A stretch of DNA of 60,217 nt from contig JADFJB010000010.1 of assembly GCA_022566355.1 (NCBI GenBank), positions 1-60,217 of the forward strand, given 5' to 3'. The notes under the pieces were generated by a model. That model saw nothing but the letters and a program-made list of their open reading frames with translations, did not search any database and was not told the origin of the DNA. Within the stretch, counting starts at the first letter, position 1, and every line of letters starts with the position of its first letter. The position numbers and the translations under genes were made by a program. Positions 1 to 60,217 of this stretch are shown here, one piece after another. The stretch is from a candidate division KSB1 bacterium (GTDB taxonomy: Bacteria; Zhuqueibacterota; JdFR-76; DREG01).

Positions 1-1
1 T

Positions 2-190
2 CTTCCGTTCATGCAGCAAAGGTGTTGGGCAAAAACACATCTCGAACCATTCGACAACACCAGGCGTAGTAAGCTTTGCTCGTTTCATTGAATCGACCAT
101 CTCTTGCCCATCTGGACGTTGGTTAGCTTGGTGTCCTCGGCTTTGTAAACAACGGATATCCACTTCTGCGATATTGCATAGTACTAGTTG
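2..190 (-). pseudogene. IS630-like transposase remnant (C-terminal piece)
   Basis: Read on the minus strand, about 62 codons stay open to the left window edge. They contain NIAEVDIRCLQSR followed by an RPDGQEMV stretch. This resembles the segment around the last catalytic Glu of IS630-type DDE transposases (usual pattern N-M-A-E-I-E-x-x-V-L followed by R-R-I-P-D). The expected HGSWL lead-in is missing and the frame hits a stop at about 203-205, so this is a broken piece and not an active gene. The family call rests on a short match. The rest may lie left of the window. Confidence 0.4.
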
Positions 191-303
191 ATAAGTCCAA
201 AATCAAGGAATTTCTTGACGTTGGTTGGATATTTGAATGGATGATTTCTCAGATTGTGGATATAGTTCCGAATGTAGTCGCCAAGTTTGGAGAAGGATTT
301 TGT
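187..303 (-). other. Coding-like remnant, unassigned
   Basis: A second minus-strand frame of 39 codons reads like protein (GDYIRNYIHNLRNHPFKYP and then KKFLDFGLIN) between two stops. It is out of frame with the transposase-like remnant beside it. It may belong to the same decayed mobile element or to another one. I cannot name the family. Confidence 0.25.
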
Positions 304-309
304 TTACCA

Positions 310-560
310 GTGAGATAAGATGGAGATTTATCAACATGTTGAAGTTCTCTCTTAAGTCCCGTTATTTTTAAGAAATCGTGCATTTTTTATCTCACAGGGT
401 AAAGTGCGATATGGTTTTGCCGATCATAATTTATTTTTCTACCTAAGCCATAATCGCATACAGTAGAACACTTAGGTTTACTCAATCGATGTAAAGTTTC
501 TGATGTGAAGTTTCTGTAGTGTTCCAATAACTTCTCTTTAGGTTGATACTAAAATAATCC
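310..560. other. Non-coding leader region with short inverted repeats
   Basis: No credible gene is visible here. Two overlapping inverted repeats are present: ACCTAAG (441-447) with CTTAGGT (471-477), and GAACACT (466-472) with AGTGTTC (518-524). A 9-bp direct repeat, AAGTTTCTG, occurs twice near 493-516. The region probably contains the promoter of the exported repeat protein that starts at 645, but I cannot pick a convincing -35/-10 pair. Confidence 0.4.
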
Positions 561-644
561 TTGATTTGTATTTTAACCTTGTGCATTTTCAATTTGGTCA
601 CTTTAATTCAATCTAATCAAATATTTAAAACGGAGGAAGATGTC

Positions 645-3600
645 ATGAAAAAAGGATTCACAATTTTTTGGCTCTTTGCCCTAGTTGCGTTAGTACTAGC
701 CAGTCCGCAAAAGGACGACAAAAAGGGGGAAAAAGATCCAGGGGAAATAAGCAGCAAGACTTTTTCCGGTCTTAAATGGCGTTCCATCGGACCAGCGCTT
801 ACTTCCGGTCGAATCGGTGATATTGCCGTACATCCCCAAAATAAGAGTATCTATTTTGCAGCCGTATCTTCCGGCGGGGTATGGAAAACTGAAAACTCCG
901 GCACAACCTGGAAATCGGTATTCGACAAACAGGGTTCTTATTCCATAGGCTGTGTGACTATCGATCAAAACGATCCGCTGGTTGTTTGGGTTGGTTCTGG
1001 CGAGAACAACAGCCAGCGCAGTGTTTCGTACGGCGATGGCGTTTACAAATCTGTCGATGGTGGTAAAAGCTGGAAAAACATGGGATTGAAAGATTCCCAG
1101 CATATCGGCAAAATTGTGGTCGATCCCAGAAATTCGAACACGGTTTTCGTCGCCGCCCAGGGACCGCTGTGGAACGCCGGTGGCGATCGCGGTCTCTATA
1201 AAACCATCGATGGCGGAAAGACCTGGAAAAAAGTGTTGGACATTAGCGAGAATACCGGCGTTACGGATTTGGTTTACGACCCCCGCAACCCGGATGTCAT
1301 GTATGCCGCATCCTACCAACGGCGTCGCCGGGTCTGGACCCTGATCGATGGCGGTCCGGAATCTGCGATTTACAAATCCGAAGATGGCGGTGAATCCTGG
1401 AATAAACTCAGCAAAGGATTGCCAAAAGGAGATGTTGGCCGAATTGGATTGGCAATCTCCCCTGCCGATCCCAATGTGCTTTATGCCATCATTGAGGCCT
1501 CGGGAAAAAGCGGTGGGTTTTTTCGCTCCAATGATCGCGGCGCCAACTGGAAAAAACAAAGCAGCTATGTTAGCGGCAGTCCGCAATATTACCAGGAAAT
1601 TGTTTGCGACCCCAAAGAAGTCAATCGTGTATATTCTCTGGATACATACAATATGGTTACCGATGACGGTGGCAAGAACTTTCGCAGGCTTGGTGAAAAA
1701 TCCAAGCATGTAGATAATCATGCCATGTGGATCGATCCGGACAATACCGATTATCTTTTGGTTGGCTGCGATGGCGGTATCTATGAAAGTTTCGATCGTG
1801 GCGCTAACTGGCATTTTAAAGCCAATTTGCCGGTCACCCAATTTTACAGGGTTACCGTAGACAACGATTTTCCTTTTTACAATGTTTATGGCGGCACGCA
1901 AGACAATTATTCTTTGGGCGGCCCGTCACAAACCACCAATGTCCATGGCATTACCAACGGCGATTGGTTTGTCACTCGCGGTGGGGATGGCTTCGAAACC
2001 CAAATCGATCCTAAAGATCCCAATATTATTTATTCCCAGAGTCAATACGGCGGACTGGTGCGGTTTGATAAAAGGAGCGGAGAACGAATAAATATTGTTC
2101 CGCAGCCAGGCAAAGGTGAACCTGCCCTGCGTTGGAACTGGAATTCCCCACTCCTGATCAGCCCCCACCTGAATACCCGGGTGTATTTTGCATCGAATGT
2201 TTTATACCGCACCGATGATCGCGGCAATTCCTGGCGAGCAGTCAGCCCGGATTTGAGCCGCCAAATTGACCGCAATCAACTTACCATTATGGGTAAAGTT
2301 CAACGTTCCGGTGCCGTGGCGAAGAATACGTCCACTTCACATTACGGATCAATCGTTTCATTATCTGAATCAACAATTCAGGAAGGCTTGATCTATGCCG
2401 GCACAGATGATGGCTTGATCCAGGTTACGGAAGACGGCGGTCAAAATTGGCGTAAAATCGATAAATTCCCCGGTATCCCGGAGATGATTTATGTGAGTGA
2501 TATCGAAGCGTCGTTGCACGATGTGAACACGGTTTATGCCAGCTTCGATAATCATAAAATCGGTGATTTCAAACCCTACATCCTGGTCAGCAATAACAAA
2601 GGGAAATCATGGCGGTCCATCAGCAGTAACCTGCCTGAACGGGGTTCGGTGCATACTATCGCAGAAGATCATGTAAAATCGAATTTGTTGTTTGTGGGTA
2701 CGGAGTTCAGTGTTTATGTAACTGTAAATGGCGGCGGGGATTGGCATCAATTAAAAAGTGGGTTACCACCGATTGCAGTGAGAGATCTGGATATCCAGAG
2801 ACGGGAAAATGACCTAATAGCAGGTACTTTTGGTCGCGGATTTTACATCCTCGACAACTACCAGCCATTACGTGATATCACTCCTGACTTGTTAAAACAA
2901 AACGCAACCCTTTTTCCGGTGAAAGATCCCTGGATGTATATGCAGGATTCTCCGCTTGGCGGCCGGGGTAAATCTTTCCAGGGCGAGTCCTATTACACCG
3001 CGTCCAACCCTCCTTTTGGGGCCATTTTTACTTATTATTTAAAAGAGGGCCTAAAGACCCAAAAACAGAAACGCCAGGACATGGAGAAAAAAACAGAGAA
3101 AGATGGCGGCGCACCTCCTTATCCGACCAGAGATCAATTCAGGCAGGAACGGCGGGAAGAGAAACCAACGATTATTCTGACAGTTCGAGATCAGGATGGT
3201 AATATTGTACGACGAATAACCGGAGCTACCGGTTCAGGCATTCATCGAGTTGCGTGGGATTTGCGTTATCCAGCCGCCAATCCTACCAGCCTTGGGTCAG
3301 GAGAATCACGTGGATTTGGCAGACGTGCATCCGGTCCAATGGGTTTACCGGGTACCTACGAAGTCGCATTATCTAAAATGGTCGATGGTGAAGAAACTCC
3401 CCTGGGCACTCCACAATCATTCATCACCAAGTCCCTGGGAACGGCAACCCTTGCCGCTGCTGATAAAAAAGAGTTGCTGGCATTTCAGAAGAAAACAGCA
3501 CGATTGCAGCGAGCAGTGCTCGGCGCTGGCCGGGCAGCACGAGAAGCGCAGACACGAATCAATCATTTAAAAAAAGCGTTCATGGATACGCCTGGCGCTG

Positions 3601-3938
3601 ATTTAAAACTGGGTAAAGACATTCGGACATTGGAGAACCGCTTAAAAGATCTTCTCCTCGATCTTTCAGGAGATCCGGTAAACCGGGACCTTCAAGTACC
3701 TTCTCCCCCATCCATTAACAACAGGGTTCAAGGCATTGTTCGCACCCAATGGTCCTCTTCATCAGCGCCGACACAAACCAGCCAGGATGCTTACAATATT
3801 GCCGCAGAGGAGTTTACAATTTTTCTCGGAGCCTTGCGGACCCTGATTGAAGTCGACCTTAAAAATATTGAACAGAATTTAGAGGATGCGGGTGCACCCT
3901 GGACCCCTGGCAGGATTCCCAGGTGGACCATAGAGTAA
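645..3938 (+). CDS. Exported sortilin/VPS10-like BNR-repeat protein
   Basis: A 1097-residue exported beta-propeller protein. The start at 645 is chosen over upstream in-frame codons because GGAGG lies at 632-636 and the next residues form a signal peptide (MKKGFTIFWLFALVALVLAS). Asp-box/BNR-type repeats recur along most of the chain (DGGKSW, DGGKTWKK, DRGANW, DDRGNSW, EDGGQNW, NKGKSW), as in the Sortilin_N/VPS10 family annotated as 'glycosyl hydrolase' in FCB and Gemmatimonadota genomes. A C-terminal part (about residues 830-950) contains a FlgD/Ig-like stretch (TVRDQDGNIVRR, then HRVAWDLRYP). A helical tail follows. No glycosidase catalytic pair can be pointed to, so a peptide- or glycan-binding role is as likely as hydrolysis. 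It stands alone and is closed by a strong terminator. Confidence 0.85.
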   Translation: MKKGFTIFWLFALVALVLASPQKDDKKGEKDPGEISSKTFSGLKWRSIGPALTSGRIGDIAVHPQNKSIYFAAVSSGGVWKTENSGTTWKSVFDKQGSYSIGCVTIDQNDPLVVWVGSGENNSQRSVSYGDGVYKSVDGGKSWKNMGLKDSQHIGKIVVDPRNSNTVFVAAQGPLWNAGGDRGLYKTIDGGKTWKKVLDISENTGVTDLVYDPRNPDVMYAASYQRRRRVWTLIDGGPESAIYKSEDGGESWNKLSKGLPKGDVGRIGLAISPADPNVLYAIIEASGKSGGFFRSNDRGANWKKQSSYVSGSPQYYQEIVCDPKEVNRVYSLDTYNMVTDDGGKNFRRLGEKSKHVDNHAMWIDPDNTDYLLVGCDGGIYESFDRGANWHFKANLPVTQFYRVTVDNDFPFYNVYGGTQDNYSLGGPSQTTNVHGITNGDWFVTRGGDGFETQIDPKDPNIIYSQSQYGGLVRFDKRSGERINIVPQPGKGEPALRWNWNSPLLISPHLNTRVYFASNVLYRTDDRGNSWRAVSPDLSRQIDRNQLTIMGKVQRSGAVAKNTSTSHYGSIVSLSESTIQEGLIYAGTDDGLIQVTEDGGQNWRKIDKFPGIPEMIYVSDIEASLHDVNTVYASFDNHKIGDFKPYILVSNNKGKSWRSISSNLPERGSVHTIAEDHVKSNLLFVGTEFSVYVTVNGGGDWHQLKSGLPPIAVRDLDIQRRENDLIAGTFGRGFYILDNYQPLRDITPDLLKQNATLFPVKDPWMYMQDSPLGGRGKSFQGESYYTASNPPFGAIFTYYLKEGLKTQKQKRQDMEKKTEKDGGAPPYPTRDQFRQERREEKPTIILTVRDQDGNIVRRITGATGSGIHRVAWDLRYPAANPTSLGSGESRGFGRRASGPMGLPGTYEVALSKMVDGEETPLGTPQSFITKSLGTATLAAADKKELLAFQKKTARLQRAVLGAGRAAREAQTRINHLKKAFMDTPGADLKLGKDIRTLENRLKDLLLDLSGDPVNRDLQVPSPPSINNRVQGIVRTQWSSSSAPTQTSQDAYNIAAEEFTIFLGALRTLIEVDLKNIEQNLEDAGAPWTPGRIPRWTIE

Positions 3939-3952
3939 AATCGAACATTATG

Positions 3953-3988
3953 ATTGATGCCATCGCTGCAAGTGATGGCATCAATTTT
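3953..3988 (+). terminator. Rho-independent terminator
   Basis: A perfect 12-bp stem, ATTGATGCCATC (3953-3964) with GATGGCATCAAT (3974-3985), has a 9-nt loop and runs into a TTTT tract. It begins 14 nt after the stop of the BNR-repeat gene. Confidence 0.85.
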
Positions 3989-4065
3989 AGTAAAAAGGTG
4001 TCATTTCTGTAGGTCTTTGCAAGGAACCTTGAAAGGCACCAAATCGTGTAGATACCGATTAACGA

Positions 4066-4249
4066 CAGGCTGTCCGAGAACAGGTTTTGTCACTCCTGCA
4101 TGCTGCCCACTAAACTTGTGCTCGTACGCCTCTAACGGGTAAGAATACAGGCACAAGTTTAAGTAGTAGTCATTTTGTGTTTAGCAAATGCAAACAGACC
4201 CCCGATAAAATCATTCGGGGGTGACATTTTTGGGGTATCGGACAGCCTG
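4066..4249. mobile_element. Miniature inverted-repeat element, copy 1 (184 bp)
   Basis: The ends are a perfect 12-bp terminal inverted repeat: CAGGCTGTCCGA (4066-4077) and TCGGACAGCCTG (4238-4249). Inside lie an 11-bp inverted pair, TAAACTTGTGC with GCACAAGTTTA, and a CCCCCGAT...ATTCGGGGG hairpin. A diverged second copy lies at 17302-17515 with the same internal landmarks in the same order. It has no coding capacity. It is most likely a non-autonomous MITE-like element. No transposase with matching ends is in the window. Confidence 0.65.
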
Positions 4250-4293
4250 AAAGATTTCGAGAATTATATTTGTGATGTTTGGCTTGATTCTCT

Positions 4294-4324
4294 AACCTCT
4301 CAGGTTTTTAAAACCTGAGAGGTT
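4294..4324. repeat. 31-bp perfect palindrome, copy 1
   Basis: AACCTCTCAGGTTTT and its exact reverse complement are separated by one T. The same 15-bp arm occurs again at 19522-19554. It is a REP-like or terminator-like dispersed palindrome. Here it sits between the MITE-like element and a gene fragment. Confidence 0.75.
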
Positions 4325-4407
4325 TATTCTATTTCCATTCAAACCTTCCAACAAATCCAATCATTTAATATTAAGAAAGTGTCAAAAACTTCAATCAGAA
4401 AATCATT

Positions 4408-4677
4408 TTGGAACTACAAATAGAAACCCATTCAAATGCCAACAATCTTGCCGACCTGGTCCAAAATTCTCGCGTACCATCTCATGTGCATTATAATGTT
4501 TCCGGCCCAGGTTATCCCAATCAAAATTTTGAGTTAAGATTCGCTGGTGATCCCTACCTGGCAAAAAGGATCGTTGCAAGAGATAAACGGCAAGATCGTT
4601 TTAACTCAATTAAAGAAATCATAAAAGGCAATGATGGCATATGGCGTTGTAATTTCGACATTAAGTTAGAAAAATGA
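4408..4677 (+). pseudogene. Intradiol ring-cleavage dioxygenase C-terminal fragment
   Basis: An 89-codon open frame with only a TTG as possible start. Its middle (VPSHVHYNVSGPGYPNQ, ELRFAGDPYL) and end (DGIWRCNFDIKL) resemble the last third of protocatechuate/catechol intradiol dioxygenase-like proteins, including the P-x-H-x-H metal-ligand strand. Family members are usually around 200 residues or more. The N-terminal portion and the Tyr ligands are absent and no Shine-Dalgarno site precedes the TTG. I read it as a truncated remnant that kept its frame. It may still be expressed as a short protein, but catalysis is unlikely. Confidence 0.55.
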
Positions 4678-4775
4678 AATAAACCCACACAAACTCATTA
4701 TCTTTTGAATTATAGGGGATTTATTCGTTTACTTTCTTTTCATGTTTTCGATGTTTTATACTGAAGGTAAAATTT

Positions 4776-5789
4776 ATGCATCCAAATAAATTCCGAAAAG
4801 TCACTTTTTTCATACTGGGAAGTGTATTCCTGGTTACCGCCATAACTGTCTTGGTTGGTCGCTTTTTGATAGATGCCGGCTGGGATTCCGGCCCTTCCTG
4901 GTCACCAGATAGTAATAAGATCGCTTATGCGATGGACAACGATGGAGACTTCGCAATCTATGTCATGAATACCGATGGCAGCGGGCAAATCCAATTAACC
5001 CAAAATGATGCTCAAGACCATTATCCTTCCTGGTCTCCAGATGACAGCAAAATTGTTTTTATTTCTGACAGAGACGGCAATTGGGAAATTTATAGCATGA
5101 ATCCGGATGGCAGCGGCCAGGTAAACTTAACCCGGGACCCCGGTGATGATATTATGCACTTTTCACCCTGGTCTCCGGATGGCCGAAAAATCGTTTTCTG
5201 GTCAAACCGTGATGACAATTATGAAATCTATAGCATGGATGTTGATGGCTCGAACCTTGCCCGGTTAACCAACGATTCCAATGATGAGTTTTATGCCCAA
5301 TTTTCTCCACACGGAAGCCAACTATTATTTACGACAAACCGGGATGGTTTTGCCAATCAAGAGATTTATTTGATGAATCTCGATGGTTCCGATCAAACGA
5401 ATCTGACGAAATCTGCCGGCAATGACAACAATGGATTTTGGTCACCGGATGGTTCCAAAATTGTATTTCAGGCAGATCGGGACGGGAATATAGAGATTTA
5501 TGTTATGAATGCCGACGGTAGTGATCAAATAAATATTTCACAAAATTCTGACAATGATATCAACCCGAGATGGTCTCCGGATGGTTCAAAAATTGCGTTT
5601 ACTTCGATTAGTGAGGATCAACAGGACATTTATATTGTGAGTATAAATGGGTTAGAATCCTATAAATTATCCAGCCTTGAAGGGGATAAATATGATCCTG
5701 CCTGGTCTCCGGATGGCACAAAAATAACATTTAAATATAGATTTGAAGATATTGTCGTCATTCGTGTCGCTTTCAGCGTGCCTCAATAA
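4776..5789 (+). CDS. TolB-like PD40 beta-propeller protein, membrane-anchored
   Basis: A 337-residue protein with an N-terminal hydrophobic segment (about residues 10-31) that acts as signal peptide or anchor, followed by six to seven WD40-like/PD40 repeats. The recurring unit is W-S-P-D-G-S-K-I, then a DRDGN-x-EIY turn, then MN-x-DGS. This is the fold of the TolB propeller and of many periplasmic sensor-like proteins, where it binds peptides or partners. It lacks the N-terminal TolB domain, so I do not call it TolB. An AAGG about 9 nt upstream supports the ATG. It converges on the TonB receptor that follows, and the two genes probably share the gap of under 60 bp for transcription end. Confidence 0.8.
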   Translation: MHPNKFRKVTFFILGSVFLVTAITVLVGRFLIDAGWDSGPSWSPDSNKIAYAMDNDGDFAIYVMNTDGSGQIQLTQNDAQDHYPSWSPDDSKIVFISDRDGNWEIYSMNPDGSGQVNLTRDPGDDIMHFSPWSPDGRKIVFWSNRDDNYEIYSMDVDGSNLARLTNDSNDEFYAQFSPHGSQLLFTTNRDGFANQEIYLMNLDGSDQTNLTKSAGNDNNGFWSPDGSKIVFQADRDGNIEIYVMNADGSDQINISQNSDNDINPRWSPDGSKIAFTSISEDQQDIYIVSINGLESYKLSSLEGDKYDPAWSPDGTKITFKYRFEDIVVIRVAFSVPQ

Positions 5790-5845
5790 ATAAATTATAG
5801 TTTGCATTGAAGACAGATCAACTTGAAGACCCTATTACTCATAGG

Positions 5846-8506
5846 CTAAAATGAAACATTAATTCCTAATGAAGGAATAAATGGATACATATAAACCGGT
5901 TGCCTGAAAAGCACTGGCTTTGGATTGTGCAATGCTGATGGTAGATTTTCAAAAAGATCTTCAAACCGGGTGATATAACGATACTGAAATACATTCTTTC
6001 GGTTATACACATTAATCAGATCCAGGTAAATTTCCCAGGAACCGGTCTTCAGTTTGGCTCCATAAGAAATTCTCAAATCAAGCCGGTGATAATCCGGCAA
6101 GTTAGCAGAATTGACATTGTCGATAGACTCGAAGATTGGGATAAACCGGGCGAAACCGGTCTCAGGATCTGTTAAGACAAAATTAATAATTTCGTTTGGA
6201 TCAAATGGATTCGTAGCTTTTCCTACCAAAGGGGATAATTTACTCGGCGGTGTGTACGGAAATCCGGAGCCATAGCGCCAGGTAAGTCCGATTTGCAAAC
6301 TGTTTCCGATTCTTCGGTTCATTACAACATTCACTGCGTGTTTACGATTGAAATCAAATGGGAATTCGATTCTTTTGCCATCTAATAATTGCTCCCTCTT
6401 AGAATCTGAGTATGAATAGGATATCCAGCCATTCCATGGATCAGATGCTCGAATTGTTTTTTTCTCGAGTAAGAATTCTAAGCCATAGGCTTTCCCTTTT
6501 GCATCATTAACAGGAGTAGTACTGGGCGAAAAAACAGTTTCTTCAACGATGGCATATGAATTCCCGTATGCAGGTGAACCGGATAAATAGTGTGGCAAAA
6601 ATACGGTAATTTCTTCCGGTTTTTGCCTGATCAATCCCGAAAAATCTTTGAAATAGCTTTCAACTCTTAATCGCCACTGATCGCTTATAGTATGATTCAA
6701 ACTAAGTAAATAATGGCTGCTTTTTTCTGGCTCCAAGCCATTTAGACTATCAAACCGATTGAGTGCAACTAACTCTCCAATATCCAGCATTTTTTCGAAT
6801 CCCGGGCTTTGATAAAATATTCCCCAAGCTGCAGTCGCTTTTGTTTTTCTATCCAATTGATATGAAATACTGAACCGGGGTGATAAAAATCCATTATCCA
6901 AAAGTCCGAAATGATCATACCGTAAACCCGGTTGAACCAATAATTTCCCATTAAATTGTGTCCACCGGTCTTGCAAATAGGAATGCCAGCGATCATAAGA
7001 ATTATCCTGCACAACATTATTTGCAATAGCCCCAATCCAATTGGGAGCAGATTCCAACGCATCGAATAAAAATCGGCCAAAATCATTCAACTCCAGTTCC
7101 GAAGAAAATGAATTTTCCAATAAATCAACACCCATTCCTAATTGTACTTGGTGATTCCCATATTCTATCCTGTTAGACATACCGAAGGAATATCGATTGA
7201 AATTGAAATCCTGGTTGTATTTTAAAGAAATCGTATCTCCTGTTCCAAAGACAGGTGGCGGTGGAAAAAATGAATCTATCCTTTTCTCTTCCTCTTCGGG
7301 AACAAACTCTTCGGCAAAATCGGCTGTACCATTCGTTCGGTACCAATTCGCAAACAGATTTAATTGATATTTGGAAGACTGTGAATAAATCCATTTACCG
7401 CCAAAAAGAGCATTTTTAGTTTTATCTTTATTACTTGGGCTATCGGGGGTTGATTCTTGTTCGCCTAGCTCTTCTCGTCTCAACCAGTCTTTTGTATCCT
7501 GGCTATATAGGCCAACAAACTCAACCCGGTGGTTTTTGGCAGGTTGAAGAAATATTTTGCCCTGTAGATCTTCGAACTTGGGAAACGCCACATCGTTCAC
7601 GATTCCAATTTCCTGCACAAATGATTCGGAGAAAAGATCGTAATAAGATTTCCGCCCGGAAACGATCCAGCCTCCATCAAAAATACCGGTCTTTCCTTCG
7701 AATAAAAGATTTGCTGTCGATAGATTTACCCCGACTTCAGCACCAAGCTTTTTGGTTGCCGAGCCATTTCTTAGTGTAACATTTAATACTGAAGACAACC
7801 GATCACCAAAAATTGCCGGGAATGCCCCGGTGTATAGCTGAATGTCTTCAACAATGCTTGGATTAAATAAACTTGCAATTCCGGTTTTCCGATAGGGATT
7901 ATAAAGTTCGATGCCTTCAAATAAGAAAAGGTTCTGATCCGTTGTACCGCCGCGTACGATAATTTGCGTGGAAAAATCGCTTGTTGCCACAACTCCCGGG
8001 AGCGCCTGTAACCCTCGCAAAACATCCTCTAATGCTCCTGGCATTACCTCAATAGCGCGCGGACTTATTTCAATTTCCGCAGGTCTGAGTGTTAACTCCG
8101 GTATACGGTTACGTTTCGCCTCCACAATAACTTCAGGCGTACCTATTACTGTCGCATCCAATTTAGCATCTACCCTCTCAACTTTGCCATCACGAATACG
8201 AATTTCTTTCTTAAATTCTTTGTAACCGATTAACCGAACTATCAAGGTATGTTTTCCGGTGGGAATTCTCATGATCAAATAGTGACCCCTTCGATCGGAA
8301 ACATCCCCCAGGGTTGTACCTTCTATCGTTACATTCACGTCTGCTAATCTCTCGCCAGTTTGGCGATTTGTTATTCTTCCCTCAATCGCACCCCACGTTT
8401 CTTGTGAAAAACTTAAAGAGGATGAAAGAAAAAGGATTACAACAGAAAATAGAAAGATTAACGCCAGATAAGATATTTTTTTCTCTTTATTGAATTTATT
8501 ACACAT
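5846..8506 (-). CDS. TonB-dependent outer-membrane receptor with carboxypeptidase-like N-domain
   Basis: An 886-residue outer-membrane receptor. The order is: signal peptide (about residues 10-35), CarboxypepD_reg-like beta-sandwich (about 37-120, with IEGRITNRQTGERLADVNV), plug domain (about 140-250, with QIIVRGGTTDQNLFLFEGIE and DRLSSVLNVTLRNGS), then the beta-barrel ending in the aromatic ...SLGINVSF. The start is supported by GGAGGG 8 nt upstream. Such receptors import siderophores, cobalamin or oligomers using the proton-motive force through TonB. The cargo cannot be told from the sequence. No SusD-like partner or TonB/ExbBD genes are adjacent. Confidence 0.85.
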   Translation of the reverse strand: MCNKFNKEKKISYLALIFLFSVVILFLSSSLSFSQETWGAIEGRITNRQTGERLADVNVTIEGTTLGDVSDRRGHYLIMRIPTGKHTLIVRLIGYKEFKKEIRIRDGKVERVDAKLDATVIGTPEVIVEAKRNRIPELTLRPAEIEISPRAIEVMPGALEDVLRGLQALPGVVATSDFSTQIIVRGGTTDQNLFLFEGIELYNPYRKTGIASLFNPSIVEDIQLYTGAFPAIFGDRLSSVLNVTLRNGSATKKLGAEVGVNLSTANLLFEGKTGIFDGGWIVSGRKSYYDLFSESFVQEIGIVNDVAFPKFEDLQGKIFLQPAKNHRVEFVGLYSQDTKDWLRREELGEQESTPDSPSNKDKTKNALFGGKWIYSQSSKYQLNLFANWYRTNGTADFAEEFVPEEEEKRIDSFFPPPPVFGTGDTISLKYNQDFNFNRYSFGMSNRIEYGNHQVQLGMGVDLLENSFSSELELNDFGRFLFDALESAPNWIGAIANNVVQDNSYDRWHSYLQDRWTQFNGKLLVQPGLRYDHFGLLDNGFLSPRFSISYQLDRKTKATAAWGIFYQSPGFEKMLDIGELVALNRFDSLNGLEPEKSSHYLLSLNHTISDQWRLRVESYFKDFSGLIRQKPEEITVFLPHYLSGSPAYGNSYAIVEETVFSPSTTPVNDAKGKAYGLEFLLEKKTIRASDPWNGWISYSYSDSKREQLLDGKRIEFPFDFNRKHAVNVVMNRRIGNSLQIGLTWRYGSGFPYTPPSKLSPLVGKATNPFDPNEIINFVLTDPETGFARFIPIFESIDNVNSANLPDYHRLDLRISYGAKLKTGSWEIYLDLINVYNRKNVFQYRYITRFEDLFENLPSALHNPKPVLFRQPVYMYPFIPSLGINVSF

Positions 8507-8712
8507 AAGACTTCCCTCCCACGTAAAGTTTTATAATCAAGTTAACCTATTTTGATATGAATCATGTCATGGTTCAATTACACAGTTTAAGATTTTTTAG
8601 GAAAAAGTCAATTAGAAAACAAGTAATTGTTAATTTTGAGAGTTTGTATGACTTGAAACATATATATTATTCAATACTCTGAAATTTGAAGCTTGCTATT
8701 CAAATAATTGTT

Positions 8713-8742
8713 TTGCATATTGGTCGCATAATTCACTATAAA
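8713..8742 (+). promoter_or_regulatory. Candidate sigma70 promoter of the GlsB/YeaQ-like gene
   Basis: TTGCAT (8713-8718) and TATAAA (8737-8742) are separated by 18 bp. The expected transcription start is about 20 nt before a strong GGAGG ribosome site. Confidence 0.45.
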
Positions 8743-8771
8743 AAACAAAGAAATTCTACGTTGGAGGAAAA

Positions 8772-9014
8772 ATGAGTCTTATACTATTCTTGATAGTTGG
8801 ATTAGCTGCCGGATGGTTAGCCGGTGTTGTTATGAAAGGCAAAGGCTTTGGGATGTTGGGTAACATGATTGTAGGAACCATAGGAGCATTTTTAGGTTGG
8901 TTATTGTTCAAATTTATTGGATTGCTTGTATACGGATTGATCGGTACCTTAATCATGGCGTTCGTTGGTGTAGTCGTTTTGCTTTTCATCATAAGATTGG
9001 TCAAAAAAGCTTGA
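8772..9014 (+). CDS. GlsB/YeaQ/YmgE-family small membrane protein
   Basis: An 80-residue, almost wholly hydrophobic protein with three membrane segments (about residues 2-20, 27-50 and 54-76). The glycine-rich GLAAGWLAGVVMKGKGFG start and the GNMIVGTIGAFLGWLLF segment are typical of the transglycosylase-associated/GlsB family. Members are small stress-linked inner-membrane proteins of unknown biochemical role. GGAGG precedes the ATG at good spacing. It stands as a single gene behind its own candidate promoter. Confidence 0.85.
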   Translation: MSLILFLIVGLAAGWLAGVVMKGKGFGMLGNMIVGTIGAFLGWLLFKFIGLLVYGLIGTLIMAFVGVVVLLFIIRLVKKA

Positions 9015-9090
9015 AGTAAAAATCAAAATAAACCCGGTCCCTGGCTATCATTCTTTTACAAGAACTTTTGGTTAAAGTGGAGTGCATGCG

Positions 9091-10464
9091 ATGTTTAAAC
9101 GAATGATTTATTTCTATACGATATCAATTATTTTGGGTGTTGGTGTGTTAATCACAACTGCAAATCTAGGAGCAAAACAAAGCAAAACTGAAAATAAAAT
9201 TGCTTTTGTCAACGTCAATGTGATCCCGATGGATGCAGAGCGCGTCCTAAATAATCAAACTGTAGTCGTTCATTTTGATCGTATTATCGAGTTAGGTCCA
9301 AGTCATTCGGTTAAAGTTCCGGATAATGCTTTGCAAATTGACGGAAGTGGAAAATTCCTATTGCCGGGTCTGGCTGAAATGCATGGTCATTTACCAGGAA
9401 TTAGAGCCTCTGATGAAGATATCGAAAAAGTTCTTTTTCTTTATGCCGCAAATGGGGTAACTACTGTGAGAGGGATGTTGGGGCAACCCAATCAATTAGA
9501 GCTAAAAACCAAAACCAATAGTGGGAAGTTATTTGCACCTACTCTTTATTTAGCCGGTCCAAGCTTTAATAATCGCACTGTAGAATCTTCGGAACAGGGT
9601 GCACAACGGGTTCGAGATCAAAAGGCCGAAGGTTGGGATTTACTCAAAATTCATCCGGGTCTAACCCTCGATCAGTACGACGCAATTGCCACTACTGCCG
9701 CTGAAGTCGGCATTCGTTTTGGCGGTCATGTTCCAGCGGATGTTGGTTTGCTGCATGCGATACAAATGGGACAGGAAACCTTCGACCACCTGGATGGTTT
9801 TATCCAATTTCTTGACGCGTTTGACAAACCAATCGAAAATGCGCGTTTACAACATATCGTTCAACTTACAAAAAGTGCAAATGCCTGGGTGGTTCCTACG
9901 CTTGTGCTCTGGCGGATAGGCATCATCGGTTTAGAAGATGCAGAAGATTTGAGCAAACTTGCAGAATTGAAATATTGGCCACAGGAATCTCGACCTGGAG
10001 TGGAAGGCGTAAAAAGCTGGGGCACTCGCCAGGGTCGTGCGGCCGAACGCAGAAAGGAAAATCCTTCCCGTGCAGAACAATGGGATAAAAATCGCAGGAC
10101 ACTTTTGAAGGCGTTAAATGATGGCGGCGTTGGTATTTTGATGGGCACCGATTCACCGCAAATTTTTAGTGTGCCAGGATTTTCACTGCATAATGAAATG
10201 GCGGCGATGTCTGAATCTGGATTAACACCTTATGAGATTTTGAAATCCGGCACCAAAAATGTAGGCGATTATTTCCAGCGTTATGATTCGTTCGGAACCA
10301 TAGCTGTTGGCAAGCGAGCAGATTTAATACTTGTTAATGAAAATCCATTAGACAATATTGCCAATGTCAAAAAACGGGTTGGTGTTATGATTCGTGGACG
10401 ATGGATGTCGGAAGTCGATATTCAAAAGAGATTACAAGCAATTGCTTCATCCTGGGGTAACTAA
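9091..10464 (+). CDS. Exported metal-dependent amidohydrolase (imidazolonepropionase-like)
   Basis: About 457 residues. GGAG at 9079-9082 is 8 nt from the ATG at 9091, which is therefore preferred to the GTG at 9082. A signal peptide or anchor is followed by the amidohydrolase barrel. The metal-ligand set is complete: HGH in AEMHGHLPG, Lys in LLKIHPG, His in GGHVPAD, His in TFDHLDG and Asp in MGTDSPQ. The C-terminal composite-domain strand reads GKRADLILVNENPL. The family hydrolyses cyclic amides, dipeptides or related C-N bonds. The substrate here is unknown. The exported form in FCB genomes often sits beside peptidases, as here (M28 peptidase two genes on). A HIT-protein gene follows after 14 nt. 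Confidence 0.85.
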   Translation: MFKRMIYFYTISIILGVGVLITTANLGAKQSKTENKIAFVNVNVIPMDAERVLNNQTVVVHFDRIIELGPSHSVKVPDNALQIDGSGKFLLPGLAEMHGHLPGIRASDEDIEKVLFLYAANGVTTVRGMLGQPNQLELKTKTNSGKLFAPTLYLAGPSFNNRTVESSEQGAQRVRDQKAEGWDLLKIHPGLTLDQYDAIATTAAEVGIRFGGHVPADVGLLHAIQMGQETFDHLDGFIQFLDAFDKPIENARLQHIVQLTKSANAWVVPTLVLWRIGIIGLEDAEDLSKLAELKYWPQESRPGVEGVKSWGTRQGRAAERRKENPSRAEQWDKNRRTLLKALNDGGVGILMGTDSPQIFSVPGFSLHNEMAAMSESGLTPYEILKSGTKNVGDYFQRYDSFGTIAVGKRADLILVNENPLDNIANVKKRVGVMIRGRWMSEVDIQKRLQAIASSWGN

Positions 10465-10478
10465 ATACCGATCTTTCT

Positions 10479-10907
10479 ATGTCTCAGTGTACATTTTGTG
10501 ATATCGTAAAAGGTGAAATCAATGCAGCCTTCGTCTACGAAGACGATACATCCGTAGCATTTCTAGACCACAGGCCGTTATTTCCAGGACACATTCTGCT
10601 AGCACCGAGGTCTCATTACGTTACTTTGCCAGACTTACCAACCGCTCTTGTACCTGAGTTTTTCGTGGCTGCCCAGCTTCTTTCCAGGGCGGTTCAATTA
10701 GCGATGAAATCACAGGGAACATTTGTAGCGATGAACAATACTGTTAGCCAGAGCGTTCCTCATCTTCATGTTCATATTGTACCAAGAACCAAAGGCGATG
10801 GTCTGAAAGGATTCTTCTGGCCTCGAACTACATACAAAGAAGTCGACCATATTATACAAGTACAGGAATCCATTCGGGCTGAAGTTAGGAACTTGATAAA
10901 GGAATAA
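10479..10907 (+). CDS. HIT-family nucleotide hydrolase/transferase
   Basis: A 142-residue cytosolic protein. The N-terminal CTFCDIVKGEI zinc-type start and the HIT active-site triad HLHVHIVPR (about residues 95-103) are intact. The HINT/Fhit-like branch hydrolyses adenylated or diadenosine nucleotides. An insertion before the end (GDGLKGFFWPRTTY) is seen in the HIT proteins annotated as histidine-triad nucleotide-binding in FCB bacteria. It follows the amidohydrolase by 14 nt, so it is probably cotranscribed, though no clear ribosome site is visible. Confidence 0.85.
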   Translation: MSQCTFCDIVKGEINAAFVYEDDTSVAFLDHRPLFPGHILLAPRSHYVTLPDLPTALVPEFFVAAQLLSRAVQLAMKSQGTFVAMNNTVSQSVPHLHVHIVPRTKGDGLKGFFWPRTTYKEVDHIIQVQESIRAEVRNLIKE

Positions 10908-10944
10908 GAAAAAAGTAATTCTAATTATTTATCCGGAGGTCATC

Positions 10945-13203
10945 ATGGACTTAAGAAAAATGATTTTGCTATTTGTTACGATGATTTTTTTTACTTCACC
11001 TACTTTGTCACAATCCGACAAACCATTGTTAGGATTTACGGCAGATCAATCCAAAGCTCAACGCCAACTCGAAGCTAAATTCGATGCCAATTTAAAAAGT
11101 GACAATCTACGCAATTGGATGAAGCAATTATCAGCCCACCCTCATCATGTAGGTTCTCCACACGGTAAACGTAATGCTGAAATGATTGCATCGTTGTTTG
11201 AATCCTGGGGTTATGAAACAGAGATTGAAGTTTTCCATGTCCTCTTCCCTACCCCAAAACTCCGACTTTTAGAAATGATAGAACCCACCCATTATAAAGC
11301 TGCTTTGTTCGAACCCGAACTGAAAGAAGATGCTACATCCGGACAGGTTGATGAGCAATTGCCGAGCTATAATGCTTATTCTCCGGACGGTGATATTACC
11401 GGAGAATTGGTTTATGTCAATTATGGCATTACTGCAGATTATGAGGAATTGGAACGGTTCGGCATCGACGTGAAAGGCAAAATTGTGATTGCCCGCTATG
11501 GCGGTTCCTGGCGTGGGATTAAACCCAAAGTGGCCGCTGAAAAAGGCGCTATCGGTTGCATTTTGTATTCGGATCCGATAAATGATGGTTATTACCAGGG
11601 CGATGTTTATCCGAAAGGCTCCTTCAAAAATGAACATGGAGTCCAGCGAGGTTCTGTGGAAGATATGCCCCTTTACCCGGGGGACCCCTTAACTCCCGGT
11701 ATTGGCGCCACAAAAAACGCCAAACGCCTGGAACGAAAAAACGCACCTAACCTGGTTAAAATACCGGTTCTTCCCATTTCCTACAGTGATGCTTTACCGC
11801 TTTTGAAAGCTATGGAGGGACCTGTAGCTCCATCAAATTGGCGTGGAGCGCTGCCTATTACTTACCACATTGGTCCAGGACCGGCAAAAGTGCACCTTAA
11901 GCTCGAATTCAATTGGAATATCGAACCTGCTTATGATGTCATTGCCAGGATCATGGGTAGTGAGCTTCCGGATGAGTGGATCATTCGCGGCAATCACCAC
12001 GATGCCTGGGTCAATGGCGCCGATGATCCAACCAGCGGTATGGTTGCCATGCTGGAAGAAGCCAGGGGAGTAGCAAGTCTCGTTAAGTCCGGCTGGAAAC
12101 CAAAACGAACCATCATCTATTGCGCCTGGGATGCGGAAGAACCTGGCTTGTTGGGTTCAACCGAATGGGTGGAACATCATGCTAGTGAACTCAAGGAAAA
12201 AGCGGTTGTCTATATTAACACAGATTCCTATGGACGCGGATTTCTTTTTATGAGTGGTTCCCATACTCTGGAGAAATTTATTAACCAGGTCGCTCGTGAT
12301 GTGGAGGATCCACAAAAAGGCATCAGCGTATTGAAACGCGCTCGTGCACTAAGAATTATGAGGGGTAGTGCAGAATCACGTCGTGAAGCAAAAAATAGAG
12401 CCGACTTGCGTATCGGCGCATTGGGTTCTGGCTCTGACTATACACCTTTCCTGCAGCATTTAGGGATCGCGTCATTGAATCTCGGTTATGGCGGTGAAAA
12501 CCGTGGTGGTGAATATCATTCCATCTACGATTCTTTCGACCACTACATCCGTTTTGGCGACCCAAAATTCGAATATGGAATCGCCCTTGCCAAAACAGCC
12601 GGCCGCGCTGTTCTCCGCCTGGCAAACGCAGATATTCTGCCGTTTGATTTTCAGAATTTTACAGATACCATTTCAAATTATATCAAAGAAGTGAGCGAGC
12701 TTGCTGATAAACTACGTGACGATACCGAGCGCGAAAATTCAATGATCACCGATGGCATTTACAAAGCTGTTTATGATCCCACAAAACAATATGTCATGCC
12801 GGATAAAAAGGACGCCGTCCCCTATTTTAATTTTGCACCCCTGCAAAATGCTCTTTCTAATCTAAAAACAAAGGCTGACAACTTCGAGCAAGTTTTAAAG
12901 GATATGATGGATTCAGGGAATTCTTTGAGCTTAAATCAGCAAAAAGAATTAGGAAAAATCCTTTATCAAACTGAACGAACTCTTACAAGAAAAGAAGGAT
13001 TGCCGCGAAGATCCTGGTTTAAGCACCACATCTATGCACCGGGTTTTTATACCGGCTATGGCGTTAAAACCTTACCTGGAGTTCGTGAAGCCATTGAGCA
13101 AAGGAACTGGCAAGAGGTTGAAGAACAGATCCCTATTGTTGCTGAGGTTTTAACTAATTTTGCAGAGCAGATTGTAGCTGCAACAGAGATAATGAAGAAA
13201 TAA
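10945..13203 (+). CDS. Exported M28 zinc peptidase with PA domain (glutamate carboxypeptidase II-like)
   Basis: 752 residues with a signal peptide (about 1-22) and a strong GGAGG site before the ATG. A protease-associated (PA) domain occupies about residues 140-290 (VNYGITADYEELERFG, GKIVIARYGG). The M28 catalytic domain follows with the di-zinc ligands in order: H in NHHDAW (350-354), D in ADDPTSG (about 362), E-E in DAEEPG (398-399), D in NTDSYG (427) and H in EYHSIYDSFD (525). A helical TfR-dimer-like C-terminal domain completes the glutamate carboxypeptidase II/transferrin-receptor architecture. It probably trims peptides in the periplasm or at the surface. Confidence 0.9.
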   Translation: MDLRKMILLFVTMIFFTSPTLSQSDKPLLGFTADQSKAQRQLEAKFDANLKSDNLRNWMKQLSAHPHHVGSPHGKRNAEMIASLFESWGYETEIEVFHVLFPTPKLRLLEMIEPTHYKAALFEPELKEDATSGQVDEQLPSYNAYSPDGDITGELVYVNYGITADYEELERFGIDVKGKIVIARYGGSWRGIKPKVAAEKGAIGCILYSDPINDGYYQGDVYPKGSFKNEHGVQRGSVEDMPLYPGDPLTPGIGATKNAKRLERKNAPNLVKIPVLPISYSDALPLLKAMEGPVAPSNWRGALPITYHIGPGPAKVHLKLEFNWNIEPAYDVIARIMGSELPDEWIIRGNHHDAWVNGADDPTSGMVAMLEEARGVASLVKSGWKPKRTIIYCAWDAEEPGLLGSTEWVEHHASELKEKAVVYINTDSYGRGFLFMSGSHTLEKFINQVARDVEDPQKGISVLKRARALRIMRGSAESRREAKNRADLRIGALGSGSDYTPFLQHLGIASLNLGYGGENRGGEYHSIYDSFDHYIRFGDPKFEYGIALAKTAGRAVLRLANADILPFDFQNFTDTISNYIKEVSELADKLRDDTERENSMITDGIYKAVYDPTKQYVMPDKKDAVPYFNFAPLQNALSNLKTKADNFEQVLKDMMDSGNSLSLNQQKELGKILYQTERTLTRKEGLPRRSWFKHHIYAPGFYTGYGVKTLPGVREAIEQRNWQEVEEQIPIVAEVLTNFAEQIVAATEIMKK

Positions 13204-13209
13204 AACTAA

Positions 13210-13244
13210 TACCGATGCCTTCGCTCCTTACGATGGCATCGGTA
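13210..13244. terminator. Hairpin between convergent genes
   Basis: TACCGATGCC (13210-13219) pairs with GGCATCGGTA (13235-13244) over a 15-nt loop. It lies right after the M28 peptidase stop and before the stop of the convergent exported-protein gene. There is no long U-tract, so its efficiency as an intrinsic terminator is uncertain. Confidence 0.55.
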
Positions 13245-13255
13245 ATAAATTACAT

Positions 13256-14224
13256 TTACGGCATCATCAAATTCATGAATGGCACTTTTTTATAATCGCT
13301 AAATCCGACAAATACCTCCTTATTAATATTTTTCCGGATCACTGATGCCATATCTTCAATTTTCAAATTCGTGTTCCCATACATATTGAAACGAAGGGTT
13401 TTCTTAACAACCGGGATTGAATCCGGAAATTCATCGCTTAAATCATCGTCATCTTTTTTAGAACCCATACTAAACATTTGATCGAAACCATCAGCAATTT
13501 CATGATATAATTTCGTAAGCTCCGGCAGGGATTTAGTATTCCAGAGAGAGATGGTTTTATCTCCTTCGGTAATCCAGTACTCAACGGATGCGAACCCATT
13601 GATTTTCGCTTTATTTCCGGTCTCTTTGATTTTTCTATCTGATTTTTTAGCGCCCATCATTCCCGCACCTGGCAAAGTAAAACCACTTTCTTGCGCTTTC
13701 TTGTAGGCTTCCATGGCTGCTTTTCGTTTATCCGCAGGCAGGTTTTTAAATATTTCTTCCATATTTATATTTGGCATTCCAGCCGGCGATTTCATTCCAC
13801 CCATCATTTTATTGCGCATTTCCTCCATCTTCTTTTTGTTGGTTGTGGCTTTTTGTTTGCGATCGTGCCTGGAAAATGTGACGTCGCCGGTTTTCCGGTT
13901 AAACACGATACTCATATTTTGCCCTTCTGAGTTTATATCCATCCTGGCATAATCACCCTGAACTCGTAACGTGGTTTTATCCAATCCCGTGGAAAATTTA
14001 TTCTCTTTCGCATAAGTGAGTAATTCTTTCAAACTCGTCCCTAAAAACAGCTTTTTCAACTTCTCCGGTTCTTGGACATTTTTATCGGATGCATATGCCA
14101 TCAGGAAGTCTCGATCAAATTCATGCTGATTGATCTGGATTTCCCAACCTTCTTGTGCAAATAGGTTGGATGATAAAACGAATAAGAAAATGAGAAATAA
14201 GTATAATTTTTTGCTGTTTTTCAT
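13256..14224 (-). CDS. Exported protein of unknown function (DUF4412-like)
   Basis: 322 residues with a clear signal peptide ending ...SSNLFAQ and a GGGAG ribosome site. The body carries a strand pattern in which a residue set like LRVQGDYARMDI is followed by SIVFNRKTGDVTFSRHDRKQ. This resembles DUF4412-type periplasmic proteins, which read as 'do these conditions hold for the stored value' lipoprotein-like sheets. A Met/Lys-rich middle (KKKMEEMRNKMMGG...) links to a second sheet (KINGFASVEYWITEGDKTISLW). The repeated pattern suggests two halves. Function is unknown. It converges with the M28 peptidase gene. Confidence 0.6.
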   Translation of the reverse strand: MKNSKKLYLFLIFLFVLSSNLFAQEGWEIQINQHEFDRDFLMAYASDKNVQEPEKLKKLFLGTSLKELLTYAKENKFSTGLDKTTLRVQGDYARMDINSEGQNMSIVFNRKTGDVTFSRHDRKQKATTNKKKMEEMRNKMMGGMKSPAGMPNINMEEIFKNLPADKRKAAMEAYKKAQESGFTLPGAGMMGAKKSDRKIKETGNKAKINGFASVEYWITEGDKTISLWNTKSLPELTKLYHEIADGFDQMFSMGSKKDDDDLSDEFPDSIPVVKKTLRFNMYGNTNLKIEDMASVIRKNINKEVFVGFSDYKKVPFMNLMMP

Positions 14225-14362
14225 GATGGTCTCCCGTTTTGGATTATTGGAAATGAATTGTAAATTGTATATGTGAAAATCGCTTGAATGTATAATTATT
14301 TTAGAATGATTGACAACTTATTCTTTGAATTTTTTTTAATCTTAGCAAATTTTTTCGTTTGG

Positions 14363-15607
14363 CTAATATAACATTCGAGTTCGAATAGTGCCGTCGATTT
14401 CGGTTATCTCTTGCCTTAATAATTTTAGGTGACGCTTTGAAACCATAGGGTCTATGTCAAGAACGACATAGCCAATCGAATTATTTGTTTCCAAATATTG
14501 CGCATGGATATTGATGCCCTTCTCCGCTACCTTCTCATTAATCTCTTTCAAGATTCCCGGTTTGTTTTCATGAATATGTAAGATTCGATGGGCGTTTTCA
14601 TTGGGCGGTAACTTGACGCCCGGAAAATTAACAGCCCCTTCTGTGGCGCCCCGGTCGCTGAATAAAACAAGCTTATTCGCTACCTCTATTCCTATATTCT
14701 TCTGGGCTTCCATGGTTGATCCACCAATATGGGGAGTTAAAATCACATTATGCAAACCAATTAACGGACTCTCAAATTTTTCCGTTTGTGAGCCAGGTTC
14801 TTTTGGAAAAACATCAATGGCGGCGCCTTGAAGTTGCTTCTTTTTTAGACTTTCAGCCAATGAATCCAAATCAACAATACTGCCCCTGCTTGCATTAATC
14901 AGGCAAGCACTTCTTTTCATTTTTTTGATTCGATCCCGATTCATCAAATTCCGGCTGGTATCATTTTCAGAGACATGGATGGTAACGATATCCGAAGTGG
15001 ATAACAACTGGTCAATTGAATCTACCTGTTTTGCATTACCGAGTGGGAGTTTGATTTGAATATCATAATAGAATACTTGCATTCCCATGGATTCGGCCAG
15101 TACAGAAACCTGCGAGCCTATATGACCATAGCCAATGATTCCCATGGTCTTGCCGCGAACCTCGGAACTTTGTTTCATGGTTTTTTGCCATTCGTGATTA
15201 TGGGCAGCAAAACTTTTGGGAAAGATTTCGCGCAAAAGCATAATTGTTAATCCAATCACTAATTCTGCAACTGAGCGAGTATTAGAATGCGGCGCATTGA
15301 AAACCGGAATACCTTTACGCGCGGCGTCTTCCAAATCAACTTGGTCCGTCCCAATACAAAAACAGCCGATTGCAATTAATTTGGGCAATTGCTGCAAAAT
15401 CTTTGTTGATATTTGCGTCCGGGAACGAATCCCAAGGATATGGGTATCTTTGTATTTTTCTACCCATTCATCTGGCTCCGGTGAATGGGTAAACCTCTCT
15501 ATTTTATAATAATTATAATTTTCGAAAGTGGTTACTGCCGAAGGATGGATCCCCTCCAGAAGAGTTATTTTGATCTTCTCTTTACTCAATGATAAAGTGT
15601 TTTTCAT
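14363..15607 (-). CDS. serA: D-3-phosphoglycerate dehydrogenase
   Basis: First step of serine biosynthesis: oxidation of 3-phosphoglycerate with NAD. The ATG at 15607 is preferred to the GTG at 15613 because it gives a 4-nt ATGA overlap with the upstream serB-like gene. 414 residues, like the E. coli-type enzyme (about 410). The order is a substrate domain, then the NAD-binding domain with GIIGYGHIGSQVS (about 155-167), the catalytic Arg in NASRGSIVD, Glu in the following helix, and His in LTPHIGGSTMEAQ. A C-terminal ACT domain (about 340-414, LHIHENKPGILKEINE) would give serine feedback control. The window has no serC. Confidence 0.92.
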   Translation of the reverse strand: MKNTLSLSKEKIKITLLEGIHPSAVTTFENYNYYKIERFTHSPEPDEWVEKYKDTHILGIRSRTQISTKILQQLPKLIAIGCFCIGTDQVDLEDAARKGIPVFNAPHSNTRSVAELVIGLTIMLLREIFPKSFAAHNHEWQKTMKQSSEVRGKTMGIIGYGHIGSQVSVLAESMGMQVFYYDIQIKLPLGNAKQVDSIDQLLSTSDIVTIHVSENDTSRNLMNRDRIKKMKRSACLINASRGSIVDLDSLAESLKKKQLQGAAIDVFPKEPGSQTEKFESPLIGLHNVILTPHIGGSTMEAQKNIGIEVANKLVLFSDRGATEGAVNFPGVKLPPNENAHRILHIHENKPGILKEINEKVAEKGINIHAQYLETNNSIGYVVLDIDPMVSKRHLKLLRQEITEIDGTIRTRMLY

Positions 15608-16260
15608 GCCCACTGCTCCAAAAGTTTCACCAATTCTTTCACATTGCCGGCAACGTTGGCAGATCTAATCATTAATTCACTTCGCCGCACATGTTGAGTG
15701 AACAGAATAAAATGATCGACCAAACCATACTCAAATAGAGCTAAATCAGTACTTCCGTCTCCAATGGCTATTTTCGGTTTCGGCCAATTTTTTGAAACGG
15801 ATTTGATTCCCTCAACTTTTGACTGGCTAAATTTGTCATCATCATCTATCTCTTTAAAATTACCCTGTGAATCCCATATTAATTGAACCGCATGTATATT
15901 ATCAGGAGATATATTTAGCACCTCTGCTACTGGGAAAATTGCCTCTTTGAATCCGCCGCTTACAATATGAATATCAACATTCTTCTTGTGCAAATCTTGG
16001 ATTAATTCTTGCATTCCTACAGTAATATACTTCTCTGCTTGTCTGCCAAATCGTACGACATCCGATTTGGATAAAGAAATGTATTCCAATCGTCGTTGTA
16101 AAGATTCAATAAAACTAATCTGGCCATCCATGCCCATTTGGGTGATTTTGCTTATTTTTTCAATAGTCTTTGACTCATTACCTAACTTTGTTTTTATGAT
16201 CTCTTCAAGACTTTCGCATGAAATCAATGTGGAGTCAAAATCAAAAAATATAGTACACAT
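15604..16260 (-). CDS. serB: HAD-family phosphoserine phosphatase
   Basis: 218 residues. The HAD motifs are in order: motif I DFDSTLIS (about residues 6-13), motif II Ser in HIVSGGFKE, motif III Lys in FSQSKVEGI, and motif IV GDGSTDLAL. This is the short SerB type without an N-terminal ACT domain. It dephosphorylates phosphoserine to serine, the last step of the pathway whose first step is encoded by the translationally coupled downstream gene. The pairing strengthens the functional call. Confidence 0.88.
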   Translation of the reverse strand: MCTIFFDFDSTLISCESLEEIIKTKLGNESKTIEKISKITQMGMDGQISFIESLQRRLEYISLSKSDVVRFGRQAEKYITVGMQELIQDLHKKNVDIHIVSGGFKEAIFPVAEVLNISPDNIHAVQLIWDSQGNFKEIDDDDKFSQSKVEGIKSVSKNWPKPKIAIGDGSTDLALFEYGLVDHFILFTQHVRRSELMIRSANVAGNVKELVKLLEQWA

Positions 16261-16337
16261 AGTTCAACCTAATCGATGAGTTTCAATTTTGAATGATAAA
16301 TTAGTTTCTTTTCCTCCCAAATACAAACAAGTTTGTC

Positions 16338-16365
16338 TTGACATTTTAATCAACATCTGTATGTT
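16338..16365 (+). promoter_or_regulatory. Candidate sigma70 promoter of the methyltransferase gene
   Basis: TTGACA (16338-16343) and TATGTT (16360-16365) are separated by 16 bp. This predicts a start near 16372 and a leader of about 20 nt before the ATG. Confidence 0.5.
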
Positions 16366-16392
16366 TAGATAAATAACTAAAAATCAGGATTT

Positions 16393-17067
16393 ATGGAAAT
16401 GAAAAGAACCCCTGAACCAGAATTAATGACAGACGACGTGCAAGCGCAAGCTTATGCCGAAGCCGACTTTGAAGACCCACACAGACGTTTTATCGAACAG
16501 TTCATAAAACAATTTGGCGCTGAAGATAACAAAGGTTATGTCCTGGATCTTGGCTGTGGACCTGGAGATATTTCGTTTCGATTTGCCAAAACATTCCCAA
16601 AGTGTATCGTGCACGGTGTTGACGGCTCAGAAGCTATGCTGCGTTACGGCCATGAAATATTATCAAAGAAATATGATATCCAGGAGCGTGTAAAGTTGAT
16701 CCATGGATTGCTCCCCGGTGCTACTCTTCCAAGAGATCAGTATGATATTATTATCAGCAACAGTATATTACATCATCTTAAAAATCCTCAAGATCTTTGG
16801 ACAACGATTAAATCTTATGCCGATAGGAGTACACCCATTTTCATCATGGATCTCATAAGACCTGCCAATGAACAAATTGCCAGGAACCTGGTAGAGAAAT
16901 ATGCAAGAGAAGAGTCCTGGATTCTTAAGTTAGATTATTTCAATTCATTTCTTGCAGCTTATGAAATTGATGAGATTAAGGACCAGTTAAAAGAAGCTAA
17001 TTTGGATTTTCTATCTGTTTATCAGGCAACCGATCGCCATGTTATAGTTTCTGGTTTGTATGGATAA
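16393..17067 (+). CDS. Class I SAM-dependent methyltransferase
   Basis: 224 residues with a Rossmann-like methyltransferase core. Motif I is VLDLGCGPGDISFRFA (about 51-66), the acidic end of strand 2 is VHGVDGSEAML, and the motif IV-like stretch is DIIISNSILHHL. The start is ATG 16393 or ATG 16399. AGGA lies 16387-16390 and slightly favours the second. The N-terminal signature RTPEPELM...YAEADFEDPH marks a conserved subgroup of unknown substrate. It is transcribed divergently from the ser genes. Confidence 0.8.
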   Translation: MEMKRTPEPELMTDDVQAQAYAEADFEDPHRRFIEQFIKQFGAEDNKGYVLDLGCGPGDISFRFAKTFPKCIVHGVDGSEAMLRYGHEILSKKYDIQERVKLIHGLLPGATLPRDQYDIIISNSILHHLKNPQDLWTTIKSYADRSTPIFIMDLIRPANEQIARNLVEKYAREESWILKLDYFNSFLAAYEIDEIKDQLKEANLDFLSVYQATDRHVIVSGLYG

Positions 17068-17130
17068 TTTCATGACGTTGCAAAAAAAATACTTTAACTA
17101 ATCTGGATGTTCATTTTTTGACAGGATAAA

Positions 17131-17173
17131 CAGGGTTATCAGTATAAAAATCCAGTATAATTTGTTAACCCTG
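17131..17173. repeat. Inverted repeat downstream of the methyltransferase
   Basis: CAGGGTTA (17131-17138) pairs with TAACCCTG (17166-17173). The loop is AT-rich. It could end transcription of the methyltransferase gene but has no U-tract directly after it. The rest of 17068-17300 shows no gene. Confidence 0.4.
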
Positions 17174-17301
17174 CCAAAAAAGAAAAAGCGTCTACCAAAA
17201 AGTTTATCCAAAAAGCAAAGCCGTATTTTCGAAATTAGCGCAGCGGTTTCCACAACCCCAACCAGTGTGGGAGACCGTTTCTTTTATCTCCAACACTGTC
17301 C

Positions 17302-17515
17302 AAGGCTATCCGAGAACCGGCTTTTTCACTTACTATATGCTACCCAATAAACTTGTGCCCACATGATTTTAGCAGGTAAGAACGCGGACACAAGTTTAAT
17401 CCGGAGTCCAGTCTGATGCTTGCTAAAATAGCAAGATTCCCGATAAACTTGTACCCGCATGTTTTTAGCGGGTAAACATTCGGGAATGACATTTTTTTTG
17501 TACTCAGACAGCTTG
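17302..17515. mobile_element. Miniature inverted-repeat element, copy 2 (about 214 bp)
   Basis: A diverged copy of the element at 4066-4249. It shares the left end (AAGGCTATCCGAGAAC against AGGCTGTCCGAGAAC), the ATGCT-CCCA-TAAACTTGTG arm with its CACAAGTTTA partner, the CCCGAT...ATTCGGG hairpin, the GACATTTTT run and the right end (CAGACAGC). It is longer because an extra AACTTGTACCCGC...GCGGGTAA hairpin lies inside the CCCGAT hairpin. Its terminal repeats are degenerate, so this copy looks older. Confidence 0.6.
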
Positions 17516-17587
17516 CTATTAAGATTAGGTTTGTGAATAATCCAGGTAAGTCAATAGATCTCTCTAAATGACAAATGTTCTAGATTT

Positions 17588-18271
17588 CTAGGTTGGATTC
17601 GCCCCAAACTCTATAAGTTTCTCTTTAATAGCTAACTTCAATATTTTAAAATTCTCACTTACATAAAACTTTCGTTGTTCACCCTCTAGTATTAACCCAA
17701 GTTTTGAAGTGGTATCCGTTTTTATAAATTTATGAATTTCCAAAAGCATCCCTTCTAGTAACTTTTTATCATTGGGTATAGGAATGCCTTTTTTCAGCAA
17801 AAATTCGATATCAAAAGCATCGCGAATTTCGTTGCGATCTATCAAAGCGGCAACTTTAGCCCGCATCATTTCAGGCAGTGAAGCTACCCTTAGCAGGATT
17901 TGCCGATTCGAATGAGCGCTATATGCAATCGCTTCCTCAGTATCTCTATTTTTTAATTCTCTCCTGATTTCGATCTTGAGATTCCTGGGATAATGGGAAG
18001 ATCGAACTTCAAAAAGCAGTGTACATTTCTTTAAATCGGCATCCTTTACCTGGTATATTTTCTGTAAGAAAATGTTCATCTCAGCGAATCGGCGATCAAA
18101 ATCTATATCCTTAATTGTCCAAAAATCCAAATCTACCGAATATCGGTTAAGCCCAAAACAAAGACGAAGCATGGTTCCGCCGGTAAATACGAAACCATTC
18201 AAAAGTTTCCGGTTCGTTAAATTTTCCAAAACCTCAAGCTCAAATTGTTCCTGCTTAATTAAATCCCGCAT
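17588..18271 (-). CDS. abiEii: AbiEii-type nucleotidyltransferase toxin
   Basis: 227 residues of the AbiEii/DUF1814 nucleotidyltransferase family, the toxin of type IV AbiE systems. The signature is FTGGTMLRLCFG (about 29-40), followed by the metal-binding RYSVDLDFW (about 43-51). A later conserved stretch is MRAKVAALIDRNEIRDAFDI. Related toxins modify tRNA acceptor ends or otherwise block growth, for example on phage infection. It overlaps the upstream antitoxin gene by 13 nt, the usual order for translational coupling. Confidence 0.88.
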   Translation of the reverse strand: MRDLIKQEQFELEVLENLTNRKLLNGFVFTGGTMLRLCFGLNRYSVDLDFWTIKDIDFDRRFAEMNIFLQKIYQVKDADLKKCTLLFEVRSSHYPRNLKIEIRRELKNRDTEEAIAYSAHSNRQILLRVASLPEMMRAKVAALIDRNEIRDAFDIEFLLKKGIPIPNDKKLLEGMLLEIHKFIKTDTTSKLGLILEGEQRKFYVSENFKILKLAIKEKLIEFGANPT

Positions 18272-18846
18272 AATCTCCGGACAACCTTTTTTGTTTTTTC
18301 CGGAAAAACTGCGATCAGCTTATTCACCCTTTCCATATCAAGCTTTGCTAAATCTATTGCGGTTAGATCCAGCTTATATTTTCCGAAAGAAAATAAATAA
18401 ATAGAATCCACAAAAGCTTTTTCTTTGGTGGCCATGAAGATATTATTTTTCTTTTTAAAATCAAAATAGTAGGAATTTTTAAGTTTCATAAAGTTAAAGG
18501 TAACGCCATCGACCTCATAAGAAACCGTCCTCTTGAGACAAACGCTTTCAAAAAACCCCTGGGGAACCTGGGTGGTAACTTCATAAAAAGAGAGCGCCGA
18601 TAAAAGGGAGAAATAGGAGGGAACTTGCAGAAAGTTACCGATCCGGTAAAAGTCTTCGCGTGTGTAGCTCTCCCAACGATTGGCTAAAACATAGAAATTA
18701 TTTTTCAGTCGAATAAAGATACCTTTATTAACATACCGACTTAAAAGAACATGGGCCGATTTAGTCTGTATTTGAAAAAGGCCGGCCACATCCTCTGAAC
18801 GGAAAAATAATTTCTTTTCAAGAGCTTTTAGTTTAATGAGGTCCAT
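18259..18846 (-). CDS. abiEi: AbiEi-type antitoxin/transcriptional regulator
   Basis: 195 residues. The N-terminal part (about 1-60) reads as a winged helix (AGLFQIQTKSAHVLLSRYVN followed by a GIFIRLKNNFYV wing), and the rest matches the AbiEi C-terminal antitoxin domain. AbiEi proteins neutralise the toxin without tight binding and repress their own promoter. The leader shows a promoter overlapped by two 16-bp repeats that fit such autoregulation. Confidence 0.85.
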   Translation of the reverse strand: MDLIKLKALEKKLFFRSEDVAGLFQIQTKSAHVLLSRYVNKGIFIRLKNNFYVLANRWESYTREDFYRIGNFLQVPSYFSLLSALSFYEVTTQVPQGFFESVCLKRTVSYEVDGVTFNFMKLKNSYYFDFKKKNNIFMATKEKAFVDSIYLFSFGKYKLDLTAIDLAKLDMERVNKLIAVFPEKTKKVVRRLCGI

Positions 18847-18858
18847 AACTATTATTAC

Positions 18859-18900
18859 TAAGCATATATTCTTAACAAATATGATAAGTATATGTTCTTA
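18859..18900 (-). promoter_or_regulatory. Duplicated operator of the abiE operon
   Basis: Two copies of a 16-bp sequence, TAAGCATATATTCTTA (18859-18874) and TAAGTATATGTTCTTA (18885-18900), recur with a 26-bp period. Each has TAAG/CTTA inverted ends. The upstream copy covers the -10 box and the other lies just downstream of the expected start, which is ideal for repression by AbiEi. Confidence 0.7.
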
Positions 18901-18915
18901 GTGTAGTTTTGTCAA
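18887..18915 (-). promoter_or_regulatory. Consensus sigma70 promoter of the abiE operon
   Basis: On the minus strand TTGACA (18910-18915) and TATACT (18887-18892) are separated by exactly 17 bp. The start codon of abiEi is about 40 nt downstream of the -10 box. Confidence 0.75.
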
Positions 18916-18979
18916 GGAATAATAGCGAGGATTAAAGTTGAGGGAAGGTAATGGATGGCCCTTTGATCATGCGCTCAAG

Positions 18980-19171
18980 GCCCGCGAGAAACTTAGTCCG
19001 TTTCCCACAAACAATTTCCTTCCTTCTTTAAAATACTTGATCAGGAGTGCCTATCACCTCCCACTCTTCATAAGGATATCAATTTGTATTACTATGTAAT
19101 TTCGATGTACTTATCACAATCTCATAATGTAAATCGAAAATGATTAGTTTATCGTCTGATTTCTTTAAATT
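18980..19171 (-). pseudogene. Decayed C-terminal end of a second hydantoinase gene
   Basis: One minus-strand frame reads SDDKLIIFD, then STSKLHSNTN, a stop, YPYEEWEVIGTPDQVF, another stop, and RRKEIVCGKRTKFLAG. This aligns with the last 60 or so residues of the intact hydantoinase at 19582-20940 (SDADLVIFD, SASTLHSNTDWSPYEGWEV, GAPSHVFLRGQEIV). A Trp codon has become TGA and a Leu position a stop. The nucleotide match is also plain (the CCTCCCA...CTTCATAAGG block). It is a dead paralogue or a leftover of a tandem duplication. Confidence 0.8.
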
Positions 19172-19205
19172 ACATTAATAGACAGTAAATTATCCAAAAA
19201 TCAGA

Positions 19206-19385
19206 TTATTGCGAATCTAATGAATGTTTTTGCTCAAGATTCTTTTCCTGGGTTACAAACACAATCCGCCCATTTTCCCAAATCGGAATTTTATAATTGT
19301 TCTTTCTTGCATCTTCATAAACTTTTGCGTCGGCACGCTTCAATGCCTTTAGGCCTAATTTTGCGTAACTGCTTTTTTTCTTCAT
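19206..19385 (-). CDS. Small conserved-looking protein, 59 residues
   Basis: An ATG at 19385 opens a 59-codon frame. The product is very basic at the N-terminus (MKKKSSYAKLGLKALKRADA), then helical (KVYEDARKNN), and ends with a compact strand, YKIPIWENGRIVFV. The residue pattern is protein-like and the plus-strand frame over it is not. An AGGAAA lies just before the ATG. The size and the Lys/Arg-rich helix followed by a strand are reminiscent of small antitoxin-like or DNA-binding proteins, but I do not recognise a named family. It lies between the intact hydantoinase gene and the hydantoinase remnant. Confidence 0.5.
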   Translation of the reverse strand: MKKKSSYAKLGLKALKRADAKVYEDARKNNYKIPIWENGRIVFVTQEKNLEQKHSLDSQ

Positions 19386-19409
19386 TTTCCTACGATTCGT
19401 TGAGAATTT

Positions 19410-19511
19410 AAAAACCGACTTTCTAAGTTACAAAATTATTTTCATTGATGAAATAAAATTAAATAAGGATGGATAAAAAGAAGCAGCTTCGCTCGAAAAA
19501 AGTCGGTTTTT
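19410..19511. repeat. 102-bp segment bounded by a 13-bp perfect inverted repeat
   Basis: AAAAACCGACTTT (19410-19422) is the exact reverse complement of AAAGTCGGTTTTT (19499-19511). The interior is AT-rich and non-coding. It may be a miniature element or a long-loop hairpin. Confidence 0.5.
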
Positions 19512-19521
19512 GCTGGAAAGC

Positions 19522-19554
19522 AAACCTCTCAGGTTTTAAAAACCTGAGAGGTTT
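19522..19554. repeat. 33-bp perfect palindrome, copy 2
   Basis: AAACCTCTCAGGTTTT, one A, then the exact reverse complement. The 15-bp core arm is identical to the palindrome at 4294-4324. It lies 28 nt past the hydantoinase stop and could end transcription of the purine cluster. The repeat use elsewhere argues for a dispersed REP-like element. Confidence 0.75.
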
Positions 19555-19581
19555 AATCTTTTCATATCTTTTCTGTCAGTT

Positions 19582-20940
19582 CTAGCATGATAAATATTTC
19601 CCCGTTAAATTTGTTGTTGTTATTTCTTCATCTCTCACAATCTCCTGCCCTCTTAAAAAAACATGACTAGGAGCGCCTGTAACCTCCCATCCTTCATAAG
19701 GCGACCAATCTGTATTACTGTGCAATGTGGAAGCACTCAAAGTTGTTTCCTTCAGTGGATCAAAAATAACCAGATCTGCATCCGATCCTTCGCGAATACA
19801 ACCCTTCTGCGGATATAATTTAAATGTTCGAGCAGGATTCTCACACAATACTTCTATTAGTTTATTGATCGTCAACCGTTTTTTTCGTACACCTTCACTA
19901 TATAATAAAGTTAATAATGTCTCCACGCCTGGCAGACCATTAGGAGTCGTATGAAATTTTCCCAACCCACTATATTTTTGTTCCCGAGTAAAAGGGCAAT
20001 GGTCTGTTCCGACTGTACTGATCCATCCTTTTTGTATGCCTTGCCAGAGATAATCACAATCACTTTTTTCACGGAAAGGAGGACTGGCAATAAAACAATG
20101 GCCTTCTTCTCCTTCATAAATATCACGATTAAAAAGCAAGTACTGTGGACAGGTTTCTGCAATTATGGTAAGTCCTTTTTTCTGAGCTTGATGAATAAGC
20201 TGCAATGCTCCGCCCGAAGTTAAGTGCACAATGTATAACGTAACTCCTGTAGCTTCCGCTAAAAAAATCCCTCGATGCACAGCTTCGATCTCGCTTTCAA
20301 CTGGCCTGCTATTGGGGTAATTTTTAGCTGTTTCTTTGCCCGCACTGATTAACCGATCGGTCACAAAATCAATAAGATCACCGTTCTCAGCGTGGAGCAT
20401 TGCAATCGCATCCAATGCTGCTGCTTTTGCATAAACTTGCAAGAGTTGATCATCTCGCAACATCATCCCTGCCTGTTTGTAAGCCATAAATGTCTTAAAG
20501 CTGCAAACCCCCATATCTAAAACGGATTCCATTTCACTGGTAGTTGTCTCTGTAAAATCCGTTACATTACAATGGAATGTGTAATCGACATAAGATTTGC
20601 CTTCGGCTAATTTCATCCTCTCTCGAAGCGAATCAGGTAATGATTGGCCTTTTTTCTGAACCGTAAAATCTATGATTGTAGTCACGCCTCCAAATGCTGC
20701 AGCTATGGAACCCGATTCAAAATCATCCGAAGACCAGGTGCCCATAATTGGAATACCCATGTGGGTGTGAGCATCAATTATGCCAGGAAGAATATATTTT
20801 CCTTGGGCATCAATAACGCGATCGTAATCTCCAGTATAACAATCAATGATCTCTTTAATTTTTTCATCCTCAATCAATATTTCTGAGTAATAACTCTTTT
20901 GTGGAGTGACAATGTTTCCGTTTTTGATCAGGGTTTTCAT
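19582..20940 (-). CDS. hyuA: Hydantoinase/dihydropyrimidinase
   Basis: 452 residues, cytosolic, cyclic-amide ring opening. All ligands of the binuclear metal site are visible: HTH in IIDAHTHMG (about 57-63), the carbamylated Lys in CSFKTFMAYK (about 150), His in MLHAENG, His in YIVHLTSGG, and Asp in VGTDHCPF. Length is usual for the family (about 460). It is the last gene of the minus-strand set with YgeW- and YgeY-like genes and a molybdenum hydroxylase, as is E. coli hyuA in its purine-related cluster. A ring-opening role on a purine-derived intermediate is inference from that context. Confidence 0.88.
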   Translation of the reverse strand: MKTLIKNGNIVTPQKSYYSEILIEDEKIKEIIDCYTGDYDRVIDAQGKYILPGIIDAHTHMGIPIMGTWSSDDFESGSIAAAFGGVTTIIDFTVQKKGQSLPDSLRERMKLAEGKSYVDYTFHCNVTDFTETTTSEMESVLDMGVCSFKTFMAYKQAGMMLRDDQLLQVYAKAAALDAIAMLHAENGDLIDFVTDRLISAGKETAKNYPNSRPVESEIEAVHRGIFLAEATGVTLYIVHLTSGGALQLIHQAQKKGLTIIAETCPQYLLFNRDIYEGEEGHCFIASPPFREKSDCDYLWQGIQKGWISTVGTDHCPFTREQKYSGLGKFHTTPNGLPGVETLLTLLYSEGVRKKRLTINKLIEVLCENPARTFKLYPQKGCIREGSDADLVIFDPLKETTLSASTLHSNTDWSPYEGWEVTGAPSHVFLRGQEIVRDEEITTTNLTGKYLSC

Positions 20941-20992
20941 ATTCCCAAATACACATTTACTGTCATGCCTAGTTATAAAAAATATCCCGGAA

Positions 20993-21973
20993 TCACATGG
21001 TCAAAGCCATAATTGCCTTGCATGTATGTAATCGGTTTTCGGCTTCCTGGTATATAACAGAATGCGACCCATCGATTACCTCATCAGTTACTTCATTGCC
21101 TCGATCTGCTGGCAAACAATGCATGTAAATAGCATCATCCCTTGCTATCGATATTCTTCTATCATCACAAATCCAATTGCGGTATTTTTTAGATATTTCT
21201 AACGCCTTTTCAGGTTTATGGAAGAGAGATTCAATTCCCCAGCTTTTCGGGTATACAATATCAGCGTTTTCGAATGCTGCATCCATATTGTCGACGATTT
21301 CAAATTTAACCCCGGACTTTTCAGCATTTTCCTGTGCCTGTTTTAAAGTCGAATCCATTAGTTTAAATTCAGGTGGATGTGCTAAAGTTACATCAAGTCC
21401 AAAGCGTGTCATGAGCATTATCAAGCCTTGTGGAACTGACATGGGCTTGGCATAACTGGGTGCATAAGCCCAGGATATTGCAATTTTTCTGCCTCGTAGA
21501 TTATTGCCAAATCTCTCCCTGATCGTCATTAAATCAGCCAGTGTTTGAAAAGGATGGTCAATATCACACTGCATATTTAGTACGGGTTTTTCTGCCCATT
21601 GGGCGACTTCACGCATAAATACATTACCTTCACCAGGCACCAAATCATGACGAATTGCAATACCGTGTCCATAACTTGACATAATAATGCCAGTATCTTT
21701 TGGACTTTCCCCATGGGCAATTTGTGATGTTTCTGAATCAATAAAGTGAGCGTGACCCCCAAGCTGGGTTAAACCTGCTTCGAACGAATTTCTGGTTCGG
21801 GTAGATTTGTCAAAAAAGAGCATAAAGAGCGTCTTGTCCGATAATAATTTATGCGGTTCGCCCTTTCGGAATTTTTCCTTCAATTCAATTGCTGTTTCAA
21901 GAGCAATTTCTATTTCTTCTTTAGTCCAATCCTGTGTTGAGATAAAATCTTTGCCCCGTAATTCTTCTGTCAT
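20993..21973 (-). CDS. ygeW: YgeW-type carbamoyltransferase
   Basis: 326 residues of the aspartate/ornithine carbamoyltransferase fold. The carbamoyl-phosphate loop DKSTRTRNSF (about 55-64) is intact, as are DHPFQTLADLM (about 138-148) and MHCLPADRG near the C-terminus. The proline-rich stretch SWAYAPSYAKPMSVPQG between strands fits the 'knotted' carbamoyltransferases (YgeW, N-acetyl- and N-succinyl-ornithine types). The 4-nt ATGA overlap with the ygeY-like gene shows tight coupling. In the known urate cluster YgeW is needed for purine breakdown, probably handling a ureido or oxamate-like carbamoyl group. The exact substrate is unproven here. Confidence 0.85.
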   Translation of the reverse strand: MTEELRGKDFISTQDWTKEEIEIALETAIELKEKFRKGEPHKLLSDKTLFMLFFDKSTRTRNSFEAGLTQLGGHAHFIDSETSQIAHGESPKDTGIIMSSYGHGIAIRHDLVPGEGNVFMREVAQWAEKPVLNMQCDIDHPFQTLADLMTIRERFGNNLRGRKIAISWAYAPSYAKPMSVPQGLIMLMTRFGLDVTLAHPPEFKLMDSTLKQAQENAEKSGVKFEIVDNMDAAFENADIVYPKSWGIESLFHKPEKALEISKKYRNWICDDRRISIARDDAIYMHCLPADRGNEVTDEVIDGSHSVIYQEAENRLHTCKAIMALTM

Positions 21974-23178
21974 TCTAACTCTTCCTTTTCATTTTTAAAG
22001 TGTTGTGGGAAAGCAGTATAAAATGCGATTGCTTTGTGTAAATGATCCACTGGAACCTGGTCTTGTGGTGAATGGGCGTAAATTTCATTTCCCGGCCCAA
22101 AGCCGATCGTTGGAATTTCAAGCATTCCCATTGTTGCCACACCATTTGTACTAAAATTCCATTTATCGACAATTGGATGATCACCAAAAACCTGCTGGTA
22201 CGCTTTCACCCCGGATTGAATTGCATAATGATCTTCCTCGATGACCCAGGTTGGAAAATATTTTTTTGTCGGATATTTTAAACCGGTATAACTGGGCGTA
22301 TCGTAAACCGGGACTATGACTTCGGCCTCAGCTTGTTGAACACTCGGTAAGGACTTTATTTCGTTTAGTGCAGATTCGAGGGTTTCTCCTGCTGTAAGTC
22401 TCCTGTCAATGTGGATAGTAGCGCCATCTGCTACCGCGTTTAATGAAGGAGACGTAGATCGAATCTGAGAGATTGTTATAGTGCCTTTGCCAAGAAATTC
22501 ATCCTGTTTTAATCGATGGTTTAATTGTTCGACATCGGCAATAATAGGCGCCATCTTGTAGATGGCATTCACTCCCCTTTCCGGCATGGCGCCATGAGAC
22601 GAAATTCCTTTTGTGACCACCTGAATGTCCATGCGGCCACGCTGACCGCGATGTATATTTAAATTGGTTGGTTCGGCAATCACCACACAATCCGGGCGTA
22701 ATTTATCTTCTTTAGCGATATACTGCCAGCACAAACCATCGCAATCTTCTTCCATCACGGTTCCAGTTATATATAAAGAAATGCCATCAGTTAGTCCCAA
22801 TTTTTTGATCAATCCTCCAGCATAAACAATCGATGCTAGTGCACCTTTCATATCACCAGCACCACGGCCATAAACAATCCTGTTTTTAATCACACCCTTG
22901 AAAGGATCGGTTTCCCACAGCGATAGATTGCCCACATCCACCGTGTCTACGTGAGCATCCAGAGCAATCTTTATTGGACCATTGCCAACCCGTCCCAAAA
23001 TATTGCCCATAGGATCGATTGTTATATCATCGTACTCTAACTTTTCCATTTCTTGATTGATACGCTGAATCACATTTTTTTCTTCACTACACATGGATTT
23101 TATGGCTATTAGCTCTAGGAGAAAGTTCAGACAATCTTGTTCAAGTTCTTTTGCTAATTTCAGAAAATCATAATTCAT
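21970..23178 (-). CDS. ygeY: YgeY-type M20 family hydrolase
   Basis: 402 residues of the M20/ArgE-DapE fold. The zinc ligands are in order: H and D in ALDAHVDTVDVG (about 93-99), bridging D in RGAGDMKGAL (about 130), E-E in VMEEDCDG (about 165), E in VIAEPTNL (about 190) and H in YAHSPQDQ near the end. The lid-domain motif HRGQRGRMDI is the one typical of the YgeY 'selenium metabolism hydrolase' family rather than of ArgE. Its position before the YgeW-like gene repeats the E. coli order. It probably deacylates or decarbamoylates an opened-ring intermediate. Confidence 0.85.
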   Translation of the reverse strand: MNYDFLKLAKELEQDCLNFLLELIAIKSMCSEEKNVIQRINQEMEKLEYDDITIDPMGNILGRVGNGPIKIALDAHVDTVDVGNLSLWETDPFKGVIKNRIVYGRGAGDMKGALASIVYAGGLIKKLGLTDGISLYITGTVMEEDCDGLCWQYIAKEDKLRPDCVVIAEPTNLNIHRGQRGRMDIQVVTKGISSHGAMPERGVNAIYKMAPIIADVEQLNHRLKQDEFLGKGTITISQIRSTSPSLNAVADGATIHIDRRLTAGETLESALNEIKSLPSVQQAEAEVIVPVYDTPSYTGLKYPTKKYFPTWVIEEDHYAIQSGVKAYQQVFGDHPIVDKWNFSTNGVATMGMLEIPTIGFGPGNEIYAHSPQDQVPVDHLHKAIAFYTAFPQHFKNEKEELE

Positions 23179-23522
23179 AAATATTCCAATAAATAATAAT
23201 TCTTTAACCGTTGATTAATCTCGAAATTCATAAGTATCGTTACTGTCATCCAGGAGGGACCTATTTGGCCCTTTATTCTATACTCACTTATGAGCCTTTT
23301 CGATCATATCTAACAAGATCCCGTCATGCAGGCTGTCGGGATGACAACTAAGTATGATTTATGTATAAAACTGGAATTTATGAATTAACCAAGTTTTAAT
23401 TAATTTTCAAATCACATATTTTCAAAATTCAAAACTAAATTTCAGCTAATTTACAGTTTAAAACGTCGAATACTTGTTTTTGTGATTATTCAAATTTTGT
23501 ATTGTGATCTTTGGTTATTTTT
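23179..23522. other. Intergenic gap inside the purine cluster
   Basis: 344 bp without a gene. It contains a 103-bp segment bounded by TGTCATCC (23244-23251) and GGATGACA (23339-23346), with an AGGG...CCCT and a TCCCG...CGGGA hairpin inside. The remainder is AT-rich. It separates the CysK-like gene from the ygeY-ygeW-hyuA trio and may hold their promoter. Confidence 0.5.
23244..23346. repeat. 103-bp element with 8-bp terminal inverted repeats
   Basis: TGTCATCC and GGATGACA are perfect inverted ends. The layout resembles the common 'GTCATxCC...GGxATGAC' dispersed palindromic elements of bacterial genomes. No second copy with the same interior is present in the window. Confidence 0.45.
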
Positions 23523-24575
23523 TTATCCAATCAATTCCCATGTATGCTGGTATTTATCTAACTCAGTTATGGTATAATCATCCATAGGATGTTCACGTTC
23601 AGGAATTTCAACTTCTTTTACCTCGCCACACAGCTCGGTTGAGAAATAGCGCTGACCTGTATCATTAATCATTGTGACTATAGTTTCCATCTCGGGATGT
23701 TTTTTCGCTAGTTTCATGGCTGCCGCAATATTACTTCCTGAGGAAATGCCGCAAAATACGCCTTCAGAACGTGATAGCCTGCGAGCCATTTCCATTGCTT
23801 CTTCTGTTGTGGTTGTTATTATTCCATTTAGGATACCGACATTTAAATTTTTTGGAATGAAGCCATCGCCAATTCCTTCGATTCCATGCGGGCCCCACTC
23901 TCTCTTCGATAACAAGGGACACTCGGCAGGTTCAATAGCAAATAATTGTACGGCAGGATTACGTTCGCGAAAATATTTTCCGACACCCGAAATCGTGCCG
24001 CCAGTCCCTTGGGTTGCAATAAATGCATCAAATTCACCGCTCGTTTGTTGCCAGATTTCAGGGCCAGTTGTGAGATAATGTGCATCTATGTTATTAGGAT
24101 TATCAAATTGAGCCGGTACCCAATATTTTTGTGGATCCTGGCTTCGGACCTCCTCCAATTTAGCTAAAGCAAGGTCAACATCACTTTCTCCGCCAGGTGT
24201 TTCAATGACTTCTGCTCCATAAGCACGATCTAACTTTTTGCGTTCTTCGGACATTCCTGACGGCATTATGATGATGCATGGATAGCCTTTTACCGCAGAT
24301 ACAAAAGAACAGCCAATTCCGGCATTACCTGTGGAGCATTCAAGAACGGTCATTCCTGGTTTCAGTTCTCCCCTTTCTTCCGCTTTTTCGAACATGTGAT
24401 AATAAATACGATCTTTCAAACTCCCACTCGGACTAAACCATTCCAATTTTACCAGAATAGTGGTGTTGATATTTTCCTGTTGCGGAATTCGATTCAGTTT
24501 AAGAAGGGGTGTCTGACCTATTGTTTCGAATATATTATTTGCTATTTTCTGATTTCGTGACCAATCTCCAGACAT
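23523..24575 (-). CDS. CysK/CBS-like PLP-dependent enzyme in the purine cluster
   Basis: 350 residues of the cysteine synthase/cystathionine beta-synthase fold. The PLP lysine is in SGSLKDR (about 49-55), the phosphate-binding loop is TQGTGGTISG (about 168-177), the Asn/Thr pocket is CSTGNAGIGC, and SSGSNIAAA is near the end. GGAGAAG precedes the ATG. By sequence it is O-acetylserine sulfhydrylase-like, but none of the surrounding genes is sulfur-related. In the known urate clusters this place is held by YgeX diaminopropionate ammonia-lyase, also a PLP beta-eliminase but longer. Substitution by this protein is an inference. Ordinary cysteine synthesis remains possible. Confidence 0.8.
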   Translation of the reverse strand: MSGDWSRNQKIANNIFETIGQTPLLKLNRIPQQENINTTILVKLEWFSPSGSLKDRIYYHMFEKAEERGELKPGMTVLECSTGNAGIGCSFVSAVKGYPCIIIMPSGMSEERKKLDRAYGAEVIETPGGESDVDLALAKLEEVRSQDPQKYWVPAQFDNPNNIDAHYLTTGPEIWQQTSGEFDAFIATQGTGGTISGVGKYFRERNPAVQLFAIEPAECPLLSKREWGPHGIEGIGDGFIPKNLNVGILNGIITTTTEEAMEMARRLSRSEGVFCGISSGSNIAAAMKLAKKHPEMETIVTMINDTGQRYFSTELCGEVKEVEIPEREHPMDDYTITELDKYQHTWELIG

Positions 24576-24704
24576 ATCTTCTCCGTTTCTAATTTAATCC
24601 GTACATCTTATTCAAATACGAAGAACATAAAGGACACTAATAAAAGTCTAAAGAAAAACTTTGTTTTCTTCGTTAATAATTATCTAAGATTGTTAAAATA
24701 GCCA

Positions 24705-27317
24705 TTACGCGATTTTTCGATTGCCAATGATCGCTCTTGCAGCAGGCGAATCCTTCATTGGCAATGAAAACCGGCGAATGCCGTCAAATTTATGAAGTGC
24801 TGCTGCAACGGCAGGTGCGGTTGGCACCAGGCCGATCTCCCCTACTCCTTTCGCGCCAAAAGGTCCTTCCGGCTCGTGTTCTTCGATAACGATCACTTCG
24901 ACCTCTGGCATATCCTTCGCCCGCAAAATATGTAGCGAACGTAAATCATACTTTTGCGGAGCACCATTTTCTAATCGAAGTTCCTCGGTTAAGGCATATC
25001 CCAGGCCCATATGGATAGAACCTTCAATTTGGCCTTCAAGTAGTTGCGGATTTAAGGCTTTTCCTACATCATGAGCGGCAATGACTTTCTGAAGTTTACC
25101 ATCATCATCCAATATTACAACCTGGGTGGCAAATCCATAGGTAATATGCGTTCGTTGTTCTTGCGACATGTCATCTATTTTAGTGGTTTTATCATCGACT
25201 ACTTCGCCGATATATTCCCTGCCAACCAGTTCCTTTAGATTAGCAGTTTCCATATCTTTTCGTAATTTTTCAGCAGCCATTTTAACCGCATTACCCGCCA
25301 ACAAGCTCCCTCGAGAAGCGGTGGTCATTCCGCAGGGAACAGGTTTTGAAGTATCAATTTTCACTCTTACTTTACGTGGATCGATGCCGGTTACTTCACA
25401 CAGTACTTGCACCATAATCGTCAACAAACCTTGACCCATTTCAGTAAAGCCAGAGTAAATGGTGATAGATTCATCCTCTTCAATGACAATATGTGCCTGA
25501 CCACTTTCAGGCATGCCATTTCCAATACCAACATTTTTGATGCCGCATGCAATCCCAGCGTATTTTGCATTACGATACTGATCCTTTACAGCCAATAACG
25601 TTTTCTTCATTCCCACTGATTTTTTTAATACTTGCCCAGTGCTAAACATATCTCCTACATCCAGAACATTGCGCCAGCGTATTTCCCAACCATCGATACC
25701 AAGCTTTTCCGCCAAAATATCCAACATGCTTTCAATACCAAATGCAGCTTGATTGGCGCCGAATCCTCGCATGGCGCCGCATGGTGGATTATTTGTATAG
25801 ACCGCAAGTGACTCAATATCAACATTGGGAACTTTATAAGGGCCGCAGCCATGGCCGGCCGCACGCTCTAACACCTTGGCACCAACCGATGCATAAGCGC
25901 CTTTATCGCCGATCATTCTTGCGAAAACAGCCGTAATATGGCCATCTTCATCACAGCCGACTTTATATTCCATTTCTATAGGATGCCGTTTGGGATGGAA
26001 TCGAATACTTTCCATTCTGGATAAGGTTGTTTTAACAGGACGATTTGTAACCATTGCCAGTACGGCTGTTTGCCCTTGGATGGATAAATCTTCCTTACCG
26101 CCAAAAGCGCCACCATTGGGAACAAGTGTAACCTGTACCTGATCTTCTGTTAGCCCAAGAATAGAAGCAACTTGAGCACGATCGTCGAAAATTCCCTGGC
26201 CCTGGCTATAGAAATTCACTGCGCCATTTTCAGGGATCGCCAGGCAACTTTCCGGCTCAAGAAATGCATGCTCGATCATCTGGGTTTGGAAAGTATGGCT
26301 GACCACATGTGCAGAATTTGCAAAAGCCTTTTCCGCATCGCCTCGCTTTAATACAGATTTAGATAATAAATTCCCATCGGGATGGATTTGATATGCATCT
26401 TTCTTAAGTGCGTCATGTGGATTTGTGATGGGTTGCAATTCTTTGTATTCAAGTTGGATCTCTGCAACTGCAGCACGAGCAATCGCTTCCGATTCTGCAG
26501 CAACCGCTGCTAATATATCTCCCACGCAACGGGTTTCTTCTCCTTCGGCAACAAATTGCGGCCAATCTTTGGTAATCAAACCCTGGTATCGCTCCCCTGG
26601 TATGTCTTTAGCAGTGATCACCGCATGAACACCTGGTAGATTTTCAGCTCGGGTTGTATGGATCTTTTTCAAGAGACCACGGGGGCTGGGAGAAAATAAT
26701 AGCGCTCCATACAGCATACCTTCAACGTTCATATCATCGATATAAAGTCGATCTCCTAACGTTAACTCGACGGCTGAAACGCGAGGTAATGAGGAACCAA
26801 CTTTGCCGGAATAATCGAGTTCGGGACGAGCTTCGCCCAGGAACATTTTGCCTGCAGTCTCGATGGCATCGATAATCTTGACGAATCCAGTACATCGGCA
26901 GATATGCTGGTTCAATGACTTAGCTATTTCTTCTCGCGATGGATTAGGATTCTGAGATAACAAGGACTCCCCTCTTACAACGATCCCCGGAATGCAAAAA
27001 CCACACTGCAAACCCGCCTTCGCCATAAACGCATGACTCCAAACTTCTCGTTTTTCTTCTGAAAATCCCTCAAGTGTAATGACAGATTTTCCAGCAACCT
27101 TACTGATGGGCACAACACAGGCGACCATTGCTTTTCCATCAATGAGAACCACGCAACAGCCACATTGGCCCAAAGGGCTGCAACCATTTTTGGGAGAGGT
27201 AATATTAAACTGGTTCCGGAGGATTTCAAGCAAAGAGACATTAAGATCAGCTTCAACGGAAACTGGGTCTTCGTTCAAGTTAAATGATATTTGTTGAATC
27301 TGTGGTTCGGCAAACAT
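24705..27317 (-). CDS. Fused [2Fe-2S]/molybdenum hydroxylase, selenium-dependent xanthine dehydrogenase type
   Basis: The ATG at 27317 (870 residues) is preferred to the TTG at 27341. The order is: plant-type [2Fe-2S] domain (about 1-75; cysteines in NGCSPLGQCGCC), all-helical [2Fe-2S] domain (about 80-155; CGFCIPG and ICRCTG), then the aldehyde oxidase/xanthine dehydrogenase hammerhead and molybdopterin domains (about 170-865), with the NGGAFGGKED motif and a GVGEIGLVP end bearing the catalytic Glu. There is no FAD domain. This architecture and the GGAFGGKED neighbourhood match the selenium-dependent xanthine dehydrogenase/XdhD-like group, which works with a separate FAD subunit. It heads a cluster with YgeW-, YgeY- and hydantoinase-type genes. 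Xanthine, hypoxanthine or urate is the likely substrate. Confidence 0.85.
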   Translation of the reverse strand: MFAEPQIQQISFNLNEDPVSVEADLNVSLLEILRNQFNITSPKNGCSPLGQCGCCVVLIDGKAMVACVVPISKVAGKSVITLEGFSEEKREVWSHAFMAKAGLQCGFCIPGIVVRGESLLSQNPNPSREEIAKSLNQHICRCTGFVKIIDAIETAGKMFLGEARPELDYSGKVGSSLPRVSAVELTLGDRLYIDDMNVEGMLYGALLFSPSPRGLLKKIHTTRAENLPGVHAVITAKDIPGERYQGLITKDWPQFVAEGEETRCVGDILAAVAAESEAIARAAVAEIQLEYKELQPITNPHDALKKDAYQIHPDGNLLSKSVLKRGDAEKAFANSAHVVSHTFQTQMIEHAFLEPESCLAIPENGAVNFYSQGQGIFDDRAQVASILGLTEDQVQVTLVPNGGAFGGKEDLSIQGQTAVLAMVTNRPVKTTLSRMESIRFHPKRHPIEMEYKVGCDEDGHITAVFARMIGDKGAYASVGAKVLERAAGHGCGPYKVPNVDIESLAVYTNNPPCGAMRGFGANQAAFGIESMLDILAEKLGIDGWEIRWRNVLDVGDMFSTGQVLKKSVGMKKTLLAVKDQYRNAKYAGIACGIKNVGIGNGMPESGQAHIVIEEDESITIYSGFTEMGQGLLTIMVQVLCEVTGIDPRKVRVKIDTSKPVPCGMTTASRGSLLAGNAVKMAAEKLRKDMETANLKELVGREYIGEVVDDKTTKIDDMSQEQRTHITYGFATQVVILDDDGKLQKVIAAHDVGKALNPQLLEGQIEGSIHMGLGYALTEELRLENGAPQKYDLRSLHILRAKDMPEVEVIVIEEHEPEGPFGAKGVGEIGLVPTAPAVAAALHKFDGIRRFSLPMKDSPAARAIIGNRKIA

Positions 27318-27351
27318 TATATCTAAATAATCAAATCCCAATAACGAAATT

Positions 27352-27379
27352 AAAATACAGTGCCATTAATTTATTTCAA
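27352..27379 (-). promoter_or_regulatory. Candidate promoter of the purine cluster
   Basis: On the minus strand TTGAAA (27374-27379) and TATTTT (27352-27357) are 16 bp apart, about 35 nt before the preferred start of the molybdenum hydroxylase gene. In such AT-rich DNA this match is only suggestive. Confidence 0.35.
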
Positions 27380-28050
27380 AATAGTTTAGCAATCTAATTA
27401 AATTGAGGAACCAATACTTCAATGGTAAATTGCATCGTTTATTGAGTTAAATGAAACGAAAACTTTTCTGCCTTTTATATTCGGCCTGATTCCCACTACT
27501 CATTAAAAAAAACCATCGCGTTGTTCTTAAAATATACAATACATGGTACAACAAATAAGAATTACTACTAAACTAACTACTAATAAACAAAATGAGTTGT
27601 TTGAGAATTATTCCATAAAATGGGATGGAATGAAAAAAATGGTCAGCATGTTTCAGGCGAGGTATATCTATACCGGTTGAATATAAATTGTTTTTTGAAG
27701 AAAAGGAAAATGCTGGCAATAAATTAGAAATCACAACAGATCTGGCTTTATTGACCAGCTTAATTGAAGTGATATTTTCTTTGAGAAAATAGAGTTTTAC
27801 GTAAAGCTTCGGTTGTGTTCAGCAATAAAAATTATTACTACAAAATTGTGGAATCATTCAATAAAATCTTCAAAAGGGGGCTGATAACAATATCATCAAT
27901 TTTTTTTGGCTATTCCTCCCTTAATCAAGTAATGTTATCCTAAATTTTTTTGTATTTCGGTAAGAATTGTTCCTGATGTAACACTTTGCAACCTTAACAA
28001 TCAACCAAAATTCTAAAATTTATTTTTGTGCTAATAATAGATTAAAAGTC

Positions 28051-28079
28051 TTGATTTATTATTAATTATTATGTATACT
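28051..28079 (+). promoter_or_regulatory. Consensus-like sigma70 promoter of a possible short transcript
   Basis: TTGATT (28051-28056) and TATACT (28074-28079) are separated by exactly 17 bp. About 80-95 nt downstream a small GAGC/GCTC hairpin (28160-28173) is followed by eight or so T residues. Confidence 0.5.
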
Positions 28080-28114
28080 CTAAAAATCTTTGGAAGGCAT
28101 AAATAGTGGATACG

Positions 28115-28189
28115 ATGAGTAAAGTAACAACATATAGTATTCATGTTCCTTGTTTGGATGAGCCATTGCGCTCCTTTTTTTTGTTTTAA
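28115..28189 (+). CDS. Possible 24-residue leader peptide
   Basis: An ATG 36 nt downstream of the promoter-like pair opens a frame MSKVTTYSIHVPCLDEPLR plus five residues, ending after the hairpin and T-run. Only a weak GGA precedes it. It may be chance. If the transcript is real, it could instead be an untranslated small RNA. Confidence 0.2.
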   Translation: MSKVTTYSIHVPCLDEPLRSFFLF

Positions 28190-28612
28190 ATCACCAAGGG
28201 GATCATTTATTCGAATAAATATTGTCAATAACTTAATTTAATAGTAACAATAAATGGAATATTAAATAAACCTTTTTTTAATAGGAAATACTTTAATTTA
28301 ATGATCCAAATTATAAGCGATTTTACCTATACCTAATTTTATTTCCACGGCTACTCATAGCAAATAGTAATTATTTCAAGTACAATTTACACTCATAAAT
28401 CAAATTAAATGCAACAATAAACAAAGTAATATTCTTGCTTTATTCATAACCAAATTAAGTATGTTCTTTGTCATATATCATCAAATCATTAGGAGTGTAT
28501 AAACTCTCCTTTTTTATGTTTATTAAACATAAATGTAATTTTACATTAGTTGTATATTTGCTTAATCCAATATGAATAGCAAGGATTAAATAATAAATAG
28601 GAGTAAAGTAAA

Positions 28613-31375
28613 ATGAACAAACAATATAAAATTTTACTTATTTTTCTTTTGATTGTTTTGTGTCCTGTGGCGTTGTTTGCTGCTGATGCAACCATTAAAG
28701 GAAAAGTAACAGACGCTACAACAGGGGATCCCCTGCCAGGAGCCAACGTAGTAATAAAAGGTACTTCAAAAGGTACTATCACAAATCAAGATGGTATTTT
28801 TACGATCACCGGTTTAAAGCCTGGAAATTATACGGTTAGAGTTTCTTTTATTGGTTATGGCTTAACTGAAAAAATGGTTGCCGTTATGGAAGGCGCCACG
28901 GTTACAGCAGATTTTGCCATGACTGAAGCCATACTTTCCGGTAAGACGATTCAGATTACCTCAAACCGAGCACGTGAACGGGAGACACCAGTTGCTTTTA
29001 CGGATGTTAGTAAAGCGCATATTGCAGAATATCTGGGTTCCAGAGATATCCCATTGGTGTTAAACACCACCCCAAGCGTCTATGCAACCGCAACAGGTGG
29101 CGGCGCCGGTGATGCTCGTATCAATGTCAGAGGTTTTAACCAACGTAATGTGGCCATCCTGATAAACGGCGTGCCGACAAATGATATGGAAAATGGCTGG
29201 CTCTATTGGTCTAACTGGGATGGCATTGCGGATGTCACATCCTCTATTCAAGTGCAACGCGGCCTTAGTGCGAATAATCTTGCCGTACCCTCGATAGGCG
29301 GCACCTTGAATATCCTAACTGACCCGACTGCTTTAGAACGAGGAGTTACCATCAAGCAAGAAATTGGCAATACATTTAATATGCATGATGATCGATTTAC
29401 TAAAACTACTCTAGTATTTAACAGTGGATTAATGGACAATAAATATGCTATTTCCGCTGCCGTGGTTCGCAAAACCGGTGATGGCATTAATGACAAAACC
29501 TGGACCGATGCCTGGGCTTACTATTTAGCGGCGTCTTACCAGGTTAATACAAATAACAGGTTGGAATTGTATGCCATTGGAGCGCCCCAACGTCATGGCC
29601 AAAATCTATATGCTCAAAATATTGGCGCTTATAGCCATAGTTATGCCAGAGGCTTAGACGATTACGATCCAGCCGCGTTGGATAAGTTTCCTGAAGCCGG
29701 CCGTAAATACAATGAAACTTGGGGCCCGGTAAGCTCTTCGTATACCGGGAAACAAGCTTGGAACGGAAGCACCACTCATGATCGTTTCAATCCCAATTTT
29801 CTTAACGAAAGAGAAAACTTCTTCCATAAACCACAGATAAATTTAAATTGGTTTTCAAGACTTACTGACAATTTAGGGCTTTACTCCATTACTTATTATT
29901 CCGGTGGTAAAGGTGGTGGTACAGGTACTCTAAACAATAGAACTGCCAGTGGTTCAAGCGCATTTATTTGGGACTTTTCCGGCCCTTCTCGATTTGCCGA
30001 CTGGGATGCAAATATAGCTATGAACCGGGGTACTTTAGATCGAAAAGGCGGCGATAAAATAGCTGGTGAATCCTTGGCCATCTTACGAAATAGCCGTAAT
30101 AACCAATGGACAATTGGCAACATCACTAAATTGGAATATGATCTTTCGGACGCTGTCAAAGTTACTGGTGGTATCGACTGGAGAACTGCCGAGATCGAGC
30201 ATTATCGTGAAGTTCGTGATCTGCTTGGCGGAGATTTTTTCCGTTCCACAGCTTCAGATTTTTGGACGACAGAAGCACAGCAGAAAAGAGGCCTCGGTGA
30301 TAAGGTGGCCTATAACAATACCAATAATGTTAACTGGTTGGGCTTCTTTGGTCAGGCCGAATACAGCTTTGACAAAATTAGTGCATACGGTATGGCTGGA
30401 TGGTCTACGATTAAATATAAATTTACCGACCATTTCACAAATGTTGGCGGAAACGAATTAGTCTTAGAATCTGACAATATTAGCGCATACCAATTTAAGG
30501 GTGGAATAAGTTATCGTTTATCTAATGTTGTTCAAATTTATGGTAACCTTGGCCATGTTGAAAAAGTGCCTATCTTCGATAATGTGATCAGTGATGCGGC
30601 TGGGACTAAAGCCGAAGATCCAAAGAATGAGAAATTCGATTCCTTTGAAGCAGGTGTGAATTTCCGATTATTAGAAGGAAAACTAAGCACAAAACTCAGC
30701 GCTTATCATACCGCATGGAAAGACAGGTCCAATTCTCTAGGTATTACAAATGCTGATGGCTCTGAAGCTCTTATTTTCTTAACCGGTATGGATATTCTAC
30801 ACCAGGGAATTGAAATCGAATCAAGTTTTCGAGCAAATCGAAATATCCGATTGGACGCTGCAATTTCATTAGGCGATTGGAAGCATACAGGTGACGCTTC
30901 CGGTGAATATAAAGATTTTAGCGATCCATCCGGACCAACCAGCCAGAATTTTAACTACTACGTTAACGATCTAAAGGTTGGTGATGCACCCCAAACACAA
31001 ATTGTGCTCGGCGCTACAATTATGACAAATACCGGATTTCAGACTGGTTTGACTGTAAGAAATTACAGAGATTTCTATGCCAATTGGAATCCTTTCGATC
31101 GAACAAATATTGATGAACGTGGAATTCAAAGCTGGAAGGTTCCTAATGCCACAGTTGTCGATCTCCATGCTTCATACAAATTACCGTTCAGCTTCGGTGG
31201 AATTAAACCGCTGATTAACTTGAACATTTTCAACTTATTCGACAAAATGTACATCCAGGATGCTTTAGACAATAGTTCTTTCAATGGCTTCGATGGAGAT
31301 CATGATGCGGATGATGCTGAAATTTTCTTCGGATTGCAAAGGTATTTCAATTTAGGAATTAGTTTATCTTACTAG
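28613..31375 (+). CDS. SusC/RagA-like TonB-dependent receptor
   Basis: A 920-residue outer-membrane receptor with an AGGAG ribosome site. Signal peptide (about 1-24), CarboxypepD_reg-like domain (about 26-105; IKGKVTDATTGDPLPGANV, then VSFIGYG), plug (about 115-240; INVRGFNQRNVAILINGVPT and a GGTLNIL end) and a 22-strand-type barrel with a C-terminal aromatic (GISLSY). The domain order is SusC-like but no SusD lipoprotein follows. Substrate unknown. A long AT-rich leader precedes it and a strong terminator follows, so it is monocistronic. Confidence 0.85.
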   Translation: MNKQYKILLIFLLIVLCPVALFAADATIKGKVTDATTGDPLPGANVVIKGTSKGTITNQDGIFTITGLKPGNYTVRVSFIGYGLTEKMVAVMEGATVTADFAMTEAILSGKTIQITSNRARERETPVAFTDVSKAHIAEYLGSRDIPLVLNTTPSVYATATGGGAGDARINVRGFNQRNVAILINGVPTNDMENGWLYWSNWDGIADVTSSIQVQRGLSANNLAVPSIGGTLNILTDPTALERGVTIKQEIGNTFNMHDDRFTKTTLVFNSGLMDNKYAISAAVVRKTGDGINDKTWTDAWAYYLAASYQVNTNNRLELYAIGAPQRHGQNLYAQNIGAYSHSYARGLDDYDPAALDKFPEAGRKYNETWGPVSSSYTGKQAWNGSTTHDRFNPNFLNERENFFHKPQINLNWFSRLTDNLGLYSITYYSGGKGGGTGTLNNRTASGSSAFIWDFSGPSRFADWDANIAMNRGTLDRKGGDKIAGESLAILRNSRNNQWTIGNITKLEYDLSDAVKVTGGIDWRTAEIEHYREVRDLLGGDFFRSTASDFWTTEAQQKRGLGDKVAYNNTNNVNWLGFFGQAEYSFDKISAYGMAGWSTIKYKFTDHFTNVGGNELVLESDNISAYQFKGGISYRLSNVVQIYGNLGHVEKVPIFDNVISDAAGTKAEDPKNEKFDSFEAGVNFRLLEGKLSTKLSAYHTAWKDRSNSLGITNADGSEALIFLTGMDILHQGIEIESSFRANRNIRLDAAISLGDWKHTGDASGEYKDFSDPSGPTSQNFNYYVNDLKVGDAPQTQIVLGATIMTNTGFQTGLTVRNYRDFYANWNPFDRTNIDERGIQSWKVPNATVVDLHASYKLPFSFGGIKPLINLNIFNLFDKMYIQDALDNSSFNGFDGDHDADDAEIFFGLQRYFNLGISLSY

Positions 31376-31425
31376 TATCCGAATGAAATTGAGGGAACTT
31401 GATTGTCTCTCTTTTCGCTGAAAGC

Positions 31426-31458
31426 AAAAAAGGCCCTTTTTGATGAAGGGCCTTTTTT
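31426..31458. terminator. Strong bidirectional intrinsic terminator
   Basis: AAAAAAGGCCCTT (31426-31438) pairs exactly with AAGGGCCTTTTTT (31446-31458) around a 7-nt loop. The A/T runs on both sides give a U-tract in both directions, serving the TonB receptor gene and the convergent ridA-like gene. Confidence 0.92.
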
Positions 31459-31479
31459 ATTCGATTCTTTTTATCTAAA

Positions 31480-31956
31480 TCAGTTTATATTTTTTACTGC
31501 AATCAACGATATTTCAACATTTGCATCTCTTGGCAACCTTGCAACTTCCACCGCTTCTCTAGCCGGAGGTTTATCACCAAAAAATTCTGCATAAACACTG
31601 TTAACTGCATTGTAATCAGTCAAATCCTGTAAGAAGACCGTTGCCTTTACAACATCATCGTAATCCATTTCGGCAGCTTTTAAAACAGCGCCTAAATTGC
31701 TTAATACCTGCTTTGTTTCTGCTTCGATGTTATCCTGAATTAATTCACCCGTTTTCACATCAAATGCAATTTGCCCAGAACAATAAAGCGTATTTCCAAT
31801 AAGGATTGCCTGGCTATACGGGCCAATCGCTGCAGGTGCATCTACTGAAGAAATTACAATCTTTTTGAATGATGATTCTGTTTGATCATTATTTCCACAA
31901 CCAAATTGTAAAATCAAACTAACGACTAAACATACTACGCCAAAATATCGTCTCAT
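31480..31956 (-). CDS. RidA/YjgF-family protein with lipoprotein signal
   Basis: 158 residues. The first 20 form a lipoprotein signal peptide with lipobox LQFGC, and then a full RidA domain begins (APAAIGPYSQAILIGNTLYC at about 45-64). The enamine/imine deaminase Arg is in PPAREAVEVARLP, and the final strand has VEISLIAV. RidA normally works in the cytosol, removing reactive 2-aminoacrylate made by PLP enzymes. A membrane-tethered periplasmic form is a distinct subtype with unknown substrate. GGGAG precedes the ATG. It ends the long minus-strand housekeeping block, 22 nt after dapF. Confidence 0.85.
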   Translation of the reverse strand: MRRYFGVVCLVVSLILQFGCGNNDQTESSFKKIVISSVDAPAAIGPYSQAILIGNTLYCSGQIAFDVKTGELIQDNIEAETKQVLSNLGAVLKAAEMDYDDVVKATVFLQDLTDYNAVNSVYAEFFGDKPPAREAVEVARLPRDANVEISLIAVKNIN

Positions 31957-31978
31957 CTCTTTCTCCCAAATTTTAAGG

Positions 31979-32785
31979 TTATGGATTTAATTGAATTTCT
32001 CCACGGTAAATCTCATTAACTGTGCCGGTTAGCCAAAATTCAGTCATTCCCTCATCGAAATTTATATTTAATGAACCTCCTAAGACATTCACTTTTACGG
32101 GAGATTTTAAATGATGGATTTTTGCTGTGATTAAAACACTAGCCGTTGCACCCGTGCCACAGGCTAGAGTCTCGGCTTCTACACCTCGTTCATAGGTTCT
32201 TAAATCGATTTCACTGTTTGATTTTAACTGAACAAAATTTACATTTGTACCTTTAGAAAAATGGTCATTATGAGCTATTTTTTCACCCAATCGTTGAACA
32301 TCCAGAGAAGTAATTTCTGGACTATAAAGAATATAGTGCGGCACTCCAATTTCCACATAACCGCCAACTTCAAAATCCAAATTCAGAATCATTGGTTCGT
32401 TTAAGAGAAGATTTTGGGGTACATTCATTTTAACGCTGATATTGCTTCCAACGATTTTCCCCTCATGGCAACTAAGCATTGAGTCGAAATTTGTACTCTT
32501 TTCAATGATTCCCAATTCCCTGGCGAAAGCCACAATACTCCTGGATCCGTTACCGCACATCTCGGATTCGATTCCATCTGCATTAAAATACCTCATTTTG
32601 AAATCTGATTTGTCACTTTTATGAAGTAAGATCAATCCATCTGCACCTATTCCAGATCTGCGTGTACAAAGCTTTTTAATATATTGATTATTTGAGATCG
32701 GGAATTGCAAAAGGCGATCGTCTATTATAATAAAATCATTCCCAGTTGCAGAGTATTTTGAAAAAGAAATCAATTGTGCATTCAT
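31979..32785 (-). CDS. dapF: Diaminopimelate epimerase
   Basis: 268 residues. Interconverts LL- and meso-diaminopimelate for lysine and peptidoglycan synthesis, without a cofactor. The two catalytic cysteines are in EMCGNGSR (about 73-80) and LACGTGATAS (about 208-217). The N-terminal FSKYSATGNDFIIID is diagnostic. Length is normal for the family. It lies between nadD and the ridA-like gene on the same strand, with about 110 bp of AT-rich spacer to nadD. Confidence 0.93.
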   Translation of the reverse strand: MNAQLISFSKYSATGNDFIIIDDRLLQFPISNNQYIKKLCTRRSGIGADGLILLHKSDKSDFKMRYFNADGIESEMCGNGSRSIVAFARELGIIEKSTNFDSMLSCHEGKIVGSNISVKMNVPQNLLLNEPMILNLDFEVGGYVEIGVPHYILYSPEITSLDVQRLGEKIAHNDHFSKGTNVNFVQLKSNSEIDLRTYERGVEAETLACGTGATASVLITAKIHHLKSPVKVNVLGGSLNINFDEGMTEFWLTGTVNEIYRGEIQLNP

Positions 32786-32898
32786 TTTATTAAATTGCTT
32801 TGAGTATCAAAATTCTGAAATGAATAAACAGCATAAAAAAATAAACAGAATCTTTCCAAAAGAAACAACCCCTGATTTATAATAAACCTGGAAAATAA

Positions 32899-33483
32899 TT
32901 ATTGGCTTTTATAAAGCTCATTTTTTTCAATGTATACTTCTACATCTTTGGGAACGAGATATCTGATAGATTGGTTTCGATTAACCTTTTTTCGAATTTC
33001 CGAAGCGGAGATATCGATGATTGGTGTGTTTAAAATAATTGAACGATCGCGATACTCTGAACGCGCATCAGCTAATGGATAATTTGTTCGCTCGTACACT
33101 ACGACTTGGGACAGTTTGAAAATCTCTTCCGGCTCTCGCCAGGTGTGCATCATGTGAAGGTTATCGGAACCGATAATCCAAAATATGTTTTTCGTTTTCA
33201 TATTTTGATTTAGAAATCGTAAGGTATTAACTGAATAGGATTTTTCTTTTTGTTTTATTTCAATCTCAGAGAGTTCAAATTTTGGATTATCTTGTATTGC
33301 AAGGCTTAACATCTCTAATCGATGGTTTGTGGAAGTGATCTGTTGGTTTCCTTTATGAGGTGGATTTCCAGCAGGGATAAAGCACACTTTTTCTAGCAGT
33401 AATAAATCTTTAATTGTCTCTGCAATCAACAAATGCGCAAAGTGGATTGGATCAAACGTTCCACCAAAATAACCATATTTCAT
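32899..33483 (-). CDS. nadD: Nicotinate-mononucleotide adenylyltransferase
   Basis: 194 residues. Makes deamido-NAD from nicotinate mononucleotide and ATP. The nucleotidyltransferase motif GGTFDPIHFAHL (about 8-19) and the ISASEIRKK loop (about 163-171) are intact, and WIIGSDNLHMMHTW is the substrate-recognition stretch. Its place next to a BamD-like gene and dapF on one strand is consistent with a housekeeping operon. Confidence 0.92.
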   Translation of the reverse strand: MKYGYFGGTFDPIHFAHLLIAETIKDLLLLEKVCFIPAGNPPHKGNQQITSTNHRLEMLSLAIQDNPKFELSEIEIKQKEKSYSVNTLRFLNQNMKTKNIFWIIGSDNLHMMHTWREPEEIFKLSQVVVYERTNYPLADARSEYRDRSIILNTPIIDISASEIRKKVNRNQSIRYLVPKDVEVYIEKNELYKSQ

Positions 33484-33536
33484 TGATTAAATTGCTTGGT
33501 AAGGATGATAAGTATTGGTAGCTAGAGAAATGGCTT

Positions 33537-34298
33537 TTATTTTCCGCCATTAGTAGGAATTTTACTCTTTAATAAATTTAGAGAATCATAAGCCAATGGG
33601 ATATATTTGCTATCCGGATATTTCTTAACAAACTCTTCGAAAGTTTTTTGCGCCTCTTCCCAATTCTCAACCTTATTTAAACTCTCGCCTTTTCTGAATA
33701 GCGCTTCTTCGGCAAAATCCGTATCATAATAAACCTTAAGGAACTCATTGAAATAAATAATCGCCGCATTATAATGACCCATTTTTCGATACAGATTTGC
33801 AGCTTTAAATTCTTTTTTTGCCAATTTATTGCGCGAGGTTGTAAGTAACTCTTCAACTTTCGGACGGATATCACTGGTAGGAAATTCTTCCAGAAATGTT
33901 TGGAATTCTTTGACTGCCTGTATTGTATAATTTTGGTCTAAAGCATATCCCGGAGAAAGCTTATAATAACTCAATCCGATTTTATATTGTGCGTCATCGA
34001 CTAAATCACTTTGCGGATAATTGCGACCTAATTTCTCATATTCTGAAGCAGCAATAATATACTCTTTCAGACCAAAATGGCTTTCAGCTAAATAGAATTG
34101 CGCTTTATCTGCTATTTGTGTTCCCGGGTAATTGAGCACCAAAATGGTAAACTGTGTTTTCGCCCCCAAATAATCTCCCTTTTCTAATAATTTCATTGCT
34201 ACTTCAAACCTCTCATCCATTGCCATATTAGAAGCAAACTTATGAGACGAGCAAGCTATACTAGTCAGCAAAATCAATAGTATTACAAACTTAATCAT
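33537..34298 (-). CDS. bamD: BamD-like outer-membrane assembly lipoprotein
   Basis: The open frame extends upstream, but the ATG at 34298 gives a clean lipoprotein signal (MIKFVILLILLTSIACSS, lipobox TSIAC), so about 253 residues. An ATG at 34319 is the alternative. TPR repeats follow (YLGAKTQFTILVLNYPGTQ, AASEYEKLGRNYPQSDLVDD, AIIYFNEFLKVYYDTDFAEE, AQKTFEEFVKKYPDSKYIP), the pattern of YfiO/BamD, which helps the BAM complex insert outer-membrane proteins. That role fits its place after outer-membrane barrel and lnt genes. Confidence 0.82.
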   Translation of the reverse strand: MIKFVILLILLTSIACSSHKFASNMAMDERFEVAMKLLEKGDYLGAKTQFTILVLNYPGTQIADKAQFYLAESHFGLKEYIIAASEYEKLGRNYPQSDLVDDAQYKIGLSYYKLSPGYALDQNYTIQAVKEFQTFLEEFPTSDIRPKVEELLTTSRNKLAKKEFKAANLYRKMGHYNAAIIYFNEFLKVYYDTDFAEEALFRKGESLNKVENWEEAQKTFEEFVKKYPDSKYIPLAYDSLNLLKSKIPTNGGK

Positions 34299-34356
34299 CT
34301 TTCTTAAACCACACTTCATACTATTTATATATTTCCCTTCTTGATATGCCTGCTCA

Positions 34357-35010
34357 TTATTGCGATCGTATTGAGTAAAAAAGATAAACGACAGTTCCTG
34401 AAATCGCAAATAAAAATAATGGTTCCACCAAGCCAGCCATAATCCCTTTTTTTTCCGTGAAATTACCCATTGCAAATGGCAAATTAATATTTCGAATACT
34501 TTTCAATTTACTTTTACTAATTGTATCATTTTTATCAAATCTAAACCTTTCAACAAAGATGATAGCTTTTGATTTCAAATCCTCAATTTCAACGAAAAAG
34601 TCTGCAGTTAAGTTTCGTAGATATTGTGACTTCTGCCAAAAATATTTTTTTGTTAACGTATAATTAATATCCCACTTTATCCATCTAAGTAGCAATTTTT
34701 TATCCGCTATATATTCCTTTGAATTTTCCGTCGATAATATAGCATTAAGTCCGAATAGAAGTTTTTGCCTTAAAAAAGTTCTTTGGTAATTATTAAAACT
34801 TGAATCTATTGATATCACTTCAATTTGAATAACTTCTCCATCTTTTAAGACGTTGTGATCTATCATTTTAGTTAAAATCGAATCCAAAATATTTTCCAAC
34901 CACTGTTGATTGTTAAGGGGGACCTGAGCCTGCATGATTTTAGTATTAGCTACAGTTGAAGCTAGATGGATACAAATGAGATTGATTAATATACCTAGAA
35001 GAATTCGCAT
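34357..35010 (-). CDS. Unknown envelope protein with C-terminal membrane anchor
   Basis: 217 residues. An N-terminal signal or anchor (about 3-24) is followed by a soluble part that starts LNNQQWLENILDSILTKM, and a C-terminal membrane helix (about 193-212, VEPLFLFAISGTVVYLFYSI) precedes a short basic tail. I recognise no family. It abuts the barrel gene upstream (stop and start adjacent) and precedes the BamD-like gene, so a role in outer-membrane or lipoprotein biogenesis is plausible but unproven. Confidence 0.65.
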   Translation of the reverse strand: MRILLGILINLICIHLASTVANTKIMQAQVPLNNQQWLENILDSILTKMIDHNVLKDGEVIQIEVISIDSSFNNYQRTFLRQKLLFGLNAILSTENSKEYIADKKLLLRWIKWDINYTLTKKYFWQKSQYLRNLTADFFVEIEDLKSKAIIFVERFRFDKNDTISKSKLKSIRNINLPFAMGNFTEKKGIMAGLVEPLFLFAISGTVVYLFYSIRSQ

Positions 35011-36030
35011 TTAAAATCCCAAATTAAACGATAAAAAATGAGACCTGTTTGTCGTTCCCCCATTATTTTCAAACAAAATAGAATAATTTAAAGCCATTAG
35101 AGGATTTATAAATTTCTTTACCCCATACTTGCTGAAATTGAGATTTAACAGTCCAACTCCAAATGAAAAATAATTTATTTTATCTTTTGGAGAACGAAAA
35201 TACCCGGACCTTAAGGCGATATGATCCCAAAAACTTTGCTCAACTCCAAAATGCCACTCCCTTGTAGTCAGTTTATCCTCTTCGGAAATATTCCGTACGT
35301 CGATTGATATATTGTTATTTGGATTTGGTTTATAACTAATTCCCACATTTACACTTCCATCTTCAATACGATTATAATCCAGGAAGACATTTTTGAAATC
35401 ATTCGGGACATCCGTAAAAACAACACCAACCCCAAGCTTGGTGGAGGGAAGTAAATAAATACCATAGCTAAATCCGACATGCTCATTGAAACTTAAAGAT
35501 TGGGGGGAATTGAAGTAGCTCAATGTGCCTCCTATAAATACCTGATTTGCCAGTCGAATTTTTAAGAGTGTGGAATGCAGAGAATAAATAAATAAACTAT
35601 CTGCTTCAAAAAATCTTTGGTTCTTGTGAATATCTCTTCGGGTTTCTAATTCTTCATGTCCTAAAATAACAAATTCCCAATTTGAACTTGAAACAACCAA
35701 AGCTCTTGGCAATAGTTTAACGATATTCCGCCATTCCGAATTGCTTATACCCTTTTTTAAATCACGTTTATAATAAGAATATAGACTGGCGCTTGCAAAA
35801 GGATTAAAAAAGCTGGTAATTCGAATGCCCTGTTTATCACTTGATAGCCTGAATGACGCAGGATTAAAGAAAATGGTTGCCAATCCACCTTCTACGGCCA
35901 TATAAGCACCCCCCATTGCCAAAGGCCGGGCTTTCGCATAATTTACCGTAAAATAATAATCCTTTGTTTGGGCTGCGATATCGGTTGTACAAACTAATGT
36001 AAGAAAAATGATGATCAATATCTTAGACAA
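35011..36030 (-). CDS. PorV/UPF0164-like outer-membrane beta-barrel protein, paralogue 1
   Basis: I place the start at a TTG at 36030, after AGAGGG, because it gives a clean signal peptide (SKILIIIFLTLVCTTDIAAQ). The ATG at 36072 would overlap lnt by 50 nt. About 340 residues. The first strands ARPLAMGGAYMAVEGG and FFNPASF are the hallmark of the PorV/UPF0164/FadL-like barrels of FCB and spirochaete genomes, with alternating strands to the end (LSFNLGF). In T9SS bacteria PorV shuttles cargo at the outer membrane. Here it could be that or a general porin. A paralogue lies at 45739-46719. Confidence 0.72.
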   Translation of the reverse strand: MSKILIIIFLTLVCTTDIAAQTKDYYFTVNYAKARPLAMGGAYMAVEGGLATIFFNPASFRLSSDKQGIRITSFFNPFASASLYSYYKRDLKKGISNSEWRNIVKLLPRALVVSSSNWEFVILGHEELETRRDIHKNQRFFEADSLFIYSLHSTLLKIRLANQVFIGGTLSYFNSPQSLSFNEHVGFSYGIYLLPSTKLGVGVVFTDVPNDFKNVFLDYNRIEDGSVNVGISYKPNPNNNISIDVRNISEEDKLTTREWHFGVEQSFWDHIALRSGYFRSPKDKINYFSFGVGLLNLNFSKYGVKKFINPLMALNYSILFENNGGTTNRSHFLSFNLGF

Positions 36031-37555
36031 AAATCCCTCTTCTGGTAAATGCCAAAACTGTGGCCACTCCACTAACTCCTACCATTAGCAGCGCAAAAAA
36101 GTCACCATAGATGGTATAAATTGTAAACTCATTGCGCAATGGCAAATCTATCGCTGAGTAATAAATTTCATTATATTTACTTTTTTCAAGAATTCTGCCA
36201 TAAGGATCAATAAAAGAAGAAATACCGGTATTTGCGCATCTTGCGATACTTGTTCTGTTCTCAATCGCACGAAAAACTGCAATTTGTGCATGTTGGTAGG
36301 GGCCGCTGGAATTTCCATACCACCCGTCATTTGTAACAATCACTAATAGTTGGGCGCCCATTTTTACCAATTTTCTAACATGTCCGGGAAATACAGATTC
36401 ATAACAGATGAGACAGCCGATTTTCATTATTGTTTGGTTGAAATTAACATTAATTACATCCAATTTTTTGCCAGGTGTAAAGTCTCCTGCACCCATATTG
36501 AACTTCTCTAAAAATTCATTTAAAAATTCAAATGTATCCTCCAGGGGAACCCTCTCACCAAAAGGAACCAGTATCATTTTATTATATGTTTGGAATTCTT
36601 CATCACCTGGTTGAAACAGCACAACACTATTATAGGTTTCGTAATTTCCGTTACCTAAGTATCTAAAATCAGGTGATCCTGTCAAAATCGGCACATTTAA
36701 TCGGTTTGTCAACTCGTAAAGTTTTTTTAATACTTTCGGTTTATTCCTCACAAATACGGCTGTTGCAGTTTCCGGCCAAACAACCAAATCCACATCTTCC
36801 GAATATACGGCATTTGTCAAGCTATCATAGATCGCAATATTACTATCAACAAAACCTTCACTCCATTTTAAGTAAGGATCGATATTACCTTGAATCAATG
36901 CTACTCGAAAGTTGTTTTCAAAATTTTCGGATTTTGGAATGGTTAATTTACCATACACATACGGAATTAAGAATAACCCAATCAATACTCCGATCAGAGC
37001 GAAGGCTTTCTTGATGGGTGGTCTTTCCTTCATCAGTATAAACAAAATAATATTAATCCACAACACCCAGAAAGAGACACCGAACACCCCAAATAATGCA
37101 GCATGTTGAATTAAGTCGGTGTAAAATGTTTGGGTGTAGGCTAAGGCAGTCCACGGAAAACCGAGGGAACCTAGCGATCTGAAGTACTCGATAGCCACCC
37201 AAATAGCCGGCATAAAAAAAATAGATTTACGGCCAAGTTTTTCTCTTAGTATTACATGAAACCAACCGTAGATCATCACGAATAACGGCAAGACAAGAAG
37301 CACACCAATAAGTCCTACAATAGTCGCAACATAAATCCAATAGAGGACAAATAAGTTCCAAATGAAACCGGCTAAATACCCCCATATCAATGCTTGTTTA
37401 GATGAACAAGATTCAAATAAATAAAATAGAGGAATAAATGCCCAATAAGCAAAGAATCCAAGTTGTAATGGTGGAAACGCAAGGCCTAAGGATAACGCAA
37501 ATAAAAGGCATAAATATAAACGGATCCACATTGGAGATGGCCGTTTAACTGTCAT
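36023..37555 (-). CDS. lnt: Apolipoprotein N-acyltransferase
   Basis: 510 residues. Adds the third acyl chain to the N-terminal Cys of lipoproteins at the periplasmic face of the inner membrane. About seven N-terminal membrane helices (to about residue 205) are followed by the nitrilase-type domain with the catalytic triad: Glu in VVWPETATAVF, Lys in YNKMILVPFGERVP, and Cys in IGCLICYESVFP. The last residues form a final membrane helix. The window encodes lipoproteins it could serve, such as the BamD-like and RidA-like ones. Confidence 0.92.
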   Translation of the reverse strand: MTVKRPSPMWIRLYLCLLFALSLGLAFPPLQLGFFAYWAFIPLFYLFESCSSKQALIWGYLAGFIWNLFVLYWIYVATIVGLIGVLLVLPLFVMIYGWFHVILREKLGRKSIFFMPAIWVAIEYFRSLGSLGFPWTALAYTQTFYTDLIQHAALFGVFGVSFWVLWINIILFILMKERPPIKKAFALIGVLIGLFLIPYVYGKLTIPKSENFENNFRVALIQGNIDPYLKWSEGFVDSNIAIYDSLTNAVYSEDVDLVVWPETATAVFVRNKPKVLKKLYELTNRLNVPILTGSPDFRYLGNGNYETYNSVVLFQPGDEEFQTYNKMILVPFGERVPLEDTFEFLNEFLEKFNMGAGDFTPGKKLDVINVNFNQTIMKIGCLICYESVFPGHVRKLVKMGAQLLVIVTNDGWYGNSSGPYQHAQIAVFRAIENRTSIARCANTGISSFIDPYGRILEKSKYNEIYYSAIDLPLRNEFTIYTIYGDFFALLMVGVSGVATVLAFTRRGIFV

Positions 37556-37624
37556 CGTTAGGGTCAGCCGATACTTTCAATACCAAATCTCTATGACTAA
37601 ATAATTTATTATATGTACAATCAA

Positions 37625-38059
37625 CTAGTTCGAATTCAATCGATCCATGTAGCCTTGTAAAAACCAAATTGCCGCTATTTTATCTACTGTAGATTTATTC
37701 CGGCTTGGACTTTTCCCACTGAATTTAAGGGTATTTTCTGCTACCCGGGATGACAATCTTTCATCCCAATAATCAACCTGGACCGAGTAACGCTTCTTTA
37801 GTTGTTTGCCAAAGGATTCAACTTCTTTACAAAAGTCACTTTTACTGCCATCCATATTAAGCGGTTTTCCTAAAACAATATGAGATATTTTAAATGATTG
37901 TTGGACTTTATCTAAGTTCACCCATAAATCCATATCATTTTTGTAAACAATCGTTGACAATGGTTGTGCGGTAATATTGAGCGGATCACTGATAGCAACT
38001 CCTACTCTTTTCTTGCCAAAATCTAATGCTAATATTCGCTTTATGTTTCTGCTGATCAT
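37625..38059 (-). CDS. ruvX: Holliday junction resolvase-like RuvX/YqgF
   Basis: 144 residues of the RNase H-like YqgF family. Motifs: ILALDFGKKRVGVAISDP (about 9-26), IVLGKPLNMDGS, WDERLSS (about 98-104), and the final Asp in KSTVDKIAAIWFLQGYMD. The essential role is thought to be in 16S rRNA maturation, with resolvase activity in some species. It starts 5 nt after the stop of relA/spoT. Confidence 0.9.
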   Translation of the reverse strand: MISRNIKRILALDFGKKRVGVAISDPLNITAQPLSTIVYKNDMDLWVNLDKVQQSFKISHIVLGKPLNMDGSKSDFCKEVESFGKQLKKRYSVQVDYWDERLSSRVAENTLKFSGKSPSRNKSTVDKIAAIWFLQGYMDRLNSN

Positions 38060-38064
38060 TATAA

Positions 38065-40284
38065 TTAATTTCTGCTTTGGTTAAGATTTGAAATAACCAA
38101 TGGCTGCTCTTCTGATTCTACGTTATGTTGCACGCCATCTAATCTCTCGATTCGGATCACACCTTTGACTTTGTCAATTTTATTGATCACTCTTGTCAAA
38201 TGTTGAAGATTGCGGACTTCTACCATAAATCTACCATTAACAAAAGAATCTTCTGTTGTCAAATCCATACTTAAAATGTTTGTATCCGAGCTCGCAATTG
38301 CTTCGGAAACATCTCTTAAAAATCTCTTCCTATCTTCACCTACTAAATTTAAACGGACTACAAATCTTTGATCATTTTCGACATCCCACTTCACTTCAAT
38401 TTTTCTTTCAGAATCATCAAATAAGTCCAGTAGATTGGCACAATCAGACCTGTGAATCACAATACCCCGGCCTCTTGTGATAAAACCTAGAATATTGTCC
38501 CCCGGAACAGGTTGACAACATTTTGCAAAGGAAATCAATAAATTATCCAATCCCTGTACTCGCACTACCGATTGTTTGGTGGACCGTGAGATAAATTTCT
38601 TGAGGAATGAACCTGACTTCACATCAGTGGAATTATTTTTTCCTAATTTTTCCAAAACACCCTGCAGTGATGTATCACCTTTTCCCAGTCCAGCATAAAG
38701 ATATTCAATTTTTGAGAAACCCTTACTTTGAGCAACATCTGTCAGCAATTCTTCATTTACTTTAAGGCTGTATTTCTTTATATTTCGATCAAGAAGCTCT
38801 TTACCAAGTTTTATACTTTCTTCTAACAGGGAATCTTTCATCCATTTTTTTATTCTACCTCGGGCTTTCGATGTTTTTACAAACTTTAGCCAATCGGGAT
38901 TTGGTAATTGTTTTTTTGAAGTAATAATTTCAATGGAATCCCCACTTCGGAGGCTGTTGTTTAGCGGTAGAATCCGACCGTTAACTTTAGCCCCAATACA
39001 ATTCATACCAATGTCCGTATGAACTGTAAAAGCAAAATCTACAGGTGTTGAATTTTGGGGTAGCTTATAAAGATCTCCTTTTGGAGAAAATACAAAAATT
39101 TCATCATGAAAAAGGGAAACTTTTAAGTCTTCCATGAATTCTTTAGGATCGCCCTCATCTCGTTGCCAATCCAATACTTGGTGAAGCCACATTAATTGCT
39201 TATCGAATTCATCTTCCTTAACGACACCCTCTTTATACTTCCAATGAGCAGCAATTCCGGCTTCTGATGTTTTGTGCATTTCTTCAGTTCGAATTTGAAT
39301 TTCCACCATTCTTCCTTCCGGACCTATAACTGTCGTATGAATGGATTGGTACATGTTGGATTTAGGAGTTGCTATATAATCTTTAAAACGGGCATGAACC
39401 GGAGTATAAAGAGTATGGATTATTCCAAGTGCAAAGTAGCAGTCATCAACTTTTTTCAAGATAATTCGCAAGGCAAAAAGATCATATATCTCTTCAAATG
39501 GCTTATTGCGAATCTCTATTTTACGATAGATACTTAACAAATGCTTGGCTCTGCCGGAAATATCAGCTTTGATCTTTACCTTCTTTAACTCTTTCTTGAT
39601 CGGTTCCGTCATCTGTTTGATGTAAACTTCTCTTTCCCTGCGTTTGGCATTAATTTTAAGAGAAATATCATCATATGCTTTTGGATTAAGCACCTTGAAA
39701 GCCAAATCTTCAAGTTCCCACTTAATTCGTGCAATTCCCAATCGATGAGCCAACGGTGCATAAATTTCTCGCGTTTCGATTGCGATTCGCTTTTGTTTGA
39801 TTTTTGGCATATGCTCGATGGTGCGCATATTATGGAGTCTGTCAGCAAATTTTATCATGATGACCCGAATATCCTGAATCATTGAAAATATCATTTTGCG
39901 AAAATTCTCAGCCTGTTTATCTTCAAGACTGTTGAAATGCAATTCGCTGATTTTTGTAACCCCATCTACTAACTGGGCAATTTGAGATGTAAACTCTTCT
40001 TCAACTTCCTTTGTCGTGATCCCGGTATCTTCTACGACATCGTGTAAAAGACCGGCAATAATGGTTACAGGGTCCATTTCCATTTCTGCTAGGATCTTAC
40101 CAACCTCAAGAACATGAATAAAATAAGGATCACCTGAGAGTCGCAACTGATCTTTATGTGCCTTCCTGGCAAAATGGAATGCCTTATCGATCATTAGCAA
40201 ATCCTGGTTGGTGATATTATTACCAACCAAGCCTTTTATTTCTTCAAGGTATTCCTGGAATTTTTTTCGTTTAGTCTCAGGCAT
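38065..40284 (-). CDS. spoT: Bifunctional (p)ppGpp synthetase/hydrolase
   Basis: 739 residues with the full RelA/SpoT layout: HD hydrolase domain (about 30-180; HDVVEDTG and FADRLHNMRT, with the metal-binding residues present), synthetase domain (about 230-345; RFKDYIATPKSNMYQSIHTT), TGS domain (about 390-450) and a C-terminal ACT domain (about 660-730). An intact HD site implies that it both makes and breaks down (p)ppGpp, the stringent-response alarmone. Read as a Rel/SpoT-type protein. Confidence 0.93.
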   Translation of the reverse strand: MPETKRKKFQEYLEEIKGLVGNNITNQDLLMIDKAFHFARKAHKDQLRLSGDPYFIHVLEVGKILAEMEMDPVTIIAGLLHDVVEDTGITTKEVEEEFTSQIAQLVDGVTKISELHFNSLEDKQAENFRKMIFSMIQDIRVIMIKFADRLHNMRTIEHMPKIKQKRIAIETREIYAPLAHRLGIARIKWELEDLAFKVLNPKAYDDISLKINAKRREREVYIKQMTEPIKKELKKVKIKADISGRAKHLLSIYRKIEIRNKPFEEIYDLFALRIILKKVDDCYFALGIIHTLYTPVHARFKDYIATPKSNMYQSIHTTVIGPEGRMVEIQIRTEEMHKTSEAGIAAHWKYKEGVVKEDEFDKQLMWLHQVLDWQRDEGDPKEFMEDLKVSLFHDEIFVFSPKGDLYKLPQNSTPVDFAFTVHTDIGMNCIGAKVNGRILPLNNSLRSGDSIEIITSKKQLPNPDWLKFVKTSKARGRIKKWMKDSLLEESIKLGKELLDRNIKKYSLKVNEELLTDVAQSKGFSKIEYLYAGLGKGDTSLQGVLEKLGKNNSTDVKSGSFLKKFISRSTKQSVVRVQGLDNLLISFAKCCQPVPGDNILGFITRGRGIVIHRSDCANLLDLFDDSERKIEVKWDVENDQRFVVRLNLVGEDRKRFLRDVSEAIASSDTNILSMDLTTEDSFVNGRFMVEVRNLQHLTRVINKIDKVKGVIRIERLDGVQHNVESEEQPLVISNLNQSRN

Positions 40285-40315
40285 AAATTAAACTATACAA
40301 ATACATTTATTTTTT

Positions 40316-41719
40316 TTAACCTGTCATATCAAAATCATGATACGTATCCAAATTTTCAAATTTGGAATAATCCTCTATAAATGCAAGCTTGACCGTTCCT
40401 ATAGGTCCGTTTCTCTGTTTTCCGATGATGATTTCTGCAATTCCCTCAAGTGAATTTCCTTCATCATCATATATGTCCTTATAGACTTCAGGACGATAAA
40501 TGAATAAGACCAGATCGGCATCTTGTTCAATAGCACCGGATTCTCGAAGATCAGAAAGTACAGGGCGTTTATCGCCCCCTCTTTGCTCAACTGCACGTGA
40601 AAGCTGTGACAATGCTATTACAGGAATATCCAATTCCTTGGCCAAGGCTTTTAACGACCGTGAAATCGCTGAAATCTCTTGCTGTCGGCCTTCTGAAGAG
40701 GGTCCCTGTACAAGCTGCAAGTAATCAATAATTAATAATCCTAGATTTTTCTCAACTTTTAATCTCCTTGCCTTGGCGCGAATCTCAAGAATTCCCAAGT
40801 TCGGAGAATCATCAATAAAAATCTTTGATGCAGATAATTTGCCAACCGCTTCGCTCAATTTTGGCCAATCATTTTTTGACAATTTTCCTGTTCGTAAACT
40901 ATGTGCATTCACTCTTGCCTCAGAGCACAATAATCTCATACCCAGCTGATAATTTGCCATTTCAAGGCTTAGTATTCCTATACAAACATCGTTGTCTAAT
41001 GCTGCATTACGGGCAATATTAAGGGCTAAAGCTGTTTTTCCCATTGAAGGTCGACCTGCGATAACAATAAATTCCGAATTGTGAAATCCCGCAGTCATCT
41101 CATCCAGTTTCTTAAATCCAGAAGCCACTCCGGATATACCACCTTCTTTGCTATGCAGTTTTTCGATCTGCTCGAATGTTTCATGCATAATTGGGTTGAT
41201 ATCTAAAAATCCTTTTTGTAGGCGTTTTTCCGCAAGGCTAAATATCGCCTGTTCTGCTTTATCGATTATATCAAAAACTTCTTTCTCAGGACTATAGCCT
41301 TCTAATGAAATATTATTCCCAACATTTATTAATTTTCGCAGTAAGGATTTCTCTAAAACAATTTTAGCATGATATTCGACATTCGCAGCAGAAGGAACTG
41401 ATTCTGCTAATTCTGTTAGATAATAACTTCCCCCAATTTGTTCCAACTGTTTTTGCCGTGTAAGTTCTTCAGTAAGTGTGATGATGTCAACCGGCTCGCT
41501 TTTTTCATACAAGCTTATTGCAGCTAAATAAATTATTCGATGAATATCTTTATAAAATGCAGACTCATCCAAAATTTCAATTGCTTTGCCGGTAGCTTCA
41601 CGATCCAAAAACATAGAACCCAAAACAGACATTTCAGCCTCAATGGATTGAGGTGGAATACGATCGCTGGGTTCATGAGATTCCGTGAAATCCATTTTCT
41701 TCTGTTTTTTTTCTGCCAT
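40316..41719 (-). CDS. dnaB: Replicative DNA helicase
   Basis: 467 residues. The N-terminal DnaB domain (about 20-125, PPQSIEAEMSVLGSMF) is followed by the RecA-like helicase core with Walker A AGRPSMGKTALALN (about 221-234), Walker B-like LLIIDYLQLV and the arginine-finger region DLRESGAIEQDADLV. It unwinds DNA ahead of the replication fork as a ring hexamer. Its gene starts 11 nt after the end of the uracil-DNA glycosylase gene. Confidence 0.95.
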   Translation of the reverse strand: MAEKKQKKMDFTESHEPSDRIPPQSIEAEMSVLGSMFLDREATGKAIEILDESAFYKDIHRIIYLAAISLYEKSEPVDIITLTEELTRQKQLEQIGGSYYLTELAESVPSAANVEYHAKIVLEKSLLRKLINVGNNISLEGYSPEKEVFDIIDKAEQAIFSLAEKRLQKGFLDINPIMHETFEQIEKLHSKEGGISGVASGFKKLDEMTAGFHNSEFIVIAGRPSMGKTALALNIARNAALDNDVCIGILSLEMANYQLGMRLLCSEARVNAHSLRTGKLSKNDWPKLSEAVGKLSASKIFIDDSPNLGILEIRAKARRLKVEKNLGLLIIDYLQLVQGPSSEGRQQEISAISRSLKALAKELDIPVIALSQLSRAVEQRGGDKRPVLSDLRESGAIEQDADLVLFIYRPEVYKDIYDDEGNSLEGIAEIIIGKQRNGPIGTVKLAFIEDYSKFENLDTYHDFDMTG

Positions 41720-41730
41720 ATTACTTCCGG

Positions 41731-42495
41731 TTACTTATAATTCGATTCAAAAATTACATCCTTTGGATCATCTCCTGCCAAAATCACATCATACACTTTC
41801 CTAAAATACTTTAAGTCATCCCAGGCATTGTATTTCCAATTTGGATTTCTCAGCAAAGCAGCAGGATGAAATGTAACGATCATCGGGATGTCACAATAAT
41901 AATTTAGTTTGCCCCTCAAATCGCGTAAAGAATCTGAAGTCCTGAGTAAGGTTTGACCTGAAATTCTACCTAACACCATCATAACTTTGGGTTGAATAAG
42001 CTCAATTTGTCGATGTAAATAGGGTTCACACTCATTAACTTCTTCCGGAAGTGGATCTCGATTATTCGGGGGACGACATTTTAAGATATTGGCAATAAAA
42101 ACATCTTCCCGATTGAAATTTATTGCCGCCAACATTTTGGTGAGCAACTGCCCGGCTTTGCCAACAAAAGGTTTGCCGACACTGTCCTCATCCGCACCAG
42201 GAGCTTCACCAATAAACATGGCATCTGCGTTTGGATTTCCACTGCCAAACACAAAATTTTTTCTCGTCTTTCCCAAAGAACATTTCTGGCATTCTTTTAT
42301 TTGATGATAAAAATCTACAAGGGTTATTTTGCCTGAATTACTTTCACTGAAAGGTGAACTATTTTGTGGTTGCATTGCTTGTTCGATCGCATTGAGTTGT
42401 TTAGTAGACATGATAAAACCATCTCCGAACATATCTTTCTGTTGTTCCAGATAGCGAACGAACAACCCATTAATATTTTTTTGTGATATTGACAT
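41731..42495 (-). CDS. Family 4 uracil-DNA glycosylase (iron-sulfur)
   Basis: 254 residues. After about 60 less conserved residues comes the [4Fe-4S] UDG fold: CQKCS (the first two Cys, about 70-73), GEAPGADED (about 95-103), then the other two Cys in NILKCRPPNNRDP and NECEPYL, and the closing TFHPAALLRNP motif. It removes uracil from DNA. Its N-terminal extension is longer than in the archaeal type. It lies between coaBC and dnaB in the housekeeping block. Confidence 0.92.
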   Translation of the reverse strand: MSISQKNINGLFVRYLEQQKDMFGDGFIMSTKQLNAIEQAMQPQNSSPFSESNSGKITLVDFYHQIKECQKCSLGKTRKNFVFGSGNPNADAMFIGEAPGADEDSVGKPFVGKAGQLLTKMLAAINFNREDVFIANILKCRPPNNRDPLPEEVNECEPYLHRQIELIQPKVMMVLGRISGQTLLRTSDSLRDLRGKLNYYCDIPMIVTFHPAALLRNPNWKYNAWDDLKYFRKVYDVILAGDDPKDVIFESNYK

Positions 42496-42504
42496 TTTAA
42501 AAAC

Positions 42505-43743
42505 TTAAACTTGAATTGCGGATTTAAATTTAGATGGTCTTAATCCCAATAAAATAGCTACTTCATCCAGAATGTGTAAGGCAATTTCAAATTTATTCAT
42601 TTTGGGTAGACTGATTTCATCGCCAGATTGAGTCAGAATTGTAACCACATTGGTATCTGTTGCAAATCCAGCACCTTCAACCAGTGGATTATTTACAACT
42701 ATAATATCCAAGTTTTTCTTACGCATTTTTTCGTTTGCGTTTGCAATTATATTGTCAGTTTCAACAGCAAAACCTACAAAAACGCAATTGTTCTTTTTGG
42801 TTGAAAGTTCAGCCAGAATATCTGTGGTTTTTTCCAAATCTATGTTTAGGGTTTTATTATTCTTTTTTATTTTTGTTGAGCTAATTGCAACAGGTCTATA
42901 ATCCGAGACAGCAGCCGACATTATCAAAACATCTGAGGTAGGATAAATATCGTTAATAATTATCTTCATTTCCTCGGCTGTCTGTATAGATTTAAAAACG
43001 GCGTCTTCAGGAGGATTCAGCGATGTAGGACCAGAAACCAAAGTGACTTCCGCTCCCCCGCTTAATGCAGCTTCTGCAAGAGAAAACCCCATTTTCCCAG
43101 ATGAATTATTTGTTAGAAATCGTACCGGATCAATAGCTTCTTGAGTAGGACCGGCAGTGATAAGAAAATGTTTATTTTTAAATTCCTCGGTTTGCAGAAG
43201 TTTTATTTTTACCTTTGAGACGATACGCTCATTGGCTGCTAGTTTCCCAATTCCTTCCGTTCGACAGGCTAACAATCCAATTTCAGGCTCTATAAATTCG
43301 TAACCTAAATCCTTTAGTGTACTTACATTTTTTTGAACAATTGGATTATTCCACATGTCTGTATTCATTGCCGGTGCTAAAATGGTTTTTTTTGCACCAG
43401 CAACCATTATAATCGTTGATAATAAATCATCTGCAATACCATGTGTTACGTTACCAATCATATTTGCTGTCGCCGGACATATTAAAAGCGCATCGCAATC
43501 CCTTGCAATATCAATGTGACGAGTGGCAACCCTTTCATCTTCAGCAAACATCTCGGTTAATACAGGGTTGTATGAAAGAGATTCGAAAGTGAGTGGCGTG
43601 ACAAATTTGTTTGCACTCTCAGTCATAATAACTTGGACGTCAGCGCCAAGCTCTTTCAATGACCGGATAACATCACAAACTTTATAACTTGCAATTCCAC
43701 CAGTGACGCCAATAATTAATTTTTTATTAGCTAATACACTCAT
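42505..43743 (-). CDS. coaBC: Bifunctional phosphopantothenoylcysteine decarboxylase/synthetase
   Basis: Coenzyme A biosynthesis, two consecutive steps. The ATG at 43743 is preferred to the TTG at 43749. 412 residues. The CoaC flavin domain (about 1-175) has GVTGGIASYKV and the PAMNTDMWNNP substrate loop; its catalytic Cys is in GLLACRTEGIGK. The CoaB domain (about 180-400) shows ITAGPTQEAIDPVRFLTN and the KKNNCVFVGFAVET stretch. It starts 11 nt after rpoZ. Confidence 0.92.
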   Translation of the reverse strand: MSVLANKKLIIGVTGGIASYKVCDVIRSLKELGADVQVIMTESANKFVTPLTFESLSYNPVLTEMFAEDERVATRHIDIARDCDALLICPATANMIGNVTHGIADDLLSTIIMVAGAKKTILAPAMNTDMWNNPIVQKNVSTLKDLGYEFIEPEIGLLACRTEGIGKLAANERIVSKVKIKLLQTEEFKNKHFLITAGPTQEAIDPVRFLTNNSSGKMGFSLAEAALSGGAEVTLVSGPTSLNPPEDAVFKSIQTAEEMKIIINDIYPTSDVLIMSAAVSDYRPVAISSTKIKKNNKTLNIDLEKTTDILAELSTKKNNCVFVGFAVETDNIIANANEKMRKKNLDIIVVNNPLVEGAGFATDTNVVTILTQSGDEISLPKMNKFEIALHILDEVAILLGLRPSKFKSAIQV

Positions 43744-43754
43744 TTTCAAAATAA

Positions 43755-44060
43755 TTACTTTTCTTCTTCTTCGTCTTCAACTTCTTCTTTATCAACCCTA
43801 CGAGTGATATTAATCTCTCCTTCAATTAACTCCCTAATCGCTTGTTTGGTTGGTTTAATTTTGCGATCAAAAACTTGACTTTGAATTTCCAATGGGAACT
43901 CATCAAATTCCTCTTCAACTTCATCCGTACCAAGATTAAGATCCATTTTAGCTCGCTCTTCATTATTTATTTGTCGTGCTCGTTTTGCAACTACCATTAC
44001 CGCTTCGTATAATGTGATCGTATTCGCTGTTAATTCATCTAATTTAATCGTCGTGACCAT
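43755..44060 (-). CDS. rpoZ: RNA polymerase omega subunit
   Basis: 101 residues. The N-terminal half (NTITLYEAVMVVAKRARQIN) matches the omega/RPB6-like core that helps assemble the polymerase. The C-terminal third is acidic and ends in a run of Glu, longer than E. coli omega. The gmk-rpoZ-coaBC order is a classic conserved set, which supports the call despite the short length. Confidence 0.88.
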   Translation of the reverse strand: MVTTIKLDELTANTITLYEAVMVVAKRARQINNEERAKMDLNLGTDEVEEEFDEFPLEIQSQVFDRKIKPTKQAIRELIEGEINITRRVDKEEVEDEEEEK

Positions 44061-44063
44061 TAA

Positions 44064-44657
44064 TTAAACCTCCAATTTAGATTGATATTTCTTGATTTCC
44101 TGCTCAACTAGTTGAACAGTTTCATCAAACTTGTAATTAATAATTTTCACATCATATTTATCAACATGAGACATTTCCATTGGCAACCGGCCAATTCTTC
44201 TCTCAATATCTTCCTTTGAATCCGAATTTCTTTTTTCCAGGCGTTGTACCAATTCTTGCTTCGATGGGGGATATAGAAAAATCAAAAATGAATTGTCCGG
44301 AAATTGCTTTTTTACATTCATACCGCCAATTACATCGATATCTAACAAAACGATTTTGTCATCATTAAGTTGTTTTTCTATCGTTTCTTTTAAAGTGCCA
44401 TAACGAAATCCATGAACATTAGCCCATTCGACAAAACTTTTCTTTTCAATATGTTCGTCAAATTGTTTATCGGTTATAAAATAGTAATCAGAACCATCTA
44501 TTTCCGATTCCCTTCTAGGCCGTGTGGTTGCTGAAATTGAATAGCCATATTTAGAGTTTCGTCGCCGCACTTCATGTATTACGGAAGTTTTACCTCCACC
44601 AGACGGCGAAGAAACTATAACCAATAAACCATTGCCAAAACCTAAATTATTGGACAT
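44064..44657 (-). CDS. gmk: Guanylate kinase
   Basis: 197 residues. Phosphorylates GMP to GDP. P-loop SSPSGGGKTSV (about 15-25, a GGGKTS variant of the usual GSGKST), the GMP-binding SATTRPRRESEIDGSDY, and the later LLDIDVIGG and FLYPPS stretches are all in order. It starts 3 nt before the end of the spacer to rpoZ and follows the yicC-like gene by about 32 nt. Confidence 0.93.
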   Translation of the reverse strand: MSNNLGFGNGLLVIVSSPSGGGKTSVIHEVRRRNSKYGYSISATTRPRRESEIDGSDYYFITDKQFDEHIEKKSFVEWANVHGFRYGTLKETIEKQLNDDKIVLLDIDVIGGMNVKKQFPDNSFLIFLYPPSKQELVQRLEKRNSDSKEDIERRIGRLPMEMSHVDKYDVKIINYKFDETVQLVEQEIKKYQSKLEV

Positions 44658-44689
44658 ATACTCTTTTCTCTAATCAAAATCCTAATTAA

Positions 44690-45568
44690 TTATTCTATAT
44701 TCTGAACTTGTTCCCGAAGTCTCTCGACTTCTTCTTTGATAAAAACCACACGGTGAGAGATCTCAGCATGATTAGCTTTTGCGGCAATGGTATTTGCCTC
44801 TCTATTCATTTCTTGTAACAAAAAATTTAAACTTCTTCCTGCTAAACGTTTTCCAGAAATCAATTCTTTATACAATGCATTATGGCTTTGAAATCGAACA
44901 CATTCTTCCGTTACGTCTAAGCGTTCCGAAATGAGGGCGATTTCAGTTTCCAATCTTGTTCGATCTAAATCCGGGTTATCCAATAATTCCGAAAGCCGCT
45001 TTTGTAAAACCTTTAGTTGCTCAGGTGCATTTTTTTTCGAAAAAGCCATAATTCCCTTGAGATATTTTTCAATAATCTCCAATCTTTGCAGCAGGTCATC
45101 AGCGAGGAATTCCCCTTCCTGGGCACGCATTTTGTTCATTTCAGCAGTTGCTTTAACTATAGCTTCTTCAGCACACTTCCATAAGAGATCATCTAACTCT
45201 CCACCGTTTTCAGTTGTAAAAATATCCGGAAAATTCAAGAGATGTTCCAGGCGAATATCTCCACCTATCTTTAATTCTTCATTTAATTTGGATAACATCG
45301 TCTTGTAAGATTTTGCTGCATCAATGTCTAAATTAATGTTGCCATTATTCAATTGTGGAGATTGAATAGAAACAAATACATTAATTTTTCCTCTATTAAT
45401 TTTACTTCGAATTAACTCTTTCACTTGAGGTTCAAAATCGGAAAGTTCACGAGGTAAACGAATTGAAATGTCGAGGAAACGGTTATTTACCGAACGAACT
45501 TCAGCAGTAGCCTGAATCTCTCCATTTACATGTTCTCCACGACCGAATCCGGTCATACTATGCAGCAT
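44690..45568 (-). CDS. yicC: YicC-family endoribonuclease-like protein
   Basis: 292 residues. The N-terminal MTGFGRGE...AEVRSVNNRFLDISIRLP and the C-terminal FLLQEMNREANTIAAKAN are the two signature regions of the YicC family, whose E. coli member is a ribonuclease of small RNAs and mRNA. The yicC-gmk-rpoZ gene order is widespread. It is followed by gmk with a 32-nt gap. Confidence 0.9.
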   Translation of the reverse strand: MLHSMTGFGRGEHVNGEIQATAEVRSVNNRFLDISIRLPRELSDFEPQVKELIRSKINRGKINVFVSIQSPQLNNGNINLDIDAAKSYKTMLSKLNEELKIGGDIRLEHLLNFPDIFTTENGGELDDLLWKCAEEAIVKATAEMNKMRAQEGEFLADDLLQRLEIIEKYLKGIMAFSKKNAPEQLKVLQKRLSELLDNPDLDRTRLETEIALISERLDVTEECVRFQSHNALYKELISGKRLAGRSLNFLLQEMNREANTIAAKANHAEISHRVVFIKEEVERLREQVQNIE

Positions 45569-45738
45569 TATTCATCCTTATGGTTTTTCTTTAAAAAAAC
45601 TCAATAATGTTAGTTAATTGAGAAACATTTAAGTTATCAAAAATAAACAATTGAAACAATTATTTTTACCTTTAAAGTTGGGAGATAAGGATATTAAATG
45701 GTGGCCCAAATTGAATCGATTCAATAGACTTTCTGATT

Positions 45739-46719
45739 TTATTGGCTTTTGTCCTTCTCAAATCGGAATGTGACTGACAATCTATATGTATCACCTAATG
45801 CCTGGTGATTCATAAATGCAGCATCAAAACGAAGTTTTGGTAATTGAATACCGGCGCCGGCAACCAGTTGCCCGATATCCGAACCGGTTCTCAAATAAAC
45901 AAGTTTTTTATAAGCTGCTTCCAGGCCAAAATGAAAATCAAAACTAATCCCTCCCGCATTCAATTGACTGGCAAATTTTCTACCCTCAAACCTGGTATCA
46001 ATATCAAACGCCGGCAGAAATTCCAGAGAATTGAATATAATTGGATACGAAAAGCCCCACTTTACATTCGGAACTATGAGTTCTTTTGTCCCAGTATCCC
46101 AGGCGATTAAAGTCGTCGTAATATCCTGGAGATTCACTCCAAATTGTAAGTTTCCTTTAATTGATGTCAACATTCCTATATCAAAGCCAATTCCCCAGGC
46201 GGTATTTTCACCAATTGATTTGCGAATAAATTTAACATTCGTCCCTATTGAACTATTACCTTTCCATCGTTTAGCATAGGAAAAATAAGCTATATATTCA
46301 ACATCGTTAACTTTGTGATCTATGAAGGGTTTATTCAATACTCCGACAGGCAAGTCCGGATTGGGCAAAGCGGATATTGGGATATCATCCACACCAATGC
46401 GCATAATTGAAACAGCTATTGCCGATTCATTTTTTAATGACATGGCTGCGGACATAAAATTGAATTTTACTATTCCCCCGAAACGTTCTGCATACATCAG
46501 ATGAATTTCAGGATGATCCAGTTGGATTAGTCCAGCCGGATTCCAATATGAAGCAATACTTTCATCAGCAATAGCCACAAAGGCGCCGCCCATTCCCAAA
46601 GGCCGTGAACCACCTCCAATGCTTATAAATTCACCTGCATATTTTGTGGGCGTTTGAGCTAATATCACAGAAGAAGAAATTAAGACAATTGAAGTGATAA
46701 TATATTTGATTCGATTCAT
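45739..46719 (-). CDS. PorV/UPF0164-like outer-membrane beta-barrel protein, paralogue 2
   Basis: The ATG at 46719 (327 residues, signal MNRIKYIITSIVLISSSVILAQ) is preferred to an upstream one at 46812 that overlaps mutS. The N-terminal stretch GGGSRPLGMGGAFVAIADE and ASYWNPAGL is the PorV-like hallmark shared with the protein at 35011-36030. The end TYRLSVTFRFEKDK fits a barrel. Function could be cargo transfer in the type IX pathway or transport. The neighbouring genes mutS and yicC give no clue. Confidence 0.75.
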   Translation of the reverse strand: MNRIKYIITSIVLISSSVILAQTPTKYAGEFISIGGGSRPLGMGGAFVAIADESIASYWNPAGLIQLDHPEIHLMYAERFGGIVKFNFMSAAMSLKNESAIAVSIMRIGVDDIPISALPNPDLPVGVLNKPFIDHKVNDVEYIAYFSYAKRWKGNSSIGTNVKFIRKSIGENTAWGIGFDIGMLTSIKGNLQFGVNLQDITTTLIAWDTGTKELIVPNVKWGFSYPIIFNSLEFLPAFDIDTRFEGRKFASQLNAGGISFDFHFGLEAAYKKLVYLRTGSDIGQLVAGAGIQLPKLRFDAAFMNHQALGDTYRLSVTFRFEKDKSQ

Positions 46720-46795
46720 ATCAATGAAATTATTCTTTTGTCGAAAGATTAAACCATTAATCTTAAAAAATGATTCCAATAATAACAGATACACC

Positions 46796-49420
46796 TTATT
46801 CTTTTTCTTCATTATCCATTAATTTCTTTAGCTCGTTCAACTTATTCAATGCTTCAAGCGGTGTAAGTTGATTTATATCCACACCGGAAAGGGCATTGTG
46901 AATTTTTGAATCTTCTAATTTAAACAAATCCAATTGAGATTTACCGTTGTTACTCGCGTTAGATTTATGCCGAGCGAGCCTGGGTGCTTTTGAGGGAGTG
47001 AGCTCGTCTGCTTCAAGATTGGCAAGTACTTCACGAGCACGGTTGATCACATCATCCGGCAAACCCGCAAGTCTAGCGACCTGGATACCATAGCTATGAT
47101 CACAGCCACCTTGTACTATTTTACGTAAAAAAATGATCTGGTCACCCCATTCTTTGATGGCAATGTTGTAATTTTTAACCCTGCTGAGAATTAATTCCAA
47201 TTCGGTCAACTCATGGTAATGAGTTGCAAACAATGTTTTTGCCGAAACCTTTGGATTATTGTGTAGATATTCCGCTACAGACCATGCAATCGATAATCCA
47301 TCAAAAGTGGATGTACCTCTGCCGATCTCATCCAATAAAATTAGGCTGCGATCTGTTGCATTATTGAGAATATTGGCCATTTCCGTCATCTCAACCATAA
47401 ACGTGGATTCACCACCGGATAAATTATCCGAAGCTCCCACGCGTGTAAATATCCGATCTACAACCCCAATTTGAGCGGATTTAGCCGGAACAAAACTACC
47501 CATCTGCGCAAGTAGCGTAATTAATCCGACTTGACGAATATAAGTTGATTTACCTGCCATATTTGGCCCAGTGATGATCAATATCTGGTCATTTTTATTA
47601 TCGATTAAAGTATCATTCGAAATAAACTCATCACCAACAGTTAAGAATTTTTCAATCACCGGATGCCGGCCTTCGTGGATTTCGATTTGGCTTTGATTAT
47701 CGACGATGGGTTTAACATAGTTCTCAGATTCGGCCAATTCCGCAAATGAAGAAAGCACATCTAGCTGTGCAATAATTTGTGCATTTTGTTGAATTGCGGC
47801 CGCATTAAATGCAACTTTGGAACGAATATGTTCAAACAACTCATATTCTAATTCGGCCATCTTATCTTCTGCGCTTAGAATTTTTTCTTCATATTCTTTC
47901 AATTCAGGAGTAATATACCTTTCAGCGTTAACCAGAGTTTGTTTTCGAATAAATGTTTCCGGTATTTTTTCAAGATGGGTTTTAGTCACTTCAATGTAAT
48001 ATCCAAATACTTTATTGTAACCCACTTTTAAGGACGGTATCCGGGTTTTTTCGCGCTCCAGAGCTTGCAGATTCGCAATCCATTTTTTACCTGAATAAGC
48101 CAGCTCTCGGTACTCATCCAGTCTTTGGTTATATTTCTCCCGAATTATGCGTCCCTCGGAAATGGAAATTGGTGGCTCATCAACAATTGCTTTTCCTATC
48201 TCAACAACCAATTCCTCCAGAGCATTAAGTTCATTGGTTAGCTTTTGAATTAGGACATTTTCCAATCCAGACAACGTATCCATTAAATTTGGGATGTTTT
48301 TGAGTGAATTTTCTATAGCAACCAAATCGCGACCGTTACATCTACGAACACAGATTTTGGAAATTAAACGCTCCAGATCACCTATTGATTTCAAGATGCC
48401 TCGCAAATCCGAACGAATTCTTGAGTGTTGAACAAAATCAGTTACAGCATCCAAGCGTTGGTTGATTTTATTAATATCACGAATTGGATATTGTGTCCAT
48501 TTGCGTATTAACCGACCTCCCATTGAAGTTATGGTCTGGTCAATAATTGAAATTAAACTGCCCTCTTTATGGTCACCTGAAAAGGTTGAAAGAATTTCGA
48601 GGTTTCGTAATGTTGCAGAATCCAGGACCATGTGGTTCTCTGGAAACTCACGACTTAGTTTCTTAAAATGATCGAGTTCAGACTTTTTGGTTTCTTTCAA
48701 ATAATGTAAGACAACTCCAGCCGCAGATATTCCCGCGTCGAGGTCTTCACAGCCAAAACCTTTTAAGGTCGTCGTTTTGAAATGGTTTATCAAGGTTTCA
48801 TATGCAAACGAATAGGAAAACAACCATTCGTCTCGTTTAGTTAGCGTAAAGCTACCCTGATTATTCATTTGAGTTGTGAGATAATCGACTTGCTCGACAG
48901 AAACCAATACTTCCGCAGGTTGGATATTCAATAAATAATCTTTGATTTCAGATCGATCAAATTCGATTATCGAAAACTCGCCTGTCGAAAGATCAACTTT
49001 TGTAAACCCACAGGTATTGCTCTTAAAGTACACAGCCACTAAAAAGTTATTACTTTTGCTATCCAATAAATCCCCCGAAAGAATAGTGCCAGGAGTGACG
49101 ATGTCTATAACTTCACGTTTAACGATCGTTTTGGCTTTTTTCGGATCTTCAACCTGATCGCAGATCGCCACCTTGTAACCAGCCTTGACCATTTTAGTTA
49201 GATATCCATCCAAAGAGTGGTATGGAAATCCTGCCAATGGAACGTCACCGGTCGTTCCATATCCCCTAGAAGTTAAGGTTAATCCCAGCTCTTTTGCGGC
49301 AATTTTTGCATCGTCAAAAAACAGTTCGTAAAAATCACCCATCCGAAAAAATAAAATTTGCTCGGAATGTTGGTTTTTAATCGCCCAATATTGTTTCATT
49401 AATGGCGTGGAGTCATTCAT
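46796..49420 (-). CDS. mutS: DNA mismatch repair protein MutS
   Basis: 874 residues with the full MutS1 layout. Mismatch-binding domain I has FFRMGDFYELF (Phe-x-Glu in GDFYELF, about 24-34). Connector, lever and clamp follow, then the ATPase core with Walker A TGPNMAGKSTYIRQ (about 620-633), Walker B LILLDEIGRGTSTFDG and the FATHYHELTEL switch. A C-terminal tail with an LFKLED stretch leads to the dimerisation/clamp-binding region. It recognises mismatches and recruits MutL. Confidence 0.95.
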   Translation of the reverse strand: MNDSTPLMKQYWAIKNQHSEQILFFRMGDFYELFFDDAKIAAKELGLTLTSRGYGTTGDVPLAGFPYHSLDGYLTKMVKAGYKVAICDQVEDPKKAKTIVKREVIDIVTPGTILSGDLLDSKSNNFLVAVYFKSNTCGFTKVDLSTGEFSIIEFDRSEIKDYLLNIQPAEVLVSVEQVDYLTTQMNNQGSFTLTKRDEWLFSYSFAYETLINHFKTTTLKGFGCEDLDAGISAAGVVLHYLKETKKSELDHFKKLSREFPENHMVLDSATLRNLEILSTFSGDHKEGSLISIIDQTITSMGGRLIRKWTQYPIRDINKINQRLDAVTDFVQHSRIRSDLRGILKSIGDLERLISKICVRRCNGRDLVAIENSLKNIPNLMDTLSGLENVLIQKLTNELNALEELVVEIGKAIVDEPPISISEGRIIREKYNQRLDEYRELAYSGKKWIANLQALEREKTRIPSLKVGYNKVFGYYIEVTKTHLEKIPETFIRKQTLVNAERYITPELKEYEEKILSAEDKMAELEYELFEHIRSKVAFNAAAIQQNAQIIAQLDVLSSFAELAESENYVKPIVDNQSQIEIHEGRHPVIEKFLTVGDEFISNDTLIDNKNDQILIITGPNMAGKSTYIRQVGLITLLAQMGSFVPAKSAQIGVVDRIFTRVGASDNLSGGESTFMVEMTEMANILNNATDRSLILLDEIGRGTSTFDGLSIAWSVAEYLHNNPKVSAKTLFATHYHELTELELILSRVKNYNIAIKEWGDQIIFLRKIVQGGCDHSYGIQVARLAGLPDDVINRAREVLANLEADELTPSKAPRLARHKSNASNNGKSQLDLFKLEDSKIHNALSGVDINQLTPLEALNKLNELKKLMDNEEKE

Positions 49421-49585
49421 TAAAATAAATTAACCTTAGTTAAATTTCATACAAACAGGTAAAATAAAATAACAAGATAGAGAAGTTAAAATCAAGAAGA
49501 ATTAGGGAAGAACCATCTTGCCCAAATATGAGACTTTGAGTAATAAGGGCAGGAATTGTTTTTAGTGCTTACAACTTTGGTGAAG

Positions 49586-49936
49586 TCAATTCATCAAATT
49601 ATGAATAGTAGTTTTTAATTCACTTAAATCGGAAGATTTAATTAAATACGCATCAGCCAGCCAGGAGCTAAAATCGTCCTTATAATTGGAATAAGCAGTA
49701 TTAATGACAACTTTCAGATCCCGCCTTTTGGCTAACATTCCTTCCAGTGCTTCAAGCCCATTCATCCCATTTAAGCGAATATCCAAAACAACGAGGTCAA
49801 TATCGGTTGTTTTGACTTTGTTGATAGCATCTTCTCCAGTATCTACGGTTATGACATTGAGTCCTTTCAATGACAGTTCTTGTTTATATAAAAGACGCAA
49901 ACTATCTTCGTCTTCAACCACAAGCACATTTTTCAT
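49586..49936 (-). CDS. Stand-alone response-regulator receiver protein
   Basis: 116 residues, one receiver domain and nothing else. Acidic pocket VVEDEDS (about 5-11), phospho-acceptor Asp in DLVVLDIRLNGMNG (about 52), Thr/Ser in INTAYS, and the Lys in AYLIKSSDL. GGAGG stands 8 nt before the ATG. No histidine kinase lies nearby, so its partner is elsewhere. It sits between mutS and the large protease and has a CheY/Spo0F-like single-domain layout. Confidence 0.9.
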   Translation of the reverse strand: MKNVLVVEDEDSLRLLYKQELSLKGLNVITVDTGEDAINKVKTTDIDLVVLDIRLNGMNGLEALEGMLAKRRDLKVVINTAYSNYKDDFSSWLADAYLIKSSDLSELKTTIHNLMN

Positions 49937-50095
49937 TTGAATAACCCTCCGCTGTGTTGGGATTCCAGAAAGTAATTTTTACTTTCAATTGAATAGATCT
50001 GAATTGATTATTGAAACTTATGATAAGCTTAAGTAATTATCAAGTTAACCCTCTTATATTACAATAATTTAACCAAATAACTCAAAATCGAAGAT

Positions 50096-53000
50096 TTAAT
50101 GGAGAACAATTACTTTTTGAGATTTTATGTAGGATTCACTTTTAACTTCCAAAAAATATATACCAGCTGGAAGTAACTTTCCCGAATCGTCTATGTTACT
50201 CCAAGTTAACTTCTTTTGTCCGGAATTTATTTCTCCGGAAAAGATTTCACGAACTCTTTGTCCTAACAGATTATATATTGTAACAGATAGGATAGTAGGC
50301 TTTGGAATCTCAAGTTGAATGACTGCACTTTCTCGAACCGGATTTGGAAATATTGGCCACATGTGAAATTTATTCGGTGGACTGAAATTAACAATCGATT
50401 CCTCGGAAATTTCGGTGATATAATCATCCTGTATAATTCGCACATCATCAATAAACCATCCAGGCAATAGAGTCGTCGTTTGATCATCTGAGAAAAAACG
50501 GAATCTCAGGCGGCATTCAGGTTCTCCCACAAATGGCAGCAAATCGATATTTACTTGCTGCCATTGTGCTTGCAAACCGCTTAGTGGCCCTGCTATAATT
50601 TGCCACTCACCCTCTCCTACTTTCATTTCAACGAATCCCGCATCTCCCGCTTCAATTGAATACTTTGAATTAAATAACAGTCTTGCTTGATTGAGACCGC
50701 CAAAATCGAGGCTATCCCTGGATTGTATTACAGTATTTAGATTCTGGGAGTAGTTTTGGCCTGGTGAAGGTGAAAGTGCATACTTTCCTGAAAAAACTTC
50801 CGATTGATCCAAGCCCCAATTTTCCGAACTTAAAGTCCATTGTTCTAGACCTGATTCAAAATCATCCAGTCCAATGATAAAATTAACCGTATCCAGTCTT
50901 GTCTGGTTGGCAGGATCTGCCTTATCTTTTGCGGTTATCCAATATTTTATTGAATCGCCATATAAGAAGCTGCCTGGTATTTCACCCATAAAATGGTTGT
51001 TTTCCCGGTCGAACCTGAGTTGAATAGAATCAACCGGCATCGATGATTTACGATAGTAAATAAAGAGATTTGCAGAATCTAATCCGGCATTATCTGAAAT
51101 CGATGCAGTGATTGAGAAGGATGCCATATTTGCTAAACTGTTATTCAATTCTTCTGCATAAATAACAGGCGGTATCGTATCCCTTCCAACGTAAAAAATG
51201 AATGGTCGGTGTTGTCCTGCGATGGGAAAAAACCATCTGGAATTAGGGTCGATCAATTCAAAATAATATTGAAATAATCCTTCTTTGTTTTGTAAGTCAA
51301 ATGCGCCAGTGAACGTTTTGTTTTGTTCTGTCAGTTGCACGGATTGAAATAGAGTATCATCCGGCAACTTGAACAACAAGTTGATTTCGTCAGGTAGGTC
51401 ACCAGGTGCCTGGTAATCCGCTAATATTGGAATTGAAGCGGCTGCTGTTGTTTGATCAATAACTGGCTCATGTTTCAAAGGATGTAGAAAGTTCAATACT
51501 CGTTCAAAGACTTCAAAGCGTATATTTTCAATATCATCGGGGTTTGTATTAATTTTCGCGTTGATTGCTTCCAAGCCAAAGCCAAAGTACACTAATCGAT
51601 AAATTCCATCAAAGAGTAAGCCACCAACTCCGGAATTGTTTTCATATTTCCAAACAACTGAAGCGGAATCCGTTGGCTGGAAAACATCAGGGAATTGCTC
51701 GCTCTTTGATCTTCCCGGTTGATATATGGAAAACTGAAGATTATCACCAATTTTATCAAAAGGAATTCCACGTAACTGAGAATCACCTGCATCATCAGAA
51801 GTATATTGTGCCTGAATAATATTTTCATAAAAATCCCGGGCATCATCTGTCGCATTGATACTAGCCGGATCAGAAAGATCCCAGCCAATATCCTGGCCAC
51901 TGAGAAATAAATTTCCTCCCAGTTCCAAATACTCGCTGATCGCTGCTCTATCTAGCGGATTTAGACTAGGGAAAGCCCATTCGCATAACCAGATAACCAT
52001 CGGAAATTGTTTTAGATATTCACCTGACGGCTCACCCAATTGTTTATGGTTCCAGCTTACAAAAGGTACTTTGAACACTTCAAGAGGCTTGGTATAGAAT
52101 CTTTCAACGTTATTATTGCCATCATCATCGTCAACTATCAGTATGGGTGCTTTGCCTATTTGAAATACTAGTGATTCGGTTTCAGCAAGCACATTGTCAC
52201 CTGCAAAACTTAATAATAACTGAACCACTCCGGATTTAATTTCTGAAGAAGCGTGGAGCTTAAAAGATTTAGATAATTCAATTTCAGTATCGGGTAAAAC
52301 ATTAATTTGTAAATTGCCATTTTCAATTGTGACAATACTATTTTGATCTGTAGTAAGACTAATCTCCATTGCAGGACTACTGCCAAGGGATACATTAGAC
52401 AGTAACGGTTTTAAAAAAAAGGTTTCACCCGGTTCTATAACCTGGTTGTCATTGCCCAATAAAGAATCACTCAAAGAAAAGCTGTGAAAGACAATTTTTA
52501 CTGGTGGTTGCTGCAATTCTGTTACGGTTAATACATTCGCTACATTCAACCGGCCGCTTCCTAATTTATTGGCATAAGTTAGTTGACTTTCAATGAGCTC
52601 AGCGCTAAATACAATTTGTTTTTCCATTTCTTCAATAGTTAATTGTGGATGCAATGATTTTAACAGAGCAGCAGCTCCGGCTACCATTGGAGAAGACATT
52701 GAACTACCATTAATTTTGCCATATTGGTTTTCAGGAAAAAGAGATAATATGGATGATCCCGGTGCGGAAAGGTCCACAGATTTGCCGTAAGTTGCAAGAA
52801 GCGCTTTCGAATCACTGCCGTCAACCCAGGCAACACTTATCACATGATGATAACTCGCAGGGTAAAAGTATGCTTCTTCATTTTTATTTCCCGCAGAAGC
52901 CACTACAATTACACCTTCCTGGTAAGCAAGATTCATGACCTCTTGTGCTGCACGATTTTCATTACCTACTCCTCCCCAACTCAAATTGATTACATGTGCT

Positions 53001-53926
53001 CCTTGAGCAATCGCATAGGTAATCCCGCGTAATGCTTGCACTAAAGGAATAACTCGAGGTTCATTATCTTTGGCTACTTTAATTGGCAATATTTTACTTT
53101 TCCATGAAATTCCGGATACACCTATTTCATTATTTCCAACAGCAGCTGCAATTCCTGCAACATGTGTCCCATGCTTGTAACCGTTTAGTTTGTTGGTATT
53201 GTAACCCGGATCAGAATCATCCTCAACAAAATCATAGCCTGAAATGTCATCTACCAAACCATTGCCGTCGTCATCAACCCCAATAAGTCCATTTTTCTCA
53301 ATTAGATTAATATAATAATTATCAATCAAATCTATATGACTCATATCAAATCCATTATCAACAATCGCGATAATAACTGTCGAATCTCCTCTTTCAATAT
53401 CCCAGGCTTCCGGAGATGATATTTGAGGATGATGATTTTGATTCGGATATTCTACATCATTGGGTACCAGTTGAATGAAATAATTAATTGCAGCTTCAAC
53501 AGATCGAATTTCCTGAACTTTGCTTAAAAGAAATTGAACATACTCAAAAGAAAATTCCTCATTGTAAAAAATGACCAAAAATCTTTTCAAAGACTCCGAG
53601 TTTTTCAAGCCATCTAGCAATTTATAATTAATCATAGGTTCTATCGAAAGAAGACCCATTTTATCTGATACTGCAATAAATGAAGGATTAACTTGCAATT
53701 GACTGATTACTTCCGCAGCAGTCCTCTTCCCCAACCATGCAGCCCCATTTTCTAATTCAATAATTACCTGTCCAGGTATATGGCCTGAATTCAAATGATC
53801 CTTTTGCTTAAAGGTTCTGGAATCTTTTTTATCCAATCCTATCACAATTGAAACGATTTGCAAAATTAAAATGAATAAGAAAATAGTCAGGAAAGATTTA
53901 TTCAAAATAAAACGAACACAACTCAC
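50096..53926 (-). CDS. Secreted subtilisin-like (S8) protease with type IX sorting domain
   Basis: 1276 residues, GTG start. Signal peptide/anchor (about 10-30), a propeptide-like part, then the subtilase domain (about 165-475) with catalytic Asp in IAIVDNGFDMSH, His in YKHGTHVAGIAA, oxyanion Asn in ASAGNKNEEAY and Ser in NGSSMSSPMVAG. Beta-rich repeats follow (C-terminal-to-protease Ig-like and concanavalin-like modules, with a jelly-roll region at about 1070-1180). The final 80 residues match a type IX (Por) sorting domain with FlgD-like pattern (FPNPVRES, LSVTIYNLLGQRVREIFSG, LPAGIYFLEVKS). The protein is probably carried across the outer membrane by T9SS. A consensus promoter is visible upstream. 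Confidence 0.9.
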   Translation of the reverse strand: MSCVRFILNKSFLTIFLFILILQIVSIVIGLDKKDSRTFKQKDHLNSGHIPGQVIIELENGAAWLGKRTAAEVISQLQVNPSFIAVSDKMGLLSIEPMINYKLLDGLKNSESLKRFLVIFYNEEFSFEYVQFLLSKVQEIRSVEAAINYFIQLVPNDVEYPNQNHHPQISSPEAWDIERGDSTVIIAIVDNGFDMSHIDLIDNYYINLIEKNGLIGVDDDGNGLVDDISGYDFVEDDSDPGYNTNKLNGYKHGTHVAGIAAAVGNNEIGVSGISWKSKILPIKVAKDNEPRVIPLVQALRGITYAIAQGAHVINLSWGGVGNENRAAQEVMNLAYQEGVIVVASAGNKNEEAYFYPASYHHVISVAWVDGSDSKALLATYGKSVDLSAPGSSILSLFPENQYGKINGSSMSSPMVAGAAALLKSLHPQLTIEEMEKQIVFSAELIESQLTYANKLGSGRLNVANVLTVTELQQPPVKIVFHSFSLSDSLLGNDNQVIEPGETFFLKPLLSNVSLGSSPAMEISLTTDQNSIVTIENGNLQINVLPDTEIELSKSFKLHASSEIKSGVVQLLLSFAGDNVLAETESLVFQIGKAPILIVDDDDGNNNVERFYTKPLEVFKVPFVSWNHKQLGEPSGEYLKQFPMVIWLCEWAFPSLNPLDRAAISEYLELGGNLFLSGQDIGWDLSDPASINATDDARDFYENIIQAQYTSDDAGDSQLRGIPFDKIGDNLQFSIYQPGRSKSEQFPDVFQPTDSASVVWKYENNSGVGGLLFDGIYRLVYFGFGLEAINAKINTNPDDIENIRFEVFERVLNFLHPLKHEPVIDQTTAAASIPILADYQAPGDLPDEINLLFKLPDDTLFQSVQLTEQNKTFTGAFDLQNKEGLFQYYFELIDPNSRWFFPIAGQHRPFIFYVGRDTIPPVIYAEELNNSLANMASFSITASISDNAGLDSANLFIYYRKSSMPVDSIQLRFDRENNHFMGEIPGSFLYGDSIKYWITAKDKADPANQTRLDTVNFIIGLDDFESGLEQWTLSSENWGLDQSEVFSGKYALSPSPGQNYSQNLNTVIQSRDSLDFGGLNQARLLFNSKYSIEAGDAGFVEMKVGEGEWQIIAGPLSGLQAQWQQVNIDLLPFVGEPECRLRFRFFSDDQTTTLLPGWFIDDVRIIQDDYITEISEESIVNFSPPNKFHMWPIFPNPVRESAVIQLEIPKPTILSVTIYNLLGQRVREIFSGEINSGQKKLTWSNIDDSGKLLPAGIYFLEVKSESYIKSQKVIVLH

Positions 53927-53972
53927 TACTAGGCCTGCCTCACGATACTTTTATTTTATTAGCTACTTAAAG

Positions 53973-54001
53973 AATTTAGCTTTCTCAGTTGACAGTGTCA
54001 A
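53973..54001 (-). promoter_or_regulatory. Sigma70 promoter of the S8 protease with palindromic -35
   Basis: On the minus strand TTGACA (53996-54001) and TAAATT (53973-53978) are separated by exactly 17 bp, with a leader of about 40 nt. The -35 box is one half of the perfect palindrome TTGACA-G-TGTCAA (53989-54001), flanked by AGTTGAC...GTCAACT (53987-54008), a likely regulator site. Confidence 0.6.
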
Positions 54002-54008
54002 GTCAACT

Positions 54009-54270
54009 CTCAGAACATTTGATTTAAACCAATATATAAACCTATTAACAACAAATAGTTAAATAAACGATTTTTAGCAATTATTGATCATACCTCTGTC
54101 TCAAAACGTAACATATGTTATAAGTTAAAACTACATTCCTTAATTACACTACAACACAACCCAATAATTATATTGAAGTTACGATTATAAAATCCAACAT
54201 ATTTTTTGGTATGCTTTTCGCAAGGTATTATTTGGTTGATTTTTGATAATATGCCCTTTGAATAAAAAGG
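54009..54270. other. Non-coding spacer between divergent genes
   Basis: AT-rich spacer between the protease gene and the small receiver-like gene. Beyond the promoter and palindrome at its left end I see no gene or clear second promoter. Confidence 0.5.
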
Positions 54271-54280
54271 TGGATAAAAG

Positions 54281-54484
54281 ATGAAAAGGATAGTTCTGTT
54301 GGGGAAAGATAAAAACTTTGGACAACGATTAAAAGCAAAGATTAGAAAGAAAGGTTATTCGGTAAAGCAAATAGAGAATTTAGAAAAATTAAACAACTTA
54401 TTAAAAACGGTCAGTCCCGAGTATGTCGTTTGTTCGGGCAAAATCAAGATAGACTCGGAGGGGAATTATTATTTAGAACTTTAA
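54281..54484 (+). CDS. Small receiver-like protein, 67 residues
   Basis: A 67-residue frame with AGGTGG 7 nt before the ATG, closed by a terminator. The sequence RIVLLGKDKNFGQRLKAKIR and KKGYSVKQIENLEKLNNLLK matches the first two beta-alpha units of a receiver or FleQ-like fold. It ends near where the phospho-acceptor strand would be (PEYVVCSGKIKI). The acidic pocket of real response regulators is absent. It is either a truncated receiver or a mini-protein of that fold. Confidence 0.6.
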   Translation: MKRIVLLGKDKNFGQRLKAKIRKKGYSVKQIENLEKLNNLLKTVSPEYVVCSGKIKIDSEGNYYLEL

Positions 54485-54530
54485 CAAACTTTATAAGAAT
54501 CCCTCCCATAACTCCCCTAAATCCGGGATA

Positions 54531-54583
54531 GGGCTTTATTTCACCGATCATAAAAATCGAGTGGGGTAAAGCCCGCTTTTTTT
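54531..54583 (+). terminator. Intrinsic terminator of the small receiver-like gene
   Basis: GGGCTTTA (54531-54538) pairs with TAAAGCCC (54567-54574), an inner CACCGAT/ATCGAGTG partial stem lies between, and a run of T follows. The stop of the convergent AroB-like gene is just beyond. Confidence 0.8.
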
Positions 54584-54590
54584 ATATTAA

Positions 54591-55643
54591 TCAGCAATCT
54601 ACTAAACACTGCTCCGCTACACTTCGATCTATGCTTTTTAATTTTTGTATTTTCCCTATTGCAGAAGGTAGATATAGATTATTCAACATTGTTGGGGTAA
54701 AACATTGGAGCAGTAAATCTCTTGCTTTATCCCACTCCTCCTGTTTCACATGATATGCTGCAAGAAGCCTCTCAATCAAAAATAAGACTCGGCTGGATTC
54801 TTCCGAATTGTCAAGATTACATTGTTCCGCCAATTTAATTCGCCAACGTAATTCTAAAAAAATCATCGAGGCAATTTCTCTTGGTTTTAAGCGATACTTG
54901 CCTTCTGATTTTATTATATTGATTGCTCGATTACCGAAATCTTCCAATAAATAATGGGCTTGATTACCCTGATTATAAATTGCAATCCGGGTCTTTGCAT
55001 TATGTTCCAGGCTATCGATCAGTAATTCTTCATTTTCGAATCCAATTTTTTGCCAAGATTCTTCATATTCCGCGAATTTTTCAGAACTGGCTAGCAAAAG
55101 ATTTCTTACAAAACTTGCATGTAATAGGAATATTTCGTTACGATCTGTATTCTGCAAACATTGAAGGTCCAATATTGCCATTTGGGGCCATGTAAAAACT
55201 GAGATTACCGAAGGTCTTTTTTTCCAGTTTAAGAAGGCACTATTTTTTACCCCGCATTCACTCATTGCCCATAATGTTGTGGGCATATTCACGATAACTG
55301 GTGGATGTGTGAGAAGTCGGCAAGCAAAGGAAACCAAATTCAGGAGCAATTCATCACCAACAACAATAAGTGTAAAACTCGACTCTATTTGTTTCCATGG
55401 GATGCCTGCGTAAAATTGCTCAATTGTTTCTAGTTCACTTAAATTGATATTTTTGGGAAGGATAATCTCATCAAATGTTTCATATCCAGGAATAAATTGA
55501 GCGCTAACTCCTTCCTGTAATACAATGGCTATTTTGTCTGGAAAACGGTAAAGGTTTAATAATTCACTAAAGCGCTCAAGAACATCATTGCCAATAAATA
55601 ATGGGAACGATGCTCCTTCGAAATTAACTTTTATCGTTTTCAT
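54591..55643 (-). CDS. Degenerate 3-dehydroquinate synthase-like protein
   Basis: 350 residues that follow the AroB fold along their length: N-terminal strand KVNFEGASFPLFIGNDVL, nucleotide-binding region near 90-100, and NMPTTLWAMSECGVKNSAFL (about 119-138), the counterpart of the PTTLLA-x-x-D-x-S-x-GGK motif. But the GGG of the NAD loop reads VVGDELL, the substrate Lys region has no GGK, and the FGHTxGHAIE zinc motif has become LEDFGNRAINII, so both His ligands are gone. It is unlikely to make dehydroquinate. The last 70 residues are helical and unlike AroB. It is probably a pseudoenzyme or a new function. The aroB context (shikimate genes) is absent. Confidence 0.7.
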   Translation of the reverse strand: MKTIKVNFEGASFPLFIGNDVLERFSELLNLYRFPDKIAIVLQEGVSAQFIPGYETFDEIILPKNINLSELETIEQFYAGIPWKQIESSFTLIVVGDELLLNLVSFACRLLTHPPVIVNMPTTLWAMSECGVKNSAFLNWKKRPSVISVFTWPQMAILDLQCLQNTDRNEIFLLHASFVRNLLLASSEKFAEYEESWQKIGFENEELLIDSLEHNAKTRIAIYNQGNQAHYLLEDFGNRAINIIKSEGKYRLKPREIASMIFLELRWRIKLAEQCNLDNSEESSRVLFLIERLLAAYHVKQEEWDKARDLLLQCFTPTMLNNLYLPSAIGKIQKLKSIDRSVAEQCLVDC

Positions 55644-55683
55644 TTTTCCAGAACTATAACTTAAGACTCAAATTCCCTGCAAA

Positions 55684-57096
55684 TTAAGCTTCAATATTTT
55701 CCGGATCGGTTTTCACCTTTTGAGATTTGCTTTCTTGTTTCTTTTGATTGAGTTTCATTCTAGGTTTTTTCTTAAGCGCTTTGGATTTCTCTCTGCTTTG
55801 CAATTCGGTCTTTAAAGCGTTCATATGATTTTGAGCTATCTCACGGTGTTTATTCGAAGTCAATGGTACTATTTCCAGAAAGTTGCGATAAGATTCAATT
55901 GCAAGGTCGTACTTTTTCAAAGTTTCATAGCTTAGAGCCCGGTTAAGCCAGGCTTCTTGATAATCCGGGTTGATTGATATGGCATGACTGTAACTCTTTA
56001 AAGCATATTTTATTTTACCTAATTTAGATTGTGCGATTCCTAAGTTATTCCAAGCTTCCTGATAACCCGGGTTGATTTTTAAACAACGGTGGTATGACTC
56101 AACAGCTTCCTCATTCCAATCGAGTCTATTTAAAGTATTTGCTAAATAATAATGACCCATAGCAAATTTCTTATCTATATCCAAGGTTTTGCGAAAACAA
56201 TCAGCTGCCTCTTCGAAATGTTCATTCATGGTCAGGGCAATTCCTTTTTCATACCAGGCATTCAAATGTTCCGGATCTAGTTTAATGGCATTATCATAAC
56301 TTTCGATTGACGGATTTATCTTACCCAATTTTCTTAAAGCTGTTCCATGGTATGTATACGTCTCTGATCTATTGGAATCGATAGATAGAGCTTCTTCAAA
56401 ACTTTGAAGTGCATTGGTAAATTCATTCAGTGACATATAAGCCAAACCCCGGTTGAACCATAATTCATATTTATTTGAATTAAGCCTAGTGGCTTCTTCA
56501 GTGCATTTTATTACTTCGTAAAAATCACCTTTTTCGAAACAAATTCCACTCTTATTTAGCCAAGAAGTGCTTGTGGCAACCCATCTGTTAGATAGATCAT
56601 ACTTTTCAATAGCATCATCATAATCAGCATCATTAAAGGCCTGATTCGCCAACTTCCACATTTGCAACGCTTGTAGTCTCTCGGTCATTTTGACTTCACC
56701 GGAAATTTCCAATTCCGAATTAAAAATCTCAGAAGAGAATATCATTTTATAAGGTCTTCCCTCCATTACCTTCTGCCATGTTTCAGGCATCTCAAATTTG
56801 TTTTTATTATACTTAACAATTCTTAAAATGAGACTGATGAGGTCAAGTAAAAGTACTAAAGAAATAACGACTGCCAGAAAAATTAATACGATTTGAAGAT
56901 TTTGAGCTTGCTCTATGGGATATTCCATGTTCAAAATAAATGAGCCTGAAAACTCCAAAAGTATAGCTAAGCTGGCCGAAGCAACTCCCAGGATGTTAAT
57001 CAATGTCAGATATAAAGATCGTCCCCGAATCGAAATTATTGAAAAAACCAGGAAAAATAGAACAGCAAATAGGTTGGATACAATATACATAATCAT
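55684..57096 (-). CDS. Membrane-anchored TPR-repeat protein
   Basis: The ATG at 57096 overlaps the stop of the upstream DNA-glycosylase gene as ATGA. An upstream start would overlap it by 73 nt. 470 residues. Three hydrophobic segments lie in the first 100 residues (starting MIMYIVSNLFAVLFFLVFSI). About nine TPR repeats follow (residues 160-420; for example AWYEKGIALTMNEHFEEAAD, HYYLANTLNRLDWNEEAVES, AWNNLGIAQSKLGKIKYALK). The tail is Lys/Arg-rich. It is probably an inner-membrane scaffold that binds partners on the cytosolic side. No enzymatic domain is visible. Confidence 0.82.
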   Translation of the reverse strand: MIMYIVSNLFAVLFFLVFSIISIRGRSLYLTLINILGVASASLAILLEFSGSFILNMEYPIEQAQNLQIVLIFLAVVISLVLLLDLISLILRIVKYNKNKFEMPETWQKVMEGRPYKMIFSSEIFNSELEISGEVKMTERLQALQMWKLANQAFNDADYDDAIEKYDLSNRWVATSTSWLNKSGICFEKGDFYEVIKCTEEATRLNSNKYELWFNRGLAYMSLNEFTNALQSFEEALSIDSNRSETYTYHGTALRKLGKINPSIESYDNAIKLDPEHLNAWYEKGIALTMNEHFEEAADCFRKTLDIDKKFAMGHYYLANTLNRLDWNEEAVESYHRCLKINPGYQEAWNNLGIAQSKLGKIKYALKSYSHAISINPDYQEAWLNRALSYETLKKYDLAIESYRNFLEIVPLTSNKHREIAQNHMNALKTELQSREKSKALKKKPRMKLNQKKQESKSQKVKTDPENIEA

Positions 57097-57755
57097 AAGC
57101 TTTCCTTCATTTGAGGCAATCTTTTTTCCAGAGGGCAACCATGACATTTGGGTTGCTTTCGACAATAGTTGTGGCCGACAAAATCAATGAGTGCATGATA
57201 CTCATTAAAGAGTTGTGTATTTCTCGGCAATCGTTTCATAAAAAGATCTTGGATTTCCTGATAGGTTGCTTTTTCGTTTATCCACTTATGTCGTTGCAGT
57301 ATTCTTTTTGTATAAGTATCTACAACAAAAATTGGTTTTCCTAAGGCATATAAAAGAATCGCATCGGCTGTTTCCGGGCCAATGCCATGAATTCCCAACA
57401 GTTCACTGCGCAGGGAGGAAGTTCTTTCCTCTCTCATTTTATTTATTGACCCATCGTATTGTTCATAAAAATACTTTACAAATTCTTTTATTTTTTTTGC
57501 TTTTTGATTGTAATAACCCGAAGGACGGATAACATCAGCTAATTTCTCTTCACTAATTTTATAAATTGCTTTCGGAGAAAGAAGATTTTGTTTTTTAAGA
57601 TTCATTATAGCTTTTTCGACATTCTTCCATGAAGTATTCTGCGTTAATATTGCTCCAATAATTACTTCAAATGGCGTATCTGCCGGCCACCAATTTCGAG
57701 GACCAACCTGTATTAAAAGATCATCATAAACATCCATTATTTCTTTGAATTCCAT
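57093..57755 (-). CDS. Endonuclease III-related DNA glycosylase (COG2231/MagIII-like)
   Basis: 220 residues of the helix-hairpin-helix-GPD family. The HhH motif is LLGIHGIGPETADAILLYA (about 118-136) and the catalytic Asp is in IFVVDTYTKRIL (about 141-152). In EndoIII the residue before TA is Lys (G-x-G-R-K-T-A); here it is Glu (GPETAD), so it should be a monofunctional glycosylase without lyase activity, like the COG2231/MagIII 3-methyladenine type. The C-terminal cysteines (NYCRKQPKCHGCPL) number three and not four, so the [4Fe-4S] cluster may be incomplete. It is translationally coupled to the TPR gene. Confidence 0.82.
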   Translation of the reverse strand: MEFKEIMDVYDDLLIQVGPRNWWPADTPFEVIIGAILTQNTSWKNVEKAIMNLKKQNLLSPKAIYKISEEKLADVIRPSGYYNQKAKKIKEFVKYFYEQYDGSINKMREERTSSLRSELLGIHGIGPETADAILLYALGKPIFVVDTYTKRILQRHKWINEKATYQEIQDLFMKRLPRNTQLFNEYHALIDFVGHNYCRKQPKCHGCPLEKRLPQMKESL

Positions 57756-57777
57756 GTGAGGTAGATTAGGTAGTCAA

Positions 57778-58782
57778 CTAAGACACTGTCTTCGGATTAA
57801 CAAAAGCTTCTCGTTCCGGGAATAAACCAAAGATACCCCCGGTGTGAATAAATAGTATATTCGTTTCTTTTTGGAATTTTCCTGTTTTGATCTGATCGAT
57901 TAAACCAAACATGGCTTTGCCGGTATAAACCGGATCAAGCAATATACCTTCCAGTTTGGCCAATAACCGAATAACATCAATCTCTTCAGGTCTGCTGCGT
58001 GCATAGCCTTTCCCAACATAACCGTCGATGATCATGATGTCTTCAGGCAAAGATAGCGGGTATGAAAACCTCTCTCCAAACGATTTCAGGAGTTCAGATA
58101 TCTTTTGTTGAAAGTACTTTTCATCATCACACACATTAATTCCGTAAACTGGAATGTCTAATTGATGATATTGAAGTCCAAGAAGTAAACCGGCTTGTGT
58201 GCCACCGGAACCAACGGCTATGACAATAGCATCCATTTCCGGCAAATTTTCGTTTAATAATTGATCGCGAATTTCACTCGCAGCATTGAAATATCCCCAA
58301 CATCCGATTGCATTACTGGCTCCCTCCGGAATCACATATGGTCTATGTCCTTTTTGCCGTAAATCATCAGCCAACTCCTGCATAATTTCATCACGCTTTA
58401 AATATTGCTCGGGTGTAATGAATTTTATTTCAGCGTCAAGTATTATATCAAATAGCAGGTTTCCATCCGGAATTTTTTCCGGATTTCCTCTTAAAACAAG
58501 ATAAGGCTTCAAACCCAATTGGCGTGCAGCTAAGGCAGTGGCCCTGGCATGATTTGAAGTTGTTCCACCGGTAGTAATCAAAATATCACTCTTTTTCTGA
58601 ACGGCCTCCCCAATACTGTATTCTAATTTGCGCACTTTATTACCACTCAAGCCGAATCCGGTTAAATCATCCCTCTTGATGTAGATTGATGGTCCCTTTA
58701 AGTATTTACTAAGCCTAGATAATTTTTGGATTGGGGTAGGTGTTCGTGCCAGCCGAACACGATATGGGTTTTCAATTTGCAT
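57778..58782 (-). CDS. D-cysteine desulfhydrase/ACC deaminase-like PLP enzyme
   Basis: 334 residues of the fold II PLP family. PLP lysine in GLSGNKVRKLE (about 43-53), TTGGTTSNHARATALAAR (about 70-87), and the glycine-rich loop AVGSGGTQAGLLLG (about 190-203). The best match is the DcyD/ACC deaminase branch, which breaks D-cysteine (pyruvate, ammonia, sulfide) or 1-aminocyclopropane-1-carboxylate. Which one cannot be settled from the visible residues. It lies divergent to the succinate dehydrogenase operon. Confidence 0.85.
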   Translation of the reverse strand: MQIENPYRVRLARTPTPIQKLSRLSKYLKGPSIYIKRDDLTGFGLSGNKVRKLEYSIGEAVQKKSDILITTGGTTSNHARATALAARQLGLKPYLVLRGNPEKIPDGNLLFDIILDAEIKFITPEQYLKRDEIMQELADDLRQKGHRPYVIPEGASNAIGCWGYFNAASEIRDQLLNENLPEMDAIVIAVGSGGTQAGLLLGLQYHQLDIPVYGINVCDDEKYFQQKISELLKSFGERFSYPLSLPEDIMIIDGYVGKGYARSRPEEIDVIRLLAKLEGILLDPVYTGKAMFGLIDQIKTGKFQKETNILFIHTGGIFGLFPEREAFVNPKTVS

Positions 58783-58835
58783 GATCGTTTTTTATTTTAC
58801 AATATGAATGACGGTTGAATCAAATTTGTGCTTGG

Positions 58836-58882
58836 GGGAGTTGCAGTCCCGATTATATCATTGGATCGGGAGTACAACTCCC
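58836..58882. repeat. Imperfect 18-bp inverted repeat
   Basis: GGGAGTTGCAGTCCCGAT (58836-58853) and ATCGGGAGTACAACTCCC (58865-58882) form a hairpin with two mismatches and an 11-nt loop. It lies between two divergently transcribed genes, where a terminator would not be expected. It may be a dispersed palindrome or an operator. The rest of 58783-59107 is AT-rich, presumably with both promoters. Confidence 0.55.
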
Positions 58883-59164
58883 TTTGAGCAACGGTTTTTT
58901 TAGAGTTTTTCAACGGGTCATTCTTATTTTACAGGATTAACTAAAAAAGCTTTAAAAATTTAGGTAGTTTATAATTTGAAATCAAGGAGAAATTATGATT
59001 TTCCTGTCATTTATCATATGTTATTAATAATTTTTTATAAAGTAATTTGGAAAAACCGGAAATTCCTTTGCTTTTAAATTCAAAACAGATTATTGTCATT
59101 TTGAGGGGTGATTTCAAGTGGTTGTCAGAAAAGAAATAATGGGTCTTCCTTCAAGGAGATAATC

Positions 59165-59857
59165 ATCAAAACAGTTTTAGAAATTGTAACTTCCAGCATA
59201 GGCAAGAAAATTATAATGGCCTTGTCAGGACTTGGACTTTTCGTTTTTATCTCTGTACATTTACTTGGGAATCTAAGTTTTTTTGCCGGCCAGGATGCTT
59301 TTAATTCTTATTCACACAAATTAACCAGTTTAGGACCATTACTGTATTTAGTCGAAATAGGGTTGATTACTGTTTTTATTTTTCATGTGTTATTTGCACT
59401 CCTCATCTATCGGGAAAATACACAGGCACGAAATGTCAAATATAAAACTGTAAAGAATGCCGGACCTCCAAGTTTGAAGACTATATCTTCAAGATCCATG
59501 TTTTACACAGGCATCGTTATTTTTGCCTTTGTGATTATTCACTTAAAGACTTTTAAATACGGCCCATCCTTTGAAGACGGTTACATTTTTACCAATGAAG
59601 GCGGTGAAATAAGGGATCTTTATCGGTTGGTGGTAGAGATTTTTCAAAAGCCCTTGTATGTAATTGTATATGTTAGCGTTATGATTATATTGGGTTATCA
59701 TCTTCGTCATGGATTCTGGAGCGCATTTCAATCATTGGGAATCATGCATCCAAGATATACAAAAATCATTTACGGTTTAGGTGTGGCGTTAGCCCTGGTC
59801 ATTGCAACAGGATTTTTAGTTCTACCCATTTATGTTTTTCTAGCCGGTGGAAGTTAA
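59165..59857 (+). CDS. sdhC: Succinate dehydrogenase cytochrome b subunit
   Basis: About 230 residues in five membrane helices, the one-subunit (type B) heme-binding anchor of succinate dehydrogenase/fumarate reductase. Signatures: TSSIGKKIIMALSGL (typical family start), FISVHLLGNL, IFHVLFALLIY and GYHLRHGFWSAFQSLG with the heme His. A GTG at 59108 is in frame but unlikely. AAGGAG (59153-59158) sits 6 nt before an in-frame ATC (59165), and starting there gives KTVLEIVTSSIGKK, the normal family N-terminus. No ATG fits, so either a rare ATC start or a changed ATG is used. sdhA follows in 15 nt. Confidence 0.85.
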   Translation: MKTVLEIVTSSIGKKIIMALSGLGLFVFISVHLLGNLSFFAGQDAFNSYSHKLTSLGPLLYLVEIGLITVFIFHVLFALLIYRENTQARNVKYKTVKNAGPPSLKTISSRSMFYTGIVIFAFVIIHLKTFKYGPSFEDGYIFTNEGGEIRDLYRLVVEIFQKPLYVIVYVSVMIILGYHLRHGFWSAFQSLGIMHPRYTKIIYGLGVALALVIATGFLVLPIYVFLAGGS

Positions 59858-59872
59858 TCTAAAAAGGGTTCT

Positions 59873-60217
59873 ATGAAATCAAACGGAATACTTAACAGCC
59901 AAATCCCGCAAGGCCCAATTGAAAGACATTGGGATATTCATAGAAACAAATTAAGAATTGTGAGCCAAAACAACAAACGGAAATATACGATTCTTGTGGT
60001 TGGAACGGGGCTTGCGGGAGGTTCCGCAGCTGCGTCTCTTTCTGAACTCGGATATAACGTAAAATCATTTTGTATTCAGGATTCTCCGCGCAGGGCTCAT
60101 AGCATTGCCGCCCAGGGCGGTATCAATGCTGCAAAGAATTACCAGAACGACAACGACAGTATTTTCAGACTTTTCCACGATACGATCAAGGGTGGAGATT
60201 TTCGTGCCCGGGAATCC
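59873..60217 (+). CDS. sdhA: Succinate dehydrogenase flavoprotein subunit, N-terminal part
   Basis: Begins with ATG 59873 after AAAAGGG and runs off the right edge (115 codons seen of an expected 600 or more). FAD dinucleotide fold [19 protein letters not shown] (about 43-61), the covalent-FAD His region [19 protein letters not shown] (about 82-100), and DTIKGGDF. It oxidises succinate (or reduces fumarate) together with SdhB and the membrane anchor. The sdhC-sdhA order is that of FCB bacteria. sdhB is expected just past the window. Confidence 0.92.

Follow-up and report, generated by a model that had tools for sequence, protein, structure and literature searches.

A bacterium of the KSB1 phylum carries, in one gene run, a distinct CysK-like PLP enzyme (CysKL) beside genes that would cover most of the lower half of the reductive urate (purine) pathway. 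We give roughly even odds to the reading in which the five genes of this run, joined by SsnA and a YgfK-like protein on a second contig for the middle steps, make up most of that pathway, with CysKL, as part of a new PLP subfamily dedicated to it, as the terminal eliminase.

A purine/urate-type gene cluster in a KSB1 genome

The DNA analyzed here (the window) is a 60,217-nt stretch (contig JADFJB010000010.1) of a KSB1-phylum genome that is 98.5% complete (GCA_022566355.1). Five open reading frames form a single minus-strand run, all of them present, as a first-pass annotation had read. A fused Fe-S/Mo hydroxylase of the Se_dep_XDH (C. difficile/XdhAC) type (XDH; 24,705–27,341; 870–878 aa) scored 1030 bits against TIGR03311 (cut-off 830) and has the Pfam domains MoCoBD_1, MoCoBD_2, Ald_Xan_dh_C, and Fer2_2; its start is a TTG at 27,341 or, likelier, an ATG at 27,317. 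The 350-aa CysKL is encoded at 23,523–24,575. The gene for a YgeY-family M20 hydrolase (21,970–23,178; PRK13004, 563 bits against a cut-off of 321; TIGR03526, 553 against 321.5) overlaps by 4 nt that of a short, YgeW-like carbamoyltransferase (OTC; 20,993–21,973; 326 aa; OTCace domains in Pfam), and HyuA, a D-hydantoinase/dihydropyrimidinase, occupies 19,582–20,940 (TIGR02033, 501 bits against 393). XDH, YgeY, and HyuA thus passed their curated NCBIfam cut-offs, and the carbamoyltransferase fell below. The earlier calls of a fused selenium-dependent-type XDH, a YgeY-type gene with a 4-nt overlap, and a hydantoinase were all borne out, and the reading as a purine/urate-type cluster in an FCB-type bacterium is supported.

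The PLP gene and ygeY are separated by 344 bp (23,179–23,522, minus strand), in which a palindrome-like element, GTCATCCCG...GGGATC, lies at 23,315–23,347; it is present as a single copy within the window. A sequence resembling it lies at the end of contig C73, upstream of ssnA.

SsnA had been noted as missing from the window, which is right; the gene is found elsewhere in the genome, on C73 (PRK07203, 466 bits against 444; TIGR03314, 450 against 455.5, slightly under). It is adjoined by a gene for a 735-aa YgfK-like protein that scored 400 bits against TIGR03315 (cut-off 835) and matched only the first ∼400 positions of the profile, its N-terminal part. With the five window genes, these two are predicted to give the genome most of the reductive urate pathway. 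The E. coli/C. difficile reductive uric acid cluster (PMC12507026) shares with this genome XDH, SsnA, HyuA, YgeY, one carbamoyltransferase, and one PF00291 protein, and the YgfK-like protein is a candidate counterpart of its YgfK or UacX. In contrast to that cluster, the KSB1 genome has the short carbamoyltransferase for YgeW and CysKL with no YgeX, spreads its genes over at least two contigs, and belongs to a candidate phylum rather than to a gut bacterium.

The carbamoyltransferase had been called YgeW-type, a call that its scores rule out. It reached only 262 and 244 bits against the YgeW profiles (cut-offs 453 and 500), fell under the NCBIfam ornithine carbamoyltransferase cut-offs as well, and is 326 aa long versus about 391–396 aa for YgeW. 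Identity was 74%–83% within its own group, made up of relatives in the same context, and 39%–42% to E. coli YgeW. It is a separate short subfamily and not a YgeW equivalog.

CysKL is a distinct offshoot of the cysteine synthases

Profile scores place CysKL at the edge of the cysteine synthases. It passed the cysKM subfamily model (347 bits, cut-off 344) and narrowly missed the cysK equivalog (348.3, cut-off 350.95); its orthologs from genome G035 and from Terriglobia scored 354.7 and 349.8 on the latter, so this score does not separate CysKL from CysK. The SGSLKDR, GTGGT, and SSGSN motifs described in the first-pass annotation are present. In a phylogenetic tree, CysKL and its orthologs from KSB1, Acidobacteriota, and Chloroflexota formed a clade of their own (support 98/95) and did not group with the housekeeping enzymes, as CysK, CBS, and CysM came together (98/94) with CysKL outside.

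We mapped the active-site residues of CysKL as K54 (the Schiff-base lysine), the S81-T82-G83-N84-A85 loop, E130-S131-D132-V133, Q156, D237, and S278. The equivalents of OASS Lys41, Asn71, Gln142, and Ser272 are kept, and the OASS loop T68-S69-G-N-T72 reads S-T-G-N-A (S69T, T72A). The OASS pocket is lined by Met119, Phe143, and Ala231 (PMC3805590). In CysKL, as read from the alignment rather than from a ligand structure, E130-S-D-V stands at the Met119 wall (KGM119 in OASS) and Asp237 takes the place of Ala231. The ES[DN]V motif occurred in 24/24 CysKL orthologs, and 23/24 had Asp at OASS position 231; the same pair was common to 54/55 members of a PALP family of ∼487 aa, and ES[DN]V was found in none of 160 other fold-type-II enzymes screened. 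An AlphaFold model (pLDDT 79.5) compared by Foldseek confirmed the OASS fold, with OASS 2q3b as the best PDB match, and gave no clue to the substrate.

CysKL resembles CysK/OASS A in fold, catalytic lysine, GTGGT motif, and Ser272 equivalent, with about 40%–46% identity to the best-matching solved structures, but differs in the substitutions above, in its separate clade, and in its purine-cluster neighbors. Like CysKL, YgeX (TIGR03528), the 2,3-diaminopropionate ammonia-lyase, is a fold-type-II PLP enzyme of such clusters; the two are not orthologs and lie far apart in the tree, and CysKL lacks the TDGNHG/Asp120 loop. The uncharacterized 487-aa family (e.g., L044:10677–12134) has the same neighbors as CysKL and shares its [ST]TGN, TPGxES[DN]V, and GIGD motifs, but is longer, only about 30% identical, and has TGSAGT for GTGGT and Tyr/Phe at position 72. 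Tree, motifs, and neighborhood together rule out a housekeeping CysK and indicate a distinct, putatively pathway-linked cysteine synthase offshoot. No report of a CysK-like enzyme in such clusters turned up in a search of the literature.

Conserved neighborhoods and two PLP slots

CysKL orthologs were detected in five of 82 KSB1-phylum, seven of 396 Acidobacteriota, and 12 of 400 Chloroflexota genomes. Most lie beside XDH, OTC, YgeY, SsnA, or ThrC2, a threonine-synthase-like protein, so that the neighborhood of the PLP gene, rather than varying among relatives, is mostly conserved across phyla; several orthologs (L309, L311, L314, and L323) stand outside any recognizable purine cluster. The order XDH-CysKL-YgeY-OTC recurs in one Acidobacteriota genome (L310). 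In five Chloroflexota genomes, CysKL adjoins OTC and is accompanied by XDH and a gene resembling adenine deaminase; four of the five also carry SsnA on that contig. A whole-genome PF00291 scan of these five found neither YgeX nor the 487-aa enzyme. Clusters anchored on the short carbamoyltransferase were seen in 80 named genomes from about 18 phyla, mostly uncultured and environmental, and none (0/80) had YgeX within 10 kb.

Many relatives have two PLP slots, one (A) holding YgeX or ThrC2 and the other (B) the 487-aa family or CysKL. Within each slot the alternatives are mutually exclusive: ThrC2 and YgeX do not co-occur in relatives, and CysKL and the 487-aa family are found in the same kind of cluster in different genomes. 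A single clade of CysKL and the 487-aa family was not rejected (p-AU 0.45). CysKL is usually accompanied by ThrC2 in relatives, and the 487-aa family coexists with a real YgeX in two genomes (G005 and G006). The gene contexts of the 487-aa family (f14), beside transporters or HyuA/SsnA/XDH, were uninformative as a guide to its reaction.

The KSB1 genome has slot B only. No YgeX match (TIGR03528, E ≤ 1e-30) was found anywhere in it, nor any homolog of the 487-aa family or ThrC2; its sole ThrC (C131) is the housekeeping enzyme (PRK08197, 601 bits; 36% to ThrC2). C73 terminates about 310 bp upstream of ssnA, the position of ThrC2 in G035 and G057. This short stretch looks noncoding and repeat-like, which argues against a ThrC2 hidden within it, and there is a residual chance that the gene fell into an assembly gap beyond the contig end, which counts against terminal elimination by CysKL. 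CysKL thus appears, from gene content, to fill the second PLP slot and to be the sole such enzyme in some genomes, this one included. The replacement of the last elimination step by a nonorthologous enzyme, as first suggested, stands insofar as no YgeX was found and CysKL is distinct; a plain one-for-one swap with YgeX is too simple for the two-slot pattern of the relatives.

A proposed pathway and its alternatives

Taking E. coli, C. difficile, and C. sporogenes as models, we infer the pathway direction, all substrates, and the elimination reaction from the observed gene content, subfamilies, exclusivity, and motifs. XDH would reduce urate to yanthine, which the YgfK-like enzyme would reduce further. 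SsnA would then open the ring to give ureidomethyl-hydantoin, and HyuA, by opening the hydantoin in turn, would give 2,3-diureidopropionate. Of the two ureido groups, one would be removed by the short carbamoyltransferase, perhaps in the form of carbamoyl phosphate, and the other hydrolyzed by YgeY, yielding 2,3-diaminopropionate (DAP). CysKL could form alpha-aminoacrylate with the retained OASS machinery (K54, N84, Q156, and S278), its acidic pocket walls holding the beta-amino (or ureido) group, and complete a terminal beta-elimination to pyruvate and ammonia. Since no YgeX, ThrC2, or 487-aa enzyme was detected in the genome, which leaves slot B only, CysKL probably performs the terminal DAP elimination there. 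Its lack of the Asp120 used by YgeX is a point against this assignment, as are the orthologs that stand apart from purine clusters.

CysKL may instead do a different step, because a further PLP enzyme, either ThrC2 or (in G005/G006) YgeX, accompanies CysKL or its 487-aa counterpart in most of the relatives that have one of these two. Both slot-B families would then catalyze an additional reaction, such as D/L interconversion, urea beta-elimination from albizziin, or beta-replacement of DAP to another amino acid. ThrC2 or YgeX would cleave DAP in the genomes that have them, and in the KSB1 genome the cleavage would fall to an unrecognized or housekeeping fold-type-II enzyme. The exclusivity of ThrC2 and YgeX, the shared motifs and possible common clade of the slot-B families, and the lack of YgeY on the contig in some Chloroflexota clusters that have CysKL and OTC all fit an extra step. 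However, a 98.5% complete genome yielded no slot-A enzyme, and E. coli and C. difficile do without slot B. We hold this explanation to be a real possibility, one that we would not favor.

We consider it improbable that CysKL is a cysteine synthase, present in the cluster by chance, that supplies cysteine or sulfide (e.g., for the XDH Mo-S or Fe-S sites). The near-threshold cysK score and the OASS fold and PLP-site residues agree with such a role, but the separate clade, the altered pocket, the mutual exclusion with the 487-aa family, and the neighbors conserved across phyla do not, and cysteine supply is plausibly covered by two other genes, one CBS-like (C3) and one CysM-like that adjoins JAMM/MoaD-like ORFs (C35). 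Slightly less credible still is that the cluster degrades another hydantoin- or ureido-containing compound and that XDH is an ordinary xanthine dehydrogenase. Genes alone reveal no substrate, the carbamoyltransferase is not a YgeW equivalog, and the YgfK-like protein is short. Against this, SsnA, YgfK-like, XDH, HyuA, and YgeY occur together in the KSB1 genome, relatives (L049, L052, L055, L057, L285, and L286) have differing combinations of them in a single cluster, and the Chloroflexota clusters include an adenine-deaminase-like gene.

Discussion

The reductive urate pathway was elucidated only in 2023–2025, in gut bacteria. The question has been raised whether it arose long ago in the environment or more recently as an adaptation to the gut (PMC12990295). 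With YgeX within 10 kb in none of the 80 genomes, the end of the pathway is not uniform, suggesting that environmental bacteria end it differently from gut bacteria. In an earlier survey, any PF00291 neighbor was counted as "YgeX" (PMC12507026, Fig. 3g), a scoring under which the four PLP families seen here would be hidden; calling all such neighbors in urate clusters YgeX is unsafe. We tentatively propose, with less than even confidence, that the environmental route has a PLP step not known from the gut pathway (e.g., cleavage of ureidoalanine/albizziin by a lyase, or conversion of DAP), carried out by the new CysKL/487-aa pair with its ES[DN]V and GIGD signature, and that the YgeX-only gut route may have been simplified from an environmental one that is older and widespread. 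The signature defines a concrete set of enzymes for testing, and these enzymes may offer alternative parts for engineered uricolytic probiotics.

A probable reductive urate gene set with a cysteine-synthase-like enzyme

All five minus-strand ORFs claimed by the first-pass annotation are present in the window. They encode a xanthine dehydrogenase (XDH; 24705–27341, ATG at 27317), a 350-aa cysteine-synthase-like PLP protein (CysKL; 23523–24575), YgeY (21970–23178), a carbamoyltransferase (OTC; 20993–21973), and the hydantoinase HyuA (19582–20940). Curated NCBIfam cut-offs were exceeded by XDH (TIGR03311), consistent with its reading as a fused Fe-S/Mo hydroxylase of the putatively selenium-dependent type, as well as by YgeY (PRK13004 and TIGR03526) and HyuA (TIGR02033), and the ORF coordinates confirmed the 4-nt overlap between the YgeY and carbamoyltransferase genes. 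The YgeW assignment did not hold: The carbamoyltransferase scored far under both YgeW models (262 vs. 453; 244 vs. 500), and the ornithine carbamoyltransferase cut-offs of NCBIfam were missed as well. At 326 aa, the protein falls in a subfamily of short carbamoyltransferases (about 326 aa) whose members are 74%–83% identical inside the phylum and only 39%–42% identical to Escherichia coli YgeW.

The genome as a whole, G000, comprises 4.6 Mb in 213 contigs and is 98.5% complete. Outside the window, its contig C73 carries SsnA (PRK07203, 466 vs. 444) adjoined by a 735-aa YgfK-like protein, whose TIGR03315 match covers the first ∼400 positions of the model. With the YgfK-like protein as a candidate YgfK, SsnA, XDH, HyuA, the carbamoyltransferase, and YgeY match the genes by which E. 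coli and C. difficile degrade urate reductively (PMC12507026), and many of these genes are arranged in one cluster in relatives (e.g., loci L049, L052, L055, and L285). We infer that the set likely encodes this pathway; the window cluster is a variant of it.

Two further elements were noted. A short dispersed intergenic element (GTCATCCCG...GGGATC) lies at 23315–23347, and C73 ends, next to ssnA, in sequence resembling it. An AbiEii-type nucleotidyltransferase (PF08843; 17588–18846, minus strand) and an AbiEi-like partner gene upstream form a type IV toxin–antitoxin-like pair.

Two PLP slots in the phylum

CysKL had been placed where YgeX, the 2,3-diaminopropionate (DAP) ammonia-lyase, is expected, and, at E ≤ 1e-30, a TIGR03528 profile search of G000 found no standard YgeX elsewhere in the genome. 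Across the phylum (82 genomes), YgeX was found in five (every one under the TIGR03528 cut-off), a 417-aa threonine-synthase-like protein (ThrC2) in 21, a PALP family of ∼487 aa in 26, and CysKL in five (G000, G001, G035, G057, and G081). ThrC2 never occurred together with YgeX, nor CysKL with the 487-aa family. The 24 genomes with YgeY over cut-off had the 487-aa gene (18), CysKL (four), or neither (two). Since G005 and G006 carry both the 487-aa gene and YgeX, and other genomes both the 487-aa gene and ThrC2, there are two PLP slots: slot A, held by YgeX or ThrC2, and slot B, held by the 487-aa protein or CysKL. In G000, only slot B was detected; its sole ThrC was rejected as a slot A enzyme, being of the housekeeping type (PRK08197, 601 bits). 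Families f1 and f16 each contain both 487-aa and CysKL genomes, so either the exchange was repeated or inheritance was patchy.

ThrC2 (e.g., L044:12143–13393, plus 20 further genomes of the phylum) sits in uricolytic clusters and is likely an alternative DAP lyase that annotation pipelines name threonine synthase. The 487-aa family (e.g., L044:10677–12134, plus 25 further genomes of the phylum) has the motifs STGN[YF], TPGxESNV, and TGSAGT, is closely linked to YgeY/OTC/ThrC2/SsnA across many phyla, and has neither a curated NCBIfam model nor a Pfam model specific to it. A remote branch (35%–39% identity) with ESDV was seen at L085, L087, L094, L125, and L086 (Acidobacteriota and others), in clusters containing XDH, YgeY, OTC, YqeA, and SsnA.

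Distribution across phyla

When named genomes were searched in a single scan, using the alignment of carbamoyltransferases as query, 80 loci from about 18 phyla were returned. YgeY lay within 10 kb at 56 loci, ThrC2 at 36, the 487-aa gene at 23, and CysKL at three; none of the 80 had YgeX in this range, and none combined the 487-aa gene with CysKL. CysKL orthologs were detected in 7/396 Acidobacteriota and 12/400 Chloroflexota genomes. One acidobacterial locus (L310) has XDH-CysKL-YgeY-OTC in an order identical to the window, plus ThrC2. At four further ortholog loci (L312, L313, L316, and L325), CysKL is accompanied by ThrC2 and by XDH or SsnA. At five Chloroflexota loci (L317, L319, L320, L321, and L322), CysKL adjoins OTC, with XDH and an adenine-deaminase-like gene (PF13382 verified on L317), and the contig also carries SsnA at four of them. 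None of the five contigs has YgeY, and a PF00291 scan of these genomes found neither YgeX nor the 487-aa protein, the ThrC2 call being ambiguous in G505 alone. A guanine-deaminase-like amidohydrolase and an ABC-transporter-like set are also present; these purine clusters are perhaps another pathway variant. Four orthologs (L309, L311, L314, and L323) have no recognizable cluster around them.

CysKL is distinct from housekeeping cysteine synthases

CysKL scored above the NCBIfam cysKM subfamily cut-off and fell narrowly short of the cysK equivalog cut-off. In a 56-row tree, CysKL proteins of three phyla formed a single clade (support 98/95) outside CysK+CBS+CysM (itself 98/94), separating the PLP gene from the housekeeping cysteine synthases. 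The 487-aa family joined beside this clade on a long branch; constraining the two to one clade was not rejected (p-AU 0.45), so the slot B families may share descent.

The catalytic residues of O-acetylserine sulfhydrylase (OASS) are preserved in CysKL (K54, N84, Q156, and S278), and the best matches of its AlphaFold model (pLDDT 79.5) were OASS structures. The two differ at S69 (Thr in CysKL), T72 (Ala), KGM119 (E130-S-D-V133), and A231 (D237); the residues lining the pocket of OASS include Met119, Phe143, and Ala231 (PMC3805590). By alignment-free count, ES[DN]V occurred in 24/24 CysKL and 54/55 487-aa proteins and in 0/160 CysK, CysM, CBS, YgeX, ThrC2, ThrC, IlvA, and serine-racemase-like proteins of the same genomes, and Asp at position 231 in 23/24 CysKL, 54/55 487-aa, and 1/9 CysK proteins. 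Judging from the alignment with OASS, these residues would face the beta-substituent. As for YgeX, Lys77 and Asp120 (PMC4000059) correspond to the PLP lysine and to the TDGN loop present in every YgeX examined; no ThrC2, 487-aa, or CysKL protein has Asp at the latter position.

Proposed role of CysKL

Our preferred reading, at about even odds (∼0.5), is that CysKL cleaves DAP where it is the sole PLP enzyme of the set, as in G000. DAP would form an external aldimine with CysKL, K54 would remove the alpha-proton, and the beta-amine would leave, with the acidic pocket residues holding the distal amine; aminoacrylate would then decay to pyruvate and ammonia. Tentatively, slot B may instead catalyze an extra step while slot A cleaves DAP, the slot A enzyme of G000 being hidden or replaced by a housekeeping enzyme. 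Consistent with a hidden gene, C73 stops about 310 bp upstream of ssnA, the place occupied by ThrC2 in G035 and G057.

Aminoacrylate is hydrolyzed by Rid enzymes. A Rid-family protein (TIGR00004; 31480–31956, minus strand) with a lipoprotein-like signal is encoded about 4 kb from the cluster, with a TonB-type receptor between. The window also encodes a D-cysteine desulfhydrase/ACC-deaminase-related PLP enzyme (57778–58782, minus strand; TIGR01275, 347 vs. 289 bits), possibly a spare lyase.

A published neighborhood survey scored any PF00291 protein as YgeX, which made these PLP differences invisible to it (PMC12507026). As far as the papers we found show, the CysKL and 487-aa families as pathway markers, the mutual exclusion of ThrC2 and YgeX, and the occurrence of this cluster across uncultured environmental phyla are new.

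Follow-up and report, generated by a model that had tools for sequence, protein, structure and literature searches.

Dehydroquinate synthase (AroB) requires a metal and NAD (PMC7144000). In the open-licence PMC literature we found neither a dehydroquinate-synthase pseudoenzyme nor a report of xenologous displacement of aroB. The one paper mentioning both dehydroquinate synthase and a pseudoenzyme applies the latter term to a TrpC-TrpF fusion. The protein described here, P0001, is encoded in a 60,217-nucleotide stretch of DNA from a candidate division KSB1 bacterium (GCA_022566355.1, contig JADFJB010000010.1), which is referred to as the window.

P0001 lies at positions 54591..55643 of the window, exactly where the initial annotation had placed it, and is encoded on the minus strand; the plus strand of the same interval is full of stops. 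The normal start and the kept length that had been noted were both found: the frame begins with ATG, spans 350 codons and is open throughout. Its product of 350 aa was assigned as a dead AroB-fold protein from the open reading frame, Pfam and profile matches, the predicted fold and the residue columns. Directly upstream, across a gap of 40 bp, a TPR protein with a membrane-anchored appearance is encoded (55684..57165, minus). The TTG listed as its start is mechanical; a more plausible start is an ATG inside the frame, near 57096. Homologues of this TPR gene were found near a dead or an intact AroB throughout the phylum. Two further conserved neighbours are an Nth-like HhH-GPD glycosylase (57093..57755, minus) and an ACC-deaminase / D-cysteine-desulfhydrase-like protein (57778..58782, minus), the latter named by reading and not by family search. 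Downstream of P0001, the next frame of annotated size codes for a subtilase-like secreted protein of 1276 aa with a C-terminal sorting-like tail (50096-53926, minus). Between the two genes, a 67-aa frame on the plus strand (54281-54484) resembles the beginning of a truncated response-regulator receiver domain. That P0001 is a chance frame or a sequencing artefact was ruled out by its full-length homologues in four other genomes.

The likeness to AroB extends along the whole protein, as had been claimed. P0001 matched the Pfam DHQ_synthase family with 30.3 bits (E 3.5e-7; cut-off 24.2) and could on that basis pass for AroB in annotation; the NCBIfam aroB equivalog gave 28.5 bits and its cut-off of 305 was not reached. 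A profile built from five members of the class matched an AroB structure in the PDB (5eks) with an E value of 9e-31 over profile positions 1-354. An AlphaFold model of P0001, calculated from an alignment of ten sequences (four dead AroBs and six ordinary AroBs from IMG/VR contigs), reached a mean pLDDT of 87.3 and a pTM of 0.87. In a fold comparison, this model was superimposed over residues 1-350 on the dehydroquinate synthase 6lla_B with Z 31.1, rmsd 3.0 and 331 aligned residues. A control model based on the four dead sequences alone had a pLDDT of 66.7 and a pTM of 0.65, with residues 1-34 and 130-163 below 50. Dehydroquinate synthase was still its first match (E 1.5e-11), with no ordinary AroB in the alignment. 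The relationship between P0001 and AroB is far above chance.

The catalytic and cofactor residues are largely replaced. The PTTLWA-x-S motif is present at residues 121-128, and the alterations reported by the initial annotation were all confirmed: GGG reads GDE (residues 96-98), within an NAD loop in which GGGxxxD has become GDELLLN, GGK reads KNS (133-135) and FGHxxGH reads FGNxxIN (236-242). In the columns that we take to be the metal ligands of AroB (one Glu and two His), P0001 has S177, N238 and, at the His of HGE, Ile; the zinc Glu and the HGE His are thus gone. Comparison of 17 catalytic/cofactor columns revealed a single deviating cell among 1139 in ordinary AroBs (n=67) and none in fused AroK-AroB enzymes (n=4). 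The dead AroBs of the class kept 1/17 (P0001, genome G000), 1/17 (G002), 3/17 (G003), 5/17 (G005) and 3/17 (G006) of these columns. The count for G005 varies with the alignment around GGK, where our two alignments differ; otherwise the second alignment of AroB-like frames gave the same picture of residue losses. With zinc, NAD-loop and substrate residues lost, P0001 is probably inactive, as had been proposed.

The column count was made on 82 AroB-like frames, from which four were omitted beforehand: L155, which has a gap over PTT to GGK, L156, a second, cyclase-like copy, and L157 and L158, remote superfamily members. The frames counted comprised 67 ordinary AroBs (65 from within the phylum and two, L023 and L026, from outside it), four fused and seven dead ones. 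Matches at contig edges in G041 and G080, and weak matches in G029:C287, G032:C18, G039:C56, G058:C219 (the weak one there) and G063:C143 stand outside the count. The column 'IKAE', misplaced by one residue, was excluded from the 17. In the omitted frame of G068 (L155:8049-9011) the remaining catalytic residues are present, and the gap reflects an internal deletion or an assembly error. The second AroB-like protein of G016 (L156:1091-2185) has intact catalytic residues, carries Ala where the VWxD motif otherwise has an invariant Asp and is perhaps a sugar phosphate cyclase.

The class to which the window belongs (identical with the order in the genome collection used) is represented by seven genomes. 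A dead AroB was found in five of them, which fall into three families. In the other two the contigs end at the relevant spot, at the end of the TPR gene in G004 (82% complete; contig G004:C399) and inside the flippase in G001 (77% complete; contig G001:C426), so that every readable copy of the locus holds the dead AroB (5/5). A peptide-pattern search of genome contigs with P0001 itself returned no relative. With a neighbouring flippase as query, 57 loci were obtained. A dead AroB stands beside the flippase in three of them, L077, L078 and L079, which correspond to G005, G003 and G002 (100% identity of the genes compared). In the remaining 54 no AroB-like match occurred in the flank examined, many flanks being short and L105 starting inside the flippase. 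The class relatives share 19-28% identity with P0001, and 22 positions are invariant among the five, including W267-R268, of which the Arg is rare in ordinary AroBs. Neither a stop nor a frameshift was detected in the gene in any of the five genomes. As all five class genomes in which the spot is assembled carry the dead AroB, P0001 is not a copy that began to decay recently. Other families of the phylum (f10, f12 and f16) have intact motifs at this locus, which no class member has; the loss is therefore derived, which by itself does not show random decay.

Gene order indicates where P0001 comes from. Outside the class, intact AroB adjoins the TPR gene and/or an MDR-type dehydrogenase gene in 12 of 20 loci fetched, all 12 in f10, f12 and f16. 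Since intact AroB adjoins the same TPR/MDR genes elsewhere in the phylum, P0001 sits at the native aroB position. Within the class, G003 shows the order Nth-like, TPR, MDR dehydrogenase, AroK-like, dead AroB, flippase and methyltransferase, and G002 shows ACC-deaminase-like, TPR, MDR, dead AroB, flippase and methyltransferase. In G006 the series ACC-deaminase-like, Nth-like, TPR, MDR and AroK-like is followed by other genes up to the contig end; dead AroB, flippase and methyltransferase lie on a different contig, behind genes whose G005 homologues continue that series. Reading of these unjoined contigs suggests an insertion. The window has ACC-deaminase-like, Nth-like, TPR and dead AroB, with no adjoining MDR, AroK or flippase gene, and the flippase homologue of this genome is on contig C130. 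In G000, G002 and G003 the upstream TPR gene shares a contig with the dead AroB; in G005 and G006 its upstream position is deduced solely from reading across contigs. The shikimate-kinase-like genes at the old locus of G003 (L035:8855-9463) and G006 (L231:1123-1674) read GAG. Active shikimate kinases read GGG at this motif, and these two genes may also be dying or repurposed.

An intact aroB was found elsewhere in the genome of the window, in the form of a 536-aa AroK-AroB fusion that has all motifs, scores 339 bits against the aroB cut-off of 305 and, judged by its intact residues, would be active. Fusions above this cut-off are also present in G001, G002 and G005, and in G002 and G005 they share a contig stretch with aroA and aroC. 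The dead AroB lies outside this aromatic cluster in 5/5 genomes. In G003 (72% complete) aroA and aroC are present and no fused AroK-AroB was found, either beside them or elsewhere. In G006 (95% complete, about 230 contigs) we found no AroK-AroB, no aroC, no true aroA and no DAHP synthase belonging to the cluster; either the cluster was lost, leaving an aromatic auxotroph, or one contig is missing.

Phylogenetic analysis of all rows separated the seven dead AroBs of the phylum from the other sequences by one branch, with terminal branches of 2.6 to 6 changes per column in 5/7. When a single dead row was included at a time, G063, G003 and G005 joined f10 inside an f10/f12/f16 group with a group support of 99 to 100, and G069 joined f12/f16 with a support of 35 (supports as printed after rerooting). 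That P0001 arose by duplication from the fused enzyme instead of from the native aroB was not rejected by the AU test, in which a clade with the fused enzymes gave p values of 0.33 for G003 and 0.29 for G005. Such an origin nevertheless has only a slim chance: MDR is followed in G003 by AroK-like and dead AroB genes, just as it is by intact AroB elsewhere, and the single-member trees place G003, G005 and G063 in the f10/f12/f16 group. Because the AU test does not reject the alternative and the branches are very long, our argument on origin rests on gene order and not on the tree. P0001 is most likely the vertically inherited AroB, which lost its place to the fused enzyme and was kept as a non-catalytic protein. 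The initial view of a conserved inactive paralogue thus holds as to inactivity and conservation; in place of an ordinary paralogue, the protein is probably a positional descendant of the native aroB of the phylum.

The ancestral neighbourhood would have consisted of the ACC-deaminase-like, Nth-like, TPR, MDR-type dehydrogenase, AroK and AroB genes. The fused AroK-AroB of the aromatic gene cluster may then have taken over the reaction, after which the old copy would have lost its metal site, NAD loop and substrate residues, presumably in this order of events, while fold and reading frame survived. We consider it probable that P0001 is a class-wide descendant of native AroB, displaced by the fusion, now non-catalytic and likely to bind a partner.

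A second group of dead AroBs was found outside the class. G063 (f22) has an intact AroB adjoining an AroK. Next to its homologue of the TPR gene it encodes another AroB-like protein (L149:9119-10159), from which GGK, FGHxxGH and HGE are missing and in which the zinc Glu and the NAD-loop Asp are still present. In G069 (f20) a similar dead AroB, cut by the contig (L154:2-874), is followed by two genes that are also downstream in G063. In G046 and G067 (f20; L221 and L222) these genes follow the TPR gene directly, with no AroB between. Across the phylum, the gene at this site may thus be intact, dead or missing. The all-row tree groups the dead AroBs of G063 and G069 with the five class members, on long branches.

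Selection was assessed on one close pair, G005/G006. The dead AroB showed a dN of 0.44 and a dS of 1.79, the latter near saturation, so that dN/dS is at most about 0.25. The dN values of four neighbours in the same pair were 0.12 (flippase), 0.16 (methyltransferase), 0.14 (TonB-type) and 0.36 (332-aa protein), and that of the dead AroB was 1.2 to 3.7 times as high. In neutral simulations 0/20000 frames stayed free of stops at dS 1.79 and 5/20000 at 0.25. Purifying selection on the dead AroB, anticipated for the relatives, is real but weak. Columns that are invariant in ordinary AroBs had 29% pairwise identity among the five and the remaining columns 22%; the two halves of the protein had 24% and 23%. 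At a threshold of at least 95% pairwise identity in ordinary AroBs, 53 columns were obtained, of which six are invariant in the five, one of them by a fixed Lys to Arg change.

These values bear on the reading that a redundant gene is slowly on its way out and intact by chance. The fast evolution, with 19-28% identity to P0001, the unconserved pocket and the situation after the TPR gene, where AroB is missing from G046 and G067 and a dead one precedes the same following gene in G069, would fit slow decay. We regard it as decidedly unlikely in view of the full-length open frame in five genomes and three families, the scarcity of stop-free simulated frames, the dN well below dS and the 22 positions shared by the five. 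The suggestion of a new role is weakened by the former pocket, which varies nearly as much as other parts of the protein, by a dN above that of the neighbours and by the absence of the gene from the related site in G046 and G067. Since the residues of the old pocket show scarcely more conservation than other positions, the relatives are unlikely to share a new catalytic function. A new enzyme carrying out metal-independent sugar-phosphate chemistry in the old pocket could account for the positive charge held at the Lys of the IKYG motif (Arg in 6/7 dead AroBs, Gln in G069) and for the GGG kept in G005, and is highly improbable given the near-equal identity of former invariant and other columns and the mere 6/53 still fixed. 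Because the binding sites for zinc, NAD and substrate have been lost and no common pocket has taken their place, neither catalysis nor sensing of the old ligands is a likely class-wide role.

A structural or partner-binding role appears to fit the pattern better than an enzymatic one, as far as residue conservation can tell. P0001 would now most likely be a folded, non-catalytic AroB-like body that binds a partner. Candidate partners are the TPR protein and, in 4/5 genomes, also the polysaccharide flippase and the methyltransferase, which follow the dead AroB there. The idea of a link to polysaccharide export accordingly concerns the window's class only and fails in G000. AroB is a dimer, and the active fused AroK-AroB might itself be the partner that P0001 regulates or stabilises, for example in mixed dimers. 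The predicted retention of the fold, and the fact that G000, G002 and G005 have both proteins, are consistent with this; it is unlikely, as G006 keeps its dead AroB with fused enzyme, aroC and true aroA undetected, and as the gene lies apart from the aromatic cluster in all five. For the displaced, partner-binding descendant of native AroB that we favour, a tentative and rather doubtful extension is that native AroB already had a second, non-catalytic job in the TPR/envelope neighbourhood, and that only this job stayed after displacement, in the class and perhaps separately in the G063/G069 lineage.

If the favoured reading is true, nature has run an experiment in enzyme displacement at this ancestral locus: some families have the gene for a complete enzyme there, a whole class and part of another lineage have kept it as the gene for a dead protein, and others lack it. 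A hidden second function of a central metabolic enzyme would thereby become testable.

Compared with known systems, P0001 shares with AroB (TIGR01357; PF01761, PF24621) the predicted fold across the full length, the PTTL motif, the first Gly of the NAD loop, D159, L163 and an IG near the C terminus. Missing are the zinc Glu and His residues, the Asp and two Gly of the NAD loop, GGK, KN, LNFGH and DKK. The AroB-related sugar phosphate cyclases 2gru, 4p53 and 5tpr have the same fold as the P0001 model (Z 29.9, 26.8 and 26.0). These structures are titled as metal- and NAD-bound; P0001 is without the residues for both, and the two sites, intact in the cyclases, are not intact in it. Against TIGR04425, a family to which these cyclases are related, it scored 18.7 bits at a cut-off of 400. 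P0001 resembles pseudoenzymes in general, the subject of the reviews PMC10211241 and PMC11266112, in that catalytic motifs were lost and fold and reading frame were kept.
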